Positions 1-64,000 of a DNA stretch of 64,000 nucleotides are shown one piece after another. The stretch spans positions 8,496,501 through 8,560,500 of the forward strand of contig NZ_CP128362.1 of the NCBI RefSeq assembly GCF_034274695.1, in the 5' to 3' direction. A model generated the notes under the pieces. The model made no database searches. It was not told the DNA's origin and saw nothing but the letters and a program-made list of their open reading frames with translations. Origin of the DNA: Chitinophaga sp. LS1. GTDB taxonomy: Bacteria; Bacteroidota; Bacteroidia; Chitinophagales; Chitinophagaceae. Both the position numbers and the translations under genes were made by a program. Every line of letters begins with the position of its first letter. Position 1 is the first letter of the stretch.

Positions 1-1
1 G

Positions 2-187
2 TTGGGGAGTCAGGCTAAGATCACACAGTTGTTTGAAGGATATAAAGCGGAAGGAATCTCTTCTCAGGTATTGCAAAGGATTCACGCTCCTGTGGGTATG
101 CAGATTAAGAGTCAGACCCCGGAAGAAATTGCGGTTAGTATTGCAGCGGAAATAATCAGGGAGAGGAATACACCTGCTTCTGGATAA
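2..187 (+). CDS. xdhC: XdhC-family protein, C-terminal fragment (cut by window edge)
   Basis: The reading frame is open from the first bases, so the gene begins left of the window and only about the last 61 residues are seen. The motif HAPVGMQIKSQTPEEIAVSI followed by AAEIIRER matches the C-terminal end of XdhC/CoxI proteins, which insert the sulfurated molybdenum cofactor into xanthine dehydrogenase. Its place beside urate and allantoin genes supports a role in making xanthine dehydrogenase active, upstream of urate. The stop codon lies inside the first unit of a 54-base-period repeat. A CoxI-type relative for another molybdoenzyme cannot be excluded from this fragment. Confidence 0.8.
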   Translation: MGSQAKITQLFEGYKAEGISSQVLQRIHAPVGMQIKSQTPEEIAVSIAAEIIRERNTPASG

Positions 188-269
188 GCGGGCATATGAT
201 ATAGTCAGATGCCTTGGCGGAATAAACCTACTTCCGGATAATAGAGCATATGATATAGCCAGATGCCTG
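177..269. repeat. Imperfect direct repeat, two units with 54-base period
   Basis: About 38 bases starting at 177 recur from 231 with roughly five mismatches. The best conserved part is GCATATGATATAG followed by CAGATGCCT. The first unit covers the stop codon of the XdhC-like gene and the second reaches the stop of the convergent urate oxidase gene. This fills the whole space between the two converging genes. It looks like a local duplication of a gene end; no terminator-like stem with a T tract is seen. Confidence 0.7.
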
Positions 270-1106
270 CTACTCCCGGATGACAGTGCCTACAATATAC
301 CCATAAGGTTCATCTGTAGCTATAAAAACTTCATTCTGATTGCTCATACCAAACTGCTCTAAATTAAAGAGAATATGGTGTTTATTAGGCATTTTCAGGG
401 TGATCTCCTGTACTTCAGGATAAGCTTCCAGCACAGCTTCTCCCATGGCATACAGGGTTTGCTGTACAGACAGACTATTATGGCCGGCAAAGGTACCCAG
501 CAAGGTAGCGCGGATATTATCAAAAATAACAGCATAATCCTTTAGCTGCCCTTTGTATATCCAGCTCGCTTCACATTGGGTAGCGAAAATGCGGTCGCTG
601 GTTGCCTTTAATGTGGTGTACGGATCTTTGATAAAATGCTCAAACCCAGAATCGGTGGTTTTGAGAATAAGCAGGTCAGTGATGCCACTGGTAATAGTTG
701 TCGAAGCAGCATTATAGACGATTTTAGTCGTATGTTTTTCACTGCCGCCACTGATGTAAGCATGAGGCGTAAGCCTTGACCACGCTGCCTCTGCGATTTC
801 GACGGTAGCAGTAGATACCTGTTGCTGGGTATGCACAAAATGTTCTGCCAGATGGAGGGCAAAAGCTTCGATGCTGGTAGTGAAATGCTCTTTGGCAAGT
901 GCATACACTGTGTTCTTTTGTGTGTCCGTTGGCAGGATCTTCGTGTTGTCACCAAGTGTATGGGCGGTTTCAAAATCGCCTTTCAGAGATACACTGACAG
1001 TAATTTGTCTGAATTCATGGTAATCTGCGTGACGGATGATTTTGGATAATTGAACGGCGTTTTTGCCGTATGAATTTTCGCCTAGTTTGATCATGATGGT
1101 TAACAT
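270..1106 (-). CDS. uox: Urate oxidase (uricase)
   Basis: Cofactor-free oxidation of urate to 5-hydroxyisourate. The 278-residue length is near the 290-300 of monodomain uricases. Visible family features are the N-terminal GENSYGKNAVQ with the catalytic Lys, the central TDTQKNTVYALAKE with the catalytic Thr, and the C-terminal PNKHHILFNL with the conserved His. The gene runs opposite to the allantoinase operon across a 53-base gap, so a shared divergent promoter region is likely. The first Met gives MLTIMIKLGEN; a start four codons later (base 1094, MIKLGEN) is equally possible and matches usual uricase N-termini. It supplies the substrate of the HIU hydrolase and OHCU decarboxylase encoded downstream on the other strand. 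Confidence 0.93.
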   Translation of the reverse strand: MLTIMIKLGENSYGKNAVQLSKIIRHADYHEFRQITVSVSLKGDFETAHTLGDNTKILPTDTQKNTVYALAKEHFTTSIEAFALHLAEHFVHTQQQVSTATVEIAEAAWSRLTPHAYISGGSEKHTTKIVYNAASTTITSGITDLLILKTTDSGFEHFIKDPYTTLKATSDRIFATQCEASWIYKGQLKDYAVIFDNIRATLLGTFAGHNSLSVQQTLYAMGEAVLEAYPEVQEITLKMPNKHHILFNLEQFGMSNQNEVFIATDEPYGYIVGTVIRE

Positions 1107-1159
1107 TTACTTCTCTAATTTAAAAAATTAAATGCCTATTTTTAAATAAGATCTCATTT

Positions 1160-2476
1160 ATGTTTGACCTGGCGATAAAAGGGAGTCGCATTATTACTCC
1201 AGAAGGTATTCAACCGGCCGTGGTACTGATTAAAGATGGATTGATTGCAGATGTTGCAACTGTTATACCCGGCGATGCTGTTAAAAAAATAATAGATATT
1301 CAGGATTATGTATTGATGCCTGGCATCACGGATCCGCATGTACATATCAATGAACCCGGCCGAACCGACTGGGAAGGGTTTACTACGGCCACCCGGGCCG
1401 CACTGGCCAGTGGCATTACGACTTTAGTAGATATGCCATTGAATGCACACCCGGTCACGACGACAGTGGCGGCACTGGAAGAGAAGATCAGGGCGGCGAA
1501 CCTATTTACCAATTGTGGTTATTGGGGAGGGGTCGTACCCGGGAATGTGAATGAGCTGGAACCATTGATTGAACACGGCGTATTAGGGTTCAAAGCATTT
1601 TTAACCCATTCGGGTATTGACGATTTTCCCAATGTGACAGCCGAGGATCTGAGAAAGGCAATGCCGGTAATTGCAAAACATGGGTTGCCGTTGTTAGTAC
1701 ATTGTGAGTTATCCACACCGGTACCATCATCGATAGTGGGTACTTATTCAGCCTATCTGGCCTCCCGCCCTGCTGCATGGGAAGAAAATGCGATTGCAAT
1801 GATGATTCGCTTATGTGAGGAGTTCAATTGCAGGGTGCATATCGTACATCTCTCCGCTGCCTCCGCATTGCCACAGATTATAAAAGCAAAGGCGGAAGGA
1901 TTGCCGTTGACAGTTGAAACCGCACAACACTATTTATACTTCAACGCAGAAGATATTCCGGATGGCAATATGGCGTTTAAATGTGCGCCGCCGATAAGAG
2001 ATCGGGAAAACAACGAACTGCTCTGGCTGGCCCTGAAATCGGGCATTATTGACATGGTGGCAACTGACCACTCTCCTAGTCCGTCCGATCTGAAACAAGG
2101 TGATTATTTGCAGTCATGGGGTGGCATCTCGTCTTTACAACTGGCTTTGCCTGCTTTGTGGACGGCTGCTAAAAAAAGGAATGTTTCACTGATACAGTTA
2201 GCGCAATGGCTATGTACCGCACCTGCTGTGCTGGCAGGTACCCAACATTACAAGGGGAAAATAGCGAAAGGATATGATGCGGATCTGGTCATCTGGAACC
2301 CGGATCAGTCTTTTACAGTCATTCCTGAAAACTTACAACATAAACACCCTATTACGCCTTATGCACACGAAACGCTGGATGGTGTAGTGCTCCAAACCTA
2401 CCTCAAAGGTGTAAAAGTATATGACGAAGGTGTATATACAGCTGCACCACAGGGGGAAAACATCTTTCGATTATGA
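1160..2476 (+). CDS. allB: Allantoinase
   Basis: Hydrolyses allantoin to allantoate. It is a 438-residue amidohydrolase-superfamily protein. The metal-site motifs are all present: DPHVHINEPGRTDWEGF near residue 57, GFKAFL with the lysine expected to be carboxylated, LVHCE, the histidine in VETAQHY, and the aspartate in DMVATDHSPS. These are specific enough to prefer allantoinase over dihydroorotase or hydantoinase, and the neighbours confirm it. It is the first gene of the plus-strand operon and overlaps the next gene by four bases (ATGA), which indicates translational coupling. Confidence 0.95.
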   Translation: MFDLAIKGSRIITPEGIQPAVVLIKDGLIADVATVIPGDAVKKIIDIQDYVLMPGITDPHVHINEPGRTDWEGFTTATRAALASGITTLVDMPLNAHPVTTTVAALEEKIRAANLFTNCGYWGGVVPGNVNELEPLIEHGVLGFKAFLTHSGIDDFPNVTAEDLRKAMPVIAKHGLPLLVHCELSTPVPSSIVGTYSAYLASRPAAWEENAIAMMIRLCEEFNCRVHIVHLSAASALPQIIKAKAEGLPLTVETAQHYLYFNAEDIPDGNMAFKCAPPIRDRENNELLWLALKSGIIDMVATDHSPSPSDLKQGDYLQSWGGISSLQLALPALWTAAKKRNVSLIQLAQWLCTAPAVLAGTQHYKGKIAKGYDADLVIWNPDQSFTVIPENLQHKHPITPYAHETLDGVVLQTYLKGVKVYDEGVYTAAPQGENIFRL

Positions 2477-3684
2477 GTACAGCCACCATACTTGCACGCA
2501 TAGAGGAATTAGCAGCTATCAGTGAAGATAGTAGCTGCCTGACCCGCACCTTTGGTTCTATTGCTTTTATTAAAGCCAGTCAGGTGATAATGGGATGGAT
2601 GCAGGAAGCAGGGTTATCCACACGCATCGACAATATTGGCAATGTACGGGGCCGGTTAGTATCTAAAGATCCGGAGGCACGTACACTGGTATTTGCTTCG
2701 CACTTTGATACGGTGGCCAATGCAGGAAGATGGGATGGGCCACTGGGTGTACTGATGGCACTCGATGTAGTGAGTGCTATTGAAACCGATCTACCCTTTC
2801 ATATTGAGGTAGTCGCTTTTTGTGATGAAGAGGGCGTACGTTTTCATACCACTTACCTGGGCAGTAAGGTATTGACAGGGGCTTTTGACCCACAGCAACT
2901 GGAAATCACGGATGCTGCCGGCATTACACTGGGTGATGCCATTCGTTTGATTGGAGGTTGCCCGGATCAGTTAGCCGACGATCAGCTCCCTCCTGATCAG
3001 TGGCTGGGGTATTTTGAGATACATATTGAACAGGGACCTGTATTATATGAAAAACATATTCCGGCGGCGATTGTTACTGCTATAGCGGGTCAGCAACGTA
3101 GTCAACTGGTTTTTACAGGAATGGCGGGGCATGCAGGTACGGTGCCGATGGCTATGCGGCAGGATGCCCTTTGTTGTGCAGCGGAGTGTATTGTGATGAT
3201 TGAACAATGGGCCATGCATCATAGAGAGAAGGTGGTAGCTACGGTTGGTACTTTGCAGGTGGTACACGGCGCTTCTAATGTAATTCCGGGAGAAGTGGTG
3301 TGTAGTCTTGATGTAAGAAGTGCAGATCCTGAAATGATTAAAGTATCGCATTCCGAATTATTGCAAATGCTCGGGACGATCTGTGGAAAAAGGAATATCA
3401 GTTTTGAATGGAATATTGTGCAGGAAACACTACCCGTCACTTGTGATGCCGAACTATCTGGTTTGCTGGAACACGCCATTCAATCCACGCATATGGAAAT
3501 AGTAAAACTAGTCAGTGGGGCAGGTCATGATGCAGTAGCTGTAGCTTCCGTAGCCCCTGTTTGCATGCTCTTTGTACGTTGTTTCAAAGGTATCAGTCAT
3601 CATCCGCTGGAAGATGTGGAGCCGAAGGATATTGAAGCAGCCCTACAGGTCGCCCACGCATTTATTCAACAACTTATCAGATAA
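2473..3684 (+). CDS. allC: Allantoate amidohydrolase (M20 family)
   Basis: Converts allantoate to (S)-ureidoglycine with release of ammonia and CO2. It has 403 residues and the layout of the M20 hydantoinase/carbamoylase group. Metal ligands are seen in ASHFDTVANAGRWDG, CDEEGVRF and EIHIEQGPVLYE, the dimerization-domain segment in GMAGHAGTVPM, and the late histidine in SGAGHDAVA. The family also contains N-carbamoyl-amino-acid hydrolases and ureidoglycolate hydrolases of the UAH type. The position between allantoinase and ureidoglycine aminohydrolase favours the allantoate assignment. It overlaps the previous gene by four bases and is followed four bases later by the next start. Confidence 0.9.
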   Translation: MSTATILARIEELAAISEDSSCLTRTFGSIAFIKASQVIMGWMQEAGLSTRIDNIGNVRGRLVSKDPEARTLVFASHFDTVANAGRWDGPLGVLMALDVVSAIETDLPFHIEVVAFCDEEGVRFHTTYLGSKVLTGAFDPQQLEITDAAGITLGDAIRLIGGCPDQLADDQLPPDQWLGYFEIHIEQGPVLYEKHIPAAIVTAIAGQQRSQLVFTGMAGHAGTVPMAMRQDALCCAAECIVMIEQWAMHHREKVVATVGTLQVVHGASNVIPGEVVCSLDVRSADPEMIKVSHSELLQMLGTICGKRNISFEWNIVQETLPVTCDAELSGLLEHAIQSTHMEIVKLVSGAGHDAVAVASVAPVCMLFVRCFKGISHHPLEDVEPKDIEAALQVAHAFIQQLIR

Positions 3685-3688
3685 ACAT

Positions 3689-4423
3689 ATGGAGATTTCA
3701 GCACTCACCCGTTCGGTCGTAAAACGTAATCATGCATTGATATGCCCGGATGGACATGTAAATAGCGTGGTACCCGGATGGACGAATTGTACCATTCATG
3801 TGCTCATCAATGAACAGATGGGCGCACGGTTATGTCAGACACTCATCACCCTGAATCCGGAGAGTATTGTCAGTGGTAAAACCGCTGCTTCACAGATCTT
3901 CTTTTATGTGATAGAAGGGCATTGTACTGCAAATGGCACCGTACTCTTCGCTGGTCAGTACATTTACTTTCCTCCCGGAGAGGAGTACCAGATTGTGCAA
4001 GCAAGTACCGGAGCGCAGTTGCTTACTTTCCACAAGGTGTACGAGCCATTGGATGGATATAGCACACCGGGTATCCTGTTTGGCGATAGTGCCAAAATAC
4101 CCGGGCCTGCTTTTTTAGGTGATCCTGCACTAAGACTACAAGTATTGTTGCCGGAAGATCTTTCTTTTGATATGGCCGTGAATATCTTTACTTATGACCC
4201 CGGTGGGCACCTGCCATTTGTGGAAACCCATATTATGGAACATGGATTGCTATACTTACAGGGGCAAGGGGTGTATATGCTGGATCACCAATGGTATCCT
4301 GTCAAAAAAGGAGATGCCATCTGGATGGCGCCGTACTGCCAGCAATGGTTTACGGCGATGGGCAAGGAACCCGCAGTGTATATTTATTACAAAAATGTAA
4401 ACAGGTTTCCAACTGCCATATGA
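3689..4423 (+). CDS. allE: (S)-ureidoglycine aminohydrolase (bicupin)
   Basis: Converts (S)-ureidoglycine to (S)-ureidoglycolate and ammonia. The 244-residue protein has two cupin folds. The C-terminal cupin carries the Mn ligands expected for the family: Glu and His in FVETHIMEHG, the second His in the same stretch, and Gln in PYCQQWF. The open frame extends upstream into allC. The start was placed at the ATG at 3689 because it lies four bases after the allC stop and gives the usual family N-terminus (MEISALTRSVVKRNHAL). The stop overlaps the uraD start (ATGA at 4420-4423). Confidence 0.92.
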   Translation: MEISALTRSVVKRNHALICPDGHVNSVVPGWTNCTIHVLINEQMGARLCQTLITLNPESIVSGKTAASQIFFYVIEGHCTANGTVLFAGQYIYFPPGEEYQIVQASTGAQLLTFHKVYEPLDGYSTPGILFGDSAKIPGPAFLGDPALRLQVLLPEDLSFDMAVNIFTYDPGGHLPFVETHIMEHGLLYLQGQGVYMLDHQWYPVKKGDAIWMAPYCQQWFTAMGKEPAVYIYYKNVNRFPTAI

Positions 4424-4890
4424 CACTGGATGTACTCAATCACCTACCCCAATCTGAGTTGTATACCACCCTGCAGCAATGCTGTGGATCACATGTATGG
4501 GTGGAAAAGATGATAGCGGATTTTCCTATGAGGGATAAAGCTACCCTTTTGGAAGCAGCCAGCAGGCACTGGTTGGCATGTACGCCTGCCGATGGTTTGG
4601 AGGCATTCAGTCATCATCCCCGCATCGGTGATCGTCCGGCTTTGCATAAAGAACAGGCTGGTGTAGTTAATGCATCAACAGATGTATTAGCCGATTTAGC
4701 CACCGGTAATCAAATCTATGCAGAACGATTCGGCTATATCTTCATCGTATGTGCTACCGGAAAATCTGCTTCGGAAATGTTGTCATTGCTCAATGCCAGG
4801 ATAAACAATACCCCATCAGCAGAAATTAAGATCGCCATGGCAGAGCAAGGCAGGATCACACAACTACGTCTTGAAAAATTACTTTCATGA
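4420..4890 (+). CDS. uraD: OHCU decarboxylase
   Basis: Decarboxylates 2-oxo-4-hydroxy-4-carboxy-5-ureidoimidazoline to (S)-allantoin. The 156-residue helical protein carries the catalytic HHPRIGDR motif near residue 66, and its C-terminal IKIAMAEQGRITQLRLEKLL is usual for the family. The frame is open about 43 codons further upstream, inside the previous gene; the start at 4420 is chosen because it forms an ATGA overlap and gives the normal family length. It also overlaps the next gene by four bases, so UraD and UraH, which act in succession, are made together. Confidence 0.94.
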   Translation: MTLDVLNHLPQSELYTTLQQCCGSHVWVEKMIADFPMRDKATLLEAASRHWLACTPADGLEAFSHHPRIGDRPALHKEQAGVVNASTDVLADLATGNQIYAERFGYIFIVCATGKSASEMLSLLNARINNTPSAEIKIAMAEQGRITQLRLEKLLS

Positions 4891-5225
4891 GCCAGTTAAC
4901 TTCCCATATATTAGATACTTCCCTGGGCATACCCGCCCGGGAAGTATCTGTTACGTTATTTGTAATGCACGACAAGGAGTGGAAACAAATAGCTGCCGGC
5001 ATCACTAACAATGATGGCAGAGTCACCAACCTTTTGGATGCGGCCTCCCTCCTGCCTCATGGACTGTATAAATTACATTTCAATACACAGGAATATTTTG
5101 AGCGCAATTTTACCACTTCCTTTTTCCCTTTTGTAGAAATTGCTTTTTATATCAACAGCCATGAACACTATCATGTGCCCCTTTTGTTATCACCCTTTGG
5201 TTATTCCACTTACCGTGGTTCTTAA
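4887..5225 (+). CDS. uraH: 5-hydroxyisourate hydrolase (transthyretin-like)
   Basis: Hydrolyses 5-hydroxyisourate, the uricase product, to OHCU. It has 112 residues, a normal length. Diagnostic features are the N-terminal SHILDTSLGIPA with the active-site His, the HYHVPLLLSP segment with another active-site His, and the C-terminal tetrapeptide YRGS that separates HIU hydrolases from true transthyretins. No signal peptide is seen, so it acts in the cytoplasm. Biochemically it acts before UraD although it is encoded after it. Confidence 0.96.
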   Translation: MSQLTSHILDTSLGIPAREVSVTLFVMHDKEWKQIAAGITNNDGRVTNLLDAASLLPHGLYKLHFNTQEYFERNFTTSFFPFVEIAFYINSHEHYHVPLLLSPFGYSTYRGS

Positions 5226-5237
5226 ACTGATCAAACT

Positions 5238-6593
5238 ATGCAACTCTCCATCCCCGATTCGGACAAACTGGCCCTGCTGGGTACTTTAAAAATAGCAAAC
5301 CTCGCTTTTCAGAAAACTTACCCCGGCGATAAACCTGACCGGCAACCAGTACATACTGTTTATGGCGGTGCGAACCTGTTCAAGGCAGATACCTGTTTCA
5401 GAATGGGGGAAATCGCCCTGCAACATTTTCATACCTACGCGCCTGATAGCAATATACTGGCAGCCGCCTTATGTTGGGAAAGTACAACACCATCCGAAAT
5501 CATTTATCATAAGATCATTTATAAATTACAGACCGAACCTGTTGAGGATTTTAGAATCGATTTTGAAGATGGTTTTGGCAACAGACCTGATGACGAAGAA
5601 GATGCGACTGCCATTGCAGCGGCTATTGAACTGGCAAAGGGTATGGCCGCATCAACGATCTCTCCTTTTATTGGTATCCGGATCAAACCATTTACTGAAG
5701 ATCTGAAACAGCGAAGTGTGCGTACATTGGATCTGTTTCTAACGACCTTACTGCAACATACGAATGGCGAATTGCCGGCCAACTTTGTGGTCATGCTGCC
5801 AAAGGTGACTATTCCTGAACAGGTCAGTACTTTAGTGCGTTTCTTTGAAGTGCTGGAAAAAGTTCATCAGCTGGAACCGGGTACTTTGAAAATGGAAACG
5901 ATGGTAGAAGCGACGCAGATCATTATGGATGATGAAGGACGTAATCCGCTGATGCGTATTATAAGGGCGAGTGAAGGACGTTGTATTGCGGCACATTTTG
6001 GTACGTATGATTATACTGCTTCCTGTGGTATTACAGCGAAGTACCAGACGATGGCACATCAGGTTTGTGATTTTGCACATCATATGACGAAGGTGGCATT
6101 GGGTGGTACGGGGATATTTTTATCTGATGGGGCTACGAATGTGATACCGGTAGCTTTGCATAAAGGGGATTACCTGAATTATGCACAACTGGAAGAGAAT
6201 AGGGAACATGTACACCAGGCATGGCGTACGGGTTATAATCATACGATGCATTCGCTGATCAATGGGTTTTACCAGGGATGGGACCTGAATCCGGCACAGT
6301 TACCTATGCGGTATGCGGCGACTTATCATTTCTTTTTGAGTAATTATGAGGAGGCGTTGTTTAGGTTGAAAACATTTGTGGAGAGAGCGGCTATTTCGAC
6401 TTTGACGAAAGATATTTTTGATGATGCTGCTACGGGTCAGGGGTTGTTGAATTTCTTTTTGAAGGCGATTAATTGTGGAGCGGTTACTGAGGAGGAGGTG
6501 GTGGCGACAGGGTTGACGATGGAGGAGATCAGGACGAGGTCGTTTTTCAGGATATTGGAAGGGAGGAGGAAAAGGGCCAACATTGAGATGTAA
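5238..6593 (+). CDS. DUF6986 / HpcH-HpaI aldolase-like protein, possible end step of the ureide pathway
   Basis: A 451-residue protein with TIM-barrel aldolase/citrate-lyase-like motifs: FRIDFEDGFGNRPDDEED, FIGIRIKPF, VVMLPKVT, METMVEATQ and AAHFGTYDYT. I recognise it as the family now called DUF6986, sometimes labelled phosphoenolpyruvate kinase on weak grounds. Acidic residues in the first motif and the Glu of METMVE could bind Mg. It is the last gene of the operon, 12 bases after uraH. Family knowledge: HpcH/CitE enzymes make or break C-C bonds with 2-oxo acids, including glyoxylate. Inference: it acts on glyoxylate or ureidoglycolate released by the pathway. The last codons and the stop lie inside a perfect 24-base inverted repeat. 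Confidence 0.65.
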   Translation: MQLSIPDSDKLALLGTLKIANLAFQKTYPGDKPDRQPVHTVYGGANLFKADTCFRMGEIALQHFHTYAPDSNILAAALCWESTTPSEIIYHKIIYKLQTEPVEDFRIDFEDGFGNRPDDEEDATAIAAAIELAKGMAASTISPFIGIRIKPFTEDLKQRSVRTLDLFLTTLLQHTNGELPANFVVMLPKVTIPEQVSTLVRFFEVLEKVHQLEPGTLKMETMVEATQIIMDDEGRNPLMRIIRASEGRCIAAHFGTYDYTASCGITAKYQTMAHQVCDFAHHMTKVALGGTGIFLSDGATNVIPVALHKGDYLNYAQLEENREHVHQAWRTGYNHTMHSLINGFYQGWDLNPAQLPMRYAATYHFFLSNYEEALFRLKTFVERAAISTLTKDIFDDAATGQGLLNFFLKAINCGAVTEEEVVATGLTMEEIRTRSFFRILEGRRKRANIEM

Positions 6594-6633
6594 GAATTTC
6601 ACCGAAGGCGAAATTCTTACATCTCAATGTTGG
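6577..6633. terminator. Perfect 24-bp inverted repeat spanning a stop codon
   Basis: Bases 6577-6600 are the exact reverse complement of 6610-6633, with a nine-base loop. The left arm contains the last codons and the TAA stop of the aldolase-like gene. It sits between converging genes. On the minus strand the loop reads GCCTTCGGT, which contains C(UUCG)G, a very stable tetraloop. No T tract follows directly, so termination would depend on the stem alone. Confidence 0.6.
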
Positions 6634-6664
6634 GAGCCGGCTGGAATTTTTTAAATTAAATAGT

Positions 6665-8836
6665 TTAAATCTTTATCCCTGCTGTAATATAAAAGGTTCT
6701 GCCATCAGCTGGTAAGATACCCGGCCCCGGATACATGGTAATTCTGCGGTTGAAATATTTTTCGTTCGTGAAGTTATTCACACCCGCGGAGAAGTGATAG
6801 CCTTTGGTCAGCTGCCAGTCAAAACTCCAGTCAAATACATGCCAGTCAGGGATTACACCTGTTACACCGGCTGCACTATGTGCTGTATTAAGTGCATCAT
6901 TGTAACTCCTGCTGTTGTAACTAAATAAGAAACCGGTGGAGAGCCCTTGGTGCTGGAAGGTAATACCTGTCTTGTTGATCCAGTCAGGTGTATTCTCTAT
7001 CATGTTTCCTTTAACATCCGTATTCACACCTGCGTTATTGATAGTCGTGCTATTGTAACGACCATGCTGCCAGGCGAGTGAATTGAAGATACGCAGGTCA
7101 TTGGCGCTACGTGCCGCATGGAAAACCCTGAACAATGAAAGCTCTACATAGGCTTCTACTCCTTTATTTACAGCGTTACCCACATTGGTAGTTAATAAGT
7201 GATTTGCCCCATCGTCTCCTTTGAAGGTGAGAAGGCCAATCCTGTTACCATAATACACATAGAATACATTCACATCAAAACGGATCATATCACTAAAATG
7301 CCCTCTGTAACCAAAATCCACATCATAGCCTTTAGTATCTTTCAGGCTGGGATCTATCTGATCCAGTCTGTCAGCAGGTGTAACACTGGCATAGAGATAA
7401 GGACGGTATGCCTGTGATACATTGCCATACAACTGGCTAAAGCTATTCACCTTGTATTCCAGTCCTGTGCCGAACAGCGGGAAATGCCGGTTGCCTTTAT
7501 AGTTGGCTGCACTACTGGCATTGTTGATCACACCTGTGAGATCGGTATTGATGATTTCATACCTTACACCCGGTGTGATGGAAAAACGATCTGTCAGCTG
7601 GAAGATATTCTCTGCGAAGGCTGCATAGTTCTTTGTATTGAAATGCAGATCGATGCCATAGGCTTTTGTGAGACTCAGGTCAAAGTCACTGCCGGTGGTA
7701 CCTGTACCTTTTTGTTCTCTTTTGGTTTTACTGGTGGAAAAGCGAAGCCCGGTTGCCAGCGTGCTTTTGACTGATCCAATATGATAACTATGTAATAAGC
7801 GGGCTTCTGCAGCAAAACTGGTGTAGTAATCCCTGTCTACCTGCCTTGGATTGTATGTACCTAAGCTGGTATTGATGGTATCCATTACATTTGGCGCATT
7901 GATAAATTGTACACTGTTCCTTTCTCCGAACAAGGCATTGGAGGTAATATCCAGTTTTGTATTTTCAGAGAATTTATACTTGAATGTAAGGGCAGGGATA
8001 TTTATTTTAGGTTGGAAGAAATTTCTCTTTCGGAACGATTGTTTTCCACTTACTGCAAACTGTGCATCTGTCAATCCACCTGCTATCTGCTGTACATAAT
8101 CCATTCGTGAGAACTGAAAACTCAGGCTACCTTTATCATTGAAGTTATATTGAAGATTAGCATGGTAAGCGTGGTAATCAAAGCGGGCATTGTCTCTCCA
8201 CCCATCGCCATGTCTGTAGTCGTAGTAAGCGTAGTAGGTGAGTTTACCTTTGGTGCCTCCTGCTGCGTTGTAAGAATTAAACAGGTTATTACCACCTATG
8301 GTCTGTTCACTTTCAAATACAAACGGGCGGGTACTGTCACCTTGTTTCAACACATAGTTCATCATCCCGCCGAATTGCGGACCGAATTGTAATGCTGCTG
8401 AACCACGTACCAGCTGTATTGTTTGCACTGCCTGTAGCGGCAATGAATAATGGTTTTCAGGATAGCCAAAGAGATCACTGTTGGTATTGTACCCATTCTG
8501 ACGCATGTTCATTTCTATAGAGCGATGTGCATCCGTACCTCTTACACCGATATTCACCTGTGTACCGGCACCATCCATTTCCCATGTTATTAAACCGGGG
8601 ATCTGTGCGAATAACTGGCGGGCGAGGTTCTGTGCAAGATTACCTTTGCTGCCATCCAGGAGTAACTGATTGGTATGCTTACCAGCGTAGATGAGCGTGC
8701 CTGATACATCCGGAAGGCTGGTGCCCGCACTGTTCTTTTTGTAGGTGCTGACAGTAATACTATCCAGGTTCTTTAGAATAGTAGTGTCATGCTGCTGCGT
8801 GTGGGAATAAATAGAGAGTAAGAGCAGTAACTTCAT
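6665..8836 (-). CDS. TonB-dependent receptor, FecA/siderophore type
   Basis: Outer-membrane receptor with a plug domain and a 22-strand barrel. The start at 8836 gives a short signal-like N-terminus (MKLLLLLSIYSHTQQHD); the longer open frame adds 19 residues with no signal features. The plug shows LARQLFAQIPGL, VNIGVRGTDAHRS and VQTIQLVRGSAALQFGPQ, typical of ferric-siderophore or ferric-citrate receptors. The C-terminus ends YITAGIKI, with an aromatic residue shortly before the end. It lacks the SusC-type carboxypeptidase-like N-terminal domain and has no adjacent SusD. The substrate cannot be read from sequence; iron chelate is the usual family substrate, other metals are possible given the HupE-like neighbour. 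Confidence 0.85.
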   Translation of the reverse strand: MKLLLLLSIYSHTQQHDTTILKNLDSITVSTYKKNSAGTSLPDVSGTLIYAGKHTNQLLLDGSKGNLAQNLARQLFAQIPGLITWEMDGAGTQVNIGVRGTDAHRSIEMNMRQNGYNTNSDLFGYPENHYSLPLQAVQTIQLVRGSAALQFGPQFGGMMNYVLKQGDSTRPFVFESEQTIGGNNLFNSYNAAGGTKGKLTYYAYYDYRHGDGWRDNARFDYHAYHANLQYNFNDKGSLSFQFSRMDYVQQIAGGLTDAQFAVSGKQSFRKRNFFQPKINIPALTFKYKFSENTKLDITSNALFGERNSVQFINAPNVMDTINTSLGTYNPRQVDRDYYTSFAAEARLLHSYHIGSVKSTLATGLRFSTSKTKREQKGTGTTGSDFDLSLTKAYGIDLHFNTKNYAAFAENIFQLTDRFSITPGVRYEIINTDLTGVINNASSAANYKGNRHFPLFGTGLEYKVNSFSQLYGNVSQAYRPYLYASVTPADRLDQIDPSLKDTKGYDVDFGYRGHFSDMIRFDVNVFYVYYGNRIGLLTFKGDDGANHLLTTNVGNAVNKGVEAYVELSLFRVFHAARSANDLRIFNSLAWQHGRYNSTTINNAGVNTDVKGNMIENTPDWINKTGITFQHQGLSTGFLFSYNSRSYNDALNTAHSAAGVTGVIPDWHVFDWSFDWQLTKGYHFSAGVNNFTNEKYFNRRITMYPGPGILPADGRTFYITAGIKI

Positions 8837-8976
8837 TGTTCGATTTTGGTATTGTGATGAAGTTAACAAATTCCCTTTTATAAAGAATAACACAAACGAT
8901 CAGGATGTATCAAAATAAATGAAATTCCTTAGAACTGCATAAATGCATACCTGGTTTCATCAGCTATCCGAATTGA

Positions 8977-9009
8977 AAGAGCGTGTATCTTATTTTGATA
9001 CACGCTCTT
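8977..9009 (-). terminator. Hairpin after the HupE-like gene
   Basis: A perfect 13-bp stem (AAGAGCGTGTATC and its complement) with a seven-base loop lies about 50 bases beyond the stop of the HupE-like gene in the direction of transcription. No strong T tract follows on the minus strand. It separates that unit from the TonB receptor gene. Confidence 0.55.
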
Positions 9010-9057
9010 CGTTTGTGAAAAAGAGATTGGCGGGCGGCCGCCAAAAATTATATTACT

Positions 9058-10182
9058 TTATATGCGTTCTGTGATCCACACGGTTGCTGCTATTCCTGCC
9101 AGTACGGCACCAGCTACACGTACATATTTATACGCGGGTATCCGGCTCAGCCATATCAACCAGGGCATCACGAAGAGTATTACTATCAGCTGCATCAGTT
9201 CTATGCCCACATTAAACCCTAATATGCTCAATCCCATTCTCGTGGCATCCAGTTGTAAATTGGCCAATGTACTGGCAAATGCCAATCCGTGTATCAAGCC
9301 GAAACCTGCTGCCACCAAGGCTTCTCTACCGGGGAAGATGGGACGTAATGCATGTACTGCCGATACCAGGATTGACACTGCAATCAGTACTTCTACTGGT
9401 TGTGATGGTAACCGTAACCATCCCAATGCACCAGCCAGCAATGTAATGGAATGACCAATCGTAAAAGCTGTCACGATCTGTAGTAAGCGCCTGAGGGAGT
9501 ACTTTGTACCACCATAACCATCCCAGCGTTGTTGTCTGACCAACAGTGGTGCAGGTAATAACAACACTAAGAGAAACAACAGGTGGTCCGTACCTTCTGC
9601 GATATGCTGCATACCCAATGACACCATGCTCTGGAATCCTTTCCACAAACTACCTTGTTCCTGGCTTACAATCAACGGTTCTATGGTGCCACTCTTTACA
9701 TCCAGTTTGATTACGCCGACCTCTGAAGTGTGTTCTCCATATTTACCTCTCTCCCAGTCCTGACGAACGGAGACGAGTGCTTTGTGAGAACTGACTTCTG
9801 CAATGATCGCATCGTAATGCAGACTGAAATTACGCACAGCCGTACCATTCACAGGTTCCATCCATAACGTAGCGGTAACTTCATTATAAGGACCTGTTGC
9901 CGTTTGCTCCGCAGGTTTTATATGCAGGTCTTTTACCTGCACCGTCCATGGTTGGCCTTCCAGGCTTTGTGGGCGTACATGTGCCAAAAGGTATGCACGC
10001 AGCGCCGGGCCTAATTCTACTTTGTGCCCTAAGGCCAGTTCAAGTTCGCTTAGTGGCAACTGCACTTCTGCAGCAACACCTTTGGATTTAATATCCAGTA
10101 GTATCACTGAGTTCGGCATGGGATGTGCCTTTGCACCCAGCGCACATACACAACAAATCAGCAGCAAAAAGTAATATCGCAT
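9058..10182 (-). CDS. HupE/UreJ-like membrane protein
   Basis: A 374-residue protein with a cleavable signal (MRYYFLLLICCVCALGAKAH), an extracytoplasmic N-terminal half of about 170 residues, and a C-terminal half with six or seven hydrophobic segments. The motif GMQHIAEGTDHLLFLLVLL near residue 190 is the HupE/UreJ signature, and AAGFGLIHGLAFASTL is a second histidine-bearing helix. Family members are linked to hydrogenase or urease operons and are proposed nickel or cobalt transporters; no such enzyme is seen here. It starts nine bases after the stop of the DUF3500 gene, so the two are probably co-transcribed. Confidence 0.85.
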   Translation of the reverse strand: MRYYFLLLICCVCALGAKAHPMPNSVILLDIKSKGVAAEVQLPLSELELALGHKVELGPALRAYLLAHVRPQSLEGQPWTVQVKDLHIKPAEQTATGPYNEVTATLWMEPVNGTAVRNFSLHYDAIIAEVSSHKALVSVRQDWERGKYGEHTSEVGVIKLDVKSGTIEPLIVSQEQGSLWKGFQSMVSLGMQHIAEGTDHLLFLLVLLLPAPLLVRQQRWDGYGGTKYSLRRLLQIVTAFTIGHSITLLAGALGWLRLPSQPVEVLIAVSILVSAVHALRPIFPGREALVAAGFGLIHGLAFASTLANLQLDATRMGLSILGFNVGIELMQLIVILFVMPWLIWLSRIPAYKYVRVAGAVLAGIAATVWITERI

Positions 10183-10191
10183 ACAATAAGA

Positions 10192-11304
10192 TTAGAAAGT
10201 AAAGCTATTGCCGTAATCCCGGGTATGATCCCTGTATACACTATGGTAGTGTATCTGGGAAGGATATACCACCCCTGTCTGACAAACGAATTCAATCCAT
10301 ACACTTGGTCCATCGATACGTACATAGTCAGCATTCGTATCCAGTGTGGCGTTGCCAGAATAAGCAATGTAAGTGCTGCTCAACTCATTACTATAGATAG
10401 TGAGCAGCGCTGCAGCGGTGGCACTGTCTGCATCATTTACCCATGGTTTCATAGCAGCTAATACCAATGCCTGTTGTGCACTTGTGAGTGAACTAACGGC
10501 GATGCCTGATTTGGTGGAGGGGAACTGTCCGTCTTCGTTAGGGCCTAAGAGTACATCGCTGAACTTGGCGGTCAGTTTGGCGCTTGCCAGTTCTGATGTG
10601 CTAAGTGAAGACAGCATTGCTAACATAGCAGCCTGTTCCTGTGCCAGTGGAGCATACGTAGTACCACTGGATGTCCAGCTCTTGGGCTCGATACCTTCAA
10701 ACCTTGGCGTAGCACCGGTTACAGCGCCACCACTGAAAGTAATGTTTACAGCCAGGTGGTGACCACCGAATTGCAATTGCCAGGTACCTGTAGTAGAAGG
10801 CGTACCTACGAAGGCAATGAAGTAGATACCGGAGCCATAGCTACTGCTACCGCTAGTGGTATTCAATACATCATCTGCAGCTATGATCTGGGTGATTTCG
10901 TCATACCCTTCGTTGGCGGCAGTGCCGGAAGCAGCCACTACAATTGCCTTGGCAGCGGCCAGCTGGGTGCTGCTCAGGGAAGAGTACTGCAGACCATTGC
11001 GGCAACTACTACCACATGGGAGGTTGGACCACTTGATGGCATACGTACTGGAATAAGTGGTGATGAGTGATGAAAGCTGTGTGCTGGTTAGCGTAGCTTC
11101 AAAAGCTTCGGCCAGACAAACTACCTTGGCAGTAGTATTGGCGGCGGAACTACAATCTGATGTCGCAGTAGAGGTAGTAGTATCAGTTGTCGTGGTAGTG
11201 TCTGTAGTGGTAGAAGTGGTTGTCGCATCCTTCTTACTACATGAAAGTATCAGCATAGCCGGAATGATGGCAAGTAAACTGAAATAGATTGTGCGCATTT
11301 TCAT
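10192..11304 (-). CDS. DUF3500 lipoprotein
   Basis: A 370-residue protein with a lipoprotein signal: the lipobox ends at MLILSCSKK. A run of about 30 Thr/Ser/Asp residues (residues 28-55) forms a low-complexity linker. The body matches DUF3500, with QFGGHHLAVNITFSGG, a run of Ala/Ser-rich helices, and RIDGPSVWIEFVCQ near the end. The function is unknown. The HLAVN-type histidines suggest a metal site, which would fit the HupE-like neighbour, but this is inference. Confidence 0.8.
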   Translation of the reverse strand: MKMRTIYFSLLAIIPAMLILSCSKKDATTTSTTTDTTTTTDTTTSTATSDCSSAANTTAKVVCLAEAFEATLTSTQLSSLITTYSSTYAIKWSNLPCGSSCRNGLQYSSLSSTQLAAAKAIVVAASGTAANEGYDEITQIIAADDVLNTTSGSSSYGSGIYFIAFVGTPSTTGTWQLQFGGHHLAVNITFSGGAVTGATPRFEGIEPKSWTSSGTTYAPLAQEQAAMLAMLSSLSTSELASAKLTAKFSDVLLGPNEDGQFPSTKSGIAVSSLTSAQQALVLAAMKPWVNDADSATAAALLTIYSNELSSTYIAYSGNATLDTNADYVRIDGPSVWIEFVCQTGVVYPSQIHYHSVYRDHTRDYGNSFTF

Positions 11305-11427
11305 GTTCTAGTTTTTGGTGAAAGGGAAAAGGTCCACACTGGTTTGTATATAAGACTTGCAATTAAAGACAAGGTTTAGCTATTCAGGGAGGGATTGGGG
11401 TAAATGGAGGATTTGTTGTGGTGAAAG

Positions 11428-12105
11428 TCAGGATTTGAAAACTTCAAAAAACGCCGATTCGTAGCTGTTGCCTAAAGGGATGTCGGATCCTGCGATGAGG
11501 ATTTGTTTGTTACGTACAATTTCAATGGCGGAGAGGGCGACGATGTAGGAGCGGTGTACGCGAATGAAATCTTTCTGAGGGAGCTTTTCCATGATGGCTT
11601 TCATGGTCATGCGGACCAGAAGTGGTTTTTGGGATTTGAGGTAGATCTTGAGGTAGTTGTCCCAGCCTTCGATGTACTGGATATCAGAGATGAAGACTTT
11701 GACTAATCCGTAGTCTACTCTGAGTACGAGTTGAGGGACCTGAGCGGCTTCCTGGCGGCGGCAAACGGCTTTTTCGACGGCTTGCTGGAAACGGGTGAAG
11801 GTGAAGGGTTTGAGGAGGTAGTCAACGGCGTTGACTTCGTAACTTTCTACGGCGTAGTCGCGGTAGGAAGTGGTGAAGATGACGAGGGAGGGTTGGGGGA
11901 TAGATTTGTAAAAGTCGATTCCCGAGACGGAGGGCATGTTGATGTCGAGGAAGAGGAGGTCGATGGGGTATTGGCGGAGGAAGGACATAGCTTCGGTAGT
12001 GCCGGTGAAGGTTTTCTCCAGGCGGATGTAGTCGATTTTTTGACAGAAAGTGTCAATTACGGCTAAGGCAGGTGGCTCGTCATCTAATGCGATGGCTGTC
12101 ATCAT
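11428..12105 (-). CDS. LytTR-family response regulator
   Basis: DNA-binding response regulator. The receiver domain (residues 1-115) has the acidic cluster in ALDDEPPA, the phosphoacceptor Asp in LLFLDINMP, the Thr/Ser switch in IFTTSYRDYA and the Lys in LLKPF. The LytTR domain follows (about 125-225), with YIEGWDNYLKIYL and FIRVHRSYIVAL. The start at 12105 is chosen because the 17 codons upstream come from a hairpin region. Its usual sensor kinase partner is not nearby. It lies downstream of, and on the same strand as, the haloperoxidase-like gene, but a hairpin separates them. Confidence 0.92.
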   Translation of the reverse strand: MMTAIALDDEPPALAVIDTFCQKIDYIRLEKTFTGTTEAMSFLRQYPIDLLFLDINMPSVSGIDFYKSIPQPSLVIFTTSYRDYAVESYEVNAVDYLLKPFTFTRFQQAVEKAVCRRQEAAQVPQLVLRVDYGLVKVFISDIQYIEGWDNYLKIYLKSQKPLLVRMTMKAIMEKLPQKDFIRVHRSYIVALSAIEIVRNKQILIAGSDIPLGNSYESAFFEVFKS

Positions 12106-12120
12106 GAAGGCAAATATATA

Positions 12121-12160
12121 TTTTTTTTTGAGGGCAGGCCTACGGCCTGCCCTCAAAAAA
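12121..12160. terminator. GC-rich palindrome with T tract before and A tract after
   Basis: An 11-bp perfect stem (GAGGGCAGGCC and its complement) with a three-base loop TAC lies at 12130-12154. It is preceded by nine T and followed by six A on the plus strand, so the stem can extend by A-U pairs. On neither strand does a T tract follow the stem, so it is not a textbook intrinsic terminator. It lies directly after the stop of the haloperoxidase-like gene. The apex CCTACGG contains a UNCG-type tetraloop. Confidence 0.55.
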
Positions 12161-12162
12161 TA

Positions 12163-13494
12163 TTAATTCTTTGTTACCGGGTTGATACCTGCTTTCTTTA
12201 TTTTCTCCACTACAAATGTACCTACCCGTGTTCCCTGATCCACTCCATTGTCCACTGAATCGCGGTAATGGATTCCACCATAAATGCGGGACACCGCTGC
12301 TTCCTTTGCTGCATTCCAGAAGGAGGTAAAATGCCGTGGTGTCAATTCCCAGAACTCTTCTGAATTATCTGTGTATTCAAAGTTATCTCCAAACAGATAA
12401 GTCAGCATGGTAGCAACGGCAGATGATACTACACTATGTCCGCTGGTATATTCAGGAAATGGCGGGGTTTGTAAATTCGGCTTCCATTTTACATCTATAT
12501 ATTTATTAATAAATGCTTCCGGACGGATACGGTTAGTGCTGTATTTCGCATCCCAACAACTGATAAACGCATCCATCATCACATTGGCAGCCAGCATGTG
12601 TACCTGTAAGGTATGATCAAAATCCAGTTTTGCTTTGCGGCTGGCAATACCTGTGATATTCATCCAGTGGCCACCAGGAGTGATTTTCTTAAAACCAATG
12701 GCCATGTGTCCATAAGTGCTTACCGCAAATGGATTACAATCCCAGAATCCCGCGATCGTCATCTCTTCCTTAGTTGGATGCACTCCATAGTTATACACCT
12801 CCATATTCAGCTTGTAAAAGTCGCTGGTAGTGTCTTTACTAAAGGCTGTCATCGGTTTAGATTTGAATTGTGTACAGCTATCGATCACCATCGGACGAAT
12901 GGTACGCCAGTTGGGTTCTACCGCATCCATGTATGCAGGAGGTGTAGGATACCAATACCCCTCCCCTTTCAATGGTGTATACCTGCGTAAGGTGCTGAGC
13001 TTGCCATACCCATCTGTTTTAGACCATGCCACTATCTGCTTTACCACACCCTCTGCGACCATTACAGAATTCTTTATAATACTATCAGGTACCTGGTCTT
13101 TCTTAAACAGGTCTATCAGCTTCTCCTCATCATCTGCCAGCATAAATCCGGAAGGTAATAACTGCTTGCCTGCTTCTAAGATCGCATACACAGCCGCTAC
13201 CTTATAATCGTACGTTCTGCCACTATCGGGTACGGTGACTGCCGGATAAGATCTTATAAAAGTTGCTGCACCGGGAATGGATGGATCATGCTTTGCCACA
13301 ATCTGGTAAGCCGCCAGTGTTGCATAACTATAAAAACGAGTCGCCGCAGGCGGATTTACTACATCGTGCATCATTACCATAGAAAGAGAAAACACTGCCG
13401 GCTGTATATAATCAGTAAAGGGAGCCTTGTCATACTGCTGTTGTGCATGCCCAAGCTGACTAACGAGTAACAATCCAAAGATGAGTTGCTTCAT
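12163..13494 (-). CDS. Vanadium-dependent haloperoxidase / PAP2-like protein
   Basis: A 443-residue secreted protein; the signal ends near GHAQQQYD. The C-terminal half carries the motif FPEYTSGHSVVSSAVATML (arginine-independent phosphate/vanadate-binding segment with the acid-base His) and the second motif SRIYGGIHYRDSVDNG with the vanadate-linking His, as in vanadium haloperoxidases and PAP2 phosphatases. The YSYATLAAYQIV segment near residue 60 is common in the Bacteroidota members. Whether it halogenates, or acts as a phosphatase, cannot be read from sequence. It is followed by the FG-GAP/ASPIC gene upstream and a SusCD pair, all on the same strand. Confidence 0.85.
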   Translation of the reverse strand: MKQLIFGLLLVSQLGHAQQQYDKAPFTDYIQPAVFSLSMVMMHDVVNPPAATRFYSYATLAAYQIVAKHDPSIPGAATFIRSYPAVTVPDSGRTYDYKVAAVYAILEAGKQLLPSGFMLADDEEKLIDLFKKDQVPDSIIKNSVMVAEGVVKQIVAWSKTDGYGKLSTLRRYTPLKGEGYWYPTPPAYMDAVEPNWRTIRPMVIDSCTQFKSKPMTAFSKDTTSDFYKLNMEVYNYGVHPTKEEMTIAGFWDCNPFAVSTYGHMAIGFKKITPGGHWMNITGIASRKAKLDFDHTLQVHMLAANVMMDAFISCWDAKYSTNRIRPEAFINKYIDVKWKPNLQTPPFPEYTSGHSVVSSAVATMLTYLFGDNFEYTDNSEEFWELTPRHFTSFWNAAKEAAVSRIYGGIHYRDSVDNGVDQGTRVGTFVVEKIKKAGINPVTKN

Positions 13495-13500
13495 ACTTAT

Positions 13501-13612
13501 TGTTCTTTATAGAGTGAGATTCCTTATTAGTTCTTTATAGAGTGAGATACCCTTCATTGTTCCTTATAGAGTGGTATTCCCTCATTGTTCCTTATAGAGT
13601 GAGACACCTTCA
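13501..13612. repeat. Tandem repeat of 28-29 bases, four units, over the end of the FG-GAP gene
   Basis: Units begin near 13501, 13529, 13558 and 13586. Each contains TTATAGAGTG, preceded by GTTC(T/C). The unit at 13586 encodes the final SLYKEQ of the FG-GAP protein; the other three lie after the stop. This is a duplication of a gene end that fills the space before the haloperoxidase gene. Confidence 0.85.
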
Positions 13613-16600
13613 TTGTTCACACCAACTACCACAAAGTTTTTACCATTGATAGCGATTTCGCCGGCAGACTTTACATCGCCTTTGATACAGATACCTGCTG
13701 CTGACTGATCTACATAGGTAAACCCTCCTTTGCCATCACCTTTGAGCAGACAACCATAGCCAGCGTCAAAACTACCCAGCTTCAGGCGATTGTCACAATG
13801 GTTACCAAGCAACAATAAATCTGGTTTACCATCTTCATTGAAATCACCAGTCAGGATTTTGGTGACTACGGAGAATTGTGCTTCTACAGGTAATGGTGAT
13901 ACAACAAATTTGCCATTCTTATTCAGCAGACATAAGCTGCGGGTTTCAGTCACCGTGAGTTTGCCAGCCTTCGCCAGATCATCAGGCGAAACAATATCTT
14001 TCATGGTTGCATCTGAATAATTTTTATAGGATGTGAACTTCTTTCGCATCGGATAAATCTGGTCATTCAGCTCATCCCTGCTCACGTATGGATAACTTAC
14101 ACCCTGTATATAGAAGTTCAGGAATGGATCGATGTTACCATTTTTATCAAAGTCAGCATAATACAATTCAACAGGTTCTTTGGCAGAAGCTTTGATCTGT
14201 GTATTCAGACCCAGGTTACCAGCTATGAGATCATCATTGCCATCACCATCTACATCTTTCACTGCCAGACTAAACCAAAAACCATTTTGTGGCTGATCAA
14301 AGTAGTCCGCTGTCTTATCTTTAAAGCCATCCGCTTTGTTAATATATACAGACAGTGGCATCATCTCTCCACATACTACCAGATCCTTCCGACCATCTTT
14401 ATCCAGGTCTATCCACTGTGCATCTGTGATCATACCTGTTTTTGCAAAAGGTACATCTGCTACTGTGAATTTTCCCTTACCATTATTTATTAACAGGTAA
14501 GATATTGGTGATACAGGGTACTGACCGGGAACAACACGCCCCCCTACAAAGAGGTCCATGTCTCCATCATTATCAAAATCACATGGGCGTACACAGGATT
14601 TACTGTTGGCACTCACATCAGGCAAGTTCTCACTGGCTTTTACAAGTATGCCCTTTCCATTATTGATAAACAGTTCATCCTGCAACATGGCTGTATTTGG
14701 ATCACAATTAAAGTAACCGCCCATTGCCAGGTACAGATCAGGATAACCATCTCCGTTAGCATCAAAGAAGATGGCATCGGATACACAGTTTTCGGTGGGG
14801 TCTTCCAGCTTCATGCTCTTATTCATTTCAAAGCTACCACTCCCTGATTGTGTATAGATACGGCCGGGCAATTCCCTATTGCCACTTACATACAGGTCTT
14901 CTTTTCCATCTTTATTCACATCTGCTTTTGCAATGACAGGGCCTGTTTTGGAATACATAAACAACATGAGCAACTGACGTTTGAAATCATTCGCCGGCAT
15001 TTCTTCATGTTTGTAATCAATGAGGCCATCTGCTTTTGTAAAGACGGGTTTGGTGAGGGTAGCAGATGGTAAAGGTGCATTTGGTGCGAAGTCTATTTTC
15101 AGTAACTGATTGGCGGCTACATCCGTCATGCGTTGTTCTTTATTACCGGGCCATACGATCAATACGGAATCAGCTTTGGCAGCATTACCCAGGCCAAATA
15201 ACAACTGGGTAGATACTGCACCCAGATAGCCTTTGCCGGGATTAACTTCCTGGTATTGCTGCATGCCATTTGTATACACATATACTTTGGCACCGATGGC
15301 CTGTGTATTCTTACCTTCTCCTTTCAATTTAAAGGAGAGATACGCCGTTTTGCTCTGTTCTCTCGTCATGTTCTGGTAAACACCCGCCGGATCATTGATA
15401 CGGTTGATGACCAGATCGAGATCGCCGTCATTATCCAGGTCTGCATACACTGCTCCACTGGATACGCCGGGTTGATCTACGCCCCATTCCTGTTGCTTAT
15501 TGGCAAAGGTGAGGTCATGATTATTGCGGAAGATATAATTCTTTAACGGTGTGACAGGCATAGCGGTAACGAGATCCATAAACTTGATGGGTTCGCGCTC
15601 CATGGCCTTCTTTATTTTGTAATCGCCCCAATAGCGCAGGAAGTCTTTGTTGGTATAATCGCGCAGGTAACCATTTGTAACAAAGAGGTCTTTATAGCCA
15701 TCGTTGTCAAAGTCAGCAAAGAGTGGGCACCAGCTCCAGTCAGTATTTGATACACCGGCCAGCTGACCGATTTCACTGAAGGTGCCATCGCCATTGTTCA
15801 GTTGCAGCATATTGCGCATATACTGCTCATAGAGGTCCTGTGACTTCATGAGGTCATGCATTTCGTAGCTCTCTTCCATCTGCAGCAGTTTCTGACGCTT
15901 GTTATCTTCAGGGAGCATATCGAGTGTGAGCACATCCGGTAATCCATCGTTGTTGTAGTCAGCAATATCTACACCCATAGAGAAGTGAGACAGATGTTTA
16001 AAAGTTTCTTTAGTACGTTCACTGAAAGTACCGTTGTGATTGTTGATGTATAGATAATCAGGTTCGTTGTAGTCGTTGGTCACATAGATATCTTCCCAGC
16101 CATCTTTGTTGATGTCTGCTACGGCTACACCCAGCCCAAAGGTAAGCGGGTTCTGAATAATGCCGGAATTGAGGGTGATATCAGTGAAGTGGTTGTTATC
16201 ATTACGATAGAGTTTGTTACCCGCCAGAGAGTCGGTCAGGGTTTTGTATCTGGCAAACTCCATGTTGTCAATCTTGTTTGTGCTGTGGTTGAGGAGGAAC
16301 ATATCGAGGTCGCCGTCGTTGTCGAAATCGAAGAAGACAGCATTTGTGCTATATCCCGGATCGTCGAGACCATATTCCTTTGCCTTTTCCACAAATTTCA
16401 TATTGCCCTGGTTGATAAATAGCTGATTGCGGCGGGTAGCATCATCGCGTTTACCGGAGTAACATATGTAGATATCGAGGAGTCCGTCACCGTTTACGTC
16501 AGCCATGGTTACGCCTGTTTTCCAGCTATCTGATTTCCCGCCGATGCCTTTGCCGGCATCTTTAGTAATTTCTTTGAACTGCATGTTGCCCATGTTCTGG

Positions 16601-16863
16601 TAGAGTGCACCCGGCTGCATGTTCGCAGTGAAGTACAGGTCCTGTAATCCATCGTTGTTCAGATCTCCAACGGCCACACCGGCACCGTTATAGAAGTATT
16701 CGTATTGCAGTACGTTCAATCCTTCTGTTTCGTTCAAAGGATTTGAGAACTTAATGCCGGTTGTTTTGGAAGGTAGCTGTTGGAAAAGTTTCTGTTGTGC
16801 CTGGATAGCGAAAGGGATGGAGGATGCTATCACGAGGACCAGCAAGAAGGTGGAATAACGCAT
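13582..16863 (-). CDS. Secreted FG-GAP (VCBS) repeat protein with ASPIC/UnbV domain
   Basis: About 1093 residues from the start at 16863, which gives a clear signal (MRYSTFLLVLVIASSIPFA ending IQAQQ). At least ten FG-GAP repeats are visible as D.N.DG.(D/L)D(L/I)(Y/F) calcium-binding loops, for example VGDLNNDGLQDLYF, FFDFDNDGDLDMFL and ADINKDGWEDIYV, probably forming one or two beta propellers. Between them, around residues 540-650, lies an ASPIC/UnbV-like domain (GAKVYVYTNGMQQYQEV, GYLGAVSTQLLFGLG, VWPG). Such proteins often accompany SusCD pairs and bind or present surface ligands. The longer frame to 16890 lacks a signal. The stop lies within a tandem repeat. Confidence 0.92.
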   Translation of the reverse strand: MRYSTFLLVLVIASSIPFAIQAQQKLFQQLPSKTTGIKFSNPLNETEGLNVLQYEYFYNGAGVAVGDLNNDGLQDLYFTANMQPGALYQNMGNMQFKEITKDAGKGIGGKSDSWKTGVTMADVNGDGLLDIYICYSGKRDDATRRNQLFINQGNMKFVEKAKEYGLDDPGYSTNAVFFDFDNDGDLDMFLLNHSTNKIDNMEFARYKTLTDSLAGNKLYRNDNNHFTDITLNSGIIQNPLTFGLGVAVADINKDGWEDIYVTNDYNEPDYLYINNHNGTFSERTKETFKHLSHFSMGVDIADYNNDGLPDVLTLDMLPEDNKRQKLLQMEESYEMHDLMKSQDLYEQYMRNMLQLNNGDGTFSEIGQLAGVSNTDWSWCPLFADFDNDGYKDLFVTNGYLRDYTNKDFLRYWGDYKIKKAMEREPIKFMDLVTAMPVTPLKNYIFRNNHDLTFANKQQEWGVDQPGVSSGAVYADLDNDGDLDLVINRINDPAGVYQNMTREQSKTAYLSFKLKGEGKNTQAIGAKVYVYTNGMQQYQEVNPGKGYLGAVSTQLLFGLGNAAKADSVLIVWPGNKEQRMTDVAANQLLKIDFAPNAPLPSATLTKPVFTKADGLIDYKHEEMPANDFKRQLLMLFMYSKTGPVIAKADVNKDGKEDLYVSGNRELPGRIYTQSGSGSFEMNKSMKLEDPTENCVSDAIFFDANGDGYPDLYLAMGGYFNCDPNTAMLQDELFINNGKGILVKASENLPDVSANSKSCVRPCDFDNDGDMDLFVGGRVVPGQYPVSPISYLLINNGKGKFTVADVPFAKTGMITDAQWIDLDKDGRKDLVVCGEMMPLSVYINKADGFKDKTADYFDQPQNGFWFSLAVKDVDGDGNDDLIAGNLGLNTQIKASAKEPVELYYADFDKNGNIDPFLNFYIQGVSYPYVSRDELNDQIYPMRKKFTSYKNYSDATMKDIVSPDDLAKAGKLTVTETRSLCLLNKNGKFVVSPLPVEAQFSVVTKILTGDFNEDGKPDLLLLGNHCDNRLKLGSFDAGYGCLLKGDGKGGFTYVDQSAAGICIKGDVKSAGEIAINGKNFVVVGVNNEGVSLYKEQ

Positions 16864-16900
16864 GGATAAATAGTTTTTCAGTGTTCCCATTCTTAAAGAT

Positions 16901-16937
16901 GAAAAGTTAATGCGGCAAATTGCCGCATTAACTTTTC
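16901..16937. terminator. Bidirectional-type intrinsic terminator
   Basis: A perfect 18-bp inverted repeat around a single central base, with an A-run on one side and a T-run on the other of the stem (GAAAAGTTAATGCGGCAA and its complement). It lies 30 bases beyond the stop of the SusD-like gene and before the FG-GAP start, so it should end the SusCD transcript, at least partly. Confidence 0.8.
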
Positions 16938-16967
16938 TTTATTTAGCTAGTCATGAACAAAAAGTCA

Positions 16968-18578
16968 TTATTGAGCTACATCCCACCAGATGCGTGAGGT
17001 ATAAGTATCTCCATTAGAGAGACTGCTCACACCAGAAGCATAACCTGAAGGGTTTGTAGAATTCTCAGTAGACTGATAAGGAATTCTTCTTGGAATAGTG
17101 CCACCTGTGAAGTTGCCGGTATAGACTACAGGCGTCAGTACAGGATAACCAGATCTTCTCCAGTTGTTCCATGCCTCGATGAAGTTCATCAGGGTACCTT
17201 CTGTTACCCATAACTGCTCGTTGATCTGCTTGATAGAAGCGGTAGCTGAAGTAACATCCAGCGGATTGGCAGCTATGAAGAGCGTTGCAGTTGCAGTAGA
17301 GATAGAAGCATCTGAAGAGAAGGTAGCCAGCGATTGCATAGAAGCAGTTACACCAGCAGCGTAGTGAGAAGTAGCAGTTCCACCTACACTCCATCCACGT
17401 GCAGCGGCTTCGGCCAGCAGCAGTTCTGTTTCAGCATAAGTTAAAACGAACTCAGGACCGCTGTAGTTTCTGTACAGCGAATTGGTAGGACGGGAATATT
17501 TACCCAAAGGAGCCGGAGAGTCATCGGTAGTTGCAGCAGCGGTAGCACCTGGATAATCACTTCTAGTAGTGATATCGGTAGTACCACCATTCAGGTCATA
17601 ACCGTTTGGCATACCTAACTGAATGCTGGAATCAGTAGAACCAGCCAGTGCGGTGTTGTTATTTGCAGCCAGACCGTTTGGTGCAATTTCAGCGATGTAT
17701 TCCAGGCGGGGGTCATTCATTTTCCTCATGTAATCGATGAAGGTTTTAGACCATTTTACTTCCCTGTAGTCATCCTGTACCATCAGCGCGTTGGTAGTAG
17801 CATTGCTAAAACCACCAGAGTTGTCACAAATTACCACAGCATCGTCAGCTGTACTGGTAAACACGCCACCTGTAACAGCTTTCTCAGCCCATGTCTGTGC
17901 CAGGGTTGGATTTACTTTCGAAAGGCGCATAGCTGTACGCAGCATCAGGGAGTAGCCGAATTTCTTCCATTTAGCGATATCACCACTATAGAACAGGTCT
18001 GCTGTTGGTTTGGTACCGCTTTCATCCAGTGCAGAGATGGCAGTTTGCAATTCTGTCAGCATGGAAGTATAGATAGATTCCTGTGAATCGTAAGCAGGGG
18101 TAAAAGTACCTGATTTACCTTTTAGAGCTTCGGAGTAAGGTACATCACCATAGCAATCAGTAATGTGTTGCATAATCAGCACATTCATGATTTTACCGAT
18201 ATTCGAAAGGTTTGGCAGACTTTTCTGCTGCGCCAATGTATCCATTTCGTATGCATAGCTGGCAGCCTGGTAGTCTTCGTTCCAGATCCTGTCCTGGTAA
18301 CCGATCTGACCGGAAGAAGCTACATATTTATCACCATTGCTGTAGTAGTTGAAGGTAGAAGACAACAACTGTACCCACATACTCTGGAATAACAACTGGC
18401 TATAACCAGTGTTTGCATAAGAATATTGTGCCCTTGACAGCAGGTAGTTAGGATCATATTGAGAACCGGATACCGCGGTAGGGTTACTATTTATATCGTC
18501 AAAGTTTCTGGTACAACTCGTAGCGAACAGTGTTGAAGCCAGACCTAAGCAGAGCAATCCTTTTTTCATAATCATCAT
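16968..18578 (-). CDS. SusD/RagB-like outer-membrane lipoprotein
   Basis: A 536-residue nutrient-binding lipoprotein of the SusD-like type that pairs with SusC. The signal ends in a lipobox at LFATSCTRNFDDINSNP, and DDINSNPTAVSG is usual for this SusD-like subfamily. The TPR-like helical region includes WAEKAVTGGVF and EFVLTYAETELLLAEAA (the common AE.. helix), and the C-terminus has RIPYQSTENSTNPSGY. It overlaps the start side of SusC by four bases, with SusC upstream. Ligand unknown; the neighbouring GH43 and FG-GAP genes suggest a glycan. Confidence 0.93.
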   Translation of the reverse strand: MMIMKKGLLCLGLASTLFATSCTRNFDDINSNPTAVSGSQYDPNYLLSRAQYSYANTGYSQLLFQSMWVQLLSSTFNYYSNGDKYVASSGQIGYQDRIWNEDYQAASYAYEMDTLAQQKSLPNLSNIGKIMNVLIMQHITDCYGDVPYSEALKGKSGTFTPAYDSQESIYTSMLTELQTAISALDESGTKPTADLFYSGDIAKWKKFGYSLMLRTAMRLSKVNPTLAQTWAEKAVTGGVFTSTADDAVVICDNSGGFSNATTNALMVQDDYREVKWSKTFIDYMRKMNDPRLEYIAEIAPNGLAANNNTALAGSTDSSIQLGMPNGYDLNGGTTDITTRSDYPGATAAATTDDSPAPLGKYSRPTNSLYRNYSGPEFVLTYAETELLLAEAAARGWSVGGTATSHYAAGVTASMQSLATFSSDASISTATATLFIAANPLDVTSATASIKQINEQLWVTEGTLMNFIEAWNNWRRSGYPVLTPVVYTGNFTGGTIPRRIPYQSTENSTNPSGYASGVSSLSNGDTYTSRIWWDVAQ

Positions 18579-21500
18579 TTTTTAAATTTGAAGTTTACGT
18601 TCACACCATAAGAACGGGTACTTGGTAAACTTGTACCTTCAATACCTGCGTAGTTAATCAGAGAAGAGAAACCTGCTTCAGGATCCACGTTATCAGTATG
18701 TTTCATTAATGTCAGGAGGTTACGGGCCACCAGAGACACACCGATTGAAGAGAATGGTGATTTACCCAGCATTTTACTATCGAATACATAACCAAAAGTG
18801 ATCTGGCGCAGTTTGATGAAGCTTGCATCCAGTACATCGATGGTAGAAACCTGGTTAGCCAGTGTCTGGTAGTAAGTCTGCGCTGCTACAGAAGTAGTGT
18901 TTGTAGTACCATCAGATTTAACACCTTTTGCCACCACACCATCTCTACCTTCGAGGGTCATTTTGTTCAGACCGCGGTATATTGAGTAGTAGTTAGTAGC
19001 AGACAGCATTTTGTTTCCAAATTTACCATCTACCAGGAAGGAGAGTGTGAAGGATTTATAAGAGAAGTCGTTATTGATACCACCGAACCATTTAGGCAGT
19101 ACGCTACCTTTTGGTAACAGGTTACCACGCTGTGGCAATCCGTCGTCAGTCAGCAGGACTTCACCTTTAGCATTACGTTTCCAGTCGTACGCCATTACCT
19201 GTGGACCTGACATACCTTTTACCAGTGCGGTGTTCGCATTCAGCGGACGATATGTACCTAAGGTGAGGGTAGTGCTGGAGCTGTTGCTACCGTAGATATC
19301 CAGGATCTTGTTGTTGATGTTGGTTGCATTCACACTAACGTTCCAGGTGAATGTACCATTAGATACCGGTGTACCTGAAATCTGCATTTCCAGACCTTTG
19401 TTCTGGGTAGAACCAGTACCGAAGTAAGCGTTGGTATAACCAGTTGCAGGAGAGATGGTACCTTTGATGATTTCATTTTGTGTTTTACGCTGGAAGTAAG
19501 CCAGGTCAACACCTAAACGATTATTCAGGAATTTCAGTTCCAGACCAACCTCTGCTTCATTCAATGTGAATGGTTTCAGATTCAGGTTTGGAAGAGAAGA
19601 TGGGAAGCTACCTACGCTCTTGCTGTTGAGTGCACCATCAATCGTGTAATAAGACTGGGTGATATAATAATCATCCGGCTCACCGCTGGCTTTTGCATAA
19701 GAAGCACGGAACTTACCATAAGTCAGAGATGGAATATCCCACAGTTCAGAGAAGATGAAGCTGGCGTTTACAGATGGAACAAAGATACCTCTGTTACTTG
19801 CTGGCAGTGTAGAGTAAGTATCATAACGACCGGTAGTACCGACAGTCAGGAAACCTTTATAAGAGAAGTCAGCAGTGTAGTAAGCGGAGTTTGCCTGCTT
19901 GCGGTACACTGTATTCTGCCTGTTATAAGTTTTAACGTTGTTGTAGCTATATACATAAGGCAGGATGAAGTTGCTACCGGTAATCTGTATCAGCTCATCG
20001 TTTCTCTTTCTTACGTTCGCACCTACAGCGATGTCGACGTTGAAATCTTTAGCGATATCTTTCTTGAAACCGAGGAGACCATCTGCGTTCATTTCGCTGA
20101 TCTGTTCATTGCTCAGTGTCATATTACCACTCACGATAGTACCATCCTGAGAAGTGAAGGAATAAGCAGTACCCCAGGGAGTGATATTGAAACGTCTGTC
20201 GTTGATCAGGTCATAACCCACACGAGCCTGGCCATACAGGTATTCAGTCAGATCATAGCGCGCAGTAACGGAAGAAATCATACGTTTTCTACCAATATTG
20301 TTTTGCATCTGGCTGGTTACGAAATATGGGTTGGTTACATAGATATCATCGGTGAAGGTTACTTCTTTACCGTTGTTGTTAACGTCGTAACCAGGAGCGA
20401 GGATTTTCTCATCGATGTTAGTAGCGAGGAACAGACCGTTGTTAGGGTTCAGCGGACCATCACTCAGGTAAGGTTTGTTTCTCTGATAGTCATCAATGTA
20501 ATCTACCATGGCAGATATTTTGAATTTATCAGTTACTTTCTGATCGATATTCAGGTTGAAAGTTTTACGTTTCAGACCGCTGTTTTCAACGATTGATTTA
20601 TTATCCAGGGCAGATGCAGACAGGCGGAAAGTACCTCTGTCGCCACCACCGGAAACAGATACAGTGTTTGTCCAGGTAGGACCTGTTCTGTAGAAGTTAG
20701 TCAGGTTATTTTTTACTGCAGAATAAGCGTAAGAATTACCATCATATTGGATAGTAGAAGCACCATCCAGTTTTTCACCCCAGCTGAGGCGGGTGCTATT
20801 CAGTGCAGCGTTTGCAGTAGTAGGTCTTGCACCTAACTGACCCTGACCATAAGTATACTGGAAGTCAGTGAAGTCGATCGCTTTATCCACAGTGAAGTTA
20901 CCATTGTATTCCACCTGCATGTTACCTTTCTTACCAGTTTTGGTAGTGATCAGGATTACGCCGTTAGAAGCGCGGGAACCGTACAGAGCAGCAGCAGAAG
21001 CGCCTTTCAGTACAGTCATTGTTTCGATATCATCAGGGTTGATGTTCTGGATACCATCACCGTTATCAGAACCGCCCCACTCACCGGCGCTACCTCTCTG
21101 GGAGTTATCCATTGGTACACCATTGATTACATACAGTGGGCTGGCGGCACCAAAGCTGGCCATACCGCGCAACAATACGCGGGCAGAAGAACCAGGGCCA
21201 CCACTTGTACCACTTACACTCAGACCTGCTACGCGGCCACCTAATGAATAAGCAACGTTTGTTTCCCTTGCCTGGGTCATAACGTTACCATCTACTTTAG
21301 TTACAGCATAACCTATTTTCTTTGATTCTTTGGAGATACCCAAAGCTGTTACCGTTACTTCACCGAGTTGTGATGAAGATTCTTCGAGCGTGAAATCTAC
21401 TGAAGTTTGACCTGCAGTTACTTTCACACCTTTAGAAGTATAACCGATGAGGGATATTTCGAGCAGTAGTTCCCCATCAGGAGCATTTTTCAGTACAAAG

Positions 21501-21673
21501 GCGCCATCAGCTCCAGTTACAGCAAAAACATTTTTACCCTGAACCTTAACGCTAACAGATCCAAGCGGCGCGCCGGACTTGGAATCTTTTACAGTCCCTT
21601 TCAACTGCCTTGTTTGTGCAAATGCTACCGTTGAAAGCAGCATCGCGATGACCAGCAAACGAAGTTGTCTCAT
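18575..21673 (-). CDS. SusC/RagA TonB-linked outer-membrane protein
   Basis: A 1032-residue TonB-dependent transporter. The signal ends at TVAFAQTRQLKG, followed by a carboxypeptidase-like regulatory domain (residues about 22-100), a plug with VLLRGMASFGAASPLYVINGV and the SusC motif GASAAALYGSRASNGVI, then the barrel ending in NVNFKFKK. It has no STN domain, so it is not expected to signal through an ECF sigma/FecR pair, and none adjoins it. It forms a pair with the overlapping SusD-like gene. A gene-free stretch of almost 1 kb lies upstream. Confidence 0.95.
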   Translation of the reverse strand: MRQLRLLVIAMLLSTVAFAQTRQLKGTVKDSKSGAPLGSVSVKVQGKNVFAVTGADGAFVLKNAPDGELLLEISLIGYTSKGVKVTAGQTSVDFTLEESSSQLGEVTVTALGISKESKKIGYAVTKVDGNVMTQARETNVAYSLGGRVAGLSVSGTSGGPGSSARVLLRGMASFGAASPLYVINGVPMDNSQRGSAGEWGGSDNGDGIQNINPDDIETMTVLKGASAAALYGSRASNGVILITTKTGKKGNMQVEYNGNFTVDKAIDFTDFQYTYGQGQLGARPTTANAALNSTRLSWGEKLDGASTIQYDGNSYAYSAVKNNLTNFYRTGPTWTNTVSVSGGGDRGTFRLSASALDNKSIVENSGLKRKTFNLNIDQKVTDKFKISAMVDYIDDYQRNKPYLSDGPLNPNNGLFLATNIDEKILAPGYDVNNNGKEVTFTDDIYVTNPYFVTSQMQNNIGRKRMISSVTARYDLTEYLYGQARVGYDLINDRRFNITPWGTAYSFTSQDGTIVSGNMTLSNEQISEMNADGLLGFKKDIAKDFNVDIAVGANVRKRNDELIQITGSNFILPYVYSYNNVKTYNRQNTVYRKQANSAYYTADFSYKGFLTVGTTGRYDTYSTLPASNRGIFVPSVNASFIFSELWDIPSLTYGKFRASYAKASGEPDDYYITQSYYTIDGALNSKSVGSFPSSLPNLNLKPFTLNEAEVGLELKFLNNRLGVDLAYFQRKTQNEIIKGTISPATGYTNAYFGTGSTQNKGLEMQISGTPVSNGTFTWNVSVNATNINNKILDIYGSNSSSTTLTLGTYRPLNANTALVKGMSGPQVMAYDWKRNAKGEVLLTDDGLPQRGNLLPKGSVLPKWFGGINNDFSYKSFTLSFLVDGKFGNKMLSATNYYSIYRGLNKMTLEGRDGVVAKGVKSDGTTNTTSVAAQTYYQTLANQVSTIDVLDASFIKLRQITFGYVFDSKMLGKSPFSSIGVSLVARNLLTLMKHTDNVDPEAGFSSLINYAGIEGTSLPSTRSYGVNVNFKFKK

Positions 21674-22528
21674 TATCGATTTAGTTTTTGGTTAGGTAAT
21701 AAATGAGTGATGTGCACTCCTTTCTCAAATTGACGGCGGGATAAATCCGCTTTGATTCTACATTTCATTTGGTTCTGTTTCTGTATAAAATTTTCGTTTT
21801 AGAAAATAAGTGGTAGGCTCGCCTTCTTTCAAGGCAAGAGAAATACATCAACCACATGTGGATGGAAATTGAAGATGACAGTATGTATAGTTGTAACTAC
21901 CCGTTAATGTGCATAACAGTACATTTTGCTACACGCACGTGCACAGCAGAGCTGGTAGTTTAAAACCACAGAAGAAATTTTTGATTAAGAATGATTGTTC
22001 ATTGTTACGATGCCAGATCGGTTCAGCTACAAGTTCACCCCATTGAATACTTCATGTAATTGGCCCTCGTTCAATAGTCTTATACAGTCAATAGTTAAAG
22101 AGGACAATTTTTGGTTGTTGTTACGTTTTTCCCGAAATTTTAAGTTTCACTGTTATTGTATTGTTCTACATTCTAAAATGACAAGTCTTAAAATGACAAC
22201 ACTGATTTTTTACTTACCATTATTATATGATTACCGTTTTTTCACTATTCAAATAGTTATTGCTTTTTGAAACGGTAGTTTTTCATTTTCACGTTGTAGA
22301 TTTCATTTACTTACGACGCTGATTTCAAGGTCTAAAGTACATAAATTTTAACATTTCGTACATCACCAAGAAGTTGTACATAATTATTACCATTTACGCG
22401 GTTAAACAAATACTATTTTAACAAGTATTGGTTTTATGTAAACCGTTTTAGCAAAACAGGGGGTATAAATGTATTTCGAACGCTTGAAAACCCCTGTTTT
22501 ATTCCAAAAAATGGAATGCCGGGTAACG

Positions 22529-22557
22529 AAAAGGGGATACAAAAAGTACCCCCTTTT
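22529..22557. terminator. Hairpin with A and T runs
   Basis: AAAAGGGGATAC and its near complement (one mismatch) enclose a five-A loop, with T-rich sequence after the stem on the plus strand and A-run complement on the minus strand. It lies 95 bases beyond the GH43 stop and may end that transcript. Confidence 0.5.
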
Positions 22558-22574
22558 TATAAGCGTAACTCTTT

Positions 22575-22586
22575 GTAAACGTTTAC
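22575..22586. promoter_or_regulatory. LacI/CcpA-type operator-like palindrome
   Basis: GTAAACGTTTAC is a perfect 12-base palindrome with the AAACGTTT centre typical of LacI-family operators. It lies 65 bases after the GH43 stop and about 900 bases upstream of susC. No LacI-family gene is in the window, so the regulator would be elsewhere. Confidence 0.4.
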
Positions 22587-22651
22587 CTTAATTTTATAAC
22601 AATAAAACATGGGCAATGTTTACTGAGTATTGCAGTTCCTTTCGGATTGTT

Positions 22652-23632
22652 TTATTTTAACTTATCGGACCTTACACCTTCTTTCGTCATTTTTACAGGA
22701 AGAATTTTCCCATCTGAATCAAAATGCATTTCGTCGATGCAGGTTACGCGGTTATTGGCAGCAGTTTCTGTAAGGGGGCGCCGGTGGTATACGATGTACC
22801 ATCTATCTGTACCAGGTACGTTGATTACAGAGTGATGACCGGCACCGGTTGCTATAGCTGTGTCCTGTTGTAAGATCTTGCCAATGCGCTGCCATGGTCC
22901 CATTGGACTATCGGCGATAGCATATGCCACACTATAGTCGGGGCCGGTCCAGCCACCTTCAGACCACATAAAATAGTACTTACCATTGCGGATAAACATG
23001 AATGGACCTTCTACGTAGCCTTTTGGTGTGATCTCTTTGAAGGTCTGACCATCGGCAAAAGGTTCGATACCTGTGAAATCGGATTTTAAGCGGGCAATAT
23101 TGCAGTGTTGCCAGCCGCCGTAAATAATGTAATACTGACCATCTTTGTCGTGAAATACGAACTGATCGATAGGTTGTGCGCCATTGTAGAACTTATCAAT
23201 GAGCGGTTTGCCAAGGTAGTCTTTGTAAGGACCGCCTGGTTTATCGGCGACGGCTATGCCGATACCACCTTTCTCTTTGTCGTTCTGGATGTCGTTGGCA
23301 CCGAAAAAGAAGAAATATTTTCCGTCTTTCCGGATGATAGCAGGCGCCCACATGGCACGGTTAGCCCATTTTACATTTGCAGAGTCGAGGACTTTCGGGT
23401 GTTTCTTCCAGGTGACGAGGTCAGTGGAGGAGTAAGCGTCGAAGAAAACCTGCTTTTCGTATTTGTCAGAATAGGTGGGGAAGATCCAGTATTCTTTTCC
23501 GAATACGGCGGCTTCCGGATCGGCGTACCAACCCTGAATGATTGGGTTGCCGGAGGTTTGCTTTTTCTTTTGAGCAGAAAGCGGGTTTGTTAGAGCAATA
23601 GCCCCGAGTAATAACGTGATAGCCTTTCTCAT
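22652..23632 (-). CDS. Glycoside hydrolase family 43 protein
   Basis: A 326-residue secreted five-bladed beta-propeller hydrolase; the start at 23632 gives the signal MRKAITLLLGAIALTNPLSA. The three catalytic acids can be placed: base Asp in GWYADPEA, pKa-tuning Asp in AQPIDQFVF, and acid Glu in YVEGPFMFI. The MWAPAI segment is also typical. GH43 enzymes act on arabinose- or xylose-containing glycans, or on galactan; the specificity cannot be told here. It is on the same strand as the SusC/SusD pair but almost 1 kb away. Confidence 0.9.
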   Translation of the reverse strand: MRKAITLLLGAIALTNPLSAQKKKQTSGNPIIQGWYADPEAAVFGKEYWIFPTYSDKYEKQVFFDAYSSTDLVTWKKHPKVLDSANVKWANRAMWAPAIIRKDGKYFFFFGANDIQNDKEKGGIGIAVADKPGGPYKDYLGKPLIDKFYNGAQPIDQFVFHDKDGQYYIIYGGWQHCNIARLKSDFTGIEPFADGQTFKEITPKGYVEGPFMFIRNGKYYFMWSEGGWTGPDYSVAYAIADSPMGPWQRIGKILQQDTAIATGAGHHSVINVPGTDRWYIVYHRRPLTETAANNRVTCIDEMHFDSDGKILPVKMTKEGVRSDKLK

Positions 23633-23821
23633 AGTGAGTTGATTCCTGTTTAATAGATAACACAAGATAGTAGTTTTATCTTTCCCTGAAGATTGAAAGG
23701 CATCAGTGAAAGCTCATTCCCAATTAGTGTTTTAATTAATACTTAAAAAATAAATATTTGGGCATATCCGGGGTAAGTTCCTAATTTTAGCGAGGAATTT
23801 CAGCATTCAAACGATTGACTT

Positions 23822-24373
23822 TTGCAAGGTTCATTCATACAGGAAGAACAGGAACTATTGCAGCAGATAGGAGAAGGAAGCCAGTCTGCTTATACACTTG
23901 TCTTTAATAAGTACAGTAAACAGGTGTTTGATGTGGCCATGCTTTATCTTAAAGACAACCTGGCGGCACGGGAAATTGTGCAGGAGGTTTTTTTGAAAAT
24001 CTGGCTGAAGAGGGAGGTATTGCCAGAGGTACAAGACTTTTCTGACTATTTATTTATCCTGACCCGGAATCATGTATTTGATGGGTTTAAGAAGCAGGCA
24101 GTGAGGGAGAAGGCATATGAGCAATTGTATCGCCAGCAGGTGGAGGTGGTGAATGATACGGATTACAGGGTGAAGGACAGGGAGTATGCGGGGATTGTGG
24201 AAAGGGCGATTGCAGCGTTGCCGCCGGAGCGGAAGAAAGTGTATATAGCTAGAAAAGAAGGATTTAGTAACGAAGAAATATCTAATAAGTTCAATATATC
24301 AATCCATACCGTGAAGAAACAGATGCAGATTGCGGTGCAGACGGTGAGGAATTTTGTTAAGAAAAGTATGTAG
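23822..24373 (+). CDS. ECF sigma factor
   Basis: A 183-residue extracytoplasmic-function sigma factor. Region 2 shows YLKDNLAAREIVQEVFLKIW, with core binding and -10 recognition. Region 4 has ALPPERKKVYIARKEGFSNE and the helix-turn-helix NISIHTVKKQM. The frame starts with TTG at 23822; no ATG lies upstream in frame, so TTG is the likely start. With the FecR gene 140 bases downstream and an STN-bearing SusC, it forms a trans-envelope induction system for this SusCD pair. Confidence 0.93.
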   Translation: MQGSFIQEEQELLQQIGEGSQSAYTLVFNKYSKQVFDVAMLYLKDNLAAREIVQEVFLKIWLKREVLPEVQDFSDYLFILTRNHVFDGFKKQAVREKAYEQLYRQQVEVVNDTDYRVKDREYAGIVERAIAALPPERKKVYIARKEGFSNEEISNKFNISIHTVKKQMQIAVQTVRNFVKKSM

Positions 24374-24383
24374 GATTTATAAG

Positions 24384-24422
24384 AAAAAGCGCTTCCGCCT
24401 AAGGCCGGAAGCGCTTTTTTCT
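24384..24422 (+). terminator. Intrinsic terminator after the sigma gene
   Basis: A stem of about 14 bp (AAAAAGCGCTTCCG and complement) with CCTAAGG at the apex, followed by six T, directly after the sigma stop. It separates the sigma gene from fecR. Confidence 0.85.
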
Positions 24423-24514
24423 TTCCGGAAAGGGCCTGCAGCCGGCTTTTTGTTTTTTTTAACTTTTTTTTATTTCGGATACTCCTTTTATTCTCCACCA
24501 TCGTCTTTACAATT

Positions 24515-25690
24515 ATGACAGCACAGGAATTAAAACTCTTGCTTGATAAGTATAAGCAAAACAACATCTCTCCCGATGAGAAAGCGCGCCTTATGGACGC
24601 TATTAACAACGGGGAGCAGGATGATTTGCTCCGGGAAGATATTCTTCACTCATTACAGGGGATCGTTCCTTCTGCCGGATGGGAAGAAGAAGATCATTCT
24701 GCTATACTTCATGCCATTTTTCAGGCGGATCAGCCTGAGAATCTGACTGTTGTCAAAAACAAACGCCGTTTCTACCTGTATGCCGCAGCCGCTGTAACTG
24801 CTGGTATTATATTGACCACGAGTCTTTTACACAAGAAAGACATTGAAAAGGCCCCTACCCTTGCAAAAACTCAGGTGTTGGCCCCCGGCTCTAACAAAGC
24901 CATGCTGACCCTCGCTGATGGTACTCAGATTCCACTTGACAGTGCAGCCAATGGCGCCCTGGCCCAACAAGGTAACACCCAGATCAAAAATACCAACGGT
25001 AACCTGAGTTATCAGGCAAACGGAGGCAATGAGGTGATGTACAACACCGTCACCACTCCTCATGGAGGCCAATACCAGCTTACGCTGGCCGATGGCAGCA
25101 AGGTATGGCTCAATGCCGCCAGCAGTATCCGTTTCCCAACTGCCTTTGTCGGAAAGGAAAGGTTGGTCAGCATTACAGGAGAAGCATATTTCGAAATCGC
25201 CCAGCAGTCTAACCATCCGTTTTCTGTACAGGTAAAGGCTGCTGATAAGGATATGACCGTAAAAGTACTGGGCACCAGTTTCAATATCATGGCCTATGCC
25301 GATGAAAAAGCTGTAAAAACCGCCCTGGTAGACGGCGCTGTACAAGTAGTGTACGGCAACCAGAAGAATGTACTGAAACCCGGATTGGAAGCTAGTCTGA
25401 CAGACAACACCTTTGCCATTGCTCCCGCAGATCTGGAACAAACCCTTGCCTGGAAAGACGGCAAGTTCCGGTTCAGGAGCACCAATATCAAAACCATCAT
25501 GCGCCAGCTATCCAGGTGGTATGATATGGATGTGGCTTACAATGGTGATGTATCGGACATTGACCTGACAGGTGTGATCTCCCGCAGGGAAGATGCCAAT
25601 AACCTGTTCAAGGCCCTGGAGGCTACCCAAAGGGTTCATTTTGAGGTGAATGGCCACAATGTGACCGTTTCACCTGCCACGTTGCACTAA
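24515..25690 (+). CDS. FecR-family anti-sigma factor
   Basis: A 391-residue single-pass inner-membrane protein. The cytoplasmic N-terminal region (about 85 residues) would hold the sigma factor. A hydrophobic segment follows (around residues 87-105, YLYAAAAVTAGIILTTSLL). The periplasmic FecR domain has the hallmark TTPHGGQYQLTLADGSKVW and LGTSFNIMAY, and the C-terminal DUF4974-like region has RQLSRWYDMDVAYNGD. It should receive the signal from the STN domain of the SusC protein encoded next and release the sigma factor. Confidence 0.93.
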   Translation: MTAQELKLLLDKYKQNNISPDEKARLMDAINNGEQDDLLREDILHSLQGIVPSAGWEEEDHSAILHAIFQADQPENLTVVKNKRRFYLYAAAAVTAGIILTTSLLHKKDIEKAPTLAKTQVLAPGSNKAMLTLADGTQIPLDSAANGALAQQGNTQIKNTNGNLSYQANGGNEVMYNTVTTPHGGQYQLTLADGSKVWLNAASSIRFPTAFVGKERLVSITGEAYFEIAQQSNHPFSVQVKAADKDMTVKVLGTSFNIMAYADEKAVKTALVDGAVQVVYGNQKNVLKPGLEASLTDNTFAIAPADLEQTLAWKDGKFRFRSTNIKTIMRQLSRWYDMDVAYNGDVSDIDLTGVISRREDANNLFKALEATQRVHFEVNGHNVTVSPATLH

Positions 25691-25829
25691 TCAATCCCGG
25701 CTAAAGGGGGGATATATATTTTGTAATTTTTAAAAACAATTCCGTTATGACCACGTAGAGACTATTGTTGTATGTGAACAATAAAGAAAGGTACCCACAC
25801 TTGTAAATGACGCTGCCACGTCTGAACAT

Positions 25830-25863
25830 AAAAAAACCGGGCCCGACTGCCATCGGAACCCGG
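25830..25863. promoter_or_regulatory. A-tract plus CCGG hairpin in the susC leader
   Basis: Seven A followed by a hairpin with CCGG...CCGG ends, about 70 bases before the likely susC start. On the minus strand it reads as a stem followed by a T run, i.e. an antisense terminator. The same arrangement lies before the other STN-type susC (40949-40981). Confidence 0.5.
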
Positions 25864-25933
25864 CAACATGGCTACCAATTTCTCTTTGACTCAAGAAAAA
25901 TTTGATTTACTAAAAAAGCCAGGAAACAAAAGT

Positions 25934-28900
25934 ATGGAACTATGCGCTTCATGCAAAACTACTTCACATGGTGGAGTAAGTCTTTTGCACAGAAAATTGT
26001 TGTTAGTTATGAAATTAACTGCCATTTTAACGCTGGTATTTACACTCCAGCTATCTGCTAAAACCTATTCCCAAACCGTTAGCATCTCCGGAAAGCACCT
26101 TTCACTGTATGAGGTGTTCAATTCCATCAGCAAGCAGACGGGTTATGAATTTGTGTACGACGCCAAATTGCTGGAAGGCAAAGGCGCCATTAATATCAAT
26201 GCTCAGGGACAAGCCCTTACCGCTGTACTGAACAACTGTCTGAACGACAAAGCATTGACTTATTCTATTGTGGACAAGATCATCGTGATCAGTCCTAAAA
26301 AAGCTCCCCGGGAAGTCGCTCCCGCTCCCATTCCTACAGCTGCTGTCACTGGTACTGTTACTGACTCTGCTGGCCATCCGCTTCAGAATGTAAGTATCCA
26401 GGTAAAAGGTACAACCAGAGGTGCGATGACGGATGCAGGCGGTCACTTTACCCTGGAGGCACAACCTACAGACGTACTGGTTATCAGCTACATCGGATTT
26501 GACAAGCAGGAAATTATTGTAGGTAGCAACACCTCCCTGACGATCAAACTCGCTGAAACCAATAAACAGCTGGGTACTGTAGTCGTTACGGCACTGGGTA
26601 TCAAACGCTCTGAGAAATCCATCACTTATGCCACCCAACAGGTTAGCGGTGTGGAACTGACCAAGGCAAAAGATCCCAACCTGATGAACACCCTGAATGG
26701 TAAAGTAGCTGGTCTGACTATTTCCAGCAGCGCTTCAGGTGTGGGTGGTTCTGCAAAAGTAATACTGCGTGGTAGCAAATCTGGTCTGGGTAATAACCAG
26801 GCACTCTATGTAATTGATGGTGTGCCTATGAACAACACCCTCACCAACCAGCCAAACAGTGCGTATGGTGGTAGCACCGCTTATGATGGTGGTGACCCTA
26901 TCTCCAACATGAACCCTGAAGATATCGAGAGCATCTCTATTCTGAAAGGTGCTTCTGCAGCTGCGCTGTATGGTAGCCAGGGTGCAAACGGTGTGGTACT
27001 GATCACGACCAAAAGTGGTAAAGCAGGTCGTACTACCATCAACTACTCTTCAGGTCTTACCCTGAGTCAGGCTGCTTACAAACCAGAATTCCAGAACACT
27101 TATGGCCAGACTACAGATGGGAGTACCCAGAGCTGGGGCAGTAAACTGACTACCAAAGCGCATGATAATGTAAGTGACTTTTTCCAGACTGGTAACAATG
27201 TCACCAACGCGATCAGCCTTGCAGGTGGTACTGATAAGACACAGACTTATTTCTCTTATGCTAATACCAGCGCAAAAGGTATTCAGCCTACCAATAAACT
27301 GGGTCGTAACAACATCAGCTTTAAAGAAACAGGTAAATTCCTGAATGATAAGCTGACTGCTGAAGCGGATGTAAACTACGTCACCCAGAAGATTGACAAT
27401 ACACCGCTCTCCGGTTTTTATTTCAATCCGCTGACAGGTTTATACCTCTACCCACGTGGCAGCAACCTGTCTCAGTACAAAAATAATTTTGAAGTAGCCG
27501 ATCCGGCCAGAAACGGTCTGATGGTGCAGAACTGGGCTTTCAATGAAGATGTACAGCAAAATCCATGGTGGATCCTGTACCGTGATCCTAACCAGCTGGA
27601 CAGAAACCGTATCCTGCTGAACGCCAGTCTGAAATATGAAATCAACAAATACCTGAGCGTACAGGCAAGAGGAAGTATTGACAGGATCAATGACATATAC
27701 GATCAGAAAGTATATGCTGACAATGCTACTTATGTATCTGATTCCAGTGGTGTATATGTGTACCAGAACCTGACTACCAATCAGCAGTATGGCGACCTGT
27801 TGCTGAACTTCAATGTTCCTATCGGAAAAGATTGGCGTGTAACAGGTGTCGTAGGTGGTGCGCTGCGCGATGTGAAGACTACCGGTGAGAAATTCAACTC
27901 CGGTAAAGATGGTCTGCATATTCCAAACATTTTCACCCTGCAGAACTTTGTAACAATGAACGGAGCGAACTCCGGTACATTGCCTAACAACCATAGCCAG
28001 TTCCAGTCTGTATTCGGAAGTGCAAACATCTCTTTCAAAGACTGGTTCTACCTGGATCTGACTGCTCGTAACGACTGGTCATCCAACCTGGCCTTTACTT
28101 CTACTTATTCTTATTTCTATCCTTCAGTCGGGCTTAATGTCATCCTGAGTTCTGTAACCAGGTTACCTGAGTGGGTGAGCTTCGCCAAAGTGCGTGGTTC
28201 CTATGCCCAGGTGGGTAACGCTCCTTTAGCCTACCAATCCTATCCTGCCCTGAATACCCTTGGTGCAGGTGGTTCCATCGTTGGTAATACGGTCGCTCCT
28301 TTCACGGATCTGAAACCAGAGAAAACAAATTCACTGGAATTTGGTACTGAGTGGCGCTTCTTCAAAAACAGGCTGAGTGTGGATGCGACTTATTATAAAA
28401 CGAATACCAGGAACCAGACTTTGCAGATATCTGCCAGCCAGGCTTCTTACTATGATTCTTATTATATCAATGCCGGGAACATCCAGAACCAGGGTGTGGA
28501 AGCAGTGGTGCGTTACGACGTATTCCGTGATTCCAAATTTACATGGAACACCGGTGTGAACTTCGCTACCAACAAAAACAAGATCATAGAACTGGCTGAT
28601 GGTGTAGATTACTTCACCCTGACCGGTGCTTCTGGTTCCAACTATGCGTCTAAATTCAAAGTAGGTGGTTCGTTTGGTGACATCTATGGTACTGTACTGA
28701 AGAAAGATGAACAAGGCAGGATCATGGTAGATGCAAATGGTACGCCTATCAAACAGACTGGCGATATGGTGTATATCGGTAACTCCAACACCAAATTCCA
28801 ACTGGGATGGAACAACAACTTCGGTTATAAGAACTTCACCCTGTCTATGCTGATTGATGGTAAGTTCGGAGGTAAGGTAATGTCTGTAACTCAGTCTATG

Positions 28901-29302
28901 ATGGACCTGTACGGTGTGTCTAAAGCATCTGGTGATGCAAGAGATGCAGGCGGCGTAAAAATAAACGGTGTTGATCCAAGTGGTAATGCTGTAACTTCTG
29001 TCGATGCACATACCTGGTATTCTACTGTAGGTGGTCGTGAAGCGGTGTCTGGCGAGTACATGTACAATGCGACGACTGTTCGTCTGCGTGAAATGGCACT
29101 GGGTTATACCGTTCCACTGAAAGATGTATTTATCAAGGCGCTGAAATTCTCTCTGACCGGACGTAACCTGCTCTATTTCTATAAGAAAGCACCGTTTGAT
29201 CCTGAGTTGACGATGTCTACTGCAAATGGTTTGTCTGGTGTAGATATTTTCATGCAGCCTGCATTACGCAGTTATGGTCTGAGTCTGAATGCTACTTTCT
29301 AA
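25934..29302 (+). CDS. SusC/RagA TonB-linked protein with STN signalling domain
   Basis: About 1122 residues from the ATG at 25934; the frame is open from 25868 and an internal ATG (MKLTAILTLV) would start right at the signal peptide. Order of domains: signal peptide ending SAKTYSQ, secretin/TonB short N-terminal (STN) domain with LYEVFNSISKQTGYEFVYD, carboxypeptidase-like domain (TGTVTDSAGHPLQNVSI), plug with ILKGASAAALYGSQGANGV, and a barrel ending in LNATF. The STN domain indicates signalling to the FecR protein encoded upstream. It is paired with the SusD-like gene 20 bases downstream. Confidence 0.94.
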   Translation: MELCASCKTTSHGGVSLLHRKLLLVMKLTAILTLVFTLQLSAKTYSQTVSISGKHLSLYEVFNSISKQTGYEFVYDAKLLEGKGAININAQGQALTAVLNNCLNDKALTYSIVDKIIVISPKKAPREVAPAPIPTAAVTGTVTDSAGHPLQNVSIQVKGTTRGAMTDAGGHFTLEAQPTDVLVISYIGFDKQEIIVGSNTSLTIKLAETNKQLGTVVVTALGIKRSEKSITYATQQVSGVELTKAKDPNLMNTLNGKVAGLTISSSASGVGGSAKVILRGSKSGLGNNQALYVIDGVPMNNTLTNQPNSAYGGSTAYDGGDPISNMNPEDIESISILKGASAAALYGSQGANGVVLITTKSGKAGRTTINYSSGLTLSQAAYKPEFQNTYGQTTDGSTQSWGSKLTTKAHDNVSDFFQTGNNVTNAISLAGGTDKTQTYFSYANTSAKGIQPTNKLGRNNISFKETGKFLNDKLTAEADVNYVTQKIDNTPLSGFYFNPLTGLYLYPRGSNLSQYKNNFEVADPARNGLMVQNWAFNEDVQQNPWWILYRDPNQLDRNRILLNASLKYEINKYLSVQARGSIDRINDIYDQKVYADNATYVSDSSGVYVYQNLTTNQQYGDLLLNFNVPIGKDWRVTGVVGGALRDVKTTGEKFNSGKDGLHIPNIFTLQNFVTMNGANSGTLPNNHSQFQSVFGSANISFKDWFYLDLTARNDWSSNLAFTSTYSYFYPSVGLNVILSSVTRLPEWVSFAKVRGSYAQVGNAPLAYQSYPALNTLGAGGSIVGNTVAPFTDLKPEKTNSLEFGTEWRFFKNRLSVDATYYKTNTRNQTLQISASQASYYDSYYINAGNIQNQGVEAVVRYDVFRDSKFTWNTGVNFATNKNKIIELADGVDYFTLTGASGSNYASKFKVGGSFGDIYGTVLKKDEQGRIMVDANGTPIKQTGDMVYIGNSNTKFQLGWNNNFGYKNFTLSMLIDGKFGGKVMSVTQSMMDLYGVSKASGDARDAGGVKINGVDPSGNAVTSVDAHTWYSTVGGREAVSGEYMYNATTVRLREMALGYTVPLKDVFIKALKFSLTGRNLLYFYKKAPFDPELTMSTANGLSGVDIFMQPALRSYGLSLNATF

Positions 29303-29322
29303 CTGTAAAACTGATCGAAAAA

Positions 29323-30918
29323 ATGAAACGCTACTATATAATTATTGCAGTACTACTCCTGGGTGCTACTGCATGTACGAAGAACTTTGAGGATTATAAT
29401 ACGGATAATACAGGTGTTTCCACTGGTCAGCTGAAACCTGACTTTAATGATGTGGGTATTTACCTGTTGCAGGCAGAGCGTTCCATCATCAACTTTTCCG
29501 GTGGTGGCGACCCTAACTCCTACCAGGTGCAGCAGAACCTGAATGCGGATATGTTTTCAGGTTACTTTATGTCTCCCAACCCATTCAATGGTGGTCTGAA
29601 TAATACCAACTACTTTATGATGACAGGATGGAATGGTGAGGCATTTAAAGTAGGTTATCTGAACATCATGTCTCCTATCTCCAAACTACGTACTAACCGT
29701 ATCGATACTGCATATCCTGCAGTATGGGCGGTAGCACAGATTATACGGGTAGCAGGTATGAGCCGTGTGACTGACATCTATGGTCCTATTCCATACAGCC
29801 AGGCGGGAAGTTCAAAGACGGATCTGCCTTATGACAGCCAGGAAGATATTTACAAACGTTTTTTCCTGGAGCTGGATACTGCTACTGCCAACCTGCAGAG
29901 CTATATCAACAATGCTGATTCACTGCCTTTCACCTTTGCGAACTTCGACCTGGTGTATAGCGGTAACTTCACGAAGTGGTTACAGTTTGCCAACTCTCTT
30001 CGTCTGCGCTTAGCGATGCACATTGTGAAAGCGGATGTAACTACTGCACAGGCGCAGGCAGAGAAAGCACTGAATCCTTCCAATGGTGGTGTGATCACTG
30101 CTAACAGTGGTAACATGAATGTACAATTGGGTGGCAGCTTTACGAACCCGCTGGTGTATATCGACAGGAACTGGGGCGATACCCGTATAGGTGCTGATAT
30201 TGCCTGTTATCTGAATGGGTACAATGACCCAAGGATCAGCAAGTACCTGGGTATGTCTACAGATTCCAAAATTACTTCACAATATATTGGTATCCGTTTG
30301 GGTGCGGTGACCAGTTCTAATACCAAAGATGATTATCTCGGGTATTCTGCACTGGGTTCTTCATTTTCACTGGCTACACCTGTGCAGATTATGACGGCTG
30401 CGGAAGTATACTTTCTGAGAGCAGAAGCTGCGTTACGTGGTTGGGCGAATGCAGGTGGGAGTGCACAGGAGCTGTACAATGAAGGTATTACTACTTCTAT
30501 GAACCAGTGGAGTGCAACGATTGGTAGTTATCTGAGTGATGCTACAAGTACGCCTGCGGCTTATGTAGATCCGAAGAATAGTGCTAATGATAAGGAGGCA
30601 CAGTCTACTATTACTATTCAGTGGGATGATGCTGCAAGTACGGATGTGAAAATGGAAAGGATTATTACACAGAAATGGATTGCGATGTTCCCTGAGGGTC
30701 AGGAAGCGTGGACAGAGCATAGGAGAACAGGGTATCCTAAATTGTTCCCTGTGGCGCATAACCAGAGTTCAGGTGTGGTGAGTGATGCGGAAGGTGTGAG
30801 AAGGTTGCCTTATCCACAGCAGGAGTATAATACGAATGCGACGGAGTTGAATAAGGGGATTTCATTGTTAGGTGGGGCTGATAATGCGGCTACGCATATG
30901 TGGTGGGATAAGAATTAA
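29323..30918 (+). CDS. SusD/RagB-like outer-membrane lipoprotein
   Basis: A 531-residue SusD-like lipoprotein; lipobox at LLGATACTKNFEDYNTD. It has the same subfamily features as the product of 16968-18578: an N-terminal NFEDYNTDNTG segment, helix QIMTAAEVYFLRAEAALRGW, and RRLPYPQQEYNTN near the end. It is the last gene of the sigma/FecR/SusC/SusD unit; no hydrolase is attached, so the substrate is unknown and the enzymes may be elsewhere. Confidence 0.93.
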   Translation: MKRYYIIIAVLLLGATACTKNFEDYNTDNTGVSTGQLKPDFNDVGIYLLQAERSIINFSGGGDPNSYQVQQNLNADMFSGYFMSPNPFNGGLNNTNYFMMTGWNGEAFKVGYLNIMSPISKLRTNRIDTAYPAVWAVAQIIRVAGMSRVTDIYGPIPYSQAGSSKTDLPYDSQEDIYKRFFLELDTATANLQSYINNADSLPFTFANFDLVYSGNFTKWLQFANSLRLRLAMHIVKADVTTAQAQAEKALNPSNGGVITANSGNMNVQLGGSFTNPLVYIDRNWGDTRIGADIACYLNGYNDPRISKYLGMSTDSKITSQYIGIRLGAVTSSNTKDDYLGYSALGSSFSLATPVQIMTAAEVYFLRAEAALRGWANAGGSAQELYNEGITTSMNQWSATIGSYLSDATSTPAAYVDPKNSANDKEAQSTITIQWDDAASTDVKMERIITQKWIAMFPEGQEAWTEHRRTGYPKLFPVAHNQSSGVVSDAEGVRRLPYPQQEYNTNATELNKGISLLGGADNAATHMWWDKN

Positions 30919-30932
30919 GTCGTGTGGTGTAT

Positions 30933-30976
30933 AAAACTAAAAGCCCCGCCTCGGTTGAGGCGGGGCTTTTAGTTTT
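30933..30976. terminator. Bidirectional intrinsic terminator
   Basis: A perfect 20-bp stem (AAAACTAAAAGCCCCGCCTC and complement) with loop GGTT; T runs on both strands. It is placed 14 bases after the SusD stop and is the nearest of three hairpins between two converging gene clusters. Confidence 0.9.
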
Positions 30977-30994
30977 TAGCCGTTTGATTTTGTT

Positions 30995-31037
30995 GAGCCG
31001 ATCGAACCGTTCGCTTCGCGAACAGTTCGATCGGCTC
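30995..31037. terminator. 20-bp hairpin with one mismatch
   Basis: GAGCCGATCGAACCGTTCGC pairs with 31018-31037 except at one position; the loop is three bases. No T tract. It is the second of three adjacent hairpins between converging genes. Confidence 0.5.
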
Positions 31038-31038
31038 G

Positions 31039-31082
31039 CGTGCTTTATGGTGCTTGCCCTCAGGCAAGCACCATAAAGCACG
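31039..31082. terminator. Perfect 20-bp hairpin
   Basis: Bases 31039-31058 are fully complementary to 31063-31082, with loop CTCA (apex CCTCAGG). It lies 28 bases beyond the stop of the minus-strand GH30 gene and is the third hairpin of the series. No T tract follows on either strand. Confidence 0.5.
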
Positions 31083-31109
31083 AAGTATTAATTAGCGAAG
31101 TATAAATTA

Positions 31110-32558
31110 CTAGTTGATCACTAAGGTTTCAATTGAGTGTGGTAAACTCTTTACATCTGTACTATTCCCTTTTATCCACAGCTTATAAGCGAATTCTTTA
31201 TCACTTGTATTCAGCACCACTACTACCGTCTTACCATCTTTATTTACAAAAGCAGTCGTTTGGAGATCACTTCTGTTTGAAGATGCGACGATACGCTTTG
31301 CACCAGGACGAATGAATTTAGAAAAATGCCCCATGTAGTAATAAGCATTCGTATAAATCAGATCACCCGTCTTTGTATCTGCATGCACAGGTGCAAAACA
31401 GAAATTACCTACGTGATTAGGACCACCTTTCTCATCCAGTAGGATATTCCAGTCAGTCCAGGCGACTGTACCACTATTGAAATCATTCAATAAAGAGGTG
31501 CCATAACGCTCACCCAGTGCCCAATCATTGACTTTATCCAGTTTGAACGCTTCTACACAACCTTCTGTGAAGATGAGGTTCTTATCAGGAAATGCTTCTT
31601 TTACTTTGCGTACATTATCGAATTCCATGGTGCTACCAGTCCATGTTTCATACCAGTGGTAACCAATACCCCAAACAAACTTTGCAGCTGCAGGGTCTTC
31701 GAGAATTGTGCTGGCACGGTGATAGATCAGGTCACGGTTATGATCCCATGCGATGAGTTTCTTCGTGCTCATACCGGCACGTTGTAAGGTGGGACCTAAA
31801 TAATACCTGATGAAATCTCTTTCTTCTTCAGCAGTAAAGTTGCAGGATTCCCATATCTGTTTTGCCATCGGCTCATTCTGCACACTTAAACCCCATACCG
31901 GAATACCGAGAGATTCGTATGCCTTAATGAACTTCACATAGTAATTTGCCCATGCCTGATAGTAACGAGGCAGGAGTTTACCACCATGCAGCATACTACC
32001 ATTATCTTTCATGAATGCCGGAGGGCTCCATGGACTTGCAAAGAGAGTGAGCTTACCGCCTGCAGCTGCAATGGCAGCTTTGATAAACGGAACGCGGTAA
32101 GTCATATCATGCTTTACATTGAATGTCTTCAACGTACTATCCCCTTCCTCAATATATGTATAGCTATCGCTGGAAAAATCGCAGCTATGAATATTGGTAC
32201 GGGCCAATGTATAGCCAATGCCATTTACGGGATCAAAATAAGCTTTCAGGAGTTCTGCCTGCTTGTCCTTCGGGAGTTTTGCAAACACTTGTGCAGAAGC
32301 ATCTGTCAGTGCACCACCAATACCGGTCATGGTCTGAAAGGTCTTTGCAGGATCTACGAAAATACAGGCATCCGTTTCAAACGGTTGCTTTGCCGAGGTA
32401 AATGATAACTTATCCGTTGCTGACATTCTTAACTGTGTACTCGCGGCTGTAGTGTAAACGGTCACTGTTTTGCGGGAAAGGGTATCTCCCGGTTGAGGAC
32501 CTTTTGCGTAACCGGCGTAAGTCGCCAGCAACAGCCCAGCCAAAATTGCTCTCTTCAT
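31110..32558 (-). CDS. Glycoside hydrolase family 30 (beta-glucosidase/glucosylceramidase-like)
   Basis: A secreted enzyme of 482 residues from the start at 32558 (signal MKRAILAGLLLATYAGYAKG). The (beta/alpha)8 domain shows GIGGALTDASA, SPWSPPAFMKDNG, the acid/base Glu in SVQNEPMA and the nucleophile Glu in FTEGCVEAF, all standard for GH30. The end forms the small beta-sandwich. Members in this kind of locus are often beta-1,6-glucanases; the GH16 and second GH30 beside it support beta-glucan as substrate. It is the last gene of the minus-strand utilization locus. Confidence 0.93.
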   Translation of the reverse strand: MKRAILAGLLLATYAGYAKGPQPGDTLSRKTVTVYTTAASTQLRMSATDKLSFTSAKQPFETDACIFVDPAKTFQTMTGIGGALTDASAQVFAKLPKDKQAELLKAYFDPVNGIGYTLARTNIHSCDFSSDSYTYIEEGDSTLKTFNVKHDMTYRVPFIKAAIAAAGGKLTLFASPWSPPAFMKDNGSMLHGGKLLPRYYQAWANYYVKFIKAYESLGIPVWGLSVQNEPMAKQIWESCNFTAEEERDFIRYYLGPTLQRAGMSTKKLIAWDHNRDLIYHRASTILEDPAAAKFVWGIGYHWYETWTGSTMEFDNVRKVKEAFPDKNLIFTEGCVEAFKLDKVNDWALGERYGTSLLNDFNSGTVAWTDWNILLDEKGGPNHVGNFCFAPVHADTKTGDLIYTNAYYYMGHFSKFIRPGAKRIVASSNRSDLQTTAFVNKDGKTVVVVLNTSDKEFAYKLWIKGNSTDVKSLPHSIETLVIN

Positions 32559-32592
32559 TGTTTTAATTATTACCAGTTTAAACGTGTTCATC

Positions 32593-34026
32593 TTACCAGA
32601 TATAAGTACCTACGGCACCATTTGTCAACGTGGACGTAACGACTTTGCCATTGAACTGGATGTTGAATGATTGGGGAGCGCTGGCATTATTGATCACAAT
32701 TAATACTCTTTTCCCATCAGGCGTTTTGAACGCCACATTGTCCAGCTGGCTGGTGACATTGGTAGCAATCCTCGTGGAACCGGGCCTTACGAACTTTGAT
32801 GCATGTGCTATAATATAATAAGATACATTCCTCGTAACGTCGGCACTGATAGTGAGTGCACCCATACAGGTACTGCAACCTCCATCAGTATGTGGATTAT
32901 AGTTAGGGTCGGAAGCCAGATTCCATTCCAGCACATTCCGGCTCCAGTTGCGGGTGGCACCGACGATGAGATTTGTTATATGCCATTGCAGATTAGAAGC
33001 AAAATCACCAGGGGCACCTACCCATTGCTCTGTAAAGTAGACATTTTTATCTGGAAATGCATTATGGACCTGTGTCAATGCACTGATATCACCGCCATAC
33101 AAGTGAAATGCGGAGCCATCTACATATTGTTTGGCATCTGCATCCTGTAGTACTGTGGCAGGATAATCAGGTCTGTCAGCGTTGTGATCGTAGGCGATGA
33201 TCTTCGTCGTGATACCTGCTGATTTAAATGCGGGACCTAAAGCAGACTTAATAAATGTTGCCTGTTCAGTAGCCTGCATGACCATGCTGGGGTTGTTGCC
33301 CCCATGCAAAGGTTCATTTTGCGGAGTGATCGCGTCGATAGTGATGCCTTCCGCTTTCATAGCCTGGATGTATTTTACAAAGTATTGCGCATAGGTGTCG
33401 TAGTATTCAGGTTTGAGACTACCACCTACAAAGCCACCGTTATCTTTCATCCATACTGGTGCAGACCATGGAGAGCCGAGTATTTTGATATTCGGTGCGA
33501 TGGCGATGATCTTTTTCAGTACTGGTATCAGGTCGGTTTGTTCTTTGCTGATGCTGAACTGGGCAAGGTTTACATCCGTCTGACCGGTAGGCATGTCATC
33601 GTATGTAAAAGGTGCTGCACTCAGGTCAGAGGCACCGATGCTGATGCGGAGATAACTAACGCCGATGCATCCACTATCGGTAGCGAATAATTCTTTGAGC
33701 AGGGCATCCTGGGTGGTAGATGGCAACTTATTAATGAGTGTAGCGCTACCACCGGTGAGGCAATAACCGAAACCATCGATAGATTGATAAGTGGTGCCGT
33801 CTTCTACCTTAATAGTAGGATACACATTGACGGTATCTTTAAATAGCAGACTGACGTTTTGCTTTGACAGCAGTACACTTTTATCTGCTTTGGTGAGCCA
33901 GAAAGTGACGTCAGTAGTTAATTCACCTACGGGAGGTGGAACTATGATGGTAGTCGTATCATTGCTACCTCCCTTACAACTGGCAAAGCAGAAGAGCAGG
34001 GAGCAAAATATATGGTTTAGTCTCAT
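32593..34026 (-). CDS. Glycoside hydrolase family 30, lipoprotein
   Basis: A 477-residue second GH30 enzyme. It starts MRLNHIFCSLLFCFASCKGG, whose lipobox indicates lipid anchoring, probably on the cell surface. Visible motifs are GFGYCLTGGSATLINKL, SPWSAPVWMKDNGGF, acid/base Glu in TPQNEPLHG and nucleophile Glu in YFTEQWVG. It differs enough from its neighbour to suggest a different role: a surface endo-enzyme here and a periplasmic one there. Its start overlaps the GH16 stop by four bases. Confidence 0.93.
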   Translation of the reverse strand: MRLNHIFCSLLFCFASCKGGSNDTTTIIVPPPVGELTTDVTFWLTKADKSVLLSKQNVSLLFKDTVNVYPTIKVEDGTTYQSIDGFGYCLTGGSATLINKLPSTTQDALLKELFATDSGCIGVSYLRISIGASDLSAAPFTYDDMPTGQTDVNLAQFSISKEQTDLIPVLKKIIAIAPNIKILGSPWSAPVWMKDNGGFVGGSLKPEYYDTYAQYFVKYIQAMKAEGITIDAITPQNEPLHGGNNPSMVMQATEQATFIKSALGPAFKSAGITTKIIAYDHNADRPDYPATVLQDADAKQYVDGSAFHLYGGDISALTQVHNAFPDKNVYFTEQWVGAPGDFASNLQWHITNLIVGATRNWSRNVLEWNLASDPNYNPHTDGGCSTCMGALTISADVTRNVSYYIIAHASKFVRPGSTRIATNVTSQLDNVAFKTPDGKRVLIVINNASAPQSFNIQFNGKVVTSTLTNGAVGTYIW

Positions 34027-34874
34027 TTACTTTTCATTTTATATACCCTTACATAATCGACTTCCATCGCTACGGGAAAGATGCTGTCATCTACGCCCTG
34101 AATCCCACCCCAGTCACCGCCTACAGCGAGGTTCAGGAGGATGTGGAAGCGTTTGTCGAATGGCCATACAGTGTACCCTTTCCCTTCATTTACAAACTGG
34201 AATACCAGCATGTCATCGATATACCCCCTAAGGGCATATGGTGTCCAGTCTAATCGGTAGAGGTGGAAGGCGGAGGTGACGTTGTCTACCTTTTTCGTAC
34301 TTGTTTTCTGGGTGTTTAGTTTGAAATAATAAGCTTCTGTGTGGGCACTGATATGGACATTTCCGGGGTCGTAACCTACATGTTCCATGATGTCGATTTC
34401 GCCTGATTTAGGCCAGTCGCCATATGCCCAGTCCGTAGGTAGCATCCAGATGGCAGGCCAGGTGCCTTTGCCGGCGGGGAGTTTTGCTTTGATTTCAAAA
34501 CGGCCGTAGAGCCAGTCACCTTTGTTGGTGGTGACCATCCTGGAAGATGTGTAATTTCTGTTTTCTTTTGTTTCTTTTCTGGCAGTGATGCTCAGTACAC
34601 CGTTTGCCACGCTGGCATTGTCGGTGGAGTTGGTGTAATATTCCAGCTCGTTGTTACCCCAGCCACTGCCACCCAGGTCGTAGCCCCATTTGTTGGGGTC
34701 GGGAGCGCCGGAGTAGTCGAATTCATCTGCCCAGGAGGGAGTGGATTCGAAGGTCCAGCCACTATCGACGGGGGATGTGGGGGTGACAGGCCCGGTGGAG
34801 GTAGTATCGGTACTTCCTTTGCCGGAGCAGGAGGTGAAGAAGAGAAGGAGAAGAGGGAGATATCTTGCGAGCAT
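34023..34874 (-). CDS. Glycoside hydrolase family 16 lipoprotein (laminarinase-like)
   Basis: A 283-residue lipoprotein from the start at 34874 (MLARYLPLLLLFFTSCSGKG; lipobox FTSC). The catalytic E.D..E motif is seen as GEIDIMEHVG near residue 165, preceded by GTWPAIWMLP. GNNELEYYTN near residue 85 is typical of laminarinases and other beta-1,3-glucanases. With two GH30 enzymes it forms a set able to cut mixed beta-1,3/1,6-glucan. The frame extends upstream to 34970, but that part comes from hairpin sequence. Confidence 0.93.
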   Translation of the reverse strand: MLARYLPLLLLFFTSCSGKGSTDTTSTGPVTPTSPVDSGWTFESTPSWADEFDYSGAPDPNKWGYDLGGSGWGNNELEYYTNSTDNASVANGVLSITARKETKENRNYTSSRMVTTNKGDWLYGRFEIKAKLPAGKGTWPAIWMLPTDWAYGDWPKSGEIDIMEHVGYDPGNVHISAHTEAYYFKLNTQKTSTKKVDNVTSAFHLYRLDWTPYALRGYIDDMLVFQFVNEGKGYTVWPFDKRFHILLNLAVGGDWGGIQGVDDSIFPVAMEVDYVRVYKMKSK

Positions 34875-34891
34875 AAGCGTGGATTGAATTT

Positions 34892-34932
34892 CCCGATTTT
34901 GATTGCCACCTTCGGCAGCAATCAAAATCGGG
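34892..34932. terminator. 15-bp perfect hairpin with CCTTCGG apex
   Basis: CCCGATTTTGATTGC pairs perfectly with 34918-34932. The apex holds CCTTCGG, i.e. C(UUCG)G. It lies between the PKD-lipoprotein stop and the GH16 start and is paired with a second hairpin next to it. It could reduce read-through or protect the upstream mRNA end. Confidence 0.5.
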
Positions 34933-34935
34933 TTT

Positions 34936-34980
34936 GGCTGTTTTTTTGGAGCTGTTTTCGGCAGCTCCAAAAAACAGCTG
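34936..34980. terminator. Long hairpin after the PKD lipoprotein gene
   Basis: GCTG, seven T and GGAGCTG pair with CAGCTCC, six A and CAGC; the loop includes TTCGG. It begins 14 bases beyond the PKD gene stop. As at 12121, the T run precedes and the A run follows within the stem. Confidence 0.5.
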
Positions 34981-34993
34981 ATAAGAGTTAAAA

Positions 34994-35815
34994 TTATTGT
35001 TCTTCGAGGAATTGAATATTAGAAAGCGTCATCCCGCCAGTACCCAATGTACCACCGGAGCTACCGCCTTTTATCACTACCCAGGCTGTATCAGCTTTGG
35101 AAAATTCCATATAGCCATTCTTTCCTTTTCCACCGCCATCACAGCCTATTTCAGCGATGTTACCATCGAATGGAATGGAGCCGCAACCGGACCATGTATT
35201 CATGGCTATGTATTTTGTTCCACCATAATCTTTGCCCTGAACTGGCGCGATGGTGTCACAATATACTTCCAACCAGCTGTTGGTAGCACCGGCACCTTTG
35301 ATATTAGCAGCAACGGTATAAGGAGTGTGTGCTTTTACCATTACCATCTGGTAGATTGCACCATTGGTATTGCCGGTGTTAGAGAAATTCAATGTACCAT
35401 TTGTATTGGTGATAGTAGTTTGTGTACCCCCAGTATTCAGGATCGTCCAGTCTGTTGCATTCAGCAAATCTTTTGTGGGTGCATCATTGGCAATCGTGAG
35501 TTTCTGTGCAGTAGTGGCATAACCACCATTTGTGAATACGGTGAGTTGAACCGTATACTCTCCTGCTTTAGAGAAATGCAGTGTGTCAAATTCCCCTGTG
35601 GCAGTCGTACCATCGCTAATCGTCCAGTTCCAGATAAAGCCTCCTTTGGTAGTAGAAGTGACCACTACCCTATTCGGATTGGACGATATGGGTGTAGCGG
35701 TGAAAGAGGCAGTAGGCAAAGCGCCCAGCTCCTTTGTGGATGATTCCGGCGTACAAGCCGGCATAGCGCAGGACAACATCGCTGCCACTGCCAAAGTACC
35801 TATATAGCGTTTCAT
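34994..35815 (-). CDS. PKD-domain surface lipoprotein, probable glycan-binding protein
   Basis: A 273-residue lipoprotein (lipobox CAMPACTPESS). Residues about 35-105 look like a PKD domain (WNWTISDGTTATGEFDTLHFS followed by AGEYTVQLTV). The rest, about 125-270, is a beta-rich domain (NTNGAIYQMVMVKAHTPYTV) like those of carbohydrate-binding modules. Its place directly after SusD and before the hydrolases is that of a SusE/F-like surface glycan-binding protein. No catalytic motif is seen. Confidence 0.8.
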   Translation of the reverse strand: MKRYIGTLAVAAMLSCAMPACTPESSTKELGALPTASFTATPISSNPNRVVVTSTTKGGFIWNWTISDGTTATGEFDTLHFSKAGEYTVQLTVFTNGGYATTAQKLTIANDAPTKDLLNATDWTILNTGGTQTTITNTNGTLNFSNTGNTNGAIYQMVMVKAHTPYTVAANIKGAGATNSWLEVYCDTIAPVQGKDYGGTKYIAMNTWSGCGSIPFDGNIAEIGCDGGGKGKNGYMEFSKADTAWVVIKGGSSGGTLGTGGMTLSNIQFLEEQ

Positions 35816-35833
35816 GTAAATCGGTTTGATGTG

Positions 35834-37387
35834 TTATTTAGTTCCTCCCCATTCTTTGCTTTGTTCCAGCTTTGTATTTTCCAACTCTAACAGTGGAATT
35901 GGCAATATCTCATGCTTACCAGCAATAAAGCCACGACTACCGAGTACGGAAGGTGCTCTGCCAGTACGTACCAGGTCGAACCAGCGATGGCCTTCGCCAG
36001 CCAGTTCCAGTCTTCTTTCATTGAAGATGTTGTCATCTGTCGCTTCGATAGCAGTAAGACCTACGCGGGCGCGTACTGCATTCAGCAACTGATAAGCACG
36101 GGTACCGGCGCCACCACCTTGTCCTGCTTTCACGAGTGCTTCTGCTTCCATGAGGTACGTATCAGCTAAGCGGATTTCGTACAGATCCTGTGGAAAGTTC
36201 AACTCAATATTACCACCACCGGTAGTTTTATTGTAGTTAAAACCAATGAGCTTTTGCAGGAAGTAACCGGTATTTTTATAACCAGGTTCATAGCTGGCAA
36301 TGCCATTGGCCTGTAAGCTATCCAGGTTGGCAACGGTTGCATTATAACGGGGATCGTAGTGAATGGCATCAAACAGTTCTTTGGTCACTACGAGGAAACT
36401 CCATCCGGATACGTAATCAGGGGCACCTGCTTTCAATGCTTTGTAACCTCTTGGGCCCACCATAATGTTCAGCACATTACCTTCTGTACAAGACACGCAA
36501 TCCCATGAGCCTGCGGAACTAGCTGTAAATGCTACTTCGAAAATAGACTCGCTGTTATACTTGGAACCATTGTCTGACTTCCAGAGATCGGCAAAGTTAG
36601 CCAGCAGGTTATAACCATATTTTGAATTGGTGCTACCTGGCACTGTACCATTTACTTCGGCCAGTTCTGTTGCAGCAGCGCTATATTTTTGTTCATAGAG
36701 ATATACTTTACCTAACAGCGCGTGTGCAGCACCTTTGGTAGCACGACCACCTTCGGTAGCAATAGGTACCTGATCAGGCAGATTGGTTTCTGCAATGGCA
36801 TCCTGCAGGTCTGTTTCAATTTGTTTGTACACATCTTCAGGAGTCGCCTGCAACACGTTGTACATGTCGCTGGTAGAAACAGGTTTGGTGAAGAGTGGTA
36901 TATTTTTGAATAAACGTACCAGGTCGAAGTAGAAAAATGCACGGAGGTATTTTGCTTCCGCAGTATAACGGGCTTTGGTCGCTTCGTCCATGGGTACACC
37001 CGGGAGCTTTTCCAGCAGTGTGTTTGCACGGAAGATACCAGAGAAACCTTTCTTCCAGAGTTCATCCTGTGGTCCCTGATCAGGTGTGAGAGTATAGTTG
37101 GCGAATACCTGGAAAGCGGTTACGTCATTGGCACCACCACCACCTGCATAGTGGTCGTCAGAACCGGCGTTCATGGCACCAACTTTGGTTACATAGTTAC
37201 CACCCTGCCAGCCTACTACATCATAACAAGCTACCAGCCCGTTGAAGGCCTCAGTCTGATCTTTGTAATAGTTCGCTTCGAGGTCAGTGCCTTTTGGTTT
37301 TACTTCAAGGAAACTATTGCTACAGCCGCTCATTATTTGCAGGCCAATAGCGAATGTCAATATATGTGGAATGTATTTTTTCTTCAT
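35834..37387 (-). CDS. SusD/RagB-family outer-membrane lipoprotein
   Basis: A 517-residue classical SusD (lipobox LQIMSGCSNSFLEVKPKG). SusD features include QTEAFNGLVACYDVVGW, YLRAFFYFDLVRLFKNIPLF, EIRLADTYLMEAEALVKAG and the end IPLLELENTKLEQ. It belongs to the RagB branch, unlike the other two SusD-like proteins in the window. It is encoded 23 bases after SusC and binds glycan at the surface for uptake. Confidence 0.95.
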   Translation of the reverse strand: MKKKYIPHILTFAIGLQIMSGCSNSFLEVKPKGTDLEANYYKDQTEAFNGLVACYDVVGWQGGNYVTKVGAMNAGSDDHYAGGGGANDVTAFQVFANYTLTPDQGPQDELWKKGFSGIFRANTLLEKLPGVPMDEATKARYTAEAKYLRAFFYFDLVRLFKNIPLFTKPVSTSDMYNVLQATPEDVYKQIETDLQDAIAETNLPDQVPIATEGGRATKGAAHALLGKVYLYEQKYSAAATELAEVNGTVPGSTNSKYGYNLLANFADLWKSDNGSKYNSESIFEVAFTASSAGSWDCVSCTEGNVLNIMVGPRGYKALKAGAPDYVSGWSFLVVTKELFDAIHYDPRYNATVANLDSLQANGIASYEPGYKNTGYFLQKLIGFNYNKTTGGGNIELNFPQDLYEIRLADTYLMEAEALVKAGQGGGAGTRAYQLLNAVRARVGLTAIEATDDNIFNERRLELAGEGHRWFDLVRTGRAPSVLGSRGFIAGKHEILPIPLLELENTKLEQSKEWGGTK

Positions 37388-37410
37388 TGTAATTTGCTTT
37401 TATCAGTTTA

Positions 37411-40400
37411 TCAGAAAGTAGCGTTAACACCCAGCATGAAGGATCTTGCCTGAGGGTAGATACCTCTGTCGATGCTGAATACGCCACCTCCGATTTCAGG
37501 ATCATAACCGGTGTACTTAGTGAATGTGAGCAGGTTTTCGCTCATTACATAAATTCTGAATTTCTCGATGCCCACTCTTTTGGTGATCGTGTTAGGAATG
37601 GAGTAACCCAGTTGTAAAGATTTGATTCTGCAATAGCTACCATTTTCCAGATAGAAATCGGAAGGATTGGTAAAGTTTCTGTTAGGATCAGTAGATATCA
37701 GCCTTGGATAATCGTTTGTAGAACCTTCGCCAGTCCAGCGACCCAGGGCTTTTGTCTGCCAGTTTGCATTCAGGATATCCAGGCGACGAAGGCCCTGGAA
37801 GATCTTGTTGCCAGCGGAACCCTGAATGAATACTACGATGTCGATGCCTTTGTAAGCAGCATTGATGGTACCACCGTAAGTCCAGGTAGGTGTAGGATTA
37901 CCGAGGAACTGACGGTCAGCTTCTGTGATCGTACCATCACCATCAGTATCTACCCAACGGAAATCACCGGGTTTTGCATCAGGTTGAATTTTACCACCTG
38001 CTTTGCTGGTGTAATTATCAACTTCGGACTGGTTCTGGAAGATGCCATTTGTCTTGAAACCATAGAAGCTATTCAGTGGCTGACCAAGGGCGGTACGGGT
38101 GATAGGATAGCTGGAAGACTGGAATGTCTGACCACCGGAGAGGTATTTGATACCAGTACCCAGGTTGGTTACTTTGTTAGTTGTATAAGAAACGTTCGCA
38201 TTTACATTCAGGTCTACTTCGCCTACCTTTTTGTGATAACCCAGTTCCAGTTCCACACCGGTGTTCTCCATATCAGCTACGTTCGCAGCAGGGTTAGAGA
38301 TTGCACCAACGTATGAAGGAATGCGTGGGTTCTGCAAGATGTCTTTAGTCACCTTTTTATACCAGTCGAAAGCGACTCTGAAGTCGTTGTAAACAGTGGC
38401 TTCAAAACCAACGTTTGTCTGACTGGTAGATTCCCATTTCAGGTCAGGGTTAGAAGGGGCATTCGGACTGTAACCGATCTGGTAACTACCGGAATTACCG
38501 AAGGCATAGTTTCTGCCGCTACCGATGGTAGACAGGTAGGCAAAGTCACCGATGTTATCATTACCTACTACACCATAACCACCTCTCAGTTTGAGGAAGT
38601 TTACGAGGTTCTGTTGGGGCCAGAAGCCTTCTTTAGAGATATTCCACCCCAGTGAGAAGGATGGGAAAGTACCATACTTGTTATTGGCACCGAAGCGGGA
38701 AGAACCATCACGACGTACGATACCTTCAATGAGGTACTTTTCATCGTAAGCGTAATTGACACGGGCGAAGAGTGAAGAGATCCTGTGGTCAGCACCTTCA
38801 CTACCGTCAGAAGTACGGTTGTCGGAAGCTACTTTGAAGTTCATGCTTGCTTCTTCAAAAGTGTTAGCAGGCACGTCGTAGAAAGTAACGGTGGTCGCTC
38901 TTGTACGGTTGTCCATATAAGCGCCCTGACCTAAGAGGATGGTGAAGGAGTTCTTACGGATATCTTTAGTATAAGAAGCGGTATTTTCTATATTCCATGC
39001 AAATCCTGAATTCTGATTACGTGAAAAAGAAGTACGGGAAGAGATGGTAGATGAGTTCAGGTAAGAGATGGGTGTGAAAGTCTCAGATCCCCAGAAGGCG
39101 ATTTTAGTACCGAGGGTAGAGCGGAGTTTCAAACCTTTAACAGGCACTATTTCCAGGTAGGTATTACCTACGATGTTGTGTGACCAGTTATAGTTACCCA
39201 GACGTGTGGAAATATAGGCGAGTGGGTTCGTGATCTCCTGTCCTACAGCGCTGGAAATACCATAAGGATTACCATTCTTATCGCGGCGAATACCGGTATT
39301 GGTATAAGGTGCGGCAGCGGCTACAGCAGGATCCGTAATTACGGCAGGCGTAGTTGGATCCAGGTTGATAGCGGAACTGAGCGGGCCACCGAATTCGCTG
39401 TTGGTATTACCTACACCCAGGGCTTTGTCGTAAGCATAGCCAACGTTTTCGCCGAGGGTTACGTATTTGGACAGTTTGTGTGTAGAGTTCAGACGCAGGT
39501 TGATGCGTTCATATTTAGAGATGTCGGTAGCAACGATACCATCCTGTTTCAGGTAACCGAAAGAGGAATAGAAAGTTGACTTATCATTACCGCCGCTTAC
39601 ACTCACTTCATGGTTTTGGCGCGCAGCGCTGTTGTTGAAGATGAGGGATTGCCAGTCGGTGCCTTTACCTAAAGAAGCAGGATCAGCGTAGACGATGCCA
39701 TTGCCGGCAGCTACAGAAGCTTCATTACGCAGGGTAGCATATTCCGTAGCATTGAGGAGCTTCAGTTTGCGGGCAGGTTCAGAGTTACCATAGTAACCAT
39801 TGTAGTTGACCTGCAGGGTACCGGCTTTACCTTTTTTGGTAGTCACGAGGATTACACCCGCAGCAGCACGTGCACCATAAATAGCCTGGGAAGCAGCATC
39901 TTTCAATACTTCGATAGATTCGATATCGTATTGGTTTAAGTAACCGATACCGCCATTATCGACCACCACTCCATCAATCACCCAGAGAGGATCGTTGTTA
40001 TTAAAAGTAGTGAGACCTCTCACACGTACAGTAGCGCTGGAACCTGGCTGACCAGAACCGGCAGCGATGGTAACACCTGAAGTACGGCCCTGGAGGGCAC
40101 CTTCGAGGCGGGTAACAGGCTGGCTTTCCAGGTCAGCAGCTCTTACACTGGAGATGGCGCCGGTGACAACACTTTTCTTTTGTACACCATAACCAACTAC
40201 CACAGTTTCGGTGAGGGCAGTCTGTGATATTTTCAGGATAAAGTTCATAGATGACTTAGTCACTGCCCAGTTGACAGGTTCAAAGCCCACAGCGCTTACG
40301 ATCAGGGTAGAGCCGGGAGGTACCTTGATAGAATAGGAACCTGTACCATCTGTCACAGCACCACTTTTGCTATCTTTTATACGGATGCTGGTGCCGGGTA

Positions 40401-40869
40401 AAGGGTCACCTTTTTCATCCGTGATACGGCCGGTAACGGTGATAATAGTATCAACATCAGCAGGTTTTGTTTCGGGCAGACTTTTGACAATGATGCGGGA
40501 GCCATCCACCACATAGGAGAAGGGCTGATCTGCGAGTGCCATATCCAGAACTTGTCGTACTGGTACGTTTTTAACCTCTATAGTAACAGGATGAGCGGAA
40601 GCCAGCAAATCTTCATCATAAATGATGGAAATACCCGCCTGACGTGCTACTGATTTTAACACCTTTTTGAGGGGTGCTTTAGTTTCAGACAGGGATATTT
40701 GCTGAGATAATCCTTTTGCGCTGATCTGCAGGCAGGCCACTAGCAACAAAAAGGTAGTCAGTTTCATAACGAGTAAAATTTGACTTCGGAAAACGTGGAT
40801 TCCGAAATAATTTTTGGTTGATGAGAGCTTCCGGGAATAGGAAGCCCTACCACATAAGTTTAAATCCAT
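37411..40869 (-). CDS. SusC/RagA TonB-linked protein with STN domain
   Basis: About 1152 residues from the ATG at 40869 (MDLNLCGRAS); the frame is open to 40995 but that part is translated hairpin sequence. Order: signal peptide (MKLTTFLLLVACLQISAKG), STN domain (LKKVLKSVARQAGISIIYDE), carboxypeptidase-like domain, plug with VRVRGLTTFNNNDPLWVIDG and VLKDAASQAIYGARAAAGVI, barrel ending in LGVNATF. The STN domain should talk to the FecR protein encoded upstream. It is the importer of the beta-glucan locus. Confidence 0.95.
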   Translation of the reverse strand: MDLNLCGRASYSRKLSSTKNYFGIHVFRSQILLVMKLTTFLLLVACLQISAKGLSQQISLSETKAPLKKVLKSVARQAGISIIYDEDLLASAHPVTIEVKNVPVRQVLDMALADQPFSYVVDGSRIIVKSLPETKPADVDTIITVTGRITDEKGDPLPGTSIRIKDSKSGAVTDGTGSYSIKVPPGSTLIVSAVGFEPVNWAVTKSSMNFILKISQTALTETVVVGYGVQKKSVVTGAISSVRAADLESQPVTRLEGALQGRTSGVTIAAGSGQPGSSATVRVRGLTTFNNNDPLWVIDGVVVDNGGIGYLNQYDIESIEVLKDAASQAIYGARAAAGVILVTTKKGKAGTLQVNYNGYYGNSEPARKLKLLNATEYATLRNEASVAAGNGIVYADPASLGKGTDWQSLIFNNSAARQNHEVSVSGGNDKSTFYSSFGYLKQDGIVATDISKYERINLRLNSTHKLSKYVTLGENVGYAYDKALGVGNTNSEFGGPLSSAINLDPTTPAVITDPAVAAAAPYTNTGIRRDKNGNPYGISSAVGQEITNPLAYISTRLGNYNWSHNIVGNTYLEIVPVKGLKLRSTLGTKIAFWGSETFTPISYLNSSTISSRTSFSRNQNSGFAWNIENTASYTKDIRKNSFTILLGQGAYMDNRTRATTVTFYDVPANTFEEASMNFKVASDNRTSDGSEGADHRISSLFARVNYAYDEKYLIEGIVRRDGSSRFGANNKYGTFPSFSLGWNISKEGFWPQQNLVNFLKLRGGYGVVGNDNIGDFAYLSTIGSGRNYAFGNSGSYQIGYSPNAPSNPDLKWESTSQTNVGFEATVYNDFRVAFDWYKKVTKDILQNPRIPSYVGAISNPAANVADMENTGVELELGYHKKVGEVDLNVNANVSYTTNKVTNLGTGIKYLSGGQTFQSSSYPITRTALGQPLNSFYGFKTNGIFQNQSEVDNYTSKAGGKIQPDAKPGDFRWVDTDGDGTITEADRQFLGNPTPTWTYGGTINAAYKGIDIVVFIQGSAGNKIFQGLRRLDILNANWQTKALGRWTGEGSTNDYPRLISTDPNRNFTNPSDFYLENGSYCRIKSLQLGYSIPNTITKRVGIEKFRIYVMSENLLTFTKYTGYDPEIGGGVFSIDRGIYPQARSFMLGVNATF

Positions 40870-40948
40870 ACTTTTGTAGTGTTTGGGAAATTTGAAATCA
40901 ATAATTCGTAACGGGATGTTGTTTTCTTTTTGGGCCCAGACATTATTT

Positions 40949-40981
40949 ACCGGGAGTGTTGCAAGCGCTTCCGGTTTTTTT
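40949..40981. promoter_or_regulatory. CCGG hairpin with A tract in the susC leader
   Basis: In the sense of the susC transcript (minus strand) an A7 run is followed by a CCGG-ended hairpin with a few G-U pairs, ending about 80 bases before the likely start codon. It mirrors the element at 25830-25863 in position and layout. On the plus strand it reads as stem plus T7, i.e. an antisense terminator. Confidence 0.5.
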
Positions 40982-41076
40982 ATGTACGGCCCCACATGAT
41001 TAATTTGTTTCTGCTACTTCCATAACGTTGTTTTAGGTTTATGAATGACTGGCGTATTATACGTGGAATACCAGCC

Positions 41077-42210
41077 TTATTTGACAGTTAATTTTCTTCC
41101 AACAAGTTCGAATACGGGTCCATTTGCTTCCAGCATATGGAGGATGTCAGTGAGGGGAAGGCTTCGGCTGATACGGCCGCCGAGAAGCTTTTCGTTTCCT
41201 TTCTGATCGTAATTAATATCTATGTCGTACCACCTGGAGAGCTGTCTTAAGATGTCTGACAGGCGGGCGTTGTCGAATTCAAAGAAGCCGGTTTTCCATG
41301 CGATGACTTGTTCTACGTCTGCCTCGCGGATGGTGATCTGGCCGGTGGATGGGTCCATTACGGCTTGCTGACCGGGGAAGAGGCGTTTGTCGTTCACTTT
41401 TACGGCTCCCTGTACAAGCGTTGTGTTTACGCTTTTTTCATCTGAATAGGCCATGATGTCGAAGGCGGTACCGAGTACCTGTACTTCCATGTTATTGACC
41501 TGGACGATGAAGGGTTGTTTGGCGTTGGGACTGACTTCGAAGTATCCCTGGCCGGAGATGTCCACTCTTCTTTCTTTTCCATTGAAGGAGGTAGGATAGC
41601 GGAGGCTGCTGGCGGCATTGAGCCATACATGGCTGCCGTCGGGCAGAATTATGTTGAACTGACCGCCACGGGGAACGGTCAGGGTGTTGTATACGATGGC
41701 ATCGTCGGTAGCTTTAGCAGCGTATTGCAACTGACCATTTTTTTGGAGTACGGTGGTAGCGCCCTGAAGGATGGTTTGGTTACCGGCAGAGTCGAGGATG
41801 ACGGTGGAGCCATTGGAGAGGGTGAGGATGGCTTTGTTGGTGCCGGGGGCGACGGAGGTTGTTGCGATTTGAGTGTTCGCGGGTTGGGTGGCAGGTTGTT
41901 TAAATATTATTAAGAGGAGTACGGCGGCGGCGATGGAGGCAGCGCCTGCAACGTAATACCAGAGGGTGCGGACTTTCTTTGTAGTAATGGATTGCAGCAG
42001 TTTGGTTTCAATGCGATCGGAGATTTCAGCGGGAATTTCCGGCTGAGTGTCGAGGGCTTTTTGAAATTCCTGTTGCATGGTTTTCAACAGCGCACGGTGT
42101 GAGCCGGAGGCTTGTAGCCAGGAGTAAAGCTCGGCAGTTTCAGCTGCATTACATTGACCGTCAAGGTATTTTGCTAACAGTTTTTCGTAATGTTCCGTGG
42201 TTGTTGACAT
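41077..42210 (-). CDS. FecR-family anti-sigma factor
   Basis: A 377-residue single-pass membrane protein. The N-terminal 80 residues are the sigma-holding region, followed by a membrane segment (LWYYVAGAASIAAAVLLLII). The FecR core is seen as TVPRGGQFNIILPDGSHVW and LGTAFDIMAYSDEKSV, and the C-terminal DUF4974-like part as RQLSRWYDIDINYDQK. It lies between the sigma gene and the STN-type susC, completing the induction relay. Confidence 0.93.
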   Translation of the reverse strand: MSTTTEHYEKLLAKYLDGQCNAAETAELYSWLQASGSHRALLKTMQQEFQKALDTQPEIPAEISDRIETKLLQSITTKKVRTLWYYVAGAASIAAAVLLLIIFKQPATQPANTQIATTSVAPGTNKAILTLSNGSTVILDSAGNQTILQGATTVLQKNGQLQYAAKATDDAIVYNTLTVPRGGQFNIILPDGSHVWLNAASSLRYPTSFNGKERRVDISGQGYFEVSPNAKQPFIVQVNNMEVQVLGTAFDIMAYSDEKSVNTTLVQGAVKVNDKRLFPGQQAVMDPSTGQITIREADVEQVIAWKTGFFEFDNARLSDILRQLSRWYDIDINYDQKGNEKLLGGRISRSLPLTDILHMLEANGPVFELVGRKLTVK

Positions 42211-42239
42211 AAGTTTATATAGGTGTCTATATATATTAT

Positions 42240-42497
42240 CCGGAAATGATAGTTTAGGGTACCTCGGGGGGAAAATATTTTTTAAGATTTTTGGAGGGAG
42301 GGTGAGAGGGGATTTTAGGGAGGGGATTTTAGGGAGGAGATTTTGGAGGGGTTAGTGGGGGATTTTTCAGGATGGGGTTGATAGTCTTTTTAGGAGAGGA
42401 TTTAGGGGGCTGCTTTTTAGAGGAGTATTTTAAGAGTGTATTTTAAGAGAGCATTTTTGGGGAGGTGTTTGGGGGAGCTGTTTTTAAGAGTGCTTTT
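42240..42497. repeat. Degenerate G/T-rich repeat tract
   Basis: About 250 bases of repeated short units such as GGGATTTTAGGGAGG, TTTTAAGAGTG and TTTTTAGGAGAGG, almost free of C on the plus strand. It fills the space between the sigma gene end and the FecR start. No gene, no clear terminator. It may be an old tandem array and could form G-rich structures. Confidence 0.6.
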
Positions 42498-43091
42498 TTA
42501 GGAGAGGAGGTTTTGGGCTACGTAAATAGCGACCATGATATCGCCATAGCGATGAACATATTCATAAATAAAGCGCATACCCAGCACCATGTGTTTTTTT
42601 ACAGCATTGCGGGAGATGCCGAGTAGTTCAGCAGTTTCGTCATAGCTTTTCCCTTCCTGCCGGCAGAGTTGGAATACCCGTAACCGTTGTGGTGGCATTT
42701 GGGCCAATGCTTCCTGAAAAAGCCTGTCATATTCTTTGGCTCTGACCATTTGTTCTGGTGTGGAGGAAACGGGTTCATTAAGCTGAGCGAACAGTTGTTC
42801 CCGCATAGCCTGGTCGGTGGCCAGTTTGTCAATTGTTTTAATGACGTGGTTACGGGCAATACGATACAGGTATCCCGAAAAAGACAATTGAGGATTTATA
42901 CGGTCCCTGATTTCCCAGATTTTCAGAAATACGTCGTGGACGAGGTCTTCTGCCAGGGAAGGTATTTTGCAAAACCGTAAGAGGTATATGTAAAGAGAAG
43001 CGTGATAATGACGGTAGATAGTTGAGAATGCAGCTTCATCTCCCTGCTTCATTTTGATCAGTACTTCTTCTTCTGATGGCATACGATCCAT
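42498..43091 (-). CDS. ECF sigma factor
   Basis: A 197-residue sigma-70 family ECF factor. Region 2: LAEDLVHDVFLKIWEIRDR, with FSGYLYRIARNHVI. Region 4: MPPQRLRVFQLCRQEGKSYD followed by the helix-turn-helix LLGISRNAVKKHM. It heads the minus-strand FecR/SusC/SusD locus. The start MDRMPSEEE is preceded by an AT-rich leader. Confidence 0.93.
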   Translation of the reverse strand: MDRMPSEEEVLIKMKQGDEAAFSTIYRHYHASLYIYLLRFCKIPSLAEDLVHDVFLKIWEIRDRINPQLSFSGYLYRIARNHVIKTIDKLATDQAMREQLFAQLNEPVSSTPEQMVRAKEYDRLFQEALAQMPPQRLRVFQLCRQEGKSYDETAELLGISRNAVKKHMVLGMRFIYEYVHRYGDIMVAIYVAQNLLS

Positions 43092-43188
43092 AGTTAAAAA
43101 TCAAATCGTTTTGGCTCCTGCCCCCGGAGGGTGTAAAGCTAAAGAAAAGATGGGATTGCGGGTAGGGAAAGATTTTTATATAAATTAT

Positions 43189-43220
43189 TTGCACATTTGA
43201 AATAAAAGTGCATATATTTG
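43189..43220 (+). promoter_or_regulatory. Bacteroidota-type promoter for tRNA-Asp
   Basis: TTG at 43189-43191 and TATATTTG at 43213-43220, spaced 21 bases, fit the TTG/TAnnTTTG consensus of the primary sigma factor in this phylum. Transcription would begin near 43227, just before the tRNA at 43251. Confidence 0.6.
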
Positions 43221-43250
43221 CACCCCCGACACAGAGAAAACGGGGTGTAA

Positions 43251-43324
43251 GGATCAGTAGTTCAGTTGGTTAGAATGCCGCCCTGTCACGGCGGAGGTCG
43301 CGGGTTCGAGTCCCGTCTGGTCCG
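43251..43324 (+). tRNA. tRNA-Asp (GTC)
   Basis: A 74-base cloverleaf. The acceptor arm GGATCAG pairs with CTGGTCC (one G-U), the anticodon stem is CCGCC/GGCGG with loop CTGTCAC and anticodon GTC at 43285-43287, and the T arm has GGGTTCGAGTCCC. CCA is not encoded (CTGA follows the discriminator G). It is the left landmark of an accessory region. Confidence 0.97.
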
Positions 43325-43335
43325 CTGATAAATGG

Positions 43336-43369
43336 AAACGCCTTCAAGTCGTTGGATTTGAAGGCGTTT
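43336..43369 (+). terminator. Terminator of tRNA-Asp
   Basis: AAACGCCTTCAA and its complement form a perfect 12-bp stem with a 10-base loop, followed by T residues. The stem-loop core is repeated with one change at 47441-47474. Confidence 0.85.
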
Positions 43370-43927
43370 TCTTGTTCGAAATATTTCCACGAGATTAACT
43401 ACTCATTATACTAAACTATGATTATCAAGTAATTGGTGGGTTCGAAGTATTATAAGGATTAGATTTCTACTTTCCGGCATTTGCGCATTATGATGTTGCA
43501 ATTCATCGTTCACCAAGTGTTGCTGTTTCTTTGTCGCCCACTTTTAACGAGGCTTTGGATTGTGTTGGGTGGAAGCGAGAAAACAGGCCGCCTAATGCCT
43601 TTTAAATTCTAAATACCAGCAATGGTTAAGGTAAAATAATAGTAACCGAACGCTTTTTAGAAAATAACCAGTTTATCGGGAACTATTTTCTGCCAAAGCC
43701 TGATAAGGCATCTTTACTTCCGATTCAATCCCCATAATTAATAGCCCAACTACCGAAAGTTCTCCCGCTGTTGGAGGGGAAGGCTGTGCAACAGCTAGGC
43801 TTCATCGTTGGTGTTGCACACCCGACGAAGCCTAGCTGTTAGTGGCTGCCGTGCTTTTCCGTCCGAAGGACTTTCTTCCAAAGTTTGCGGGAATGTTTGT
43901 TAGAAGTGCAGTCATCATCGTTATCAG
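43370..43927. other. Gene-free stretch after tRNA-Asp
   Basis: About 560 bases without a convincing gene. Short open stretches on the plus strand (about 43454-43606 and 43630-43738) have no start codon and no family I recognise; they may be remains of genes. The stretch contains the long hairpin at 43790-43840. Confidence 0.5.
43790..43840. repeat. Long inverted repeat
   Basis: AACAGCTAGGCTTCATCG pairs with 43823-43840 at 17 of 18 positions, and the inner GGTG/CACC pair extends it to 22 bp with a five-base loop. It is isolated in gene-free sequence about 90 bases after the end of the frameshifted TPR gene in its direction of transcription. It may be a terminator or a recombination site. Confidence 0.65.
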
Positions 43928-45260
43928 TTAACCGAAGTAAGAACCAGGAACAGGGCTTTCAATCATAAAATTGTAACGCTTGTCGCCTGATGAATTTCCA
44001 ATACCTTTCAAATATTGTTTGTGTTCCAAGTAAAACTCTAAATGTTTATCAATATCTTCTGGCTCTTGCTTGATGTTGAAAATGTCCATTGCGATTTCCT
44101 CTGCTGAACGGTTGTCTGGTGGGATTTTTTCAATTTTTCCACTTTCTACATCCGTTACTCTCATTCCACCGCCACTCCAAGGAAAACTATATGTTTGTGT
44201 CATAAAACCAATGATGTCAGGGCTAACAATAGCGTTGTCAAGCCAACTGTGATTAGCTGAAAAAACAACTTGATTGTTATTAATTCCGTTTAGTTGCTCA
44301 TAATCTTGAAAATATGAACTGTCGGCCGAAACAATTAAGCAATCCTGATTTAGCTTTTGGGGATCATACAGCCCAAAACCAATTCCGAGCTCTTTTGCTA
44401 AAACCCGTCCGACAATTTCAGAATCTCTATCAGGAAGTGAAACAACGGATAGAAATGAAATTGAAAGTTTTATTGGCAAATTGTTTTACTTTATTAGCAA
44501 GTGTTTTGATAGATTCATTAGAGCCCCAACTTGCAACATATCGTCCACCTGCTACATAATCTTCATTGTTCTCAAAGTAGTCAAGCACAACACCACCGTA
44601 TTGAATGAACTGCCAATCACGGATATGGGTTTGGATGTCTTTAACTGAATTGAAGCGCTGCAAAGTTTCTTGAAGCTCCGCAATTTTCATTCTTGGAATT
44701 ATAACATCTTCTTGATTTGGTTGTTGGTCAAGAAAGACTTGAAGATCATTTAAAGACTGTTGAACACCGCCTGTTTTCTTGTCAAGTATTTTGCACTTGT
44801 TTAAGAAATACAAATTCCAAAAGTCGTTTGAATTAGAGTTAACTAAAACGTCTATAGCTTTGTTTATTTGAAATCGTCTTGCATAACAAATCGCAAGGTC
44901 GTGAGGTGCTTCTGCATTATTAGGATTAAGTTGGATTGTTTTTTCATAAAACACCTGAGCTAAATCATAATGTCCAACGCTGAAATAAAAATTACCCAAG
45001 TTGTTGTAAGCTCTTGAGTCATTTTGCTTTTTACAAACTGCTGCAAAAAGTTTTTGTTCGTCACTTGCGTTGAGTTTACCTAAGGTGTCAGAGGCAAGCT
45101 GATAAAGTAGTTTGTAGTTTACATCTTTTCTAAAGCCCCAAGTCAAAACTCGCAAACATTCTTGAAACTCACCTTTGTCAAAATGTTCCTTGGCCTTTTG
45201 TAAATCCTCTTTTGCTAGAGAGTTGTCGTCCTGCTTTTTAAAAAGGTCAAATAGCCCCAT
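43928..45260 (-). pseudogene. TPR-repeat protein, frameshifted
   Basis: Two overlapping frames (44430-45260 and 43928-44479) join into one protein of about 440 residues if one T is removed near 44477: the first frame reads up to ANKVKQ and the second continues LPIKLSISFLSV. The N-terminal part carries TPR-like helices (AYNNLGNFYFSVGHYDLAQVF, AEAPHDLAICYARR). The C-terminal part is of no known family to me. A sequencing error or a recent mutation are both possible. Low-GC and unlike the flanking core genes. Confidence 0.7.
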
Positions 45261-45606
45261 ACCTATTTGTTTTTTGTCTGTCGGTTGATGTTAGCACTGC
45301 CGCCAAACGGTTGTGGTGTTTAACCATTCCAATTACATTGAGCGTGCCTTTGGACACTTCTGTTCTTCTTTCCTCTTATAATTATCGAACTGGCTGTACA
45401 CGTTCAACTCGTCCTTATTTTCTTTTAATTGGCTCAATTGCCAATTATCGGCCAGGGCAAAAATTTATTTTTAATAATTCTACGGGCGATACTTTTCTCT
45501 TAAGGGCTCCGTTGATCATGTCTTCTGCCTTTCGGAACTTGGTAGTAATAAGTTGAGAATATATTTGTCCCCCAACCATATTGCCAAATCGCCTGTGTAG
45601 GCATTT
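45261..45606. other. Mostly gene-free stretch
   Basis: About 345 bases between two minus-strand genes. It holds one short possible gene (45445-45579). The motif ATGTTAGCACTGCC lies just before the start of the TPR gene and resembles sequences before the other genes of this region. Confidence 0.4.
45445..45579 (-). CDS. Possible 44-residue protein
   Basis: A short frame starting ATG (MVGGQIYSQLITTKF) with a basic, helical-looking composition (KAEDMINGALKRKVSPVELL). The frame is open up to the stop of the upstream gene. No family recognised; it may be the tail of a lost gene rather than a gene of its own. Confidence 0.25.
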   Translation of the reverse strand: MVGGQIYSQLITTKFRKAEDMINGALKRKVSPVELLKINFCPGR

Positions 45607-46382
45607 TCAGTCTTGGTCAAACTGTTTTAAAAAGTCTTGATGGTCTTTGTCCACCTGTATGTCAACCAATTTTAAATAGGTTTTGAAATAGTTTGTTGCT
45701 ATGCTTTCAAATTCATTCTTATCAATGATATTTTTTCCTCTTGAATTGTAGAGCTCGGAAATATGGTTTTCAAAACCAAATAACCGGTTGGAAATTTCTT
45801 CTCTTGTGCCAACCAAAGTTTGGCTGGGTGCAATAAAACTTAAAAGCTCTTTGTCTGTCAGTAATTGATTGAATTTTGAATTATCGCTCCTTGTTTCCCA
45901 ATAATAGAGCAATACTAATTTTGATGTTTTGAACTGTCAAATTCAAGCTTTGATAAATAGTGGACAGTTTTTTTTGAGTTTAGCCAACTTAATTCATTTA
46001 GGCAACGATATGAAAGCATTGGATTTGTCAAGCTAAAACTTGTCTCATATGCCTTTTCTAAATAATCTGCATTTTCACTATTTGAAAATTTCCCAATTGT
46101 ATAAATTGTCCAACTGTAAATAGAAAAATTATCAGAATATAGAAAAGTATTTAGTTGCTTAAAAAAGTCCCTTGATTTAAGTTCATTATAAAAATACTTT
46201 TTTTGCTCTTGTGTCAAGAAAGCAGCAAGGTAGATGTCCTTAGCGAAACCAGTTACGTCAAAATAGTTTTCTATGTCAGCATTTAGAAAGTCAAGAATGT
46301 CGCTGGCAATTTTTTCAAATGGATACTGCTCTTCATGTTTGGTGATGTATTTGTCTTCTAAAAATTCACGTAAATTGTCCAT
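45607..46382 (-). pseudogene. Unknown protein, frameshifted
   Basis: Two consecutive frames, 45915-46382 and 45607-45912. The first ends LEFDSSKHQN and the second, without a normal start, is open from SKLVLLYYWETRSDN. Joining them gives about 257 residues with helical, HEAT-like character (YSWTIYTIGKFSNSENADYLEKAYE). The break is near 45915, in AAAACATCAAAAT. I do not recognise the family. Low GC, on the same strand as its neighbours, with a separate upstream region. Confidence 0.65.
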
Positions 46383-46473
46383 AATAAACGGTCTGTGAAA
46401 GTTGACTATAGCAATAATGTTTTTCAGTCTGCCCCACTATTGTCAATACCAATGTTAGCAGCCATATTGTCTA

Positions 46474-47094
46474 TCAAAATAAATGCTCATTCATTTTGTT
46501 TAAGGTTTCTGTTTTTACATTGTCATTTTGAAACGTAACTATTTCACGTTTCCACATTGTAAAATTTCCAGTTGTAGAATCCTTTATAGGGTTCGTTTTT
46601 CTATAAATCAAAACTATATATTTCTTTTCATTCATTTTATAAGATGATTGCCTGTCATTAAATGAAATTCTATACATTGTGTCTTTTAATAAAAAAACAT
46701 CCTTGTTGTCAATATATATAGTATCTGTCAATTGAATATTGTCAAGAAATGTTGTGTCACTTGTATAATAATCAGAGATTGCCTTAACTAATTTATAATT
46801 TTCAACGGGTGAAAACCCATCTATGACATGCACTCTGTCGTAAGCCTTCCGATTGTCATTATATTGCCCAACCACAAAAGTATTTGGGTAATTATAACTT
46901 CCATCTATTGTTTCTTGTTTTTGTTTTAACAAGTCAAACTCATTCAGTTTATCTAAAGTGAAAATATTTGATGGAATATCTCGTGCTTCAAATGCGTTGA
47001 GTGTATAAACTAGGCTCTCCTTTTTGTCATTGTTAGAACAAGAACAAAATGTCAAAGTCACAATAATAACAAATTTCAATTTTGAGGTCGTCAT
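46474..47094 (-). CDS. Unknown lipoprotein
   Basis: A 206-residue protein with a lipoprotein signal: KLKFVIIVTLTFCSCSNND, cysteine near residue 19. The rest is polar, AT-rich and without a known motif; it includes DGFSPVENYKLVKAISDYY and a beta-rich part (IQLTDTIYIDNKDVFLL). No family recognised. The low GC and lone position suggest an accessory gene. Confidence 0.7.
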   Translation of the reverse strand: MTTSKLKFVIIVTLTFCSCSNNDKKESLVYTLNAFEARDIPSNIFTLDKLNEFDLLKQKQETIDGSYNYPNTFVVGQYNDNRKAYDRVHVIDGFSPVENYKLVKAISDYYTSDTTFLDNIQLTDTIYIDNKDVFLLKDTMYRISFNDRQSSYKMNEKKYIVLIYRKTNPIKDSTTGNFTMWKREIVTFQNDNVKTETLNKMNEHLF

Positions 47095-47399
47095 AGTATG
47101 GCTGCTAAAAATATGTTTCCGCTATTATACGCTATTTTTAACAAATAACAATTTTTGCAAAGCTGTTATTTTTGACCTACTTAACAAAAATACGTGGTTA
47201 TTACCGGGTAGCGCAAATACGACTCAAGTTAGGGTTAGAGCATTCAGCGGATTTATAATCTTTAGTAAATCTTATTTGAAATAACCTTTTGTTCGAACCT
47301 TATCCCCATCACCGACATATATATCTATTTCACGTTGATGATTGAATCTTTACAAAATACTCATTATAGAAATCTGCAATGTTTTTGAGTTCCTCCCCA

Positions 47400-47436
47400 A
47401 ACCGGTTCGAAAGTTGTAACCTACAGCCCGCTGAAA
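47400..47436. repeat. Direct repeat, copy 1 of 2
   Basis: AACCGGTTCGAAAGTTGT, then five or so differing bases, then AGCCCGC and GA. The second copy is at 50874-50910. Each copy is next to a hairpin. The GTTCGA core and the adjoining hairpin recall the end of a tRNA gene, so this may be an old integration scar. Confidence 0.6.
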
Positions 47437-47440
47437 AAAT

Positions 47441-47474
47441 TAAAGCCTTCAAGTCATTGGATTTGAAGGCTTTA
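47441..47474. repeat. Near copy of the tRNA-Asp terminator
   Basis: The core CCTTCAAGTCATTGGATTTG followed by AAGG differs from the tRNA-Asp terminator (43340-43363) by one base. The outer stem is AAAG/CTTT instead of AACG/CGTT. It lies about 4.1 kb from the tRNA. Confidence 0.8.
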
Positions 47475-47700
47475 ATTTTTTATCTAAACCATATAACGCT
47501 TAATAGTTAAAATACTGGTTTAATTCAAAATACCCCTTTGCTATCGGGATTTTAAAAATATCAGTGGAATATGTTCCATTCCATACTCCCATCAATTCAT
47601 GATTTTTTTCATCCTGATCATCAAGAATATCTTTAAGCCTCTTCAATAAATCTTTTTCCCCGAAACATTATAGAAATCTGTTTTAGATACTCCCCATTTA

Positions 47701-48654
47701 TTAGACAGCAATAGGTGGGTTATTAATTAAAGAATCAAATCTATTACTACTATTATAAACTTTCTCTTTTTTTGTTACTTTTTTTCTCTTTGTGAATTGC
47801 TGTGAATATGTGGATAACTTATCAGCAGCGCCATAAACATCAGCAGGAGTAACATATCCAAGGCTTTGATGTTTTCGTTCCCAATTATAGAATTCCACAT
47901 ACCTGTGAATTCCTTTGTATAATTCCAGCGTGCTGTCGTAAGCATTGAGATAGATGTTCTCGTATTTGATGCTACGCCAAAACCTTTCAATACAAATATT
48001 ATCTGTAGCTCTTCCAACACCGTCCATGCTGAATTTGATCTCAGCATTTAATACCGCTGAGGTGAATTCCTCACTGGTAAACTGGCTTCCCTGATCTGTG
48101 TTTAGGATCTCAGGAGTGCCATAGATGGAAACGGCCTTTTGAAGGGCTTCCAGGCAGAAATCAACAGTCATGGTATTACTTAGCGTCCAGGATAGCAAAT
48201 ACCGGCTATGCCAGTCTATAATCGCACACAGATACATAAAACCTTTCGCCATCGGAATGTAAGTGATATCCATGCTCCAAACCTGGTTGTTCCTGTCAAT
48301 ATTAAGCCCCTTTAGCAGGTATGGATACTTTTGGTGGTATTTATATGCCTCGCTCGTATTGGGAACCGGATATATGGCCGAAATATCCATTTTTCGCATC
48401 AGGCGCCTAATCCGCTTCACATTGACAACCAGATCATCTGTACTCAAATGTTTGGCCATCCGAACAGCCCCGAAATAAGGATGTTCAAGGTGGAGACGAT
48501 CAATCTGAGCCATCAGCTCCAGATTTTGTTTGCTCTCTCCTTTAGGCTCATGATAATGACTGCTACGGGATACTTCAAGCAATTGACATTGACGTACAAT
48601 GCTAAGCTCCGTATCATCCTTGCTTACTATAGCCATCCTTCCAGTTCTTCCCAT
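47701..48654 (-). CDS. IS3-family transposase OrfB (DDE integrase)
   Basis: A 317-residue rve-type integrase. It has the HTH_21-like region (LEHPYFGAVRMAKHL) and the catalytic triad: Asp in VWSMDITYIPM, Asp in LNTDQGSQFTS, Glu in CIERFWRSIKYE. It lacks its own good start and should be made as an OrfAB fusion by -1 slippage at the A9 run (T9 at 48668-48676 on the plus strand). The C-terminus ends right at the left inverted repeat. All catalytic residues are present, so the element may be active. Confidence 0.95.
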   Translation of the reverse strand: MGRTGRMAIVSKDDTELSIVRQCQLLEVSRSSHYHEPKGESKQNLELMAQIDRLHLEHPYFGAVRMAKHLSTDDLVVNVKRIRRLMRKMDISAIYPVPNTSEAYKYHQKYPYLLKGLNIDRNNQVWSMDITYIPMAKGFMYLCAIIDWHSRYLLSWTLSNTMTVDFCLEALQKAVSIYGTPEILNTDQGSQFTSEEFTSAVLNAEIKFSMDGVGRATDNICIERFWRSIKYENIYLNAYDSTLELYKGIHRYVEFYNWERKHQSLGYVTPADVYGAADKLSTYSQQFTKRKKVTKKEKVYNSSNRFDSLINNPPIAV

Positions 48655-48946
48655 AGACCTGTTCAGATTTTTTTTTCAACCAGTCATTCTCTACCTTGAG
48701 TTGACCGATTTGCTTATATAGTTCATCCTTTTCTTCCTGGTGATCTGTTGCTTCAGAATCAGCTTTCTTACCCTGATCAAATACCTGTTCAGAGCCTGAT
48801 AACAGCTGTTTCTTCCACTCCGTTATCTGAGTGGGATGTAAATCATACTTCTCAGCCAGCTCTGCAAGTGTGAGTTGTTCTTTTAAGGCTTCTACTGCTA
48901 CCTTCGCTTTAAATGCTGCATTGAACTTTCTTCTTCCCTTGTTCAT
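48614..48946 (-). CDS. IS3-family transposase OrfA
   Basis: A 110-residue helix-turn-helix protein (FNAAFKAKVAVEALKEQLTL, YDLHPTQITEWKKQLL) with a leucine-zipper-like tail (LYKQIGQLKVENDWLKKK). The slippery run of nine A follows WL (codons AAA AAA AAA). The -1 frame continues NLNRSMGRTGRM into OrfB, as usual for IS3 elements. Confidence 0.94.
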   Translation of the reverse strand: MNKGRRKFNAAFKAKVAVEALKEQLTLAELAEKYDLHPTQITEWKKQLLSGSEQVFDQGKKADSEATDHQEEKDELYKQIGQLKVENDWLKKKSEQVYGKNWKDGYSKQG

Positions 48947-49169
48947 ATCGTAAATTTAAGATGTTTTTCCACTTAAACTTACTGTCCGATTTTTGGGGAG
49001 TATTATAGTTTGAGTCTGATTTTTCCAATCTATCAGATAATACCAGACAGCTTTATCCTTGCTGTGAAATGGAAAGTCTTCAGAAATATTTCTAAATGGC
49101 ATTAGATATACAGTTTAATATATAATTAATGAATAAAAAACTATCTCCTTAAATACTTAAATTCTTTGT

Positions 49170-50633
49170 TCATTTAAATAGATCTTCCAGGATAATATCA
49201 TTTTGAACCAAACCCGGTTTATACACATTATTTTTGGTTCCAAATGTAGTCACCATCACAAGAAATAATGTCTTCCTTGATTTTGTTTTCTGCTGAAATA
49301 TATTCAATTTATTTTTTAGCTCTATTGAGTAAGTTTTATCTATTGAAAATTCCGAAGTTGAAAACTTCATCTCACAGATACTTATACAAAAATCATTTCT
49401 ATCAAGTAATAAATCTATCTGAGTTCCTGTCCCTTCATCATCTTTTCCTGATACATATCTCCAGATTGATTCTTCAGTATAAACACCTGAAATACCTAAA
49501 GCAACTTTTATTTCCTTTGTATGCTTCAGACAGATGCTTTCAAATGCAAGTCCACTCCAGCTCTTCCATGTAGGTTGAGTCGATAATTTTATCCATGTTC
49601 CTTCGCCAGATGCCCGACCATTTTCAATATACTTTAGATAAAATCGGGAATACTCATCACTCAGTTTATATATATTATCCCTGACATTTTTCTCATAAGG
49701 AATATAATTTGTGATAAATCCAGATTCCATCAATTCATCAAGGAGTAAGGTCGCCCTTCCTCCACTGGATAAGCTACAGGCTGCAATAATTTCTTTACGG
49801 GTGAGTCCAGCTGGAGCATTATTTAATGCTTTAACCACCGCAACATGCTTATCAGCTTCTGCAAATAGTGATTGATACAAATTATCAAATTCATTTTTTA
49901 ATATCCCATCCTTAGTAAAACAAAGTCTATCAATAGACTGCGCAGCGCTAAACCCGGCTTCCACCTCTTTCAGATAATGAGGAATTCCTCCCATCACCAT
50001 ATAAAGCTGAACAATCTGATAAAGTTCCAGTTTAACATTTCTGCTCTCCAAATATTCTTTTGTTTCAGCAAGAGTAAAAGGTAACAAACGGATTTTTTTT
50101 GTAATTCTATTATGAAGCCCACCTTTGTTATTGACAACTTTTTGTATCATCCACGAAGCTGCTGATCCGCAAATTATTAATATGAGATTATCTTGCTTAG
50201 TACCCCATGAGTTCCAGAAATATTCAAATGCAGATAAAAAACCGGATTTAGGTGTATTTAACCAGGGAAATTCATCCAGGAAAATAACACATTTTCCCTT
50301 CTTCAACAGTGGCTCACTATACTTTTTTAGCATCCCAAAAGCTTCCGTCCAACCAGGAGGCACTTCTGGTAATCTCTCCTGTTTCAGAACTTCGGCTAAT
50401 TTATTTCTGAAATTTCCCAATTGCTCCTTTAATGTAGCATTGTGAACTCCCGAAAACTCCAAAATCATTTTACTATTAAAGAATTCCCTTATTAGAAAAG
50501 TCTTACCTACACGTCGCCGTCCAAAAACTGCAATTAACTCAGCTTCATCAGATGCTAAAGCCTTTTCCAGAATTTTTTTCTCTTCTTTACGACCTATAAG
50601 TGGTTTCATTTTTATAAATGTTATTTTTATCAC
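49170..50633 (-). CDS. Stand-alone AAA ATPase (archaeal-type ATPase with DUF234-like tail)
   Basis: A 487-residue STAND-like ATPase. The Walker A is seen in AVFGRRRVGKTFLIREFF (near residue 35-50), the Walker B in GKCVIFLDEFPWLNT, and the sensor in LILIICGSAASWM. A winged-helix follows (NAPAGLTRKEIIAACSL), and the C-terminal part is a nuclease-like DUF234 domain (GTQIDLLLDRNDFCISICEMKF with D...E.K character). Such genes are common in mobile or defence regions of Bacteroidota and their role is not settled. It is preceded by a palindromic repeat array that could serve as its own operator. Confidence 0.85.
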   Translation of the reverse strand: MIKITFIKMKPLIGRKEEKKILEKALASDEAELIAVFGRRRVGKTFLIREFFNSKMILEFSGVHNATLKEQLGNFRNKLAEVLKQERLPEVPPGWTEAFGMLKKYSEPLLKKGKCVIFLDEFPWLNTPKSGFLSAFEYFWNSWGTKQDNLILIICGSAASWMIQKVVNNKGGLHNRITKKIRLLPFTLAETKEYLESRNVKLELYQIVQLYMVMGGIPHYLKEVEAGFSAAQSIDRLCFTKDGILKNEFDNLYQSLFAEADKHVAVVKALNNAPAGLTRKEIIAACSLSSGGRATLLLDELMESGFITNYIPYEKNVRDNIYKLSDEYSRFYLKYIENGRASGEGTWIKLSTQPTWKSWSGLAFESICLKHTKEIKVALGISGVYTEESIWRYVSGKDDEGTGTQIDLLLDRNDFCISICEMKFSTSEFSIDKTYSIELKNKLNIFQQKTKSRKTLFLVMVTTFGTKNNVYKPGLVQNDIILEDLFK

Positions 50634-50648
50634 TAACGGCTGAAATTT

Positions 50649-50749
50649 TATATCCGGCCATAACTATGTAAAAATACATAGTTATGGCCGGATATAGAAA
50701 TAAGATGGGCCATAACTATTAAAAAAATGACACTTATGGCCGGATATAA
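50649..50749. promoter_or_regulatory. Palindromic repeat array upstream of the ATPase, operator-like
   Basis: A perfect 22-bp inverted repeat (TATATCCGGCCATAACTATG and one more pair; arms 50649-50670 and 50675-50696, loop AAAA) is followed by two further half sites: GGCCATAACTATT near 50708 and CTTATGGCCGGATATA near 50733. All four share GGCCATAA or its complement. They lie 16-116 bases before the ATPase start, where an operator or a transcript hairpin would act. Confidence 0.55.
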
Positions 50750-50873
50750 TCTGTCCTTAGAATAGCATTTATATAATTCTAAGAAATATGAAGACTGAAC
50801 GTTACACTGCTAACAGTAGGCTTTGCAATTAATTTAACTAATAAATGTCTTAATATGAGATAAATCTTCTGCG

Positions 50874-50910
50874 AACCGGTTCGAAAGTTGTTCTCTGTAG
50901 CCCGCAGATA
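50874..50910. repeat. Direct repeat, copy 2 of 2
   Basis: Identical to the first copy (47400) over AACCGGTTCGAAAGTTGT and again over AGCCCGC, with about five changes between. It is 3.47 kb from copy 1 and borders a different hairpin. Confidence 0.6.
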
Positions 50911-50945
50911 ACAAAAAGCGCTGATTTCTCAGCGCTTTTTGTTAT
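50908..50945. terminator. Bidirectional intrinsic terminator
   Basis: A perfect 16-bp stem (ATAACAAAAAGCGCTG and complement) with loop ATTTCT, and A and T runs in the arms. It lies between the truncated HxlR gene and the ATPase region and may end transcription of the HxlR remnant. Confidence 0.8.
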
Positions 50946-51110
50946 TAGTGAGAATCACTATCGAACTCCGGCTTTTTGAAAAGCTTAATTCCCCCTCTTT
51001 TATTCTATTTGCTACACAAAGGCTCTTGCTTCGTCTGACTATACTTTGTAGTTATCACATTTGCTTCTAACCCATTTCCTGATATACAGGACGATGCTCA
51101 ACAACGAACA

Positions 51111-51345
51111 TTATTTCCCGACAATTTTCTTTCGGTGTACTATCCCCCAATCTGCAAGATTACTGATGGTGGTTTGTAGCGTATTGCCGTGTTCCGTAAG
51201 TTCATATTGAACCATTATGGGTTGTGTGTTAAAAATGGTTCGTTTTACCAACTCGTTTATTTCTAATTCCTTTAATTCTTTGCTCAACATTCTGTTGGAA
51301 ATTCCGTCCACATCATTCAAAATATCGGAAAATCGTCTTTTCTTA
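51111..51345 (-). pseudogene. HxlR-family regulator, N-terminal part deleted
   Basis: The retained part covers the second half of the winged helix: RRFSDILNDVDGISNRMLSK, LKELEINELVKRT, VQYELTEHGNTL and LADWGIV, all typical HxlR features. The recognition N-terminus (normally with the cysteine and WTLLIL-like helix) is missing. Homology stops where the opposite-strand dehydrogenase fragment begins, so a deletion removed both gene starts and the shared promoter region. Confidence 0.85.
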
Positions 51346-51695
51346 TCGCGTCAAATGCAGCGCATCGGGCATATCCGTCTTTTACGCTTTATGGTGCTGC
51401 AAAAGCGGCTGTGATCCATTTTGCAAAGGGATTTTCAAACGACCTTTTAGGTAGAAAGATTAGGGCAAATGTAATATCACCAGGCACAACAAATACACCA
51501 GTATTTGACAGGTTTGTTCCTGCAGAACAACTTGAAGCTGTAAAAAAATACTGGGCAGATGTAATGCCGATAGGCAGAATTGGGCAACCATCTGACATTG
51601 GTAAAACAGCTGTTTTCCTGGCTTCTGATGATTCTTCATTTATGCTTGGTGCTGAGCTCCTTGTTGATGGTGGTCTAAGCTATTTGTCTAAATAA
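51336..51695 (+). pseudogene. Short-chain dehydrogenase/reductase, N-terminal half deleted
   Basis: The frame is open from the junction with the HxlR fragment. It keeps the catalytic region (LIASNAAHRAYPSFTLYGAA with Y...K) and the C-terminal half (RANVISPGTTNTPVF, FLASDDSSFMLGAELLVDGG). The NAD(P)-binding Rossmann half with the glycine motif is gone, so it is inactive. SDR and HxlR genes are commonly divergent neighbours, which fits a single deletion between them. Confidence 0.85.
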
Positions 51696-51749
51696 TTACC
51701 CCCACGCTGGCGCCAGTTTGTAACTCGTGCCATTAAAACAATTTTCAAA

Positions 51750-52373
51750 ATGAGTAAATCAGAAAACAAAGTTGCGGGATACGCAATTATCGGCTTCGGC
51801 AATATCGGCAAGGCATTGGCTAAGGCGTTTGCCCGCAACGGCATCGAAGTATCCGTTGCAACCACTCGTGACCCGGAAAGCTTTGTATCCGCCGCGGCCG
51901 CGATCGGCCCCGTAGTCATTCCCACTACACTGACGGAAGCCGTCAAGGCGGACATCATCTTTTTGGCTGTTCGTTTTGAATCGCTCCCGGATGTCGCAAA
52001 GGCACTGCCCACCTGGCAGGGGAAGATCATCGTTGATGTGACCAATGCCTACGGTGTGCCGCCTGAGAAGCTGGGAGGACAGCCTTCTTCCAGCTTCGTC
52101 GCACAGGCATTCACTGGTGGAAAACTGGTTAAGGGCTTCAACCATTTGATCGCTGCCATTCTTGACCAGGATCCGGCCGTACATGGTGGCAGAAGAGTCG
52201 TGTTCCTTGCGAGCGATGATGACGGCGCAGTAGCGGAGATTGCTGCGCTTGCAGAAAATATCGGTTTTTCACCAATCAAACCTGGCGGGCTATCAGAAGG
52301 CGGACTGCTTGTGCAAGCACGCGGAAATAGCTGGGGTCGACTCATCTTTCAGGACCTGATCAAGTTCGACTGA
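51750..52373 (+). CDS. NAD(P)-binding oxidoreductase of the F420-dependent NADP reductase-like family
   Basis: A 207-residue single Rossmann domain. The dinucleotide motif is GYAIIGFGNIGKALAKAFA, then VATTRDPESF for the ribose/phosphate region and DIIFLAVRFESLPDVAKAL. The second half shows GKLVKGFNHLIAAIL and GGLSEGGLLVQARG. Related proteins are annotated NADPH-dependent F420 reductase or Rossmann-like reductases; Bacteroidota lack F420, so the true substrate is open. Its GC content and codon use are richer in G/C than the neighbours (for example GCCGCGGCCGCGATCGGCCC), which suggests transfer. Confidence 0.8.
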   Translation: MSKSENKVAGYAIIGFGNIGKALAKAFARNGIEVSVATTRDPESFVSAAAAIGPVVIPTTLTEAVKADIIFLAVRFESLPDVAKALPTWQGKIIVDVTNAYGVPPEKLGGQPSSSFVAQAFTGGKLVKGFNHLIAAILDQDPAVHGGRRVVFLASDDDGAVAEIAALAENIGFSPIKPGGLSEGGLLVQARGNSWGRLIFQDLIKFD

Positions 52374-52681
52374 TAAATCTTGATGCAAATTTCGATGTAA
52401 TCATGCCTCGTGGATGGGCATACGATTGCGTTGTTTAGTCCCGGATAGAGAGATGGGTTTTATGCGAGTTATATTCGGTTTGTTAATGATGGGAAGATAG
52501 GTAGGTTGGTGACGGATTTTGGAGTGATTGGTGAGGAGGCATAAAATGATTGAAAGAGATTGAAAGCCTGCGCTGTGCGCGGGCTTTTTTTTGGAGTATC
52601 AATGCTCAATTGGATTTTTTATATGGTACAGGTTTAGAAAAAAAGTAATACAGTTGTAGTAAATTAATTCAACCAAATATC
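52374..52681. other. Intergenic stretch with a possible gene remnant
   Basis: About 305 bases. On the plus strand VDGHTIALFSPG and, in another frame, FYASYIRFVNDGKIGRLV then stop at 52545 suggest the worn C-terminal end of a secreted serine-hydrolase-like gene, but this is weak. The stretch ends with a terminator (52566) and the leader of the kinase gene. Confidence 0.35.
52566..52592 (+). terminator. Intrinsic terminator, copy 1
   Basis: GCCTGCG and CGCGGGC pair around a five-base loop, followed by eight T. The same hairpin occurs at 53907-53932, so the two bracket the kinase/small-protein pair. Confidence 0.85.
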
Positions 52682-53623
52682 ATGGGTAGATACGCAAGAT
52701 TACTCTTAGATATTAATCAGGTGGATCATTTTCTTACTACTGTGTTGGAGTTTGAACCGGAAGAAGATGAAAGAGATATTGCTTTTAAAATTGTGAGCAG
52801 TGAGAAGGCATTGATTGACTATGATAATCCAGGGGTACATACATTGATGTACGATAATTATCGTGATCGGAATTATAAAACGGAGGCTGCAAGGTGGGCG
52901 CTAAGGAAACAAATTATTGATGAATTGATAACGATGGTAAGGCTGGATGATGATGATGAGATATGTTTGGGGAAAGGTGGCGCTTTGCCTACTACGGGGG
53001 TATGGGCGGAAAAGAAGGCGTTTCTAATCATTGGGCTGCCGGCTTCAGGGAAATCAGGCATTAGTAATATGATTGCGGATAAAAATCATGCGATCATTAT
53101 TGATTCGGATTATGCGAAGAGGAAGTTGCCTGAGTTTCATAAATTACCATGGGGGGCGTCGCTGGTGCATCTTGAATCCAGACAAATCACATCCGGGTTT
53201 CGGGATAATCCTAAGAAAATTAAACCATTGCAAACCTTATCAATTGAGAAAGGTTATAATATCGTTATACCCTCAATAGGTAATAATGCAGAAAAACTCA
53301 TCAGAACAGCCGAAGACCTAAAAAGGGTAGGTTATGAGGTGCATCTTACACTAGCCGCTCTTCCTAAACGCCAGGCTACAATTCGGGCGCTCAGGAGATA
53401 TAACCAGTCAGGACGTTATGTACCGTTAGGCATGATCTTCGACGATTTAGGAAATGATCCGAGTTTGACATATTATTTTCTAAGATGCCAGAGGAGTGAT
53501 CTATTTAAAAGTTTCGGAGCTATTTCCACAGATGTCGAATTGGGACAACCATATGTTACCGTTAATCTGGAAGGAGATAATCCAGCAGCCATGTTCAGAT
53601 TCGAAACAATAAACTTAAATTAA
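52682..53623 (+). CDS. Zeta-toxin-like P-loop kinase
   Basis: A 313-residue protein. The P-loop is seen in AFLIIGLPASGKSGISNMI near residue 115, followed by the substrate Asp region IIIDSDYAKRKLPEF, as in zeta/PezT toxins that phosphorylate UDP-N-acetyl-hexosamines. GYNIVIPSIGNNAEKL and LPKRQATIRALRRY match the later part of the domain with the conserved Arg residues. The first 100 residues are extra and of unknown role. A partner gene of 84 residues follows after four bases; in classic systems the antitoxin gene comes first. Confidence 0.8.
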   Translation: MGRYARLLLDINQVDHFLTTVLEFEPEEDERDIAFKIVSSEKALIDYDNPGVHTLMYDNYRDRNYKTEAARWALRKQIIDELITMVRLDDDDEICLGKGGALPTTGVWAEKKAFLIIGLPASGKSGISNMIADKNHAIIIDSDYAKRKLPEFHKLPWGASLVHLESRQITSGFRDNPKKIKPLQTLSIEKGYNIVIPSIGNNAEKLIRTAEDLKRVGYEVHLTLAALPKRQATIRALRRYNQSGRYVPLGMIFDDLGNDPSLTYYFLRCQRSDLFKSFGAISTDVELGQPYVTVNLEGDNPAAMFRFETINLN

Positions 53624-53627
53624 TAAT

Positions 53628-53882
53628 ATGTCAAAAGTAGAAAATCATAGAGGAAAGTTAGGTAATACAAGTAAAAACCGTCCCAAAAGCAAAGAATTTT
53701 CTCGTAAAATCTCACAAGTTGCAGCAAAACGTGCTGTTCATAATAATCAATTGAGTACGCTTGCATACAAGGAATTAGTGAGAAAGCATTCAGCAGCGAT
53801 TGCTTTACTTTGCGAGCAAGAGGAAGATACACTCGATTACGTGATTTTAGGTCTTCAACAAATGAAAGCCGATAAACTTTAG
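53628..53882 (+). CDS. Small basic protein, candidate antitoxin
   Basis: 84 residues, four bases after the kinase stop, so co-translated with it. The N-terminal half is very basic (SKNRPKSKEFSRKISQVAAK) and the C-terminal half acidic and helical (LLCEQEEDTLDYVILGLQQM). The length is like epsilon antitoxins (about 90) but the order is reversed. I recognise no family. Inference: it neutralises the kinase. A DNA-binding or accessory role is possible too. Confidence 0.6.
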   Translation: MSKVENHRGKLGNTSKNRPKSKEFSRKISQVAAKRAVHNNQLSTLAYKELVRKHSAAIALLCEQEEDTLDYVILGLQQMKADKL

Positions 53883-53906
53883 TAAGTTGATTCCATATTT
53901 TTTTGA

Positions 53907-53932
53907 GCCTGCGCTGTGCGCGGGCTTTTTTT
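53907..53932 (+). terminator. Intrinsic terminator, copy 2
   Basis: Same hairpin as at 52566 (GCCTGCG, loop, CGCGGGC) followed by seven T; it ends the kinase/small-protein operon. Confidence 0.88.
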
Positions 53933-54025
53933 GTCGCATCATTGGAACTTCCAGCTTATGAATATCGTAACTCATCCATATATAGCATAATATTGGTAGC
54001 ATTCACCCCATAAAATCCAACAGCC

Positions 54026-55045
54026 ATGACATTCAAATACGCTTTAGAAAAGCAGCCCCCCAGAACATCCCCTGGTGGCATCACCCGTGGCGCCTCTGTA
54101 AAGGAATTCCCAGCCTCTGTAAATTTAGCAGGTGTGAGCATGCATTTACACCCCGGCGCTATGCGGGAATTACACTGGCATGCCAATGCCGCAGAGTGGG
54201 CATATGTGATTAAAGGAAATGTACGAACTACGACAATTGATCCCAGCGGTCAAACATACATCGATCTGTTCGGACCCGGTGATGTATGGTATTTTCCACG
54301 AGGTTATGGGCATGTATTGCAGTGTATTAGTCAGGAGCCATGTCACTTTATTTTAATCTTTGATAATGGAGACTTTTCTGAAGATCATACTTTCAGTATC
54401 ACAGATTTTGTATCCAGCGTACCTCCTGAAATTGCCGCACAGAATCTTGGATTGACGCTGGAAGAAGTAGCTACCCTACCTCAGAAAGAAGTATACTTCG
54501 CACCAGGGAAGTTGCCGGATGTGGGCTCTGGACTGGCCGTAGCAAGAGAGCATGTAAGTCTGACCTCTCCACATCGATATCCTTTAGGTGCACAGATGCC
54601 TAAATTAGTGCCAGGAGCAGGTACACAGCGAGTCGTGACACAGCAGGAATTTCCGATTTCCAGAACGATTACAGGATCTGTTTTTGAAATAGAACCAGGT
54701 GGATTAAGAGAGTTACACTGGCACCCGAATGCTGATGAGTGGCAGTATTTTATTCAGGGAAGTGCGGAGATGGGCGTGTTTCTTGCAGAAGGACAGTTTG
54801 TAAAAGATCAGTTTGAGGCAGGAGATATAGGATATGTACCAATGGGCGCAGGGCATTATATTAAGAATACAGGGGAGGAAAAATTGATCGTACTATTAGG
54901 TTTTAATAGTGGGAATTATGAAGCCATAGATTTGAGTATGTGGTTGAGCGGAAATCCAAAAGATATATTGGAAGCCAACTTTGCCACATCAAAAAGTATT
55001 ATTGAGAAGTTTCCGAATAAGGAGGAATTTATTATTAAGAAATAA
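54026..55045 (+). CDS. oxdC: Oxalate decarboxylase (bicupin)
   Basis: Decarboxylates oxalate to formate and CO2 with Mn. The 339-residue protein has two cupin domains, each with the metal motif: RELHWHANAAEW near residue 48 and RELHWHPNADEW near residue 230, with later His in GYGHVLQ and GAGHYIKN. The lid segment that carries the catalytic Glu in the first domain reads FSEDHTF, in the place of the SENST of the Bacillus enzyme; the Glu is retained, which favours decarboxylase over oxidase. It lacks a signal peptide and is shorter at the N-terminus than the 385-residue Bacillus enzyme. It converges with the RiPP export genes. Confidence 0.9.
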   Translation: MTFKYALEKQPPRTSPGGITRGASVKEFPASVNLAGVSMHLHPGAMRELHWHANAAEWAYVIKGNVRTTTIDPSGQTYIDLFGPGDVWYFPRGYGHVLQCISQEPCHFILIFDNGDFSEDHTFSITDFVSSVPPEIAAQNLGLTLEEVATLPQKEVYFAPGKLPDVGSGLAVAREHVSLTSPHRYPLGAQMPKLVPGAGTQRVVTQQEFPISRTITGSVFEIEPGGLRELHWHPNADEWQYFIQGSAEMGVFLAEGQFVKDQFEAGDIGYVPMGAGHYIKNTGEEKLIVLLGFNSGNYEAIDLSMWLSGNPKDILEANFATSKSIIEKFPNKEEFIIKK

Positions 55046-55046
55046 T

Positions 55047-56375
55047 TTACGGTCTGATCGCTTTAGCAATACTAAAATACAACCGCTGTGGCAAACGCAT
55101 ATTGCGGGTAATGACTACTGCTTTGGCTTTCAGACCGGTTTTATATTGCATCCTGATATGATGATTGGTTTCCAATCCGTTATTCAGGCGAATGGTGGCG
55201 ATGAAACCACTATCTGTAGCGACTTTGGAAACATAATTCAGCGTGCCAGGTACAAACCCAAACTCCTGATAAGGATAGGCATAAAACCTCAATTGTACCT
55301 GCAGACCTGTATCGATTTCACCGAAGTTATTTTGGGGTAAGTTTAATTGTGCATAGTATTGTGTACCTGTTGGATTGACATAACCCAATAGTTTCCCTGC
55401 CTGTAAAAACTGTTTATCCTGCAAAGGGACTACAAATGAAAGCACGCCATCAATAGGAGATTTAATCACATACTTCATTTCCCAATCTTCAATTGTGCTT
55501 CTAAATGTCTGTAATGATTGCTGAAATATAATGTTTTGTTGTGTCAGGTCATGTTCCAGCATATCTATTTCATTCTGCTTTTCCCGCTGCTGAATTTCAT
55601 TGGCCAGCATAGTGGTTTTTAACTGAGGGAGCAATAATCTTTTATTTACCAGTTTACTTTTTGCCTGACGTAAGTCTTCACGGGATAATACCTTCTCATT
55701 TAATAAAGAGTTATTCATATTAAATGATTCCTCTGCCAATTGTATATCCTCATTTGTCATCTTCTCCTGATTCAATAAGGAAGTATTAATTTGTTGAAGA
55801 GAGGAAATATCATTTTTCAGTAATTGCTTCTTGTGGTTATAAAAGCCGTTTACAAGGTAATCATTGTAAACCTGTAATGCGGTAATGAAGGTTTGATAGG
55901 CAGTCTGTAACTCGCCGAGATGATTATAATGCTTTTCGAATAACTTCGATACCTTGTTGGTACGGCCATCAGCCAATAAACGTAAGCTGCTATCGAGGCG
56001 AATAGAGAGATCAGCTACCGATGCATGATCAGCCGTGCTTTCAATCCAACCGATGACCTGGCCGGCGGCAACGATATCGTCGTTATGTCCCCATAAGCGA
56101 ATGAGCCGGCCTTCCTGTCGGGAAAAGATCTCCTTGGGGGCATCACTGGCTGTCAGGTAGGCACTCGCCTCTACCGTGTTAGGTGAATGAATAAACCAGG
56201 TAGATGCAAATAACAGGCATAGACCCGTTAAAAATATGATGACAGCCCATTTGTCCATGAAGTCCAGCTTCCTGTCTATGATCTCCTGCATAGCCTCTGA
56301 ACGGATCACTACCTCCTTTTTAGGTACGTGTCCATTTAATTGTGGCGGAGGTGTTGGTTGCGTTATTGTAGGCAT
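55047..56375 (-). CDS. HlyD-family membrane-fusion protein of peptide export
   Basis: A 442-residue adaptor. The start at 56375 (MPTITQPTPPP) is preferred; the frame runs to a TTG at 56402 inside the exporter gene. One membrane segment (WAVIIFLTGLCLLFASTWFI, near residue 55) is followed by a lipoyl-like half (GQVIGWIEST), a long coiled coil (residues about 150-280) and the second half with VIKSPIDGVLSFVVPLQD. It should link the C39 ABC exporter to an outer-membrane channel and is the last gene of the RiPP operon. Confidence 0.93.
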   Translation of the reverse strand: MPTITQPTPPPQLNGHVPKKEVVIRSEAMQEIIDRKLDFMDKWAVIIFLTGLCLLFASTWFIHSPNTVEASAYLTASDAPKEIFSRQEGRLIRLWGHNDDIVAAGQVIGWIESTADHASVADLSIRLDSSLRLLADGRTNKVSKLFEKHYNHLGELQTAYQTFITALQVYNDYLVNGFYNHKKQLLKNDISSLQQINTSLLNQEKMTNEDIQLAEESFNMNNSLLNEKVLSREDLRQAKSKLVNKRLLLPQLKTTMLANEIQQREKQNEIDMLEHDLTQQNIIFQQSLQTFRSTIEDWEMKYVIKSPIDGVLSFVVPLQDKQFLQAGKLLGYVNPTGTQYYAQLNLPQNNFGEIDTGLQVQLRFYAYPYQEFGFVPGTLNYVSKVATDSGFIATIRLNNGLETNHHIRMQYKTGLKAKAVVITRNMRLPQRLYFSIAKAIRP

Positions 56376-56385
56376 GCTGTTTTGA

Positions 56386-58572
56386 TTAATTGCCAAGTTC
56401 AAGCTGGTTCTTTACCAGCTCATAATATCTCCCTTTTATTGCAGACAGGTATTCATGTGAACCCTCTTCTACTATTCTTCCTTCATGTAGTACGATGATC
56501 TTATCTGCGTTCTTCACGGTGCTTAAACGGTGAGCGACGACCACTACGGTACGCCCGCGAAAAAACCTGTCCAGACTTGCTGTGATAATCTTTTCATTAT
56601 GCGCATCCAGTGCATTGGTAGCCTCGTCGAAGAAAAGATATTTCGGATCTTTGTAGAGTGCTCTCGCTATCAGTAATCTTTGTTTTTGACCCTGGCTCAG
56701 TCCAACGCCTTCCGCACCTAGTTGCGTATGGAAACCATTAGGGAGCGATTCTATGAAGGATAAGATGTTGGCTATTTTACAACATTGTACCAGTTTTTCG
56801 TAGACCATGAGCTCCTCTCCCACTGCTATATTGCCAGCGATCGTATCGTTGAAAATGAAACCGTCTTGCAGTACCGCCCCACATTGACTTCGCCAGAAAC
56901 CAGGACTGATGAATTTAAAGTTGCTATCCCCAATTTTGATATCACCATCGAACTGATGATAGAATTTCAGCAATAGTTTTAATAAAGTCGTTTTGCCACT
57001 ACCACTGGTACCTACGATGGCAGTGACCCTGCCTTCAGGGATCTCTAATGTGATATCTTTTAAGACGGGGAGATTGCCCGGTCCAGGGTAGGCAAAGGAG
57101 AGATCCTTAATATCTATCGTTTTGTTTTCCGGAAGATTGGCAATAAACATACTGTCAACAGGTTCCTCATCTTTCAGCTGGTGCACTTCCTGCAATCTTT
57201 CAAGGCTCATTTTGGCATCCTGTGCGTTTTGGACAAGACTAATGAATTGTTCCAGCGGACTATTGAGCTGACCTACTATGTACTGTACCGCCAGCATAGT
57301 ACCCAACGTAAGATTGCCTTCGATGACCATTTTTGCCACTAAAAAGGTGATCAAAATGTCTTTGGATTGGTTGATGAACATGGCCCCTGTCTGTTGCCAT
57401 TGTTGATAACTAAGGCTTTTGAGATTCAATTTGAATATGAGCGCCTGAATATTCTCCCACCCCCAACGCTTTTGTTGTTCTGCATTGTTTAGTTTAATCT
57501 CATGCATGCCCAGCACCAACTGAAGTGTCGTATTGTTTTCCTTTGCTGATAACTGAAAAGTTTCAAAGTTGAGTTTGCGGCGGATAGGCAGAAAGATACT
57601 GATCCAGAGAAAATACAATACACTGCCGGTAAGAAACACTTCGAATAACAACATGCTGAATGTAGCAAGGATGAATGCATATACAAAGAAATTAATCAAC
57701 GAGAACAAGGTATTGAGTGCCTGCCCGGTGAGGAAATTTTGTATCTGTTTATGATCTCCAATTCGCTGCAAGGTATCTCCCGTCTGGTGCGCATCAAAAT
57801 AGGAAATGGGCAACCGGCTTAATTTTATCCAAAAATCAGAGAGAATAGACAGGTTCAGGATGTTAGATACTTTCAACAACAACCGGCTACGAATAAAGTC
57901 GACTACTGTTTTGCTAAAGGTCAACATCAGTTGTGCTACCAATATCACCACGATGAATTCCATGTTCTGTGTGGTAATACCCGTATCTACAATGCTCTGT
58001 GTCAGAAAAGGGAAGACCAGTTGTAGCAATGCACCTACCAAGAGTGTGAGCATCACCTGCGTGATCTGCCAGCGATTCTGACGTAAATAGGGAAAAAGCG
58101 CCTTCCAGGTAAACTTCTTCTGCTCTTCTCCCGCATGTTCATAAAACGCAGGAGAAGGTTCTAATAGCAATGCGATCCCCGTCGTTTCTCCATCGCCATT
58201 TTTATGAGAGATCCAATGTTGCAGAAATTCCTGTTGTGTGAGCGTTTCAATACCACGGCCAGGATTCGCTATTTTTATACGCTTAGCCACACTTAATAAA
58301 ACAATGTAGTGGTTCTGATCCCAGTGCAATATACAAGGTAGGGTGACATGCTGTAAACGCTCATATGTCAATTGTACGCCACGGGTTCGAAACCCAATCT
58401 TCTCTGCTGCATCACTGATTCCAAAGAGCGTCACGCCTTGTCTGCCAAAGCCCGTCATCTGCCTGAGCGTATCCGCATTGTAATGGCGGCCATAGAACCT
58501 CGCTATCATGCGCAGACACGTAGGGCCACAATCCATTGCGTTTAGTTGCTTATAAAATACGAACGATTTCAA
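56386..58572 (-). CDS. C39-peptidase ABC exporter (PCAT) of the RiPP system
   Basis: A 728-residue peptidase-containing ABC transporter. The N-terminal C39 domain has the catalytic Cys in NAMDCGPTCLRM and His in LHWDQNHYIVLL. The third residue, normally Asp in a DP motif, is Asn (KIANPGRG). Six membrane segments follow (about 165-440), then the ATPase: Walker A GTSGSGKTTLL, signature GLSQGQKQRLL, Walker B LFFDEATNALD and H-loop AHRLSTV. It should cut precursors after the double glycine and export the core. It overlaps the SPASM gene by four bases. Confidence 0.95.
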   Translation of the reverse strand: MKSFVFYKQLNAMDCGPTCLRMIARFYGRHYNADTLRQMTGFGRQGVTLFGISDAAEKIGFRTRGVQLTYERLQHVTLPCILHWDQNHYIVLLSVAKRIKIANPGRGIETLTQQEFLQHWISHKNGDGETTGIALLLEPSPAFYEHAGEEQKKFTWKALFPYLRQNRWQITQVMLTLLVGALLQLVFPFLTQSIVDTGITTQNMEFIVVILVAQLMLTFSKTVVDFIRSRLLLKVSNILNLSILSDFWIKLSRLPISYFDAHQTGDTLQRIGDHKQIQNFLTGQALNTLFSLINFFVYAFILATFSMLLFEVFLTGSVLYFLWISIFLPIRRKLNFETFQLSAKENNTTLQLVLGMHEIKLNNAEQQKRWGWENIQALIFKLNLKSLSYQQWQQTGAMFINQSKDILITFLVAKMVIEGNLTLGTMLAVQYIVGQLNSPLEQFISLVQNAQDAKMSLERLQEVHQLKDEEPVDSMFIANLPENKTIDIKDLSFAYPGPGNLPVLKDITLEIPEGRVTAIVGTSGSGKTTLLKLLLKFYHQFDGDIKIGDSNFKFISPGFWRSQCGAVLQDGFIFNDTIAGNIAVGEELMVYEKLVQCCKIANILSFIESLPNGFHTQLGAEGVGLSQGQKQRLLIARALYKDPKYLFFDEATNALDAHNEKIITASLDRFFRGRTVVVVAHRLSTVKNADKIIVLHEGRIVEEGSHEYLSAIKGRYYELVKNQLELGN

Positions 58573-59603
58573 ATGCTGATGCTTGTTTGAGATAACTCAT
58601 AATTACCCACCCATTCTGCCAGGAATGGATCATATCCACATTTTGCAGGCTTACTATATATGTCTGCCTCATCTTGCCTGTAAGCCCTGCAATCTGTACA
58701 GATATATCGGAACTCACAGCTTTTGCAGGTGGTTACCTGATCTTTTGTAATAGACCAGATATCTTTGAATGTTTTGTCAGCCAGTGCCTGTGCCAATGTG
58801 GTGTCAGCGATATTTCCATATGACTGCTGCATGGAAGGACAGTTTTTAATATCCCCATTTGTATCAATGGAGATCTTCCTGTTCAGACAGCTATTAAAAG
58901 ATAATGCTTCCAGGAATTTTTTCTGGTTGCAGGAGAAGTTGAGTTTGTTGATCGTACCACAGCAGGTACTATTGGGAATAACCTTGTCCGTACCCATTAC
59001 CAATGGCGGGAATGCGGAAACATCCAGATCCGAAGGACAGGAATGCAGCACTATGGTGACCACACGCTTGTAGGTGTCTTGTATATGTTGCAGGGTTGCG
59101 GCGTTACAATATTGTTCATCGTAGGTTAATAACAAGTCGATGGATCTCACCATTGTGTTATTCACGCTTTCCAATATAGTAATGAGTTGCGCACAAGGAA
59201 TGGTATCAAAGCATCTTATCTCTACTGCTATACAACCCAGCTCATCGAGCTGAGAAAAAATCTTTTCGTAATCATGCCCGGATGTACTGTCGATATCAAC
59301 TATACAATTGGTGATCTCGTAAGGCATCTCCCATTGCTTGCTGATAGGTGGATAATATTCAGGATACTTTGTAAAGAAAGCAAACTCCTTATTGATCAGA
59401 AAGGAGATGTATTCATCAATGGTCTCATGTGCATCTACGGGGAAGTCTGCTTTGATCTCTTCTACTGAATGACCATCATAGCGGGTAATGAAGTCATACA
59501 ATGAGTTGGGAATAAATTCATAATTATTGCGCTGTACATCGCATATCACACTACGGCGTGCCCCTTTTACAGGCATACAACATTCAAAGAGTTTAATCTT
59601 CAT
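58569..59603 (-). CDS. gwsS: SPASM-domain peptide maturase of the grasp-with-spasm type
   Basis: A 344-residue protein. The C-terminal third has a SPASM cysteine pattern: Cys in SCLNRKISIDTNGD, then KNCPSMQQSYGNI, then TCKSCEFRYICTDC and KCGYDP, able to hold auxiliary Fe-S clusters. The N-terminal part looks like a worn radical-SAM barrel but has no CxxxCxxC motif, so SAM cleavage is not expected. This is the known state for SPASM partners of ATP-grasp peptide maturases. It probably assists precursor binding or modification. Confidence 0.88.
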   Translation of the reverse strand: MKIKLFECCMPVKGARRSVICDVQRNNYEFIPNSLYDFITRYDGHSVEEIKADFPVDAHETIDEYISFLINKEFAFFTKYPEYYPPISKQWEMPYEITNCIVDIDSTSGHDYEKIFSQLDELGCIAVEIRCFDTIPCAQLITILESVNNTMVRSIDLLLTYDEQYCNAATLQHIQDTYKRVVTIVLHSCPSDLDVSAFPPLVMGTDKVIPNSTCCGTINKLNFSCNQKKFLEALSFNSCLNRKISIDTNGDIKNCPSMQQSYGNIADTTLAQALADKTFKDIWSITKDQVTTCKSCEFRYICTDCRAYRQDEADIYSKPAKCGYDPFLAEWVGNYELSQTSISI

Positions 59604-59609
59604 AGTCAG

Positions 59610-59828
59610 TTATTTTTTCAGGAGATCATTTTCCCAATCTACTATCTGAGAGATGGGTTTAAAAAACGCCATGCAGGGATATTTTTCAGAATTATGCTTC
59701 CTGCTTTTTTCAAATCTTATGTGGTAAGAGTTGGACTGGCTCACAAAATATACGGATACGGGAATCCTTGTTCTCTCTGCCGGGTTAAGTGCATTGAGGT
59801 AAGCGGTTACATTTTTTTCTTCTGCCAT
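59610..59828 (-). CDS. Unassigned 72-residue protein of the RiPP operon
   Basis: A small protein beginning MAEEKNVTAYLNALNPAERT and ending IVDWENDLLKK. It is three bases from the ATP-grasp stop and six from the SPASM start, so clearly part of the operon. It has no signal, no membrane segment and no double glycine; the middle (RIPVSVYFVSQSNSYHIRFE) looks like beta strands. It is not a precursor. Inference: a leader-recognition or scaffold protein for the maturases. Confidence 0.75.
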   Translation of the reverse strand: MAEEKNVTAYLNALNPAERTRIPVSVYFVSQSNSYHIRFEKSRKHNSEKYPCMAFFKPISQIVDWENDLLKK

Positions 59829-59831
59829 TGG

Positions 59832-60857
59832 TTAATTTTTTAAAGGAATCAGGTCACTTTCTATCAGACTGGTGGCAACTATTTTCTCGAGTTGGTAATT
59901 GCAGGGTTCAGAGACCATTCCAAATTGTCCGCCATGGTTGACTTCGAGGAAGACAAACTTGCCATCTGTCGTGAGGATGATATCCAGGGAACCGGTATTT
60001 AAACCCAGGTCATTCATCAGCACAACAATCCTGGCAGCGAGATCATCGGGGATTTTGAACGGCACATTGCGGTTAGGTGTTTGGATGTTGTATTTACGGA
60101 AATCAATACTGGTTTGTTTATCCAAAGTTGAAAAGATGGCCATGGGATAACATTTACCTTCGAGATAATACACGCGTAATTCCACATCCTTTTCCACCAT
60201 TTCCTGGAAAGAGGAAGGATAAAAATGATCAGGCAAATTGTTGATGACTTCTTCTGATACTATTTCAGTAAATCCGGCCAGCAGCTCTCCGCTAAAATTA
60301 AATAGTCCGGCTTCGCTCATGGCTTTTACAATTATTCTTTTATGATGGCTGAGGTAAAAATTGTACAATTCCTCTCTTGAGCTGGTAATAATAGTATCAG
60401 GAATATCTATACCTGCCTTCTTTGCAGCTAGTAATTGTTGATATTTAGATGGGTTCTTTTTCAGGTGGTTGGGAGAACCAATGATCTTCTTGTTTTTAAT
60501 CTGGCTGAAGAATATCTCGCTGATGATCTTAAACTCTTCCGTTCTGAATTCATTAATATCCTCTTCAAACTTCTTTTCTTCAAGTGGAGAAATCTTTGGA
60601 AAAGTAGCATGAAACGACCAGCGCCGATACCAAATTGCATTGATATCGGCGAGGTTCAACTGTCTGCCGTTATAAGTGATTAAAGGTTGTTCAGCAGGAT
60701 GATGTTCATTCCCGATTTCAATATTTATGCGATGCAGGCTGTTTTCTACCAGGTCATTCCCATTGATGCGGATGAAATTTGCTTTTAAATAGAAAAGCCA
60801 GTCCATTACAATTTCCGTGGTAAACTCAAAACTAGCATGGCTTATAACCAATATCAT
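59832..60857 (-). CDS. gwsG: ATP-grasp peptide maturase (graspetide ligase)
   Basis: A 341-residue ATP-grasp ligase of the microviridin/graspetide type. Family features are the pre-grasp region (NAIWYRRWSF), substrate and ATP lysines (KKIIGSPNHLKKNPSKYQQL, RIIVKAMSEAGLF), the acidic segment QEMVEKDVELRVYYL and the metal-binding end LDIILTTDGKFVFLEVNHG. It would make ester (or amide) links between Asp/Glu side chains and Thr/Ser (or Lys) of the core peptide. The adjacent precursors with Thr/Ser and Asp-rich cores fit. Confidence 0.93.
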   Translation of the reverse strand: MILVISHASFEFTTEIVMDWLFYLKANFIRINGNDLVENSLHRINIEIGNEHHPAEQPLITYNGRQLNLADINAIWYRRWSFHATFPKISPLEEKKFEEDINEFRTEEFKIISEIFFSQIKNKKIIGSPNHLKKNPSKYQQLLAAKKAGIDIPDTIITSSREELYNFYLSHHKRIIVKAMSEAGLFNFSGELLAGFTEIVSEEVINNLPDHFYPSSFQEMVEKDVELRVYYLEGKCYPMAIFSTLDKQTSIDFRKYNIQTPNRNVPFKIPDDLAARIVVLMNDLGLNTGSLDIILTTDGKFVFLEVNHGGQFGMVSEPCNYQLEKIVATSLIESDLIPLKN

Positions 60858-60868
60858 CTGATAAGTTA

Positions 60869-61840
60869 TTAGTGGTTATTCAATAGTTTCATCATTTGGA
60901 GGTATTCTTCTATTGGTACCAGACCTACTTCTTTTCTGCGCTGGTTCAGGTTGGCTTCATCTTCGACGGGCCATATTCCTGATTCTACTTTTATTTTTCC
61001 GGTACTATCTCTCGTGGTGATATAATTCATTTGCGTACCGTACAACTGTTTTTCGCCAGTGTTCTTTCTTACACGATCTGTGAGGTAAGCATAGTCTTTG
61101 GCACTGGCTTCATTCATGTCAACGGCTACCTTCATTTTCCGGAGGTATTCTTTTTGAAATGCGGTGTCGAAGTCAGCATGTTGAGCTATGATCCAGGAGA
61201 TGTGTGCGGCTTCTTTGCCGATATCGCTTTTCCACAGATATCCGTCTTTGGCAAACAATTGCTTCAGGTAATCCACATTTTTCCGGAAGGTATTATCCTG
61301 TAAAGAGTCTATTGCTTTATCAGTATACTGTGGATAAGCACCTGCATATCTTCTTTTGAAAGTACCTATACGCTGGTACTTTTGGTCGATATAAAAAAGG
61401 TAGTCCAACTGCTTTGCTACTTTTTCATTCGTGATGCTATTTGTTTTGCAATAATCCGTGAATCGGGCGTCAAGTTCTTTTATTAAGGTTTTCCATTTAG
61501 CGCTACCATGGAGTTTTTCAAACTCTGCTGTATAACGGATAAAGTCCGCCTGTCTATAGCCGGAGTCTATGATAGCAAAGAGTAAATGGAAGGTACTGTC
61601 CGTCTTGCCATTCGCCATAAAACCAATTGCCAGGTTAAAGAGGACTTCCGGATCATGATGTTTTATCTCAGCGAGTTGCTGATAGGATTGAATACTCTTT
61701 TTAAAATCTCCCCTGAAATAGGCTGCATCCCCTTCTTTGATAAGGTTTTGAGCCTGCAGATCATTATCCAATAAAATTAATCGCTGTCCTGATAATAACT
61801 GTGACATAAGCATGCCTGTAAAAAGCAATATTGCCTTCAT
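60869..61840 (-). CDS. Secreted TPR/DUF6624-like protein of the RiPP operon
   Basis: A 323-residue protein from the start at 61840 (MKAILLFTGMLMSQLLSGQ, a signal peptide). Residues about 30-100 hold TPR-like helices (GDAAYFRGDFKKSIQSYQQL, PEVLFNLAIGFMANG). The rest resembles DUF6624, with DYLFYIDQKYQR, HISWIIAQHADFD and LTDRVRKNTGEKQLYGTQM. Such proteins are often found with grasp-with-spasm genes; the role is unknown, perhaps handling or immunity in the periplasm. It lies between the precursors and the maturase gene. Confidence 0.8.
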   Translation of the reverse strand: MKAILLFTGMLMSQLLSGQRLILLDNDLQAQNLIKEGDAAYFRGDFKKSIQSYQQLAEIKHHDPEVLFNLAIGFMANGKTDSTFHLLFAIIDSGYRQADFIRYTAEFEKLHGSAKWKTLIKELDARFTDYCKTNSITNEKVAKQLDYLFYIDQKYQRIGTFKRRYAGAYPQYTDKAIDSLQDNTFRKNVDYLKQLFAKDGYLWKSDIGKEAAHISWIIAQHADFDTAFQKEYLRKMKVAVDMNEASAKDYAYLTDRVRKNTGEKQLYGTQMNYITTRDSTGKIKVESGIWPVEDEANLNQRRKEVGLVPIEEYLQMMKLLNNH

Positions 61841-61894
61841 TATAAGATATTTGGAAGGGCAGGTCATAGTAACCCACCCTTCTGTTTAAAGATA

Positions 61895-62059
61895 TCAATC
61901 ACCATCAGCGTCATCATAATCCTGAGCAGTAGATGCACCGAGATCTGTAGAGTGTGGCAATGTGCCTGTTAAAGTTGGGGCAGCACTGCCACCATGCAAA
62001 CAAAGCATTTCTTCTCTTGTGAGACACTTCTCCTGTGGAGTGAGTTTTTCGAGTTTCAT
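61895..62059 (-). CDS. Graspetide precursor peptide A
   Basis: 54 residues. The leader MKLEKLTPQEKCLTREEM continues LCLHGG and fits the double-glycine (LSxEELxxIxGG) type. The core begins SAAPTLTGTLPH and ends STDLGASTAQDYDDADGD. Thr/Ser residues precede an Asp-rich tail, as needed for ester cross-linking. It is the precursor gene nearest to the maturases. A ribosome site (AATTTCC complement region) precedes it. The gene is intact. Confidence 0.9.
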   Translation of the reverse strand: MKLEKLTPQEKCLTREEMLCLHGGSAAPTLTGTLPHSTDLGASTAQDYDDADGD

Positions 62060-62080
62060 GGAAATTGGGATTAAAAGTTA

Positions 62081-62241
62081 TTAATTGTCTGCATCATCAT
62101 AGTCCTGGACTGTCGATGCGCCGACGTTAGTGAAGTGGGCTTTCGTACCCGTTAATGATGGTGCGAGGATACCTCCATACAGGGAAAGCATTTCCTCTCT
62201 TTTGAAGGATTTCTCCTGAGGAGTGAGTTTTCCAGTTGCAT
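62081..62241 (-). pseudogene. Graspetide precursor B, frameshifted in the leader
   Basis: The start at 62241 reads MQLEN and then leaves frame. In the correct frame the sequence continues KLTPQEKSFKREEM, LSLYGG and the core ILAPSLTGTKAHFTNVGAST, ending VQDYDDADN. One T is missing from the TTTT run at 62228-62231 (the intact copies have five). No other start codon exists in the right frame, so it is silent unless the read is wrong or the ribosome slips. Confidence 0.85.
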
Positions 62242-62264
62242 GCGAGGTTGACTAATTATTGTGA

Positions 62265-62429
62265 TCAATCACCATCAGCGTCATCGTAATCATCAGCTGT
62301 AGATGTGCCGAGGTCTGTGCTATGCCAGTTTGTACCTGTTAAGGTTGGATTGACGTTACCACCGTGCAAACAAAGCATTTCTTCTCTTGTGAGTGATTTC
62401 TCCTGTGGAGTGAGTTTTTCGAGTTTCAT
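62265..62429 (-). CDS. Graspetide precursor peptide C
   Basis: 54 residues, closest to peptide A: leader MKLEKLTPQEKSLTREEM then LCLHGG; core starts NVNPTLTGTNWH and ends STDLGTSTADDYDDADGD. Intact start and frame. The conserved part is the TxTGT and STDLG.ST blocks and the acidic tail; the variable part is the three residues after the double glycine and the two before HST. Confidence 0.9.
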   Translation of the reverse strand: MKLEKLTPQEKSLTREEMLCLHGGNVNPTLTGTNWHSTDLGTSTADDYDDADGD

Positions 62430-62461
62430 AAAAACTGGTTTAAATGGTTAATAAAAAAAGA

Positions 62462-62619
62462 CTAAGATTGTTGATCATTGTCTGCATCATCATTAGATGC
62501 GCCGAGATCTGTTGTGTGCCCTTGTGTGCCGGTAAAGAATGCAGAAAGGCCACCGCTCAGTGTGAGCAGCTGTTCGCGAGAAAGGGTTTTCTCCTGGGAA
62601 GTGATTTTTAGAGACTCAT
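62462..62619 (-). pseudogene. Graspetide precursor D, frameshifted at the start
   Basis: The only ATG (62619) reads M S L then stop. In another frame the leader SLKITSQEKTLSREQLLTL with SGG and the core LSAFFTGTQGHTTDLGAS, ending NDDADNDQQS, are intact. One A is missing after ATGA (expected ATGAAG). The tail differs from A, B and C: DYDD is replaced by NDD and a QQS end is added. No start lies in the correct frame. Confidence 0.82.
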
Positions 62620-62648
62620 AATAATTGGGTTAAGTGATTAAAAAAAGA

Positions 62649-62801
62649 TTAGTCAGCATCGTCGTAATCTATTGCTTCCTCCGTTCCGGTAAGATGTGCG
62701 GCACGGGTGAAGGTCTGCGAAGGCGTATTGCCACCTGCTAATGCAAGCATTTGTTCCCTGCTAAGAGTTTCATCAGAAGGGTTGAGTTTTTCCAGTTTCA
62801 T
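62649..62801 (-). CDS. Graspetide precursor peptide E
   Basis: 50 residues: leader MKLEKLNPSDETLSREQM then LALAGG; core NTPSQTFTRAAHLTGTEEA and tail IDYDDAD. The frame and start are intact. It keeps the leader pattern and acidic tail but lacks the STDLGAST block, so its cross-link pattern may differ from A and C. Confidence 0.88.
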   Translation of the reverse strand: MKLEKLNPSDETLSREQMLALAGGNTPSQTFTRAAHLTGTEEAIDYDDAD

Positions 62802-62936
62802 ACTTTTTGTTATTTAAATGATGAAGATCCAGGCATGACCGTTCTGTTCTCAATAATTATTGAGAATAAAGCAAAGCATAAATGTCCACTCCCAATATTC
62901 GTTATAGAGAAAGTAAAAGTAGATGATCACTATTTA

Positions 62937-63057
62937 TCAGTCTGCGTACTGATCATCCCTACTAATGGCTGTAAATGATCCGAGATCCTTGTTATACGCG
63001 CCTTTGGTGGTAAAGTATTAAACATTCTTTGGTGGGGGGAAGTTTCTCACGTTGCAT
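62937..63057 (-). pseudogene. Decayed graspetide precursor F
   Basis: The start at 63057 reads MQREKLPPTKE, like a leader, and then loses the frame. Nearer the end another frame reads NKDLGSFTAISRDDQYAD then stop, clearly related to the STDLGAST...DYDDAD tail. The double glycine is destroyed. It is an old, dead copy in the array. Confidence 0.7.
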
Positions 63058-63123
63058 GGACATTGGATTAGCTAAAGTTAACTAAAATAGAACATTCTTA
63101 AAAGCGACCTTATATTAATGGCA

Positions 63124-63285
63124 TCAATCTGAATCGTTGTCCTCATAATCTGTTGATGCAGATGCTCCGGGATCTATGCCGGTAGGGCCTGATAATGTTG
63201 ATGAAGGAGCATTTCCTCCCTGCACAGTTAATAATTGGTCTCTAGTAAGGTTATTTCCCTGAGCTACGATTTTTTCGAGTTGCAT
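63124..63285 (-). CDS. Graspetide precursor peptide G
   Basis: 53 residues from the start at 63285 (the frame is open 19 codons further but without a leader pattern). Leader MQLEKIVAQGNNLTRDQL then LTVQGG; core NAPSSTLSGPTGIDPGAS with tail ASTDYEDNDSD. It is the first precursor of the array in the direction of transcription and the most divergent of the intact ones. Confidence 0.88.
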   Translation of the reverse strand: MQLEKIVAQGNNLTRDQLLTVQGGNAPSSTLSGPTGIDPGASASTDYEDNDSD

Positions 63286-63375
63286 AGAACAGTGGGTTAA
63301 GGTTACCGAATTTAAAAAAAATTCCTGTAGAAATAACATCAATTTTTATGAAAATAATATTTTAAGGACTTTTTA

Positions 63376-64000
63376 ATGACGTCGGCCGACTCTGCCATTT
63401 TTTCGATTTTGACTGATGAAGATTTTAACAACCCTGCTATTGGCGTTGCAAATTCATTTATTGAAATTATTCCAGGGCACTTTTTCCTGAATAATGTAGC
63501 GGAAATCATTAAGGATGAAATTCTGGCGAATGGCTGCGTGCCGTTTGAATTCAACACGATCGGTGTTGACGACGGTATTGCGATGGGGCATGAAGGTATG
63601 TTGTATTCATTGCTGAGTAGAAAACTGATTGCGAGTTCGGTGGAGAGTGTGATGAATGCACATAAAACGGATGCAATGATCGCGATTCCTAATTGTGATG
63701 AAATTGTGCCAGGCATGATCATGGATTCACTCAGGGTGACTATACCTACTATGTTTGTGAGCAGTGGACCTATGGCGAAAGGGTATAAAAAAGATGGTAC
63801 TCCTATCGATATGGCTACTGCTTTTGAAGCGGAGGAAAACATACAGCAGGGATACTGTGTGTAATGCCTGTCCCAGTGGTGGTAGTTGTTCCGGTATGTT
63901 TACAGCGAACTCTATGAATACGCTGATGGAAGTGATGGGTATTGCGCTGCCAGGGAATGGAACGATACTCACGCAAACACCTGAACGGGAAGCATTGTTA
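63376..64000 (+). pseudogene. ilvD: ilvD-like dihydroxy-acid dehydratase, N-truncated and frameshifted, cut by window edge
   Basis: The frame 63376-63864 reads like the first part of the E. coli-type enzyme (IAVANSF-like [51 protein letters not shown]). It stops at 63864. The homologous sequence continues in the next frame as [18 protein letters not shown] and [14 protein letters not shown] to the window end. The usual first 20-30 residues (with GR.MAGAR) are missing. The CDK motif reads CDE, and CPTCGSC reads CPSGGSC, so cluster-binding or catalytic residues are changed. It is probably dead; a functional copy should exist elsewhere. Confidence 0.75.

What the first reader, a model, noticed from the sequence alone, without database searches (positions are those of the whole stretch)
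61895..63285. Array of seven graspetide precursor loci in one maturation operon
Seven related short loci lie head to tail on the minus strand upstream of an ATP-grasp ligase, a SPASM protein and a C39 exporter. Four are intact (A, C, E, G), two are frameshifted (B, D), one is a remnant (F). Their leaders are alike (M(K/Q)LEK..., double glycine) while the cores vary, which points to repeated duplication and diversification of a peptide product. The grasp-with-spasm gene pair is known, but this set of core sequences and the number of copies looks undescribed.
Basis: partly seen in the sequence, partly recalled or inferred. Interest (0 to 1): 0.9.

Follow-up and report, generated by a model that had tools for sequence, protein, structure and literature searches.

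The report
Tandem array of graspetide precursor genes
A bacterium of the Chitinophaga group carries a row of seven related mini-genes for small ring-stitched peptides, three of them decayed, beside the machinery that modifies and exports them; such rows are common in its relatives, but the helper protein that comes with them does not look like the radical enzyme it is usually taken for.

Summary
The array is real: four intact, two frame-broken and one remnant precursor lie head to tail on the minus strand, ahead of DUF6624, an ATP-grasp ligase (TIGR04192), a small LPL-position protein, a SPASM protein (TIGR04193), a C39 exporter and a HlyD protein. A second genome of the species (99.5% identical over 14 kb) has the same breaks. 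Other contigs hold orthologues of B, D and G, intact for B and D. dN is below dS in 15 of 15 pairs. So this is a selectively kept precursor family with birth and death of copies; nothing points to positive selection for diversity. The precursors reach no NCBIfam or Pfam cut-off, but multi-precursor grasp/SPASM loci are described (branch 5, PMC8939145) and frequent: 21 of 42 related loci hold at least 2 precursor-like ORFs, 6 hold 5. New member of a known kind. The more interesting result concerns the SPASM protein: CX3CX2C is found in 0 of 120 listed database relatives and 0 of 43 locus relatives, eight SPASM cysteines are invariant in the 53 aligned, and its confident model begins with an RRE-like domain. 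I read it as a leader-binding partner of the ligase rather than a radical SAM enzyme.

The parts
63124..63285 (-). precursor G, intact, first of the operon
   Evidence: groups with P0012, P0013, P0014 (support 1.0)
62925..63061 (-). precursor F, remnant
   Evidence: 0 of 500 shuffles; not found by the protein profile
62649..62801 (-). precursor E, intact, shortest core
62461..62619 (-). precursor D, start out of frame, core shortened
   Evidence: intact relative P0009
62265..62429 (-). precursor C, intact
62081..62250 (-). precursor B, start out of frame, core frame open
   Evidence: intact relatives P0006, P0008
61895..62059 (-). precursor A, intact
60869..61867 (-). DUF6624 protein; perhaps the cluster 23 type of PMC8939145 (inference)
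   Evidence: PF20329 62.2 bits over cut-off 27
59832..60857 (-). ATP-grasp peptide ligase (GwsG)
   Evidence: TIGR04192 267 bits over cut-off 230, homologous to CdnC, AMdnB and chains 5ig8/5ig9
59610..59828 (-). 72-aa protein in the LPL position between ligase and SPASM protein
   Evidence: a small ORF lies there in 44 of 44 loci with both genes, with an [LIV]P-hydrophobic motif in 41 of 44; model poor
58569..59603 (-). SPASM protein (GwsS): RRE-like domain 1-83, barrel without radical SAM motif, SPASM
   Evidence: TIGR04193 319 bits over cut-off 175
56386..58572 (-). C39 peptidase-ABC exporter
   Evidence: PF03412 107.9 bits, PF00664, PF00005
55047..56402 (-). HlyD-family adaptor
   Evidence: PF13437 37 bits over cut-off 22.2

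Best explanation
A graspetide biosynthesis and export operon fed by a multi-copy precursor array. Each intact precursor has a 24-residue leader ending in GG and a 26 to 30 residue core rich in Thr/Ser with a terminal cluster of Asp. Inferred steps: GwsS binds the leader through its RRE-like N-terminal domain and presents the peptide; GwsG uses ATP to join core Thr/Ser hydroxyls to Asp/Glu carboxyls as esters (no Lys or Cys in any of the 4 intact cores); the C39 domain cuts after GG and the ABC/HlyD pair exports several sister peptides. The array grew by tandem duplication; at least the B, D and G lineages are older than this species, in which B and D lost their start frame and F is nearly gone. 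Shown by sequence: array, breaks, relatives, gene order, family identities, missing radical SAM motif. Predicted by a model: the RRE-like domain. Inferred: ester chemistry, GwsS role, cleavage, export. Product activity is unknown; PMC8939145 says all graspetides characterised up to then were protease inhibitors. The confidence given is for a graspetide operon with birth and death of precursors; for the GwsS step alone it is about 0.5.
Against: No transcript, peptide or linkage was seen. Strong matches to the precursor family occur in only 2 of 79 same-genus genomes (G000 and G086, one species); 5 others give only E 0.005-0.09. The surroundings of P0004-P0009 and P0012-P0014 were not seen, so their pairing with a GwsG is assumed. 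A and C group together (support only 0.58), so no relative of A or C is placed before the species split. A recalled Bacteroidetes promoter pattern was not found ahead of G, and sigma-70-like sites are no more frequent than in shuffles (20 vs mean 24).
Confidence: 0.82

Rival explanations
1. GwsS is a catalytically active maturase that adds a second modification, so the products carry more than esters.
For: PMC8939145 calls it a radical SAM enzyme and suggests thioether or carbon bonds. Eight SPASM-region cysteines are invariant in the 53 aligned proteins, and C9, C21 and C124 are kept in 53, 52 and 52 of 53. Foldseek's five matches at E<=0.001 are radical SAM/SPASM maturase entries.
Against: CX3CX2C in 0 of 120 listed relatives and 0 of 43 in fetched loci; no Pfam radical SAM match among 53 members at E<=0.01. 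Of the 6 SPASM-profile proteins of this genome the other 5 (4 over the cut-off, 1 below) have the motif and GwsS alone has not. The 4 intact cores have no Cys.
Confidence: 0.25
2. B is not dead but is expressed by slippage or length variation near its start, giving switchable production.
For: The core frame of B is open to the stop and the break is one base in length near the start.
Against: Both genomes of the species have the same length there; D has further damage, so decay is the simpler account.
Confidence: 0.06
3. The short frames are chance or non-coding repeats.
For: No library model is reached.
Against: dN below dS in 15 of 15 pairs; intact relatives on other contigs; place just ahead of the maturation genes.
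Confidence: 0.02

Closest known systems
ATP-grasp branch 5 (Bacteroidetes) of Makarova et al. 2022, PMC8939145 (read: section 6 parts 1-2 of 3, section 7, and passages)
   Same: ATP-grasp + SPASM protein (TIGR04193) + small LPL protein directly upstream of the SPASM gene + cluster 23 protein + several different GG precursors per locus
   Different: This precursor family; decayed copies (the word pseudogene does not occur in that main text); the SPASM protein is called a radical SAM enzyme there
Graspetide group 14 of Carter et al. 2026, PMC13097080 (read: section 7 and passages)
   Same: [quoted passage not shown] peptidase-type exporter common
   Different: Membership not tested; DUF6624 is reported there for groups 18, 20, 23 and 42
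Rosaritide MirB/MirC (PMC13097080, passages)
   Same: Ligase that needs a partner protein whose N-domain weakly resembles an RRE
   Different: MirC is described as PPIase/chaperone-like, not as a SPASM protein
Chryseoviridin (CdnC) loci (PMC8939145, passages; PDB 7mgv)
   Same: Homologous ligase; tandem precursor duplications
   Different: No microviridin-type PFFARFL leader motif here; a SPASM protein is present here
TigE (PDB 8vpo)
   Different: TigE is a radical SAM enzyme (recalled); GwsS lacks the AdoMet-cluster cysteines

Membership tests
grasp-with-spasm system | ATP-grasp protein over TIGR04192 cut-off | tested here: met
   267 vs 230 bits
grasp-with-spasm system | SPASM protein over TIGR04193 cut-off | tested here: met
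   319 vs 175 bits
branch 5 (PMC8939145) | small LPL-type protein directly upstream of the SPASM gene | tested here: met
   72 aa at 59610-59828 with IPV and FKPIS; position met; similarity to the published LPL family judged by motif only
branch 5 (PMC8939145) | ligase falls inside the branch 5 clade | not tested
   no tree with their sequences was built
graspetide precursor | leader with GG and core with Thr/Ser donors and Asp/Glu acceptors next to an ATP-grasp ligase | tested here: met
graspetide precursor | ester or amide links formed by the ligase | not testable with these tools
   needs mass spectrometry
TIGR04149 GG-Bacteroidales precursor | score over cut-off 25 bits | tested here: not met
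   only copy E matches at E<=1, 13.7 bits
microviridin/chryseoviridin | PFFARFL-type leader motif | tested here: not met
   absent from the leaders as read
radical SAM/SPASM maturase (for GwsS) | CX3CX2C AdoMet-cluster motif | tested here: not met
   0 of 120, 0 of 43; control: 5 of 5 other SPASM-profile proteins of this genome have it
radical SAM/SPASM maturase (for GwsS) | SPASM cysteines | tested here: met
   eight invariant in 53 of 53; TIGR04085 34.7 vs 27 bits. Some distant locus relatives (L108, L110, L117) lack most of them
RRE domain (for GwsS 1-83) | PqqD-like winged-helix fold | tested here: met
   [not shown]
RRE domain (for GwsS 1-83) | binds the leader peptide | not testable with these tools
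   needs a binding assay

The most novel reading that the evidence does not exclude
The SPASM protein of grasp-with-spasm systems is not a radical SAM enzyme but a leader-binding partner: an RRE domain fused to a barrel that has lost the AdoMet cluster and to a SPASM domain that keeps the ligands of its iron-sulphur sites. The family (2766 relatives at E<=1e-10, of which only the 120 listed were read) would then make partner-dependent graspetides without radical chemistry, the auxiliary clusters serving structure, electron transfer or redox sensing.
Probability: 0.5. Interest if true: 0.65.

Novelty: new member of a known kind. Interest (0 to 1): 0.42.

Why it matters
The array shows decay of precursor copies in one species while intact counterparts persist elsewhere, and supplies several sister cores for one ligase. 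The GwsS result changes what chemistry to look for in a large, largely uncharacterised Bacteroidetes graspetide group: perhaps no extra radical modification, and GwsS to be supplied as a partner. It could also explain how leaders without the motif seen in other graspetides are recognised.

Tried and rejected
Library models for the precursors: nothing over cut-off. Sequencing error as cause of the frame breaks: rejected by L053. The broken ilvD beside the array as a sign of a bad assembly: rejected, since a full-length ilvD lies elsewhere and the neighbour is degraded at several points. LPL protein as a PqqD-like fold: model too poor to use (pLDDT 62.7, 5 sequences). A second ligase-like place in this genome (28% identity) was set aside as a distant relative. 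Precursor counts follow a mechanical rule (GG, length, distance) and hold some chance frames, such as the third in L043. Seven loci count 0 (L036, L054, L055, L100-L102, L110), although some carry non-GG or differently placed candidates. Dropped before that count: L033 and L053 (this species) and L057 (same place as L039). Of the ligase hits in 79 genomes only those of about 158 bits and up were fetched. The 43 GwsS include L053 and the duplicate L057; the 120 include the same-species P0015. The 53 rows of A2 are the window plus 52 of the 120 listed. Absence of a family from the list is not used as evidence. Literature searches. None of the listings showed the GwsS reading or a Chitinophaga graspetide, but only a few papers were opened (PMC8939145, PMC13097080, PMC9576775, PMC10885120, the last two as passages only), most subscription papers are not held, and NCBI's own notes on TIGR04193 were not seen.

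Full report
What is there. The window is G000:C1:8496501-8560500 of an 8.67 Mb single-contig genome. L053, a contig titled [Flexibacter] sp. ATCC 35208, lies at the same contig position as the match in G086, which one search lists as the same species, so they are taken as one genome. Seven precursor units lie head to tail on the minus strand, roughly 185 bases apart over A to E and wider around F. A, C, E and G are intact, B and D have the start out of frame, and F is a remnant. The six units that a protein search finds in this genome are all in the array.

The operon. Downstream on the same strand, with small gaps or overlaps, come DUF6624 (PF20329), GwsG (TIGR04192), a 72-aa protein, GwsS (TIGR04193), a C39-ABC exporter and HlyD. 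GwsG aligns with the solved graspetide-type ligases AMdnB, CdnC and chains 5ig8/5ig9, and more weakly with 9bou.

Are the frames genes? Pairwise Nei-Gojobori estimates give dN below dS in 15 of 15 pairs, with dS saturated in 6. A against C: dN 0.13, dS 0.68; leader dN 0.02, core dN 0.24. A profile search of 5.8 billion proteins returns 13 proteins at E<=0.1: 4 are this array's own, 4 lie on a contig of length 27,763 (Chitinophaga sp., NCBI), 4 on one of 21,090 and 1 on one of 1,332 (that equal lengths mean one contig is inferred). In a FastTree tree B groups with P0006 and P0008, D with P0009, and G with P0012 to P0014; A and C group together with weak support. So the B, D and G lineages were distinct before the species split, and B and D have intact counterparts elsewhere. 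In 79 same-genus genomes only G000 and G086 give strong matches; 5 more give E 0.005-0.09. The family is narrowly spread.

Are the breaks real? L053 differs from the window by 60 mismatches and 14 gap positions in 14,179 columns, none of the gaps within the array. The breaks are shared by two genomes.

How unusual is the array? Of 42 related loci (39 same-genus, 3 others; own species and one duplicate dropped), 7 have 0, 14 have 1, 12 have 2, 3 have 3 and 6 have 5 precursor-like ORFs by a mechanical rule, under which this locus has 4. One of the loci with 3 holds a chance frame (L043). PMC8939145 describes several diverse precursors per locus, with SPASM and LPL proteins, in its branch 5 and tandem precursor duplications in chryseoviridin loci. 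The array is thus a new member of a known kind.

Reading. GwsS most likely binds the leader and serves GwsG as a partner. The rosaritide partner MirC, whose N-domain weakly resembles an RRE and is needed for modification, is a precedent. The 4 intact cores hold 6 to 9 Thr/Ser, 6 to 7 Asp/Glu, no Lys and no Cys, so esters are the expected links; a ring pattern is not predicted. Cleavage after GG and export follow from the C39-ABC gene, by knowledge of that family.

Limits. No expression, mass or binding data exist here. The contigs of the related precursors were not seen. The RRE call rests on a model. That the GwsS reading was not met in print rests in an open-licence library only.

Noticed in passing
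63376-64000, continuing to G000:C1 about 8561250: Degraded ilvD (dihydroxy-acid dehydratase) running away from the array; a full-length ilvD lies at G000:C1:3404413-3406029.
   Followed up: partly
L002 (G000:C1:8581474-8582217): Second, distant ATP-grasp ligase about 24 kb from the array with a 113-aa Thr/Ser/Asp-rich ORF just upstream, perhaps a second graspetide locus.
   Followed up: no
63286-63342: The frame of precursor G is open upstream of its ATG, and a similar extension is present in P0012 and P0013; either an earlier start or a conserved upstream region.
   Followed up: no
56386-58572: In the C39 domain the stretch where a relative (L055) has ADP reads ANP; the usual catalytic Asp may be Asn here (motif recalled).
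   Followed up: no
58569-59603: GwsS has further near-invariant cysteines outside SPASM (C9, C21, C124), two of them in the RRE-like domain.
   Followed up: no
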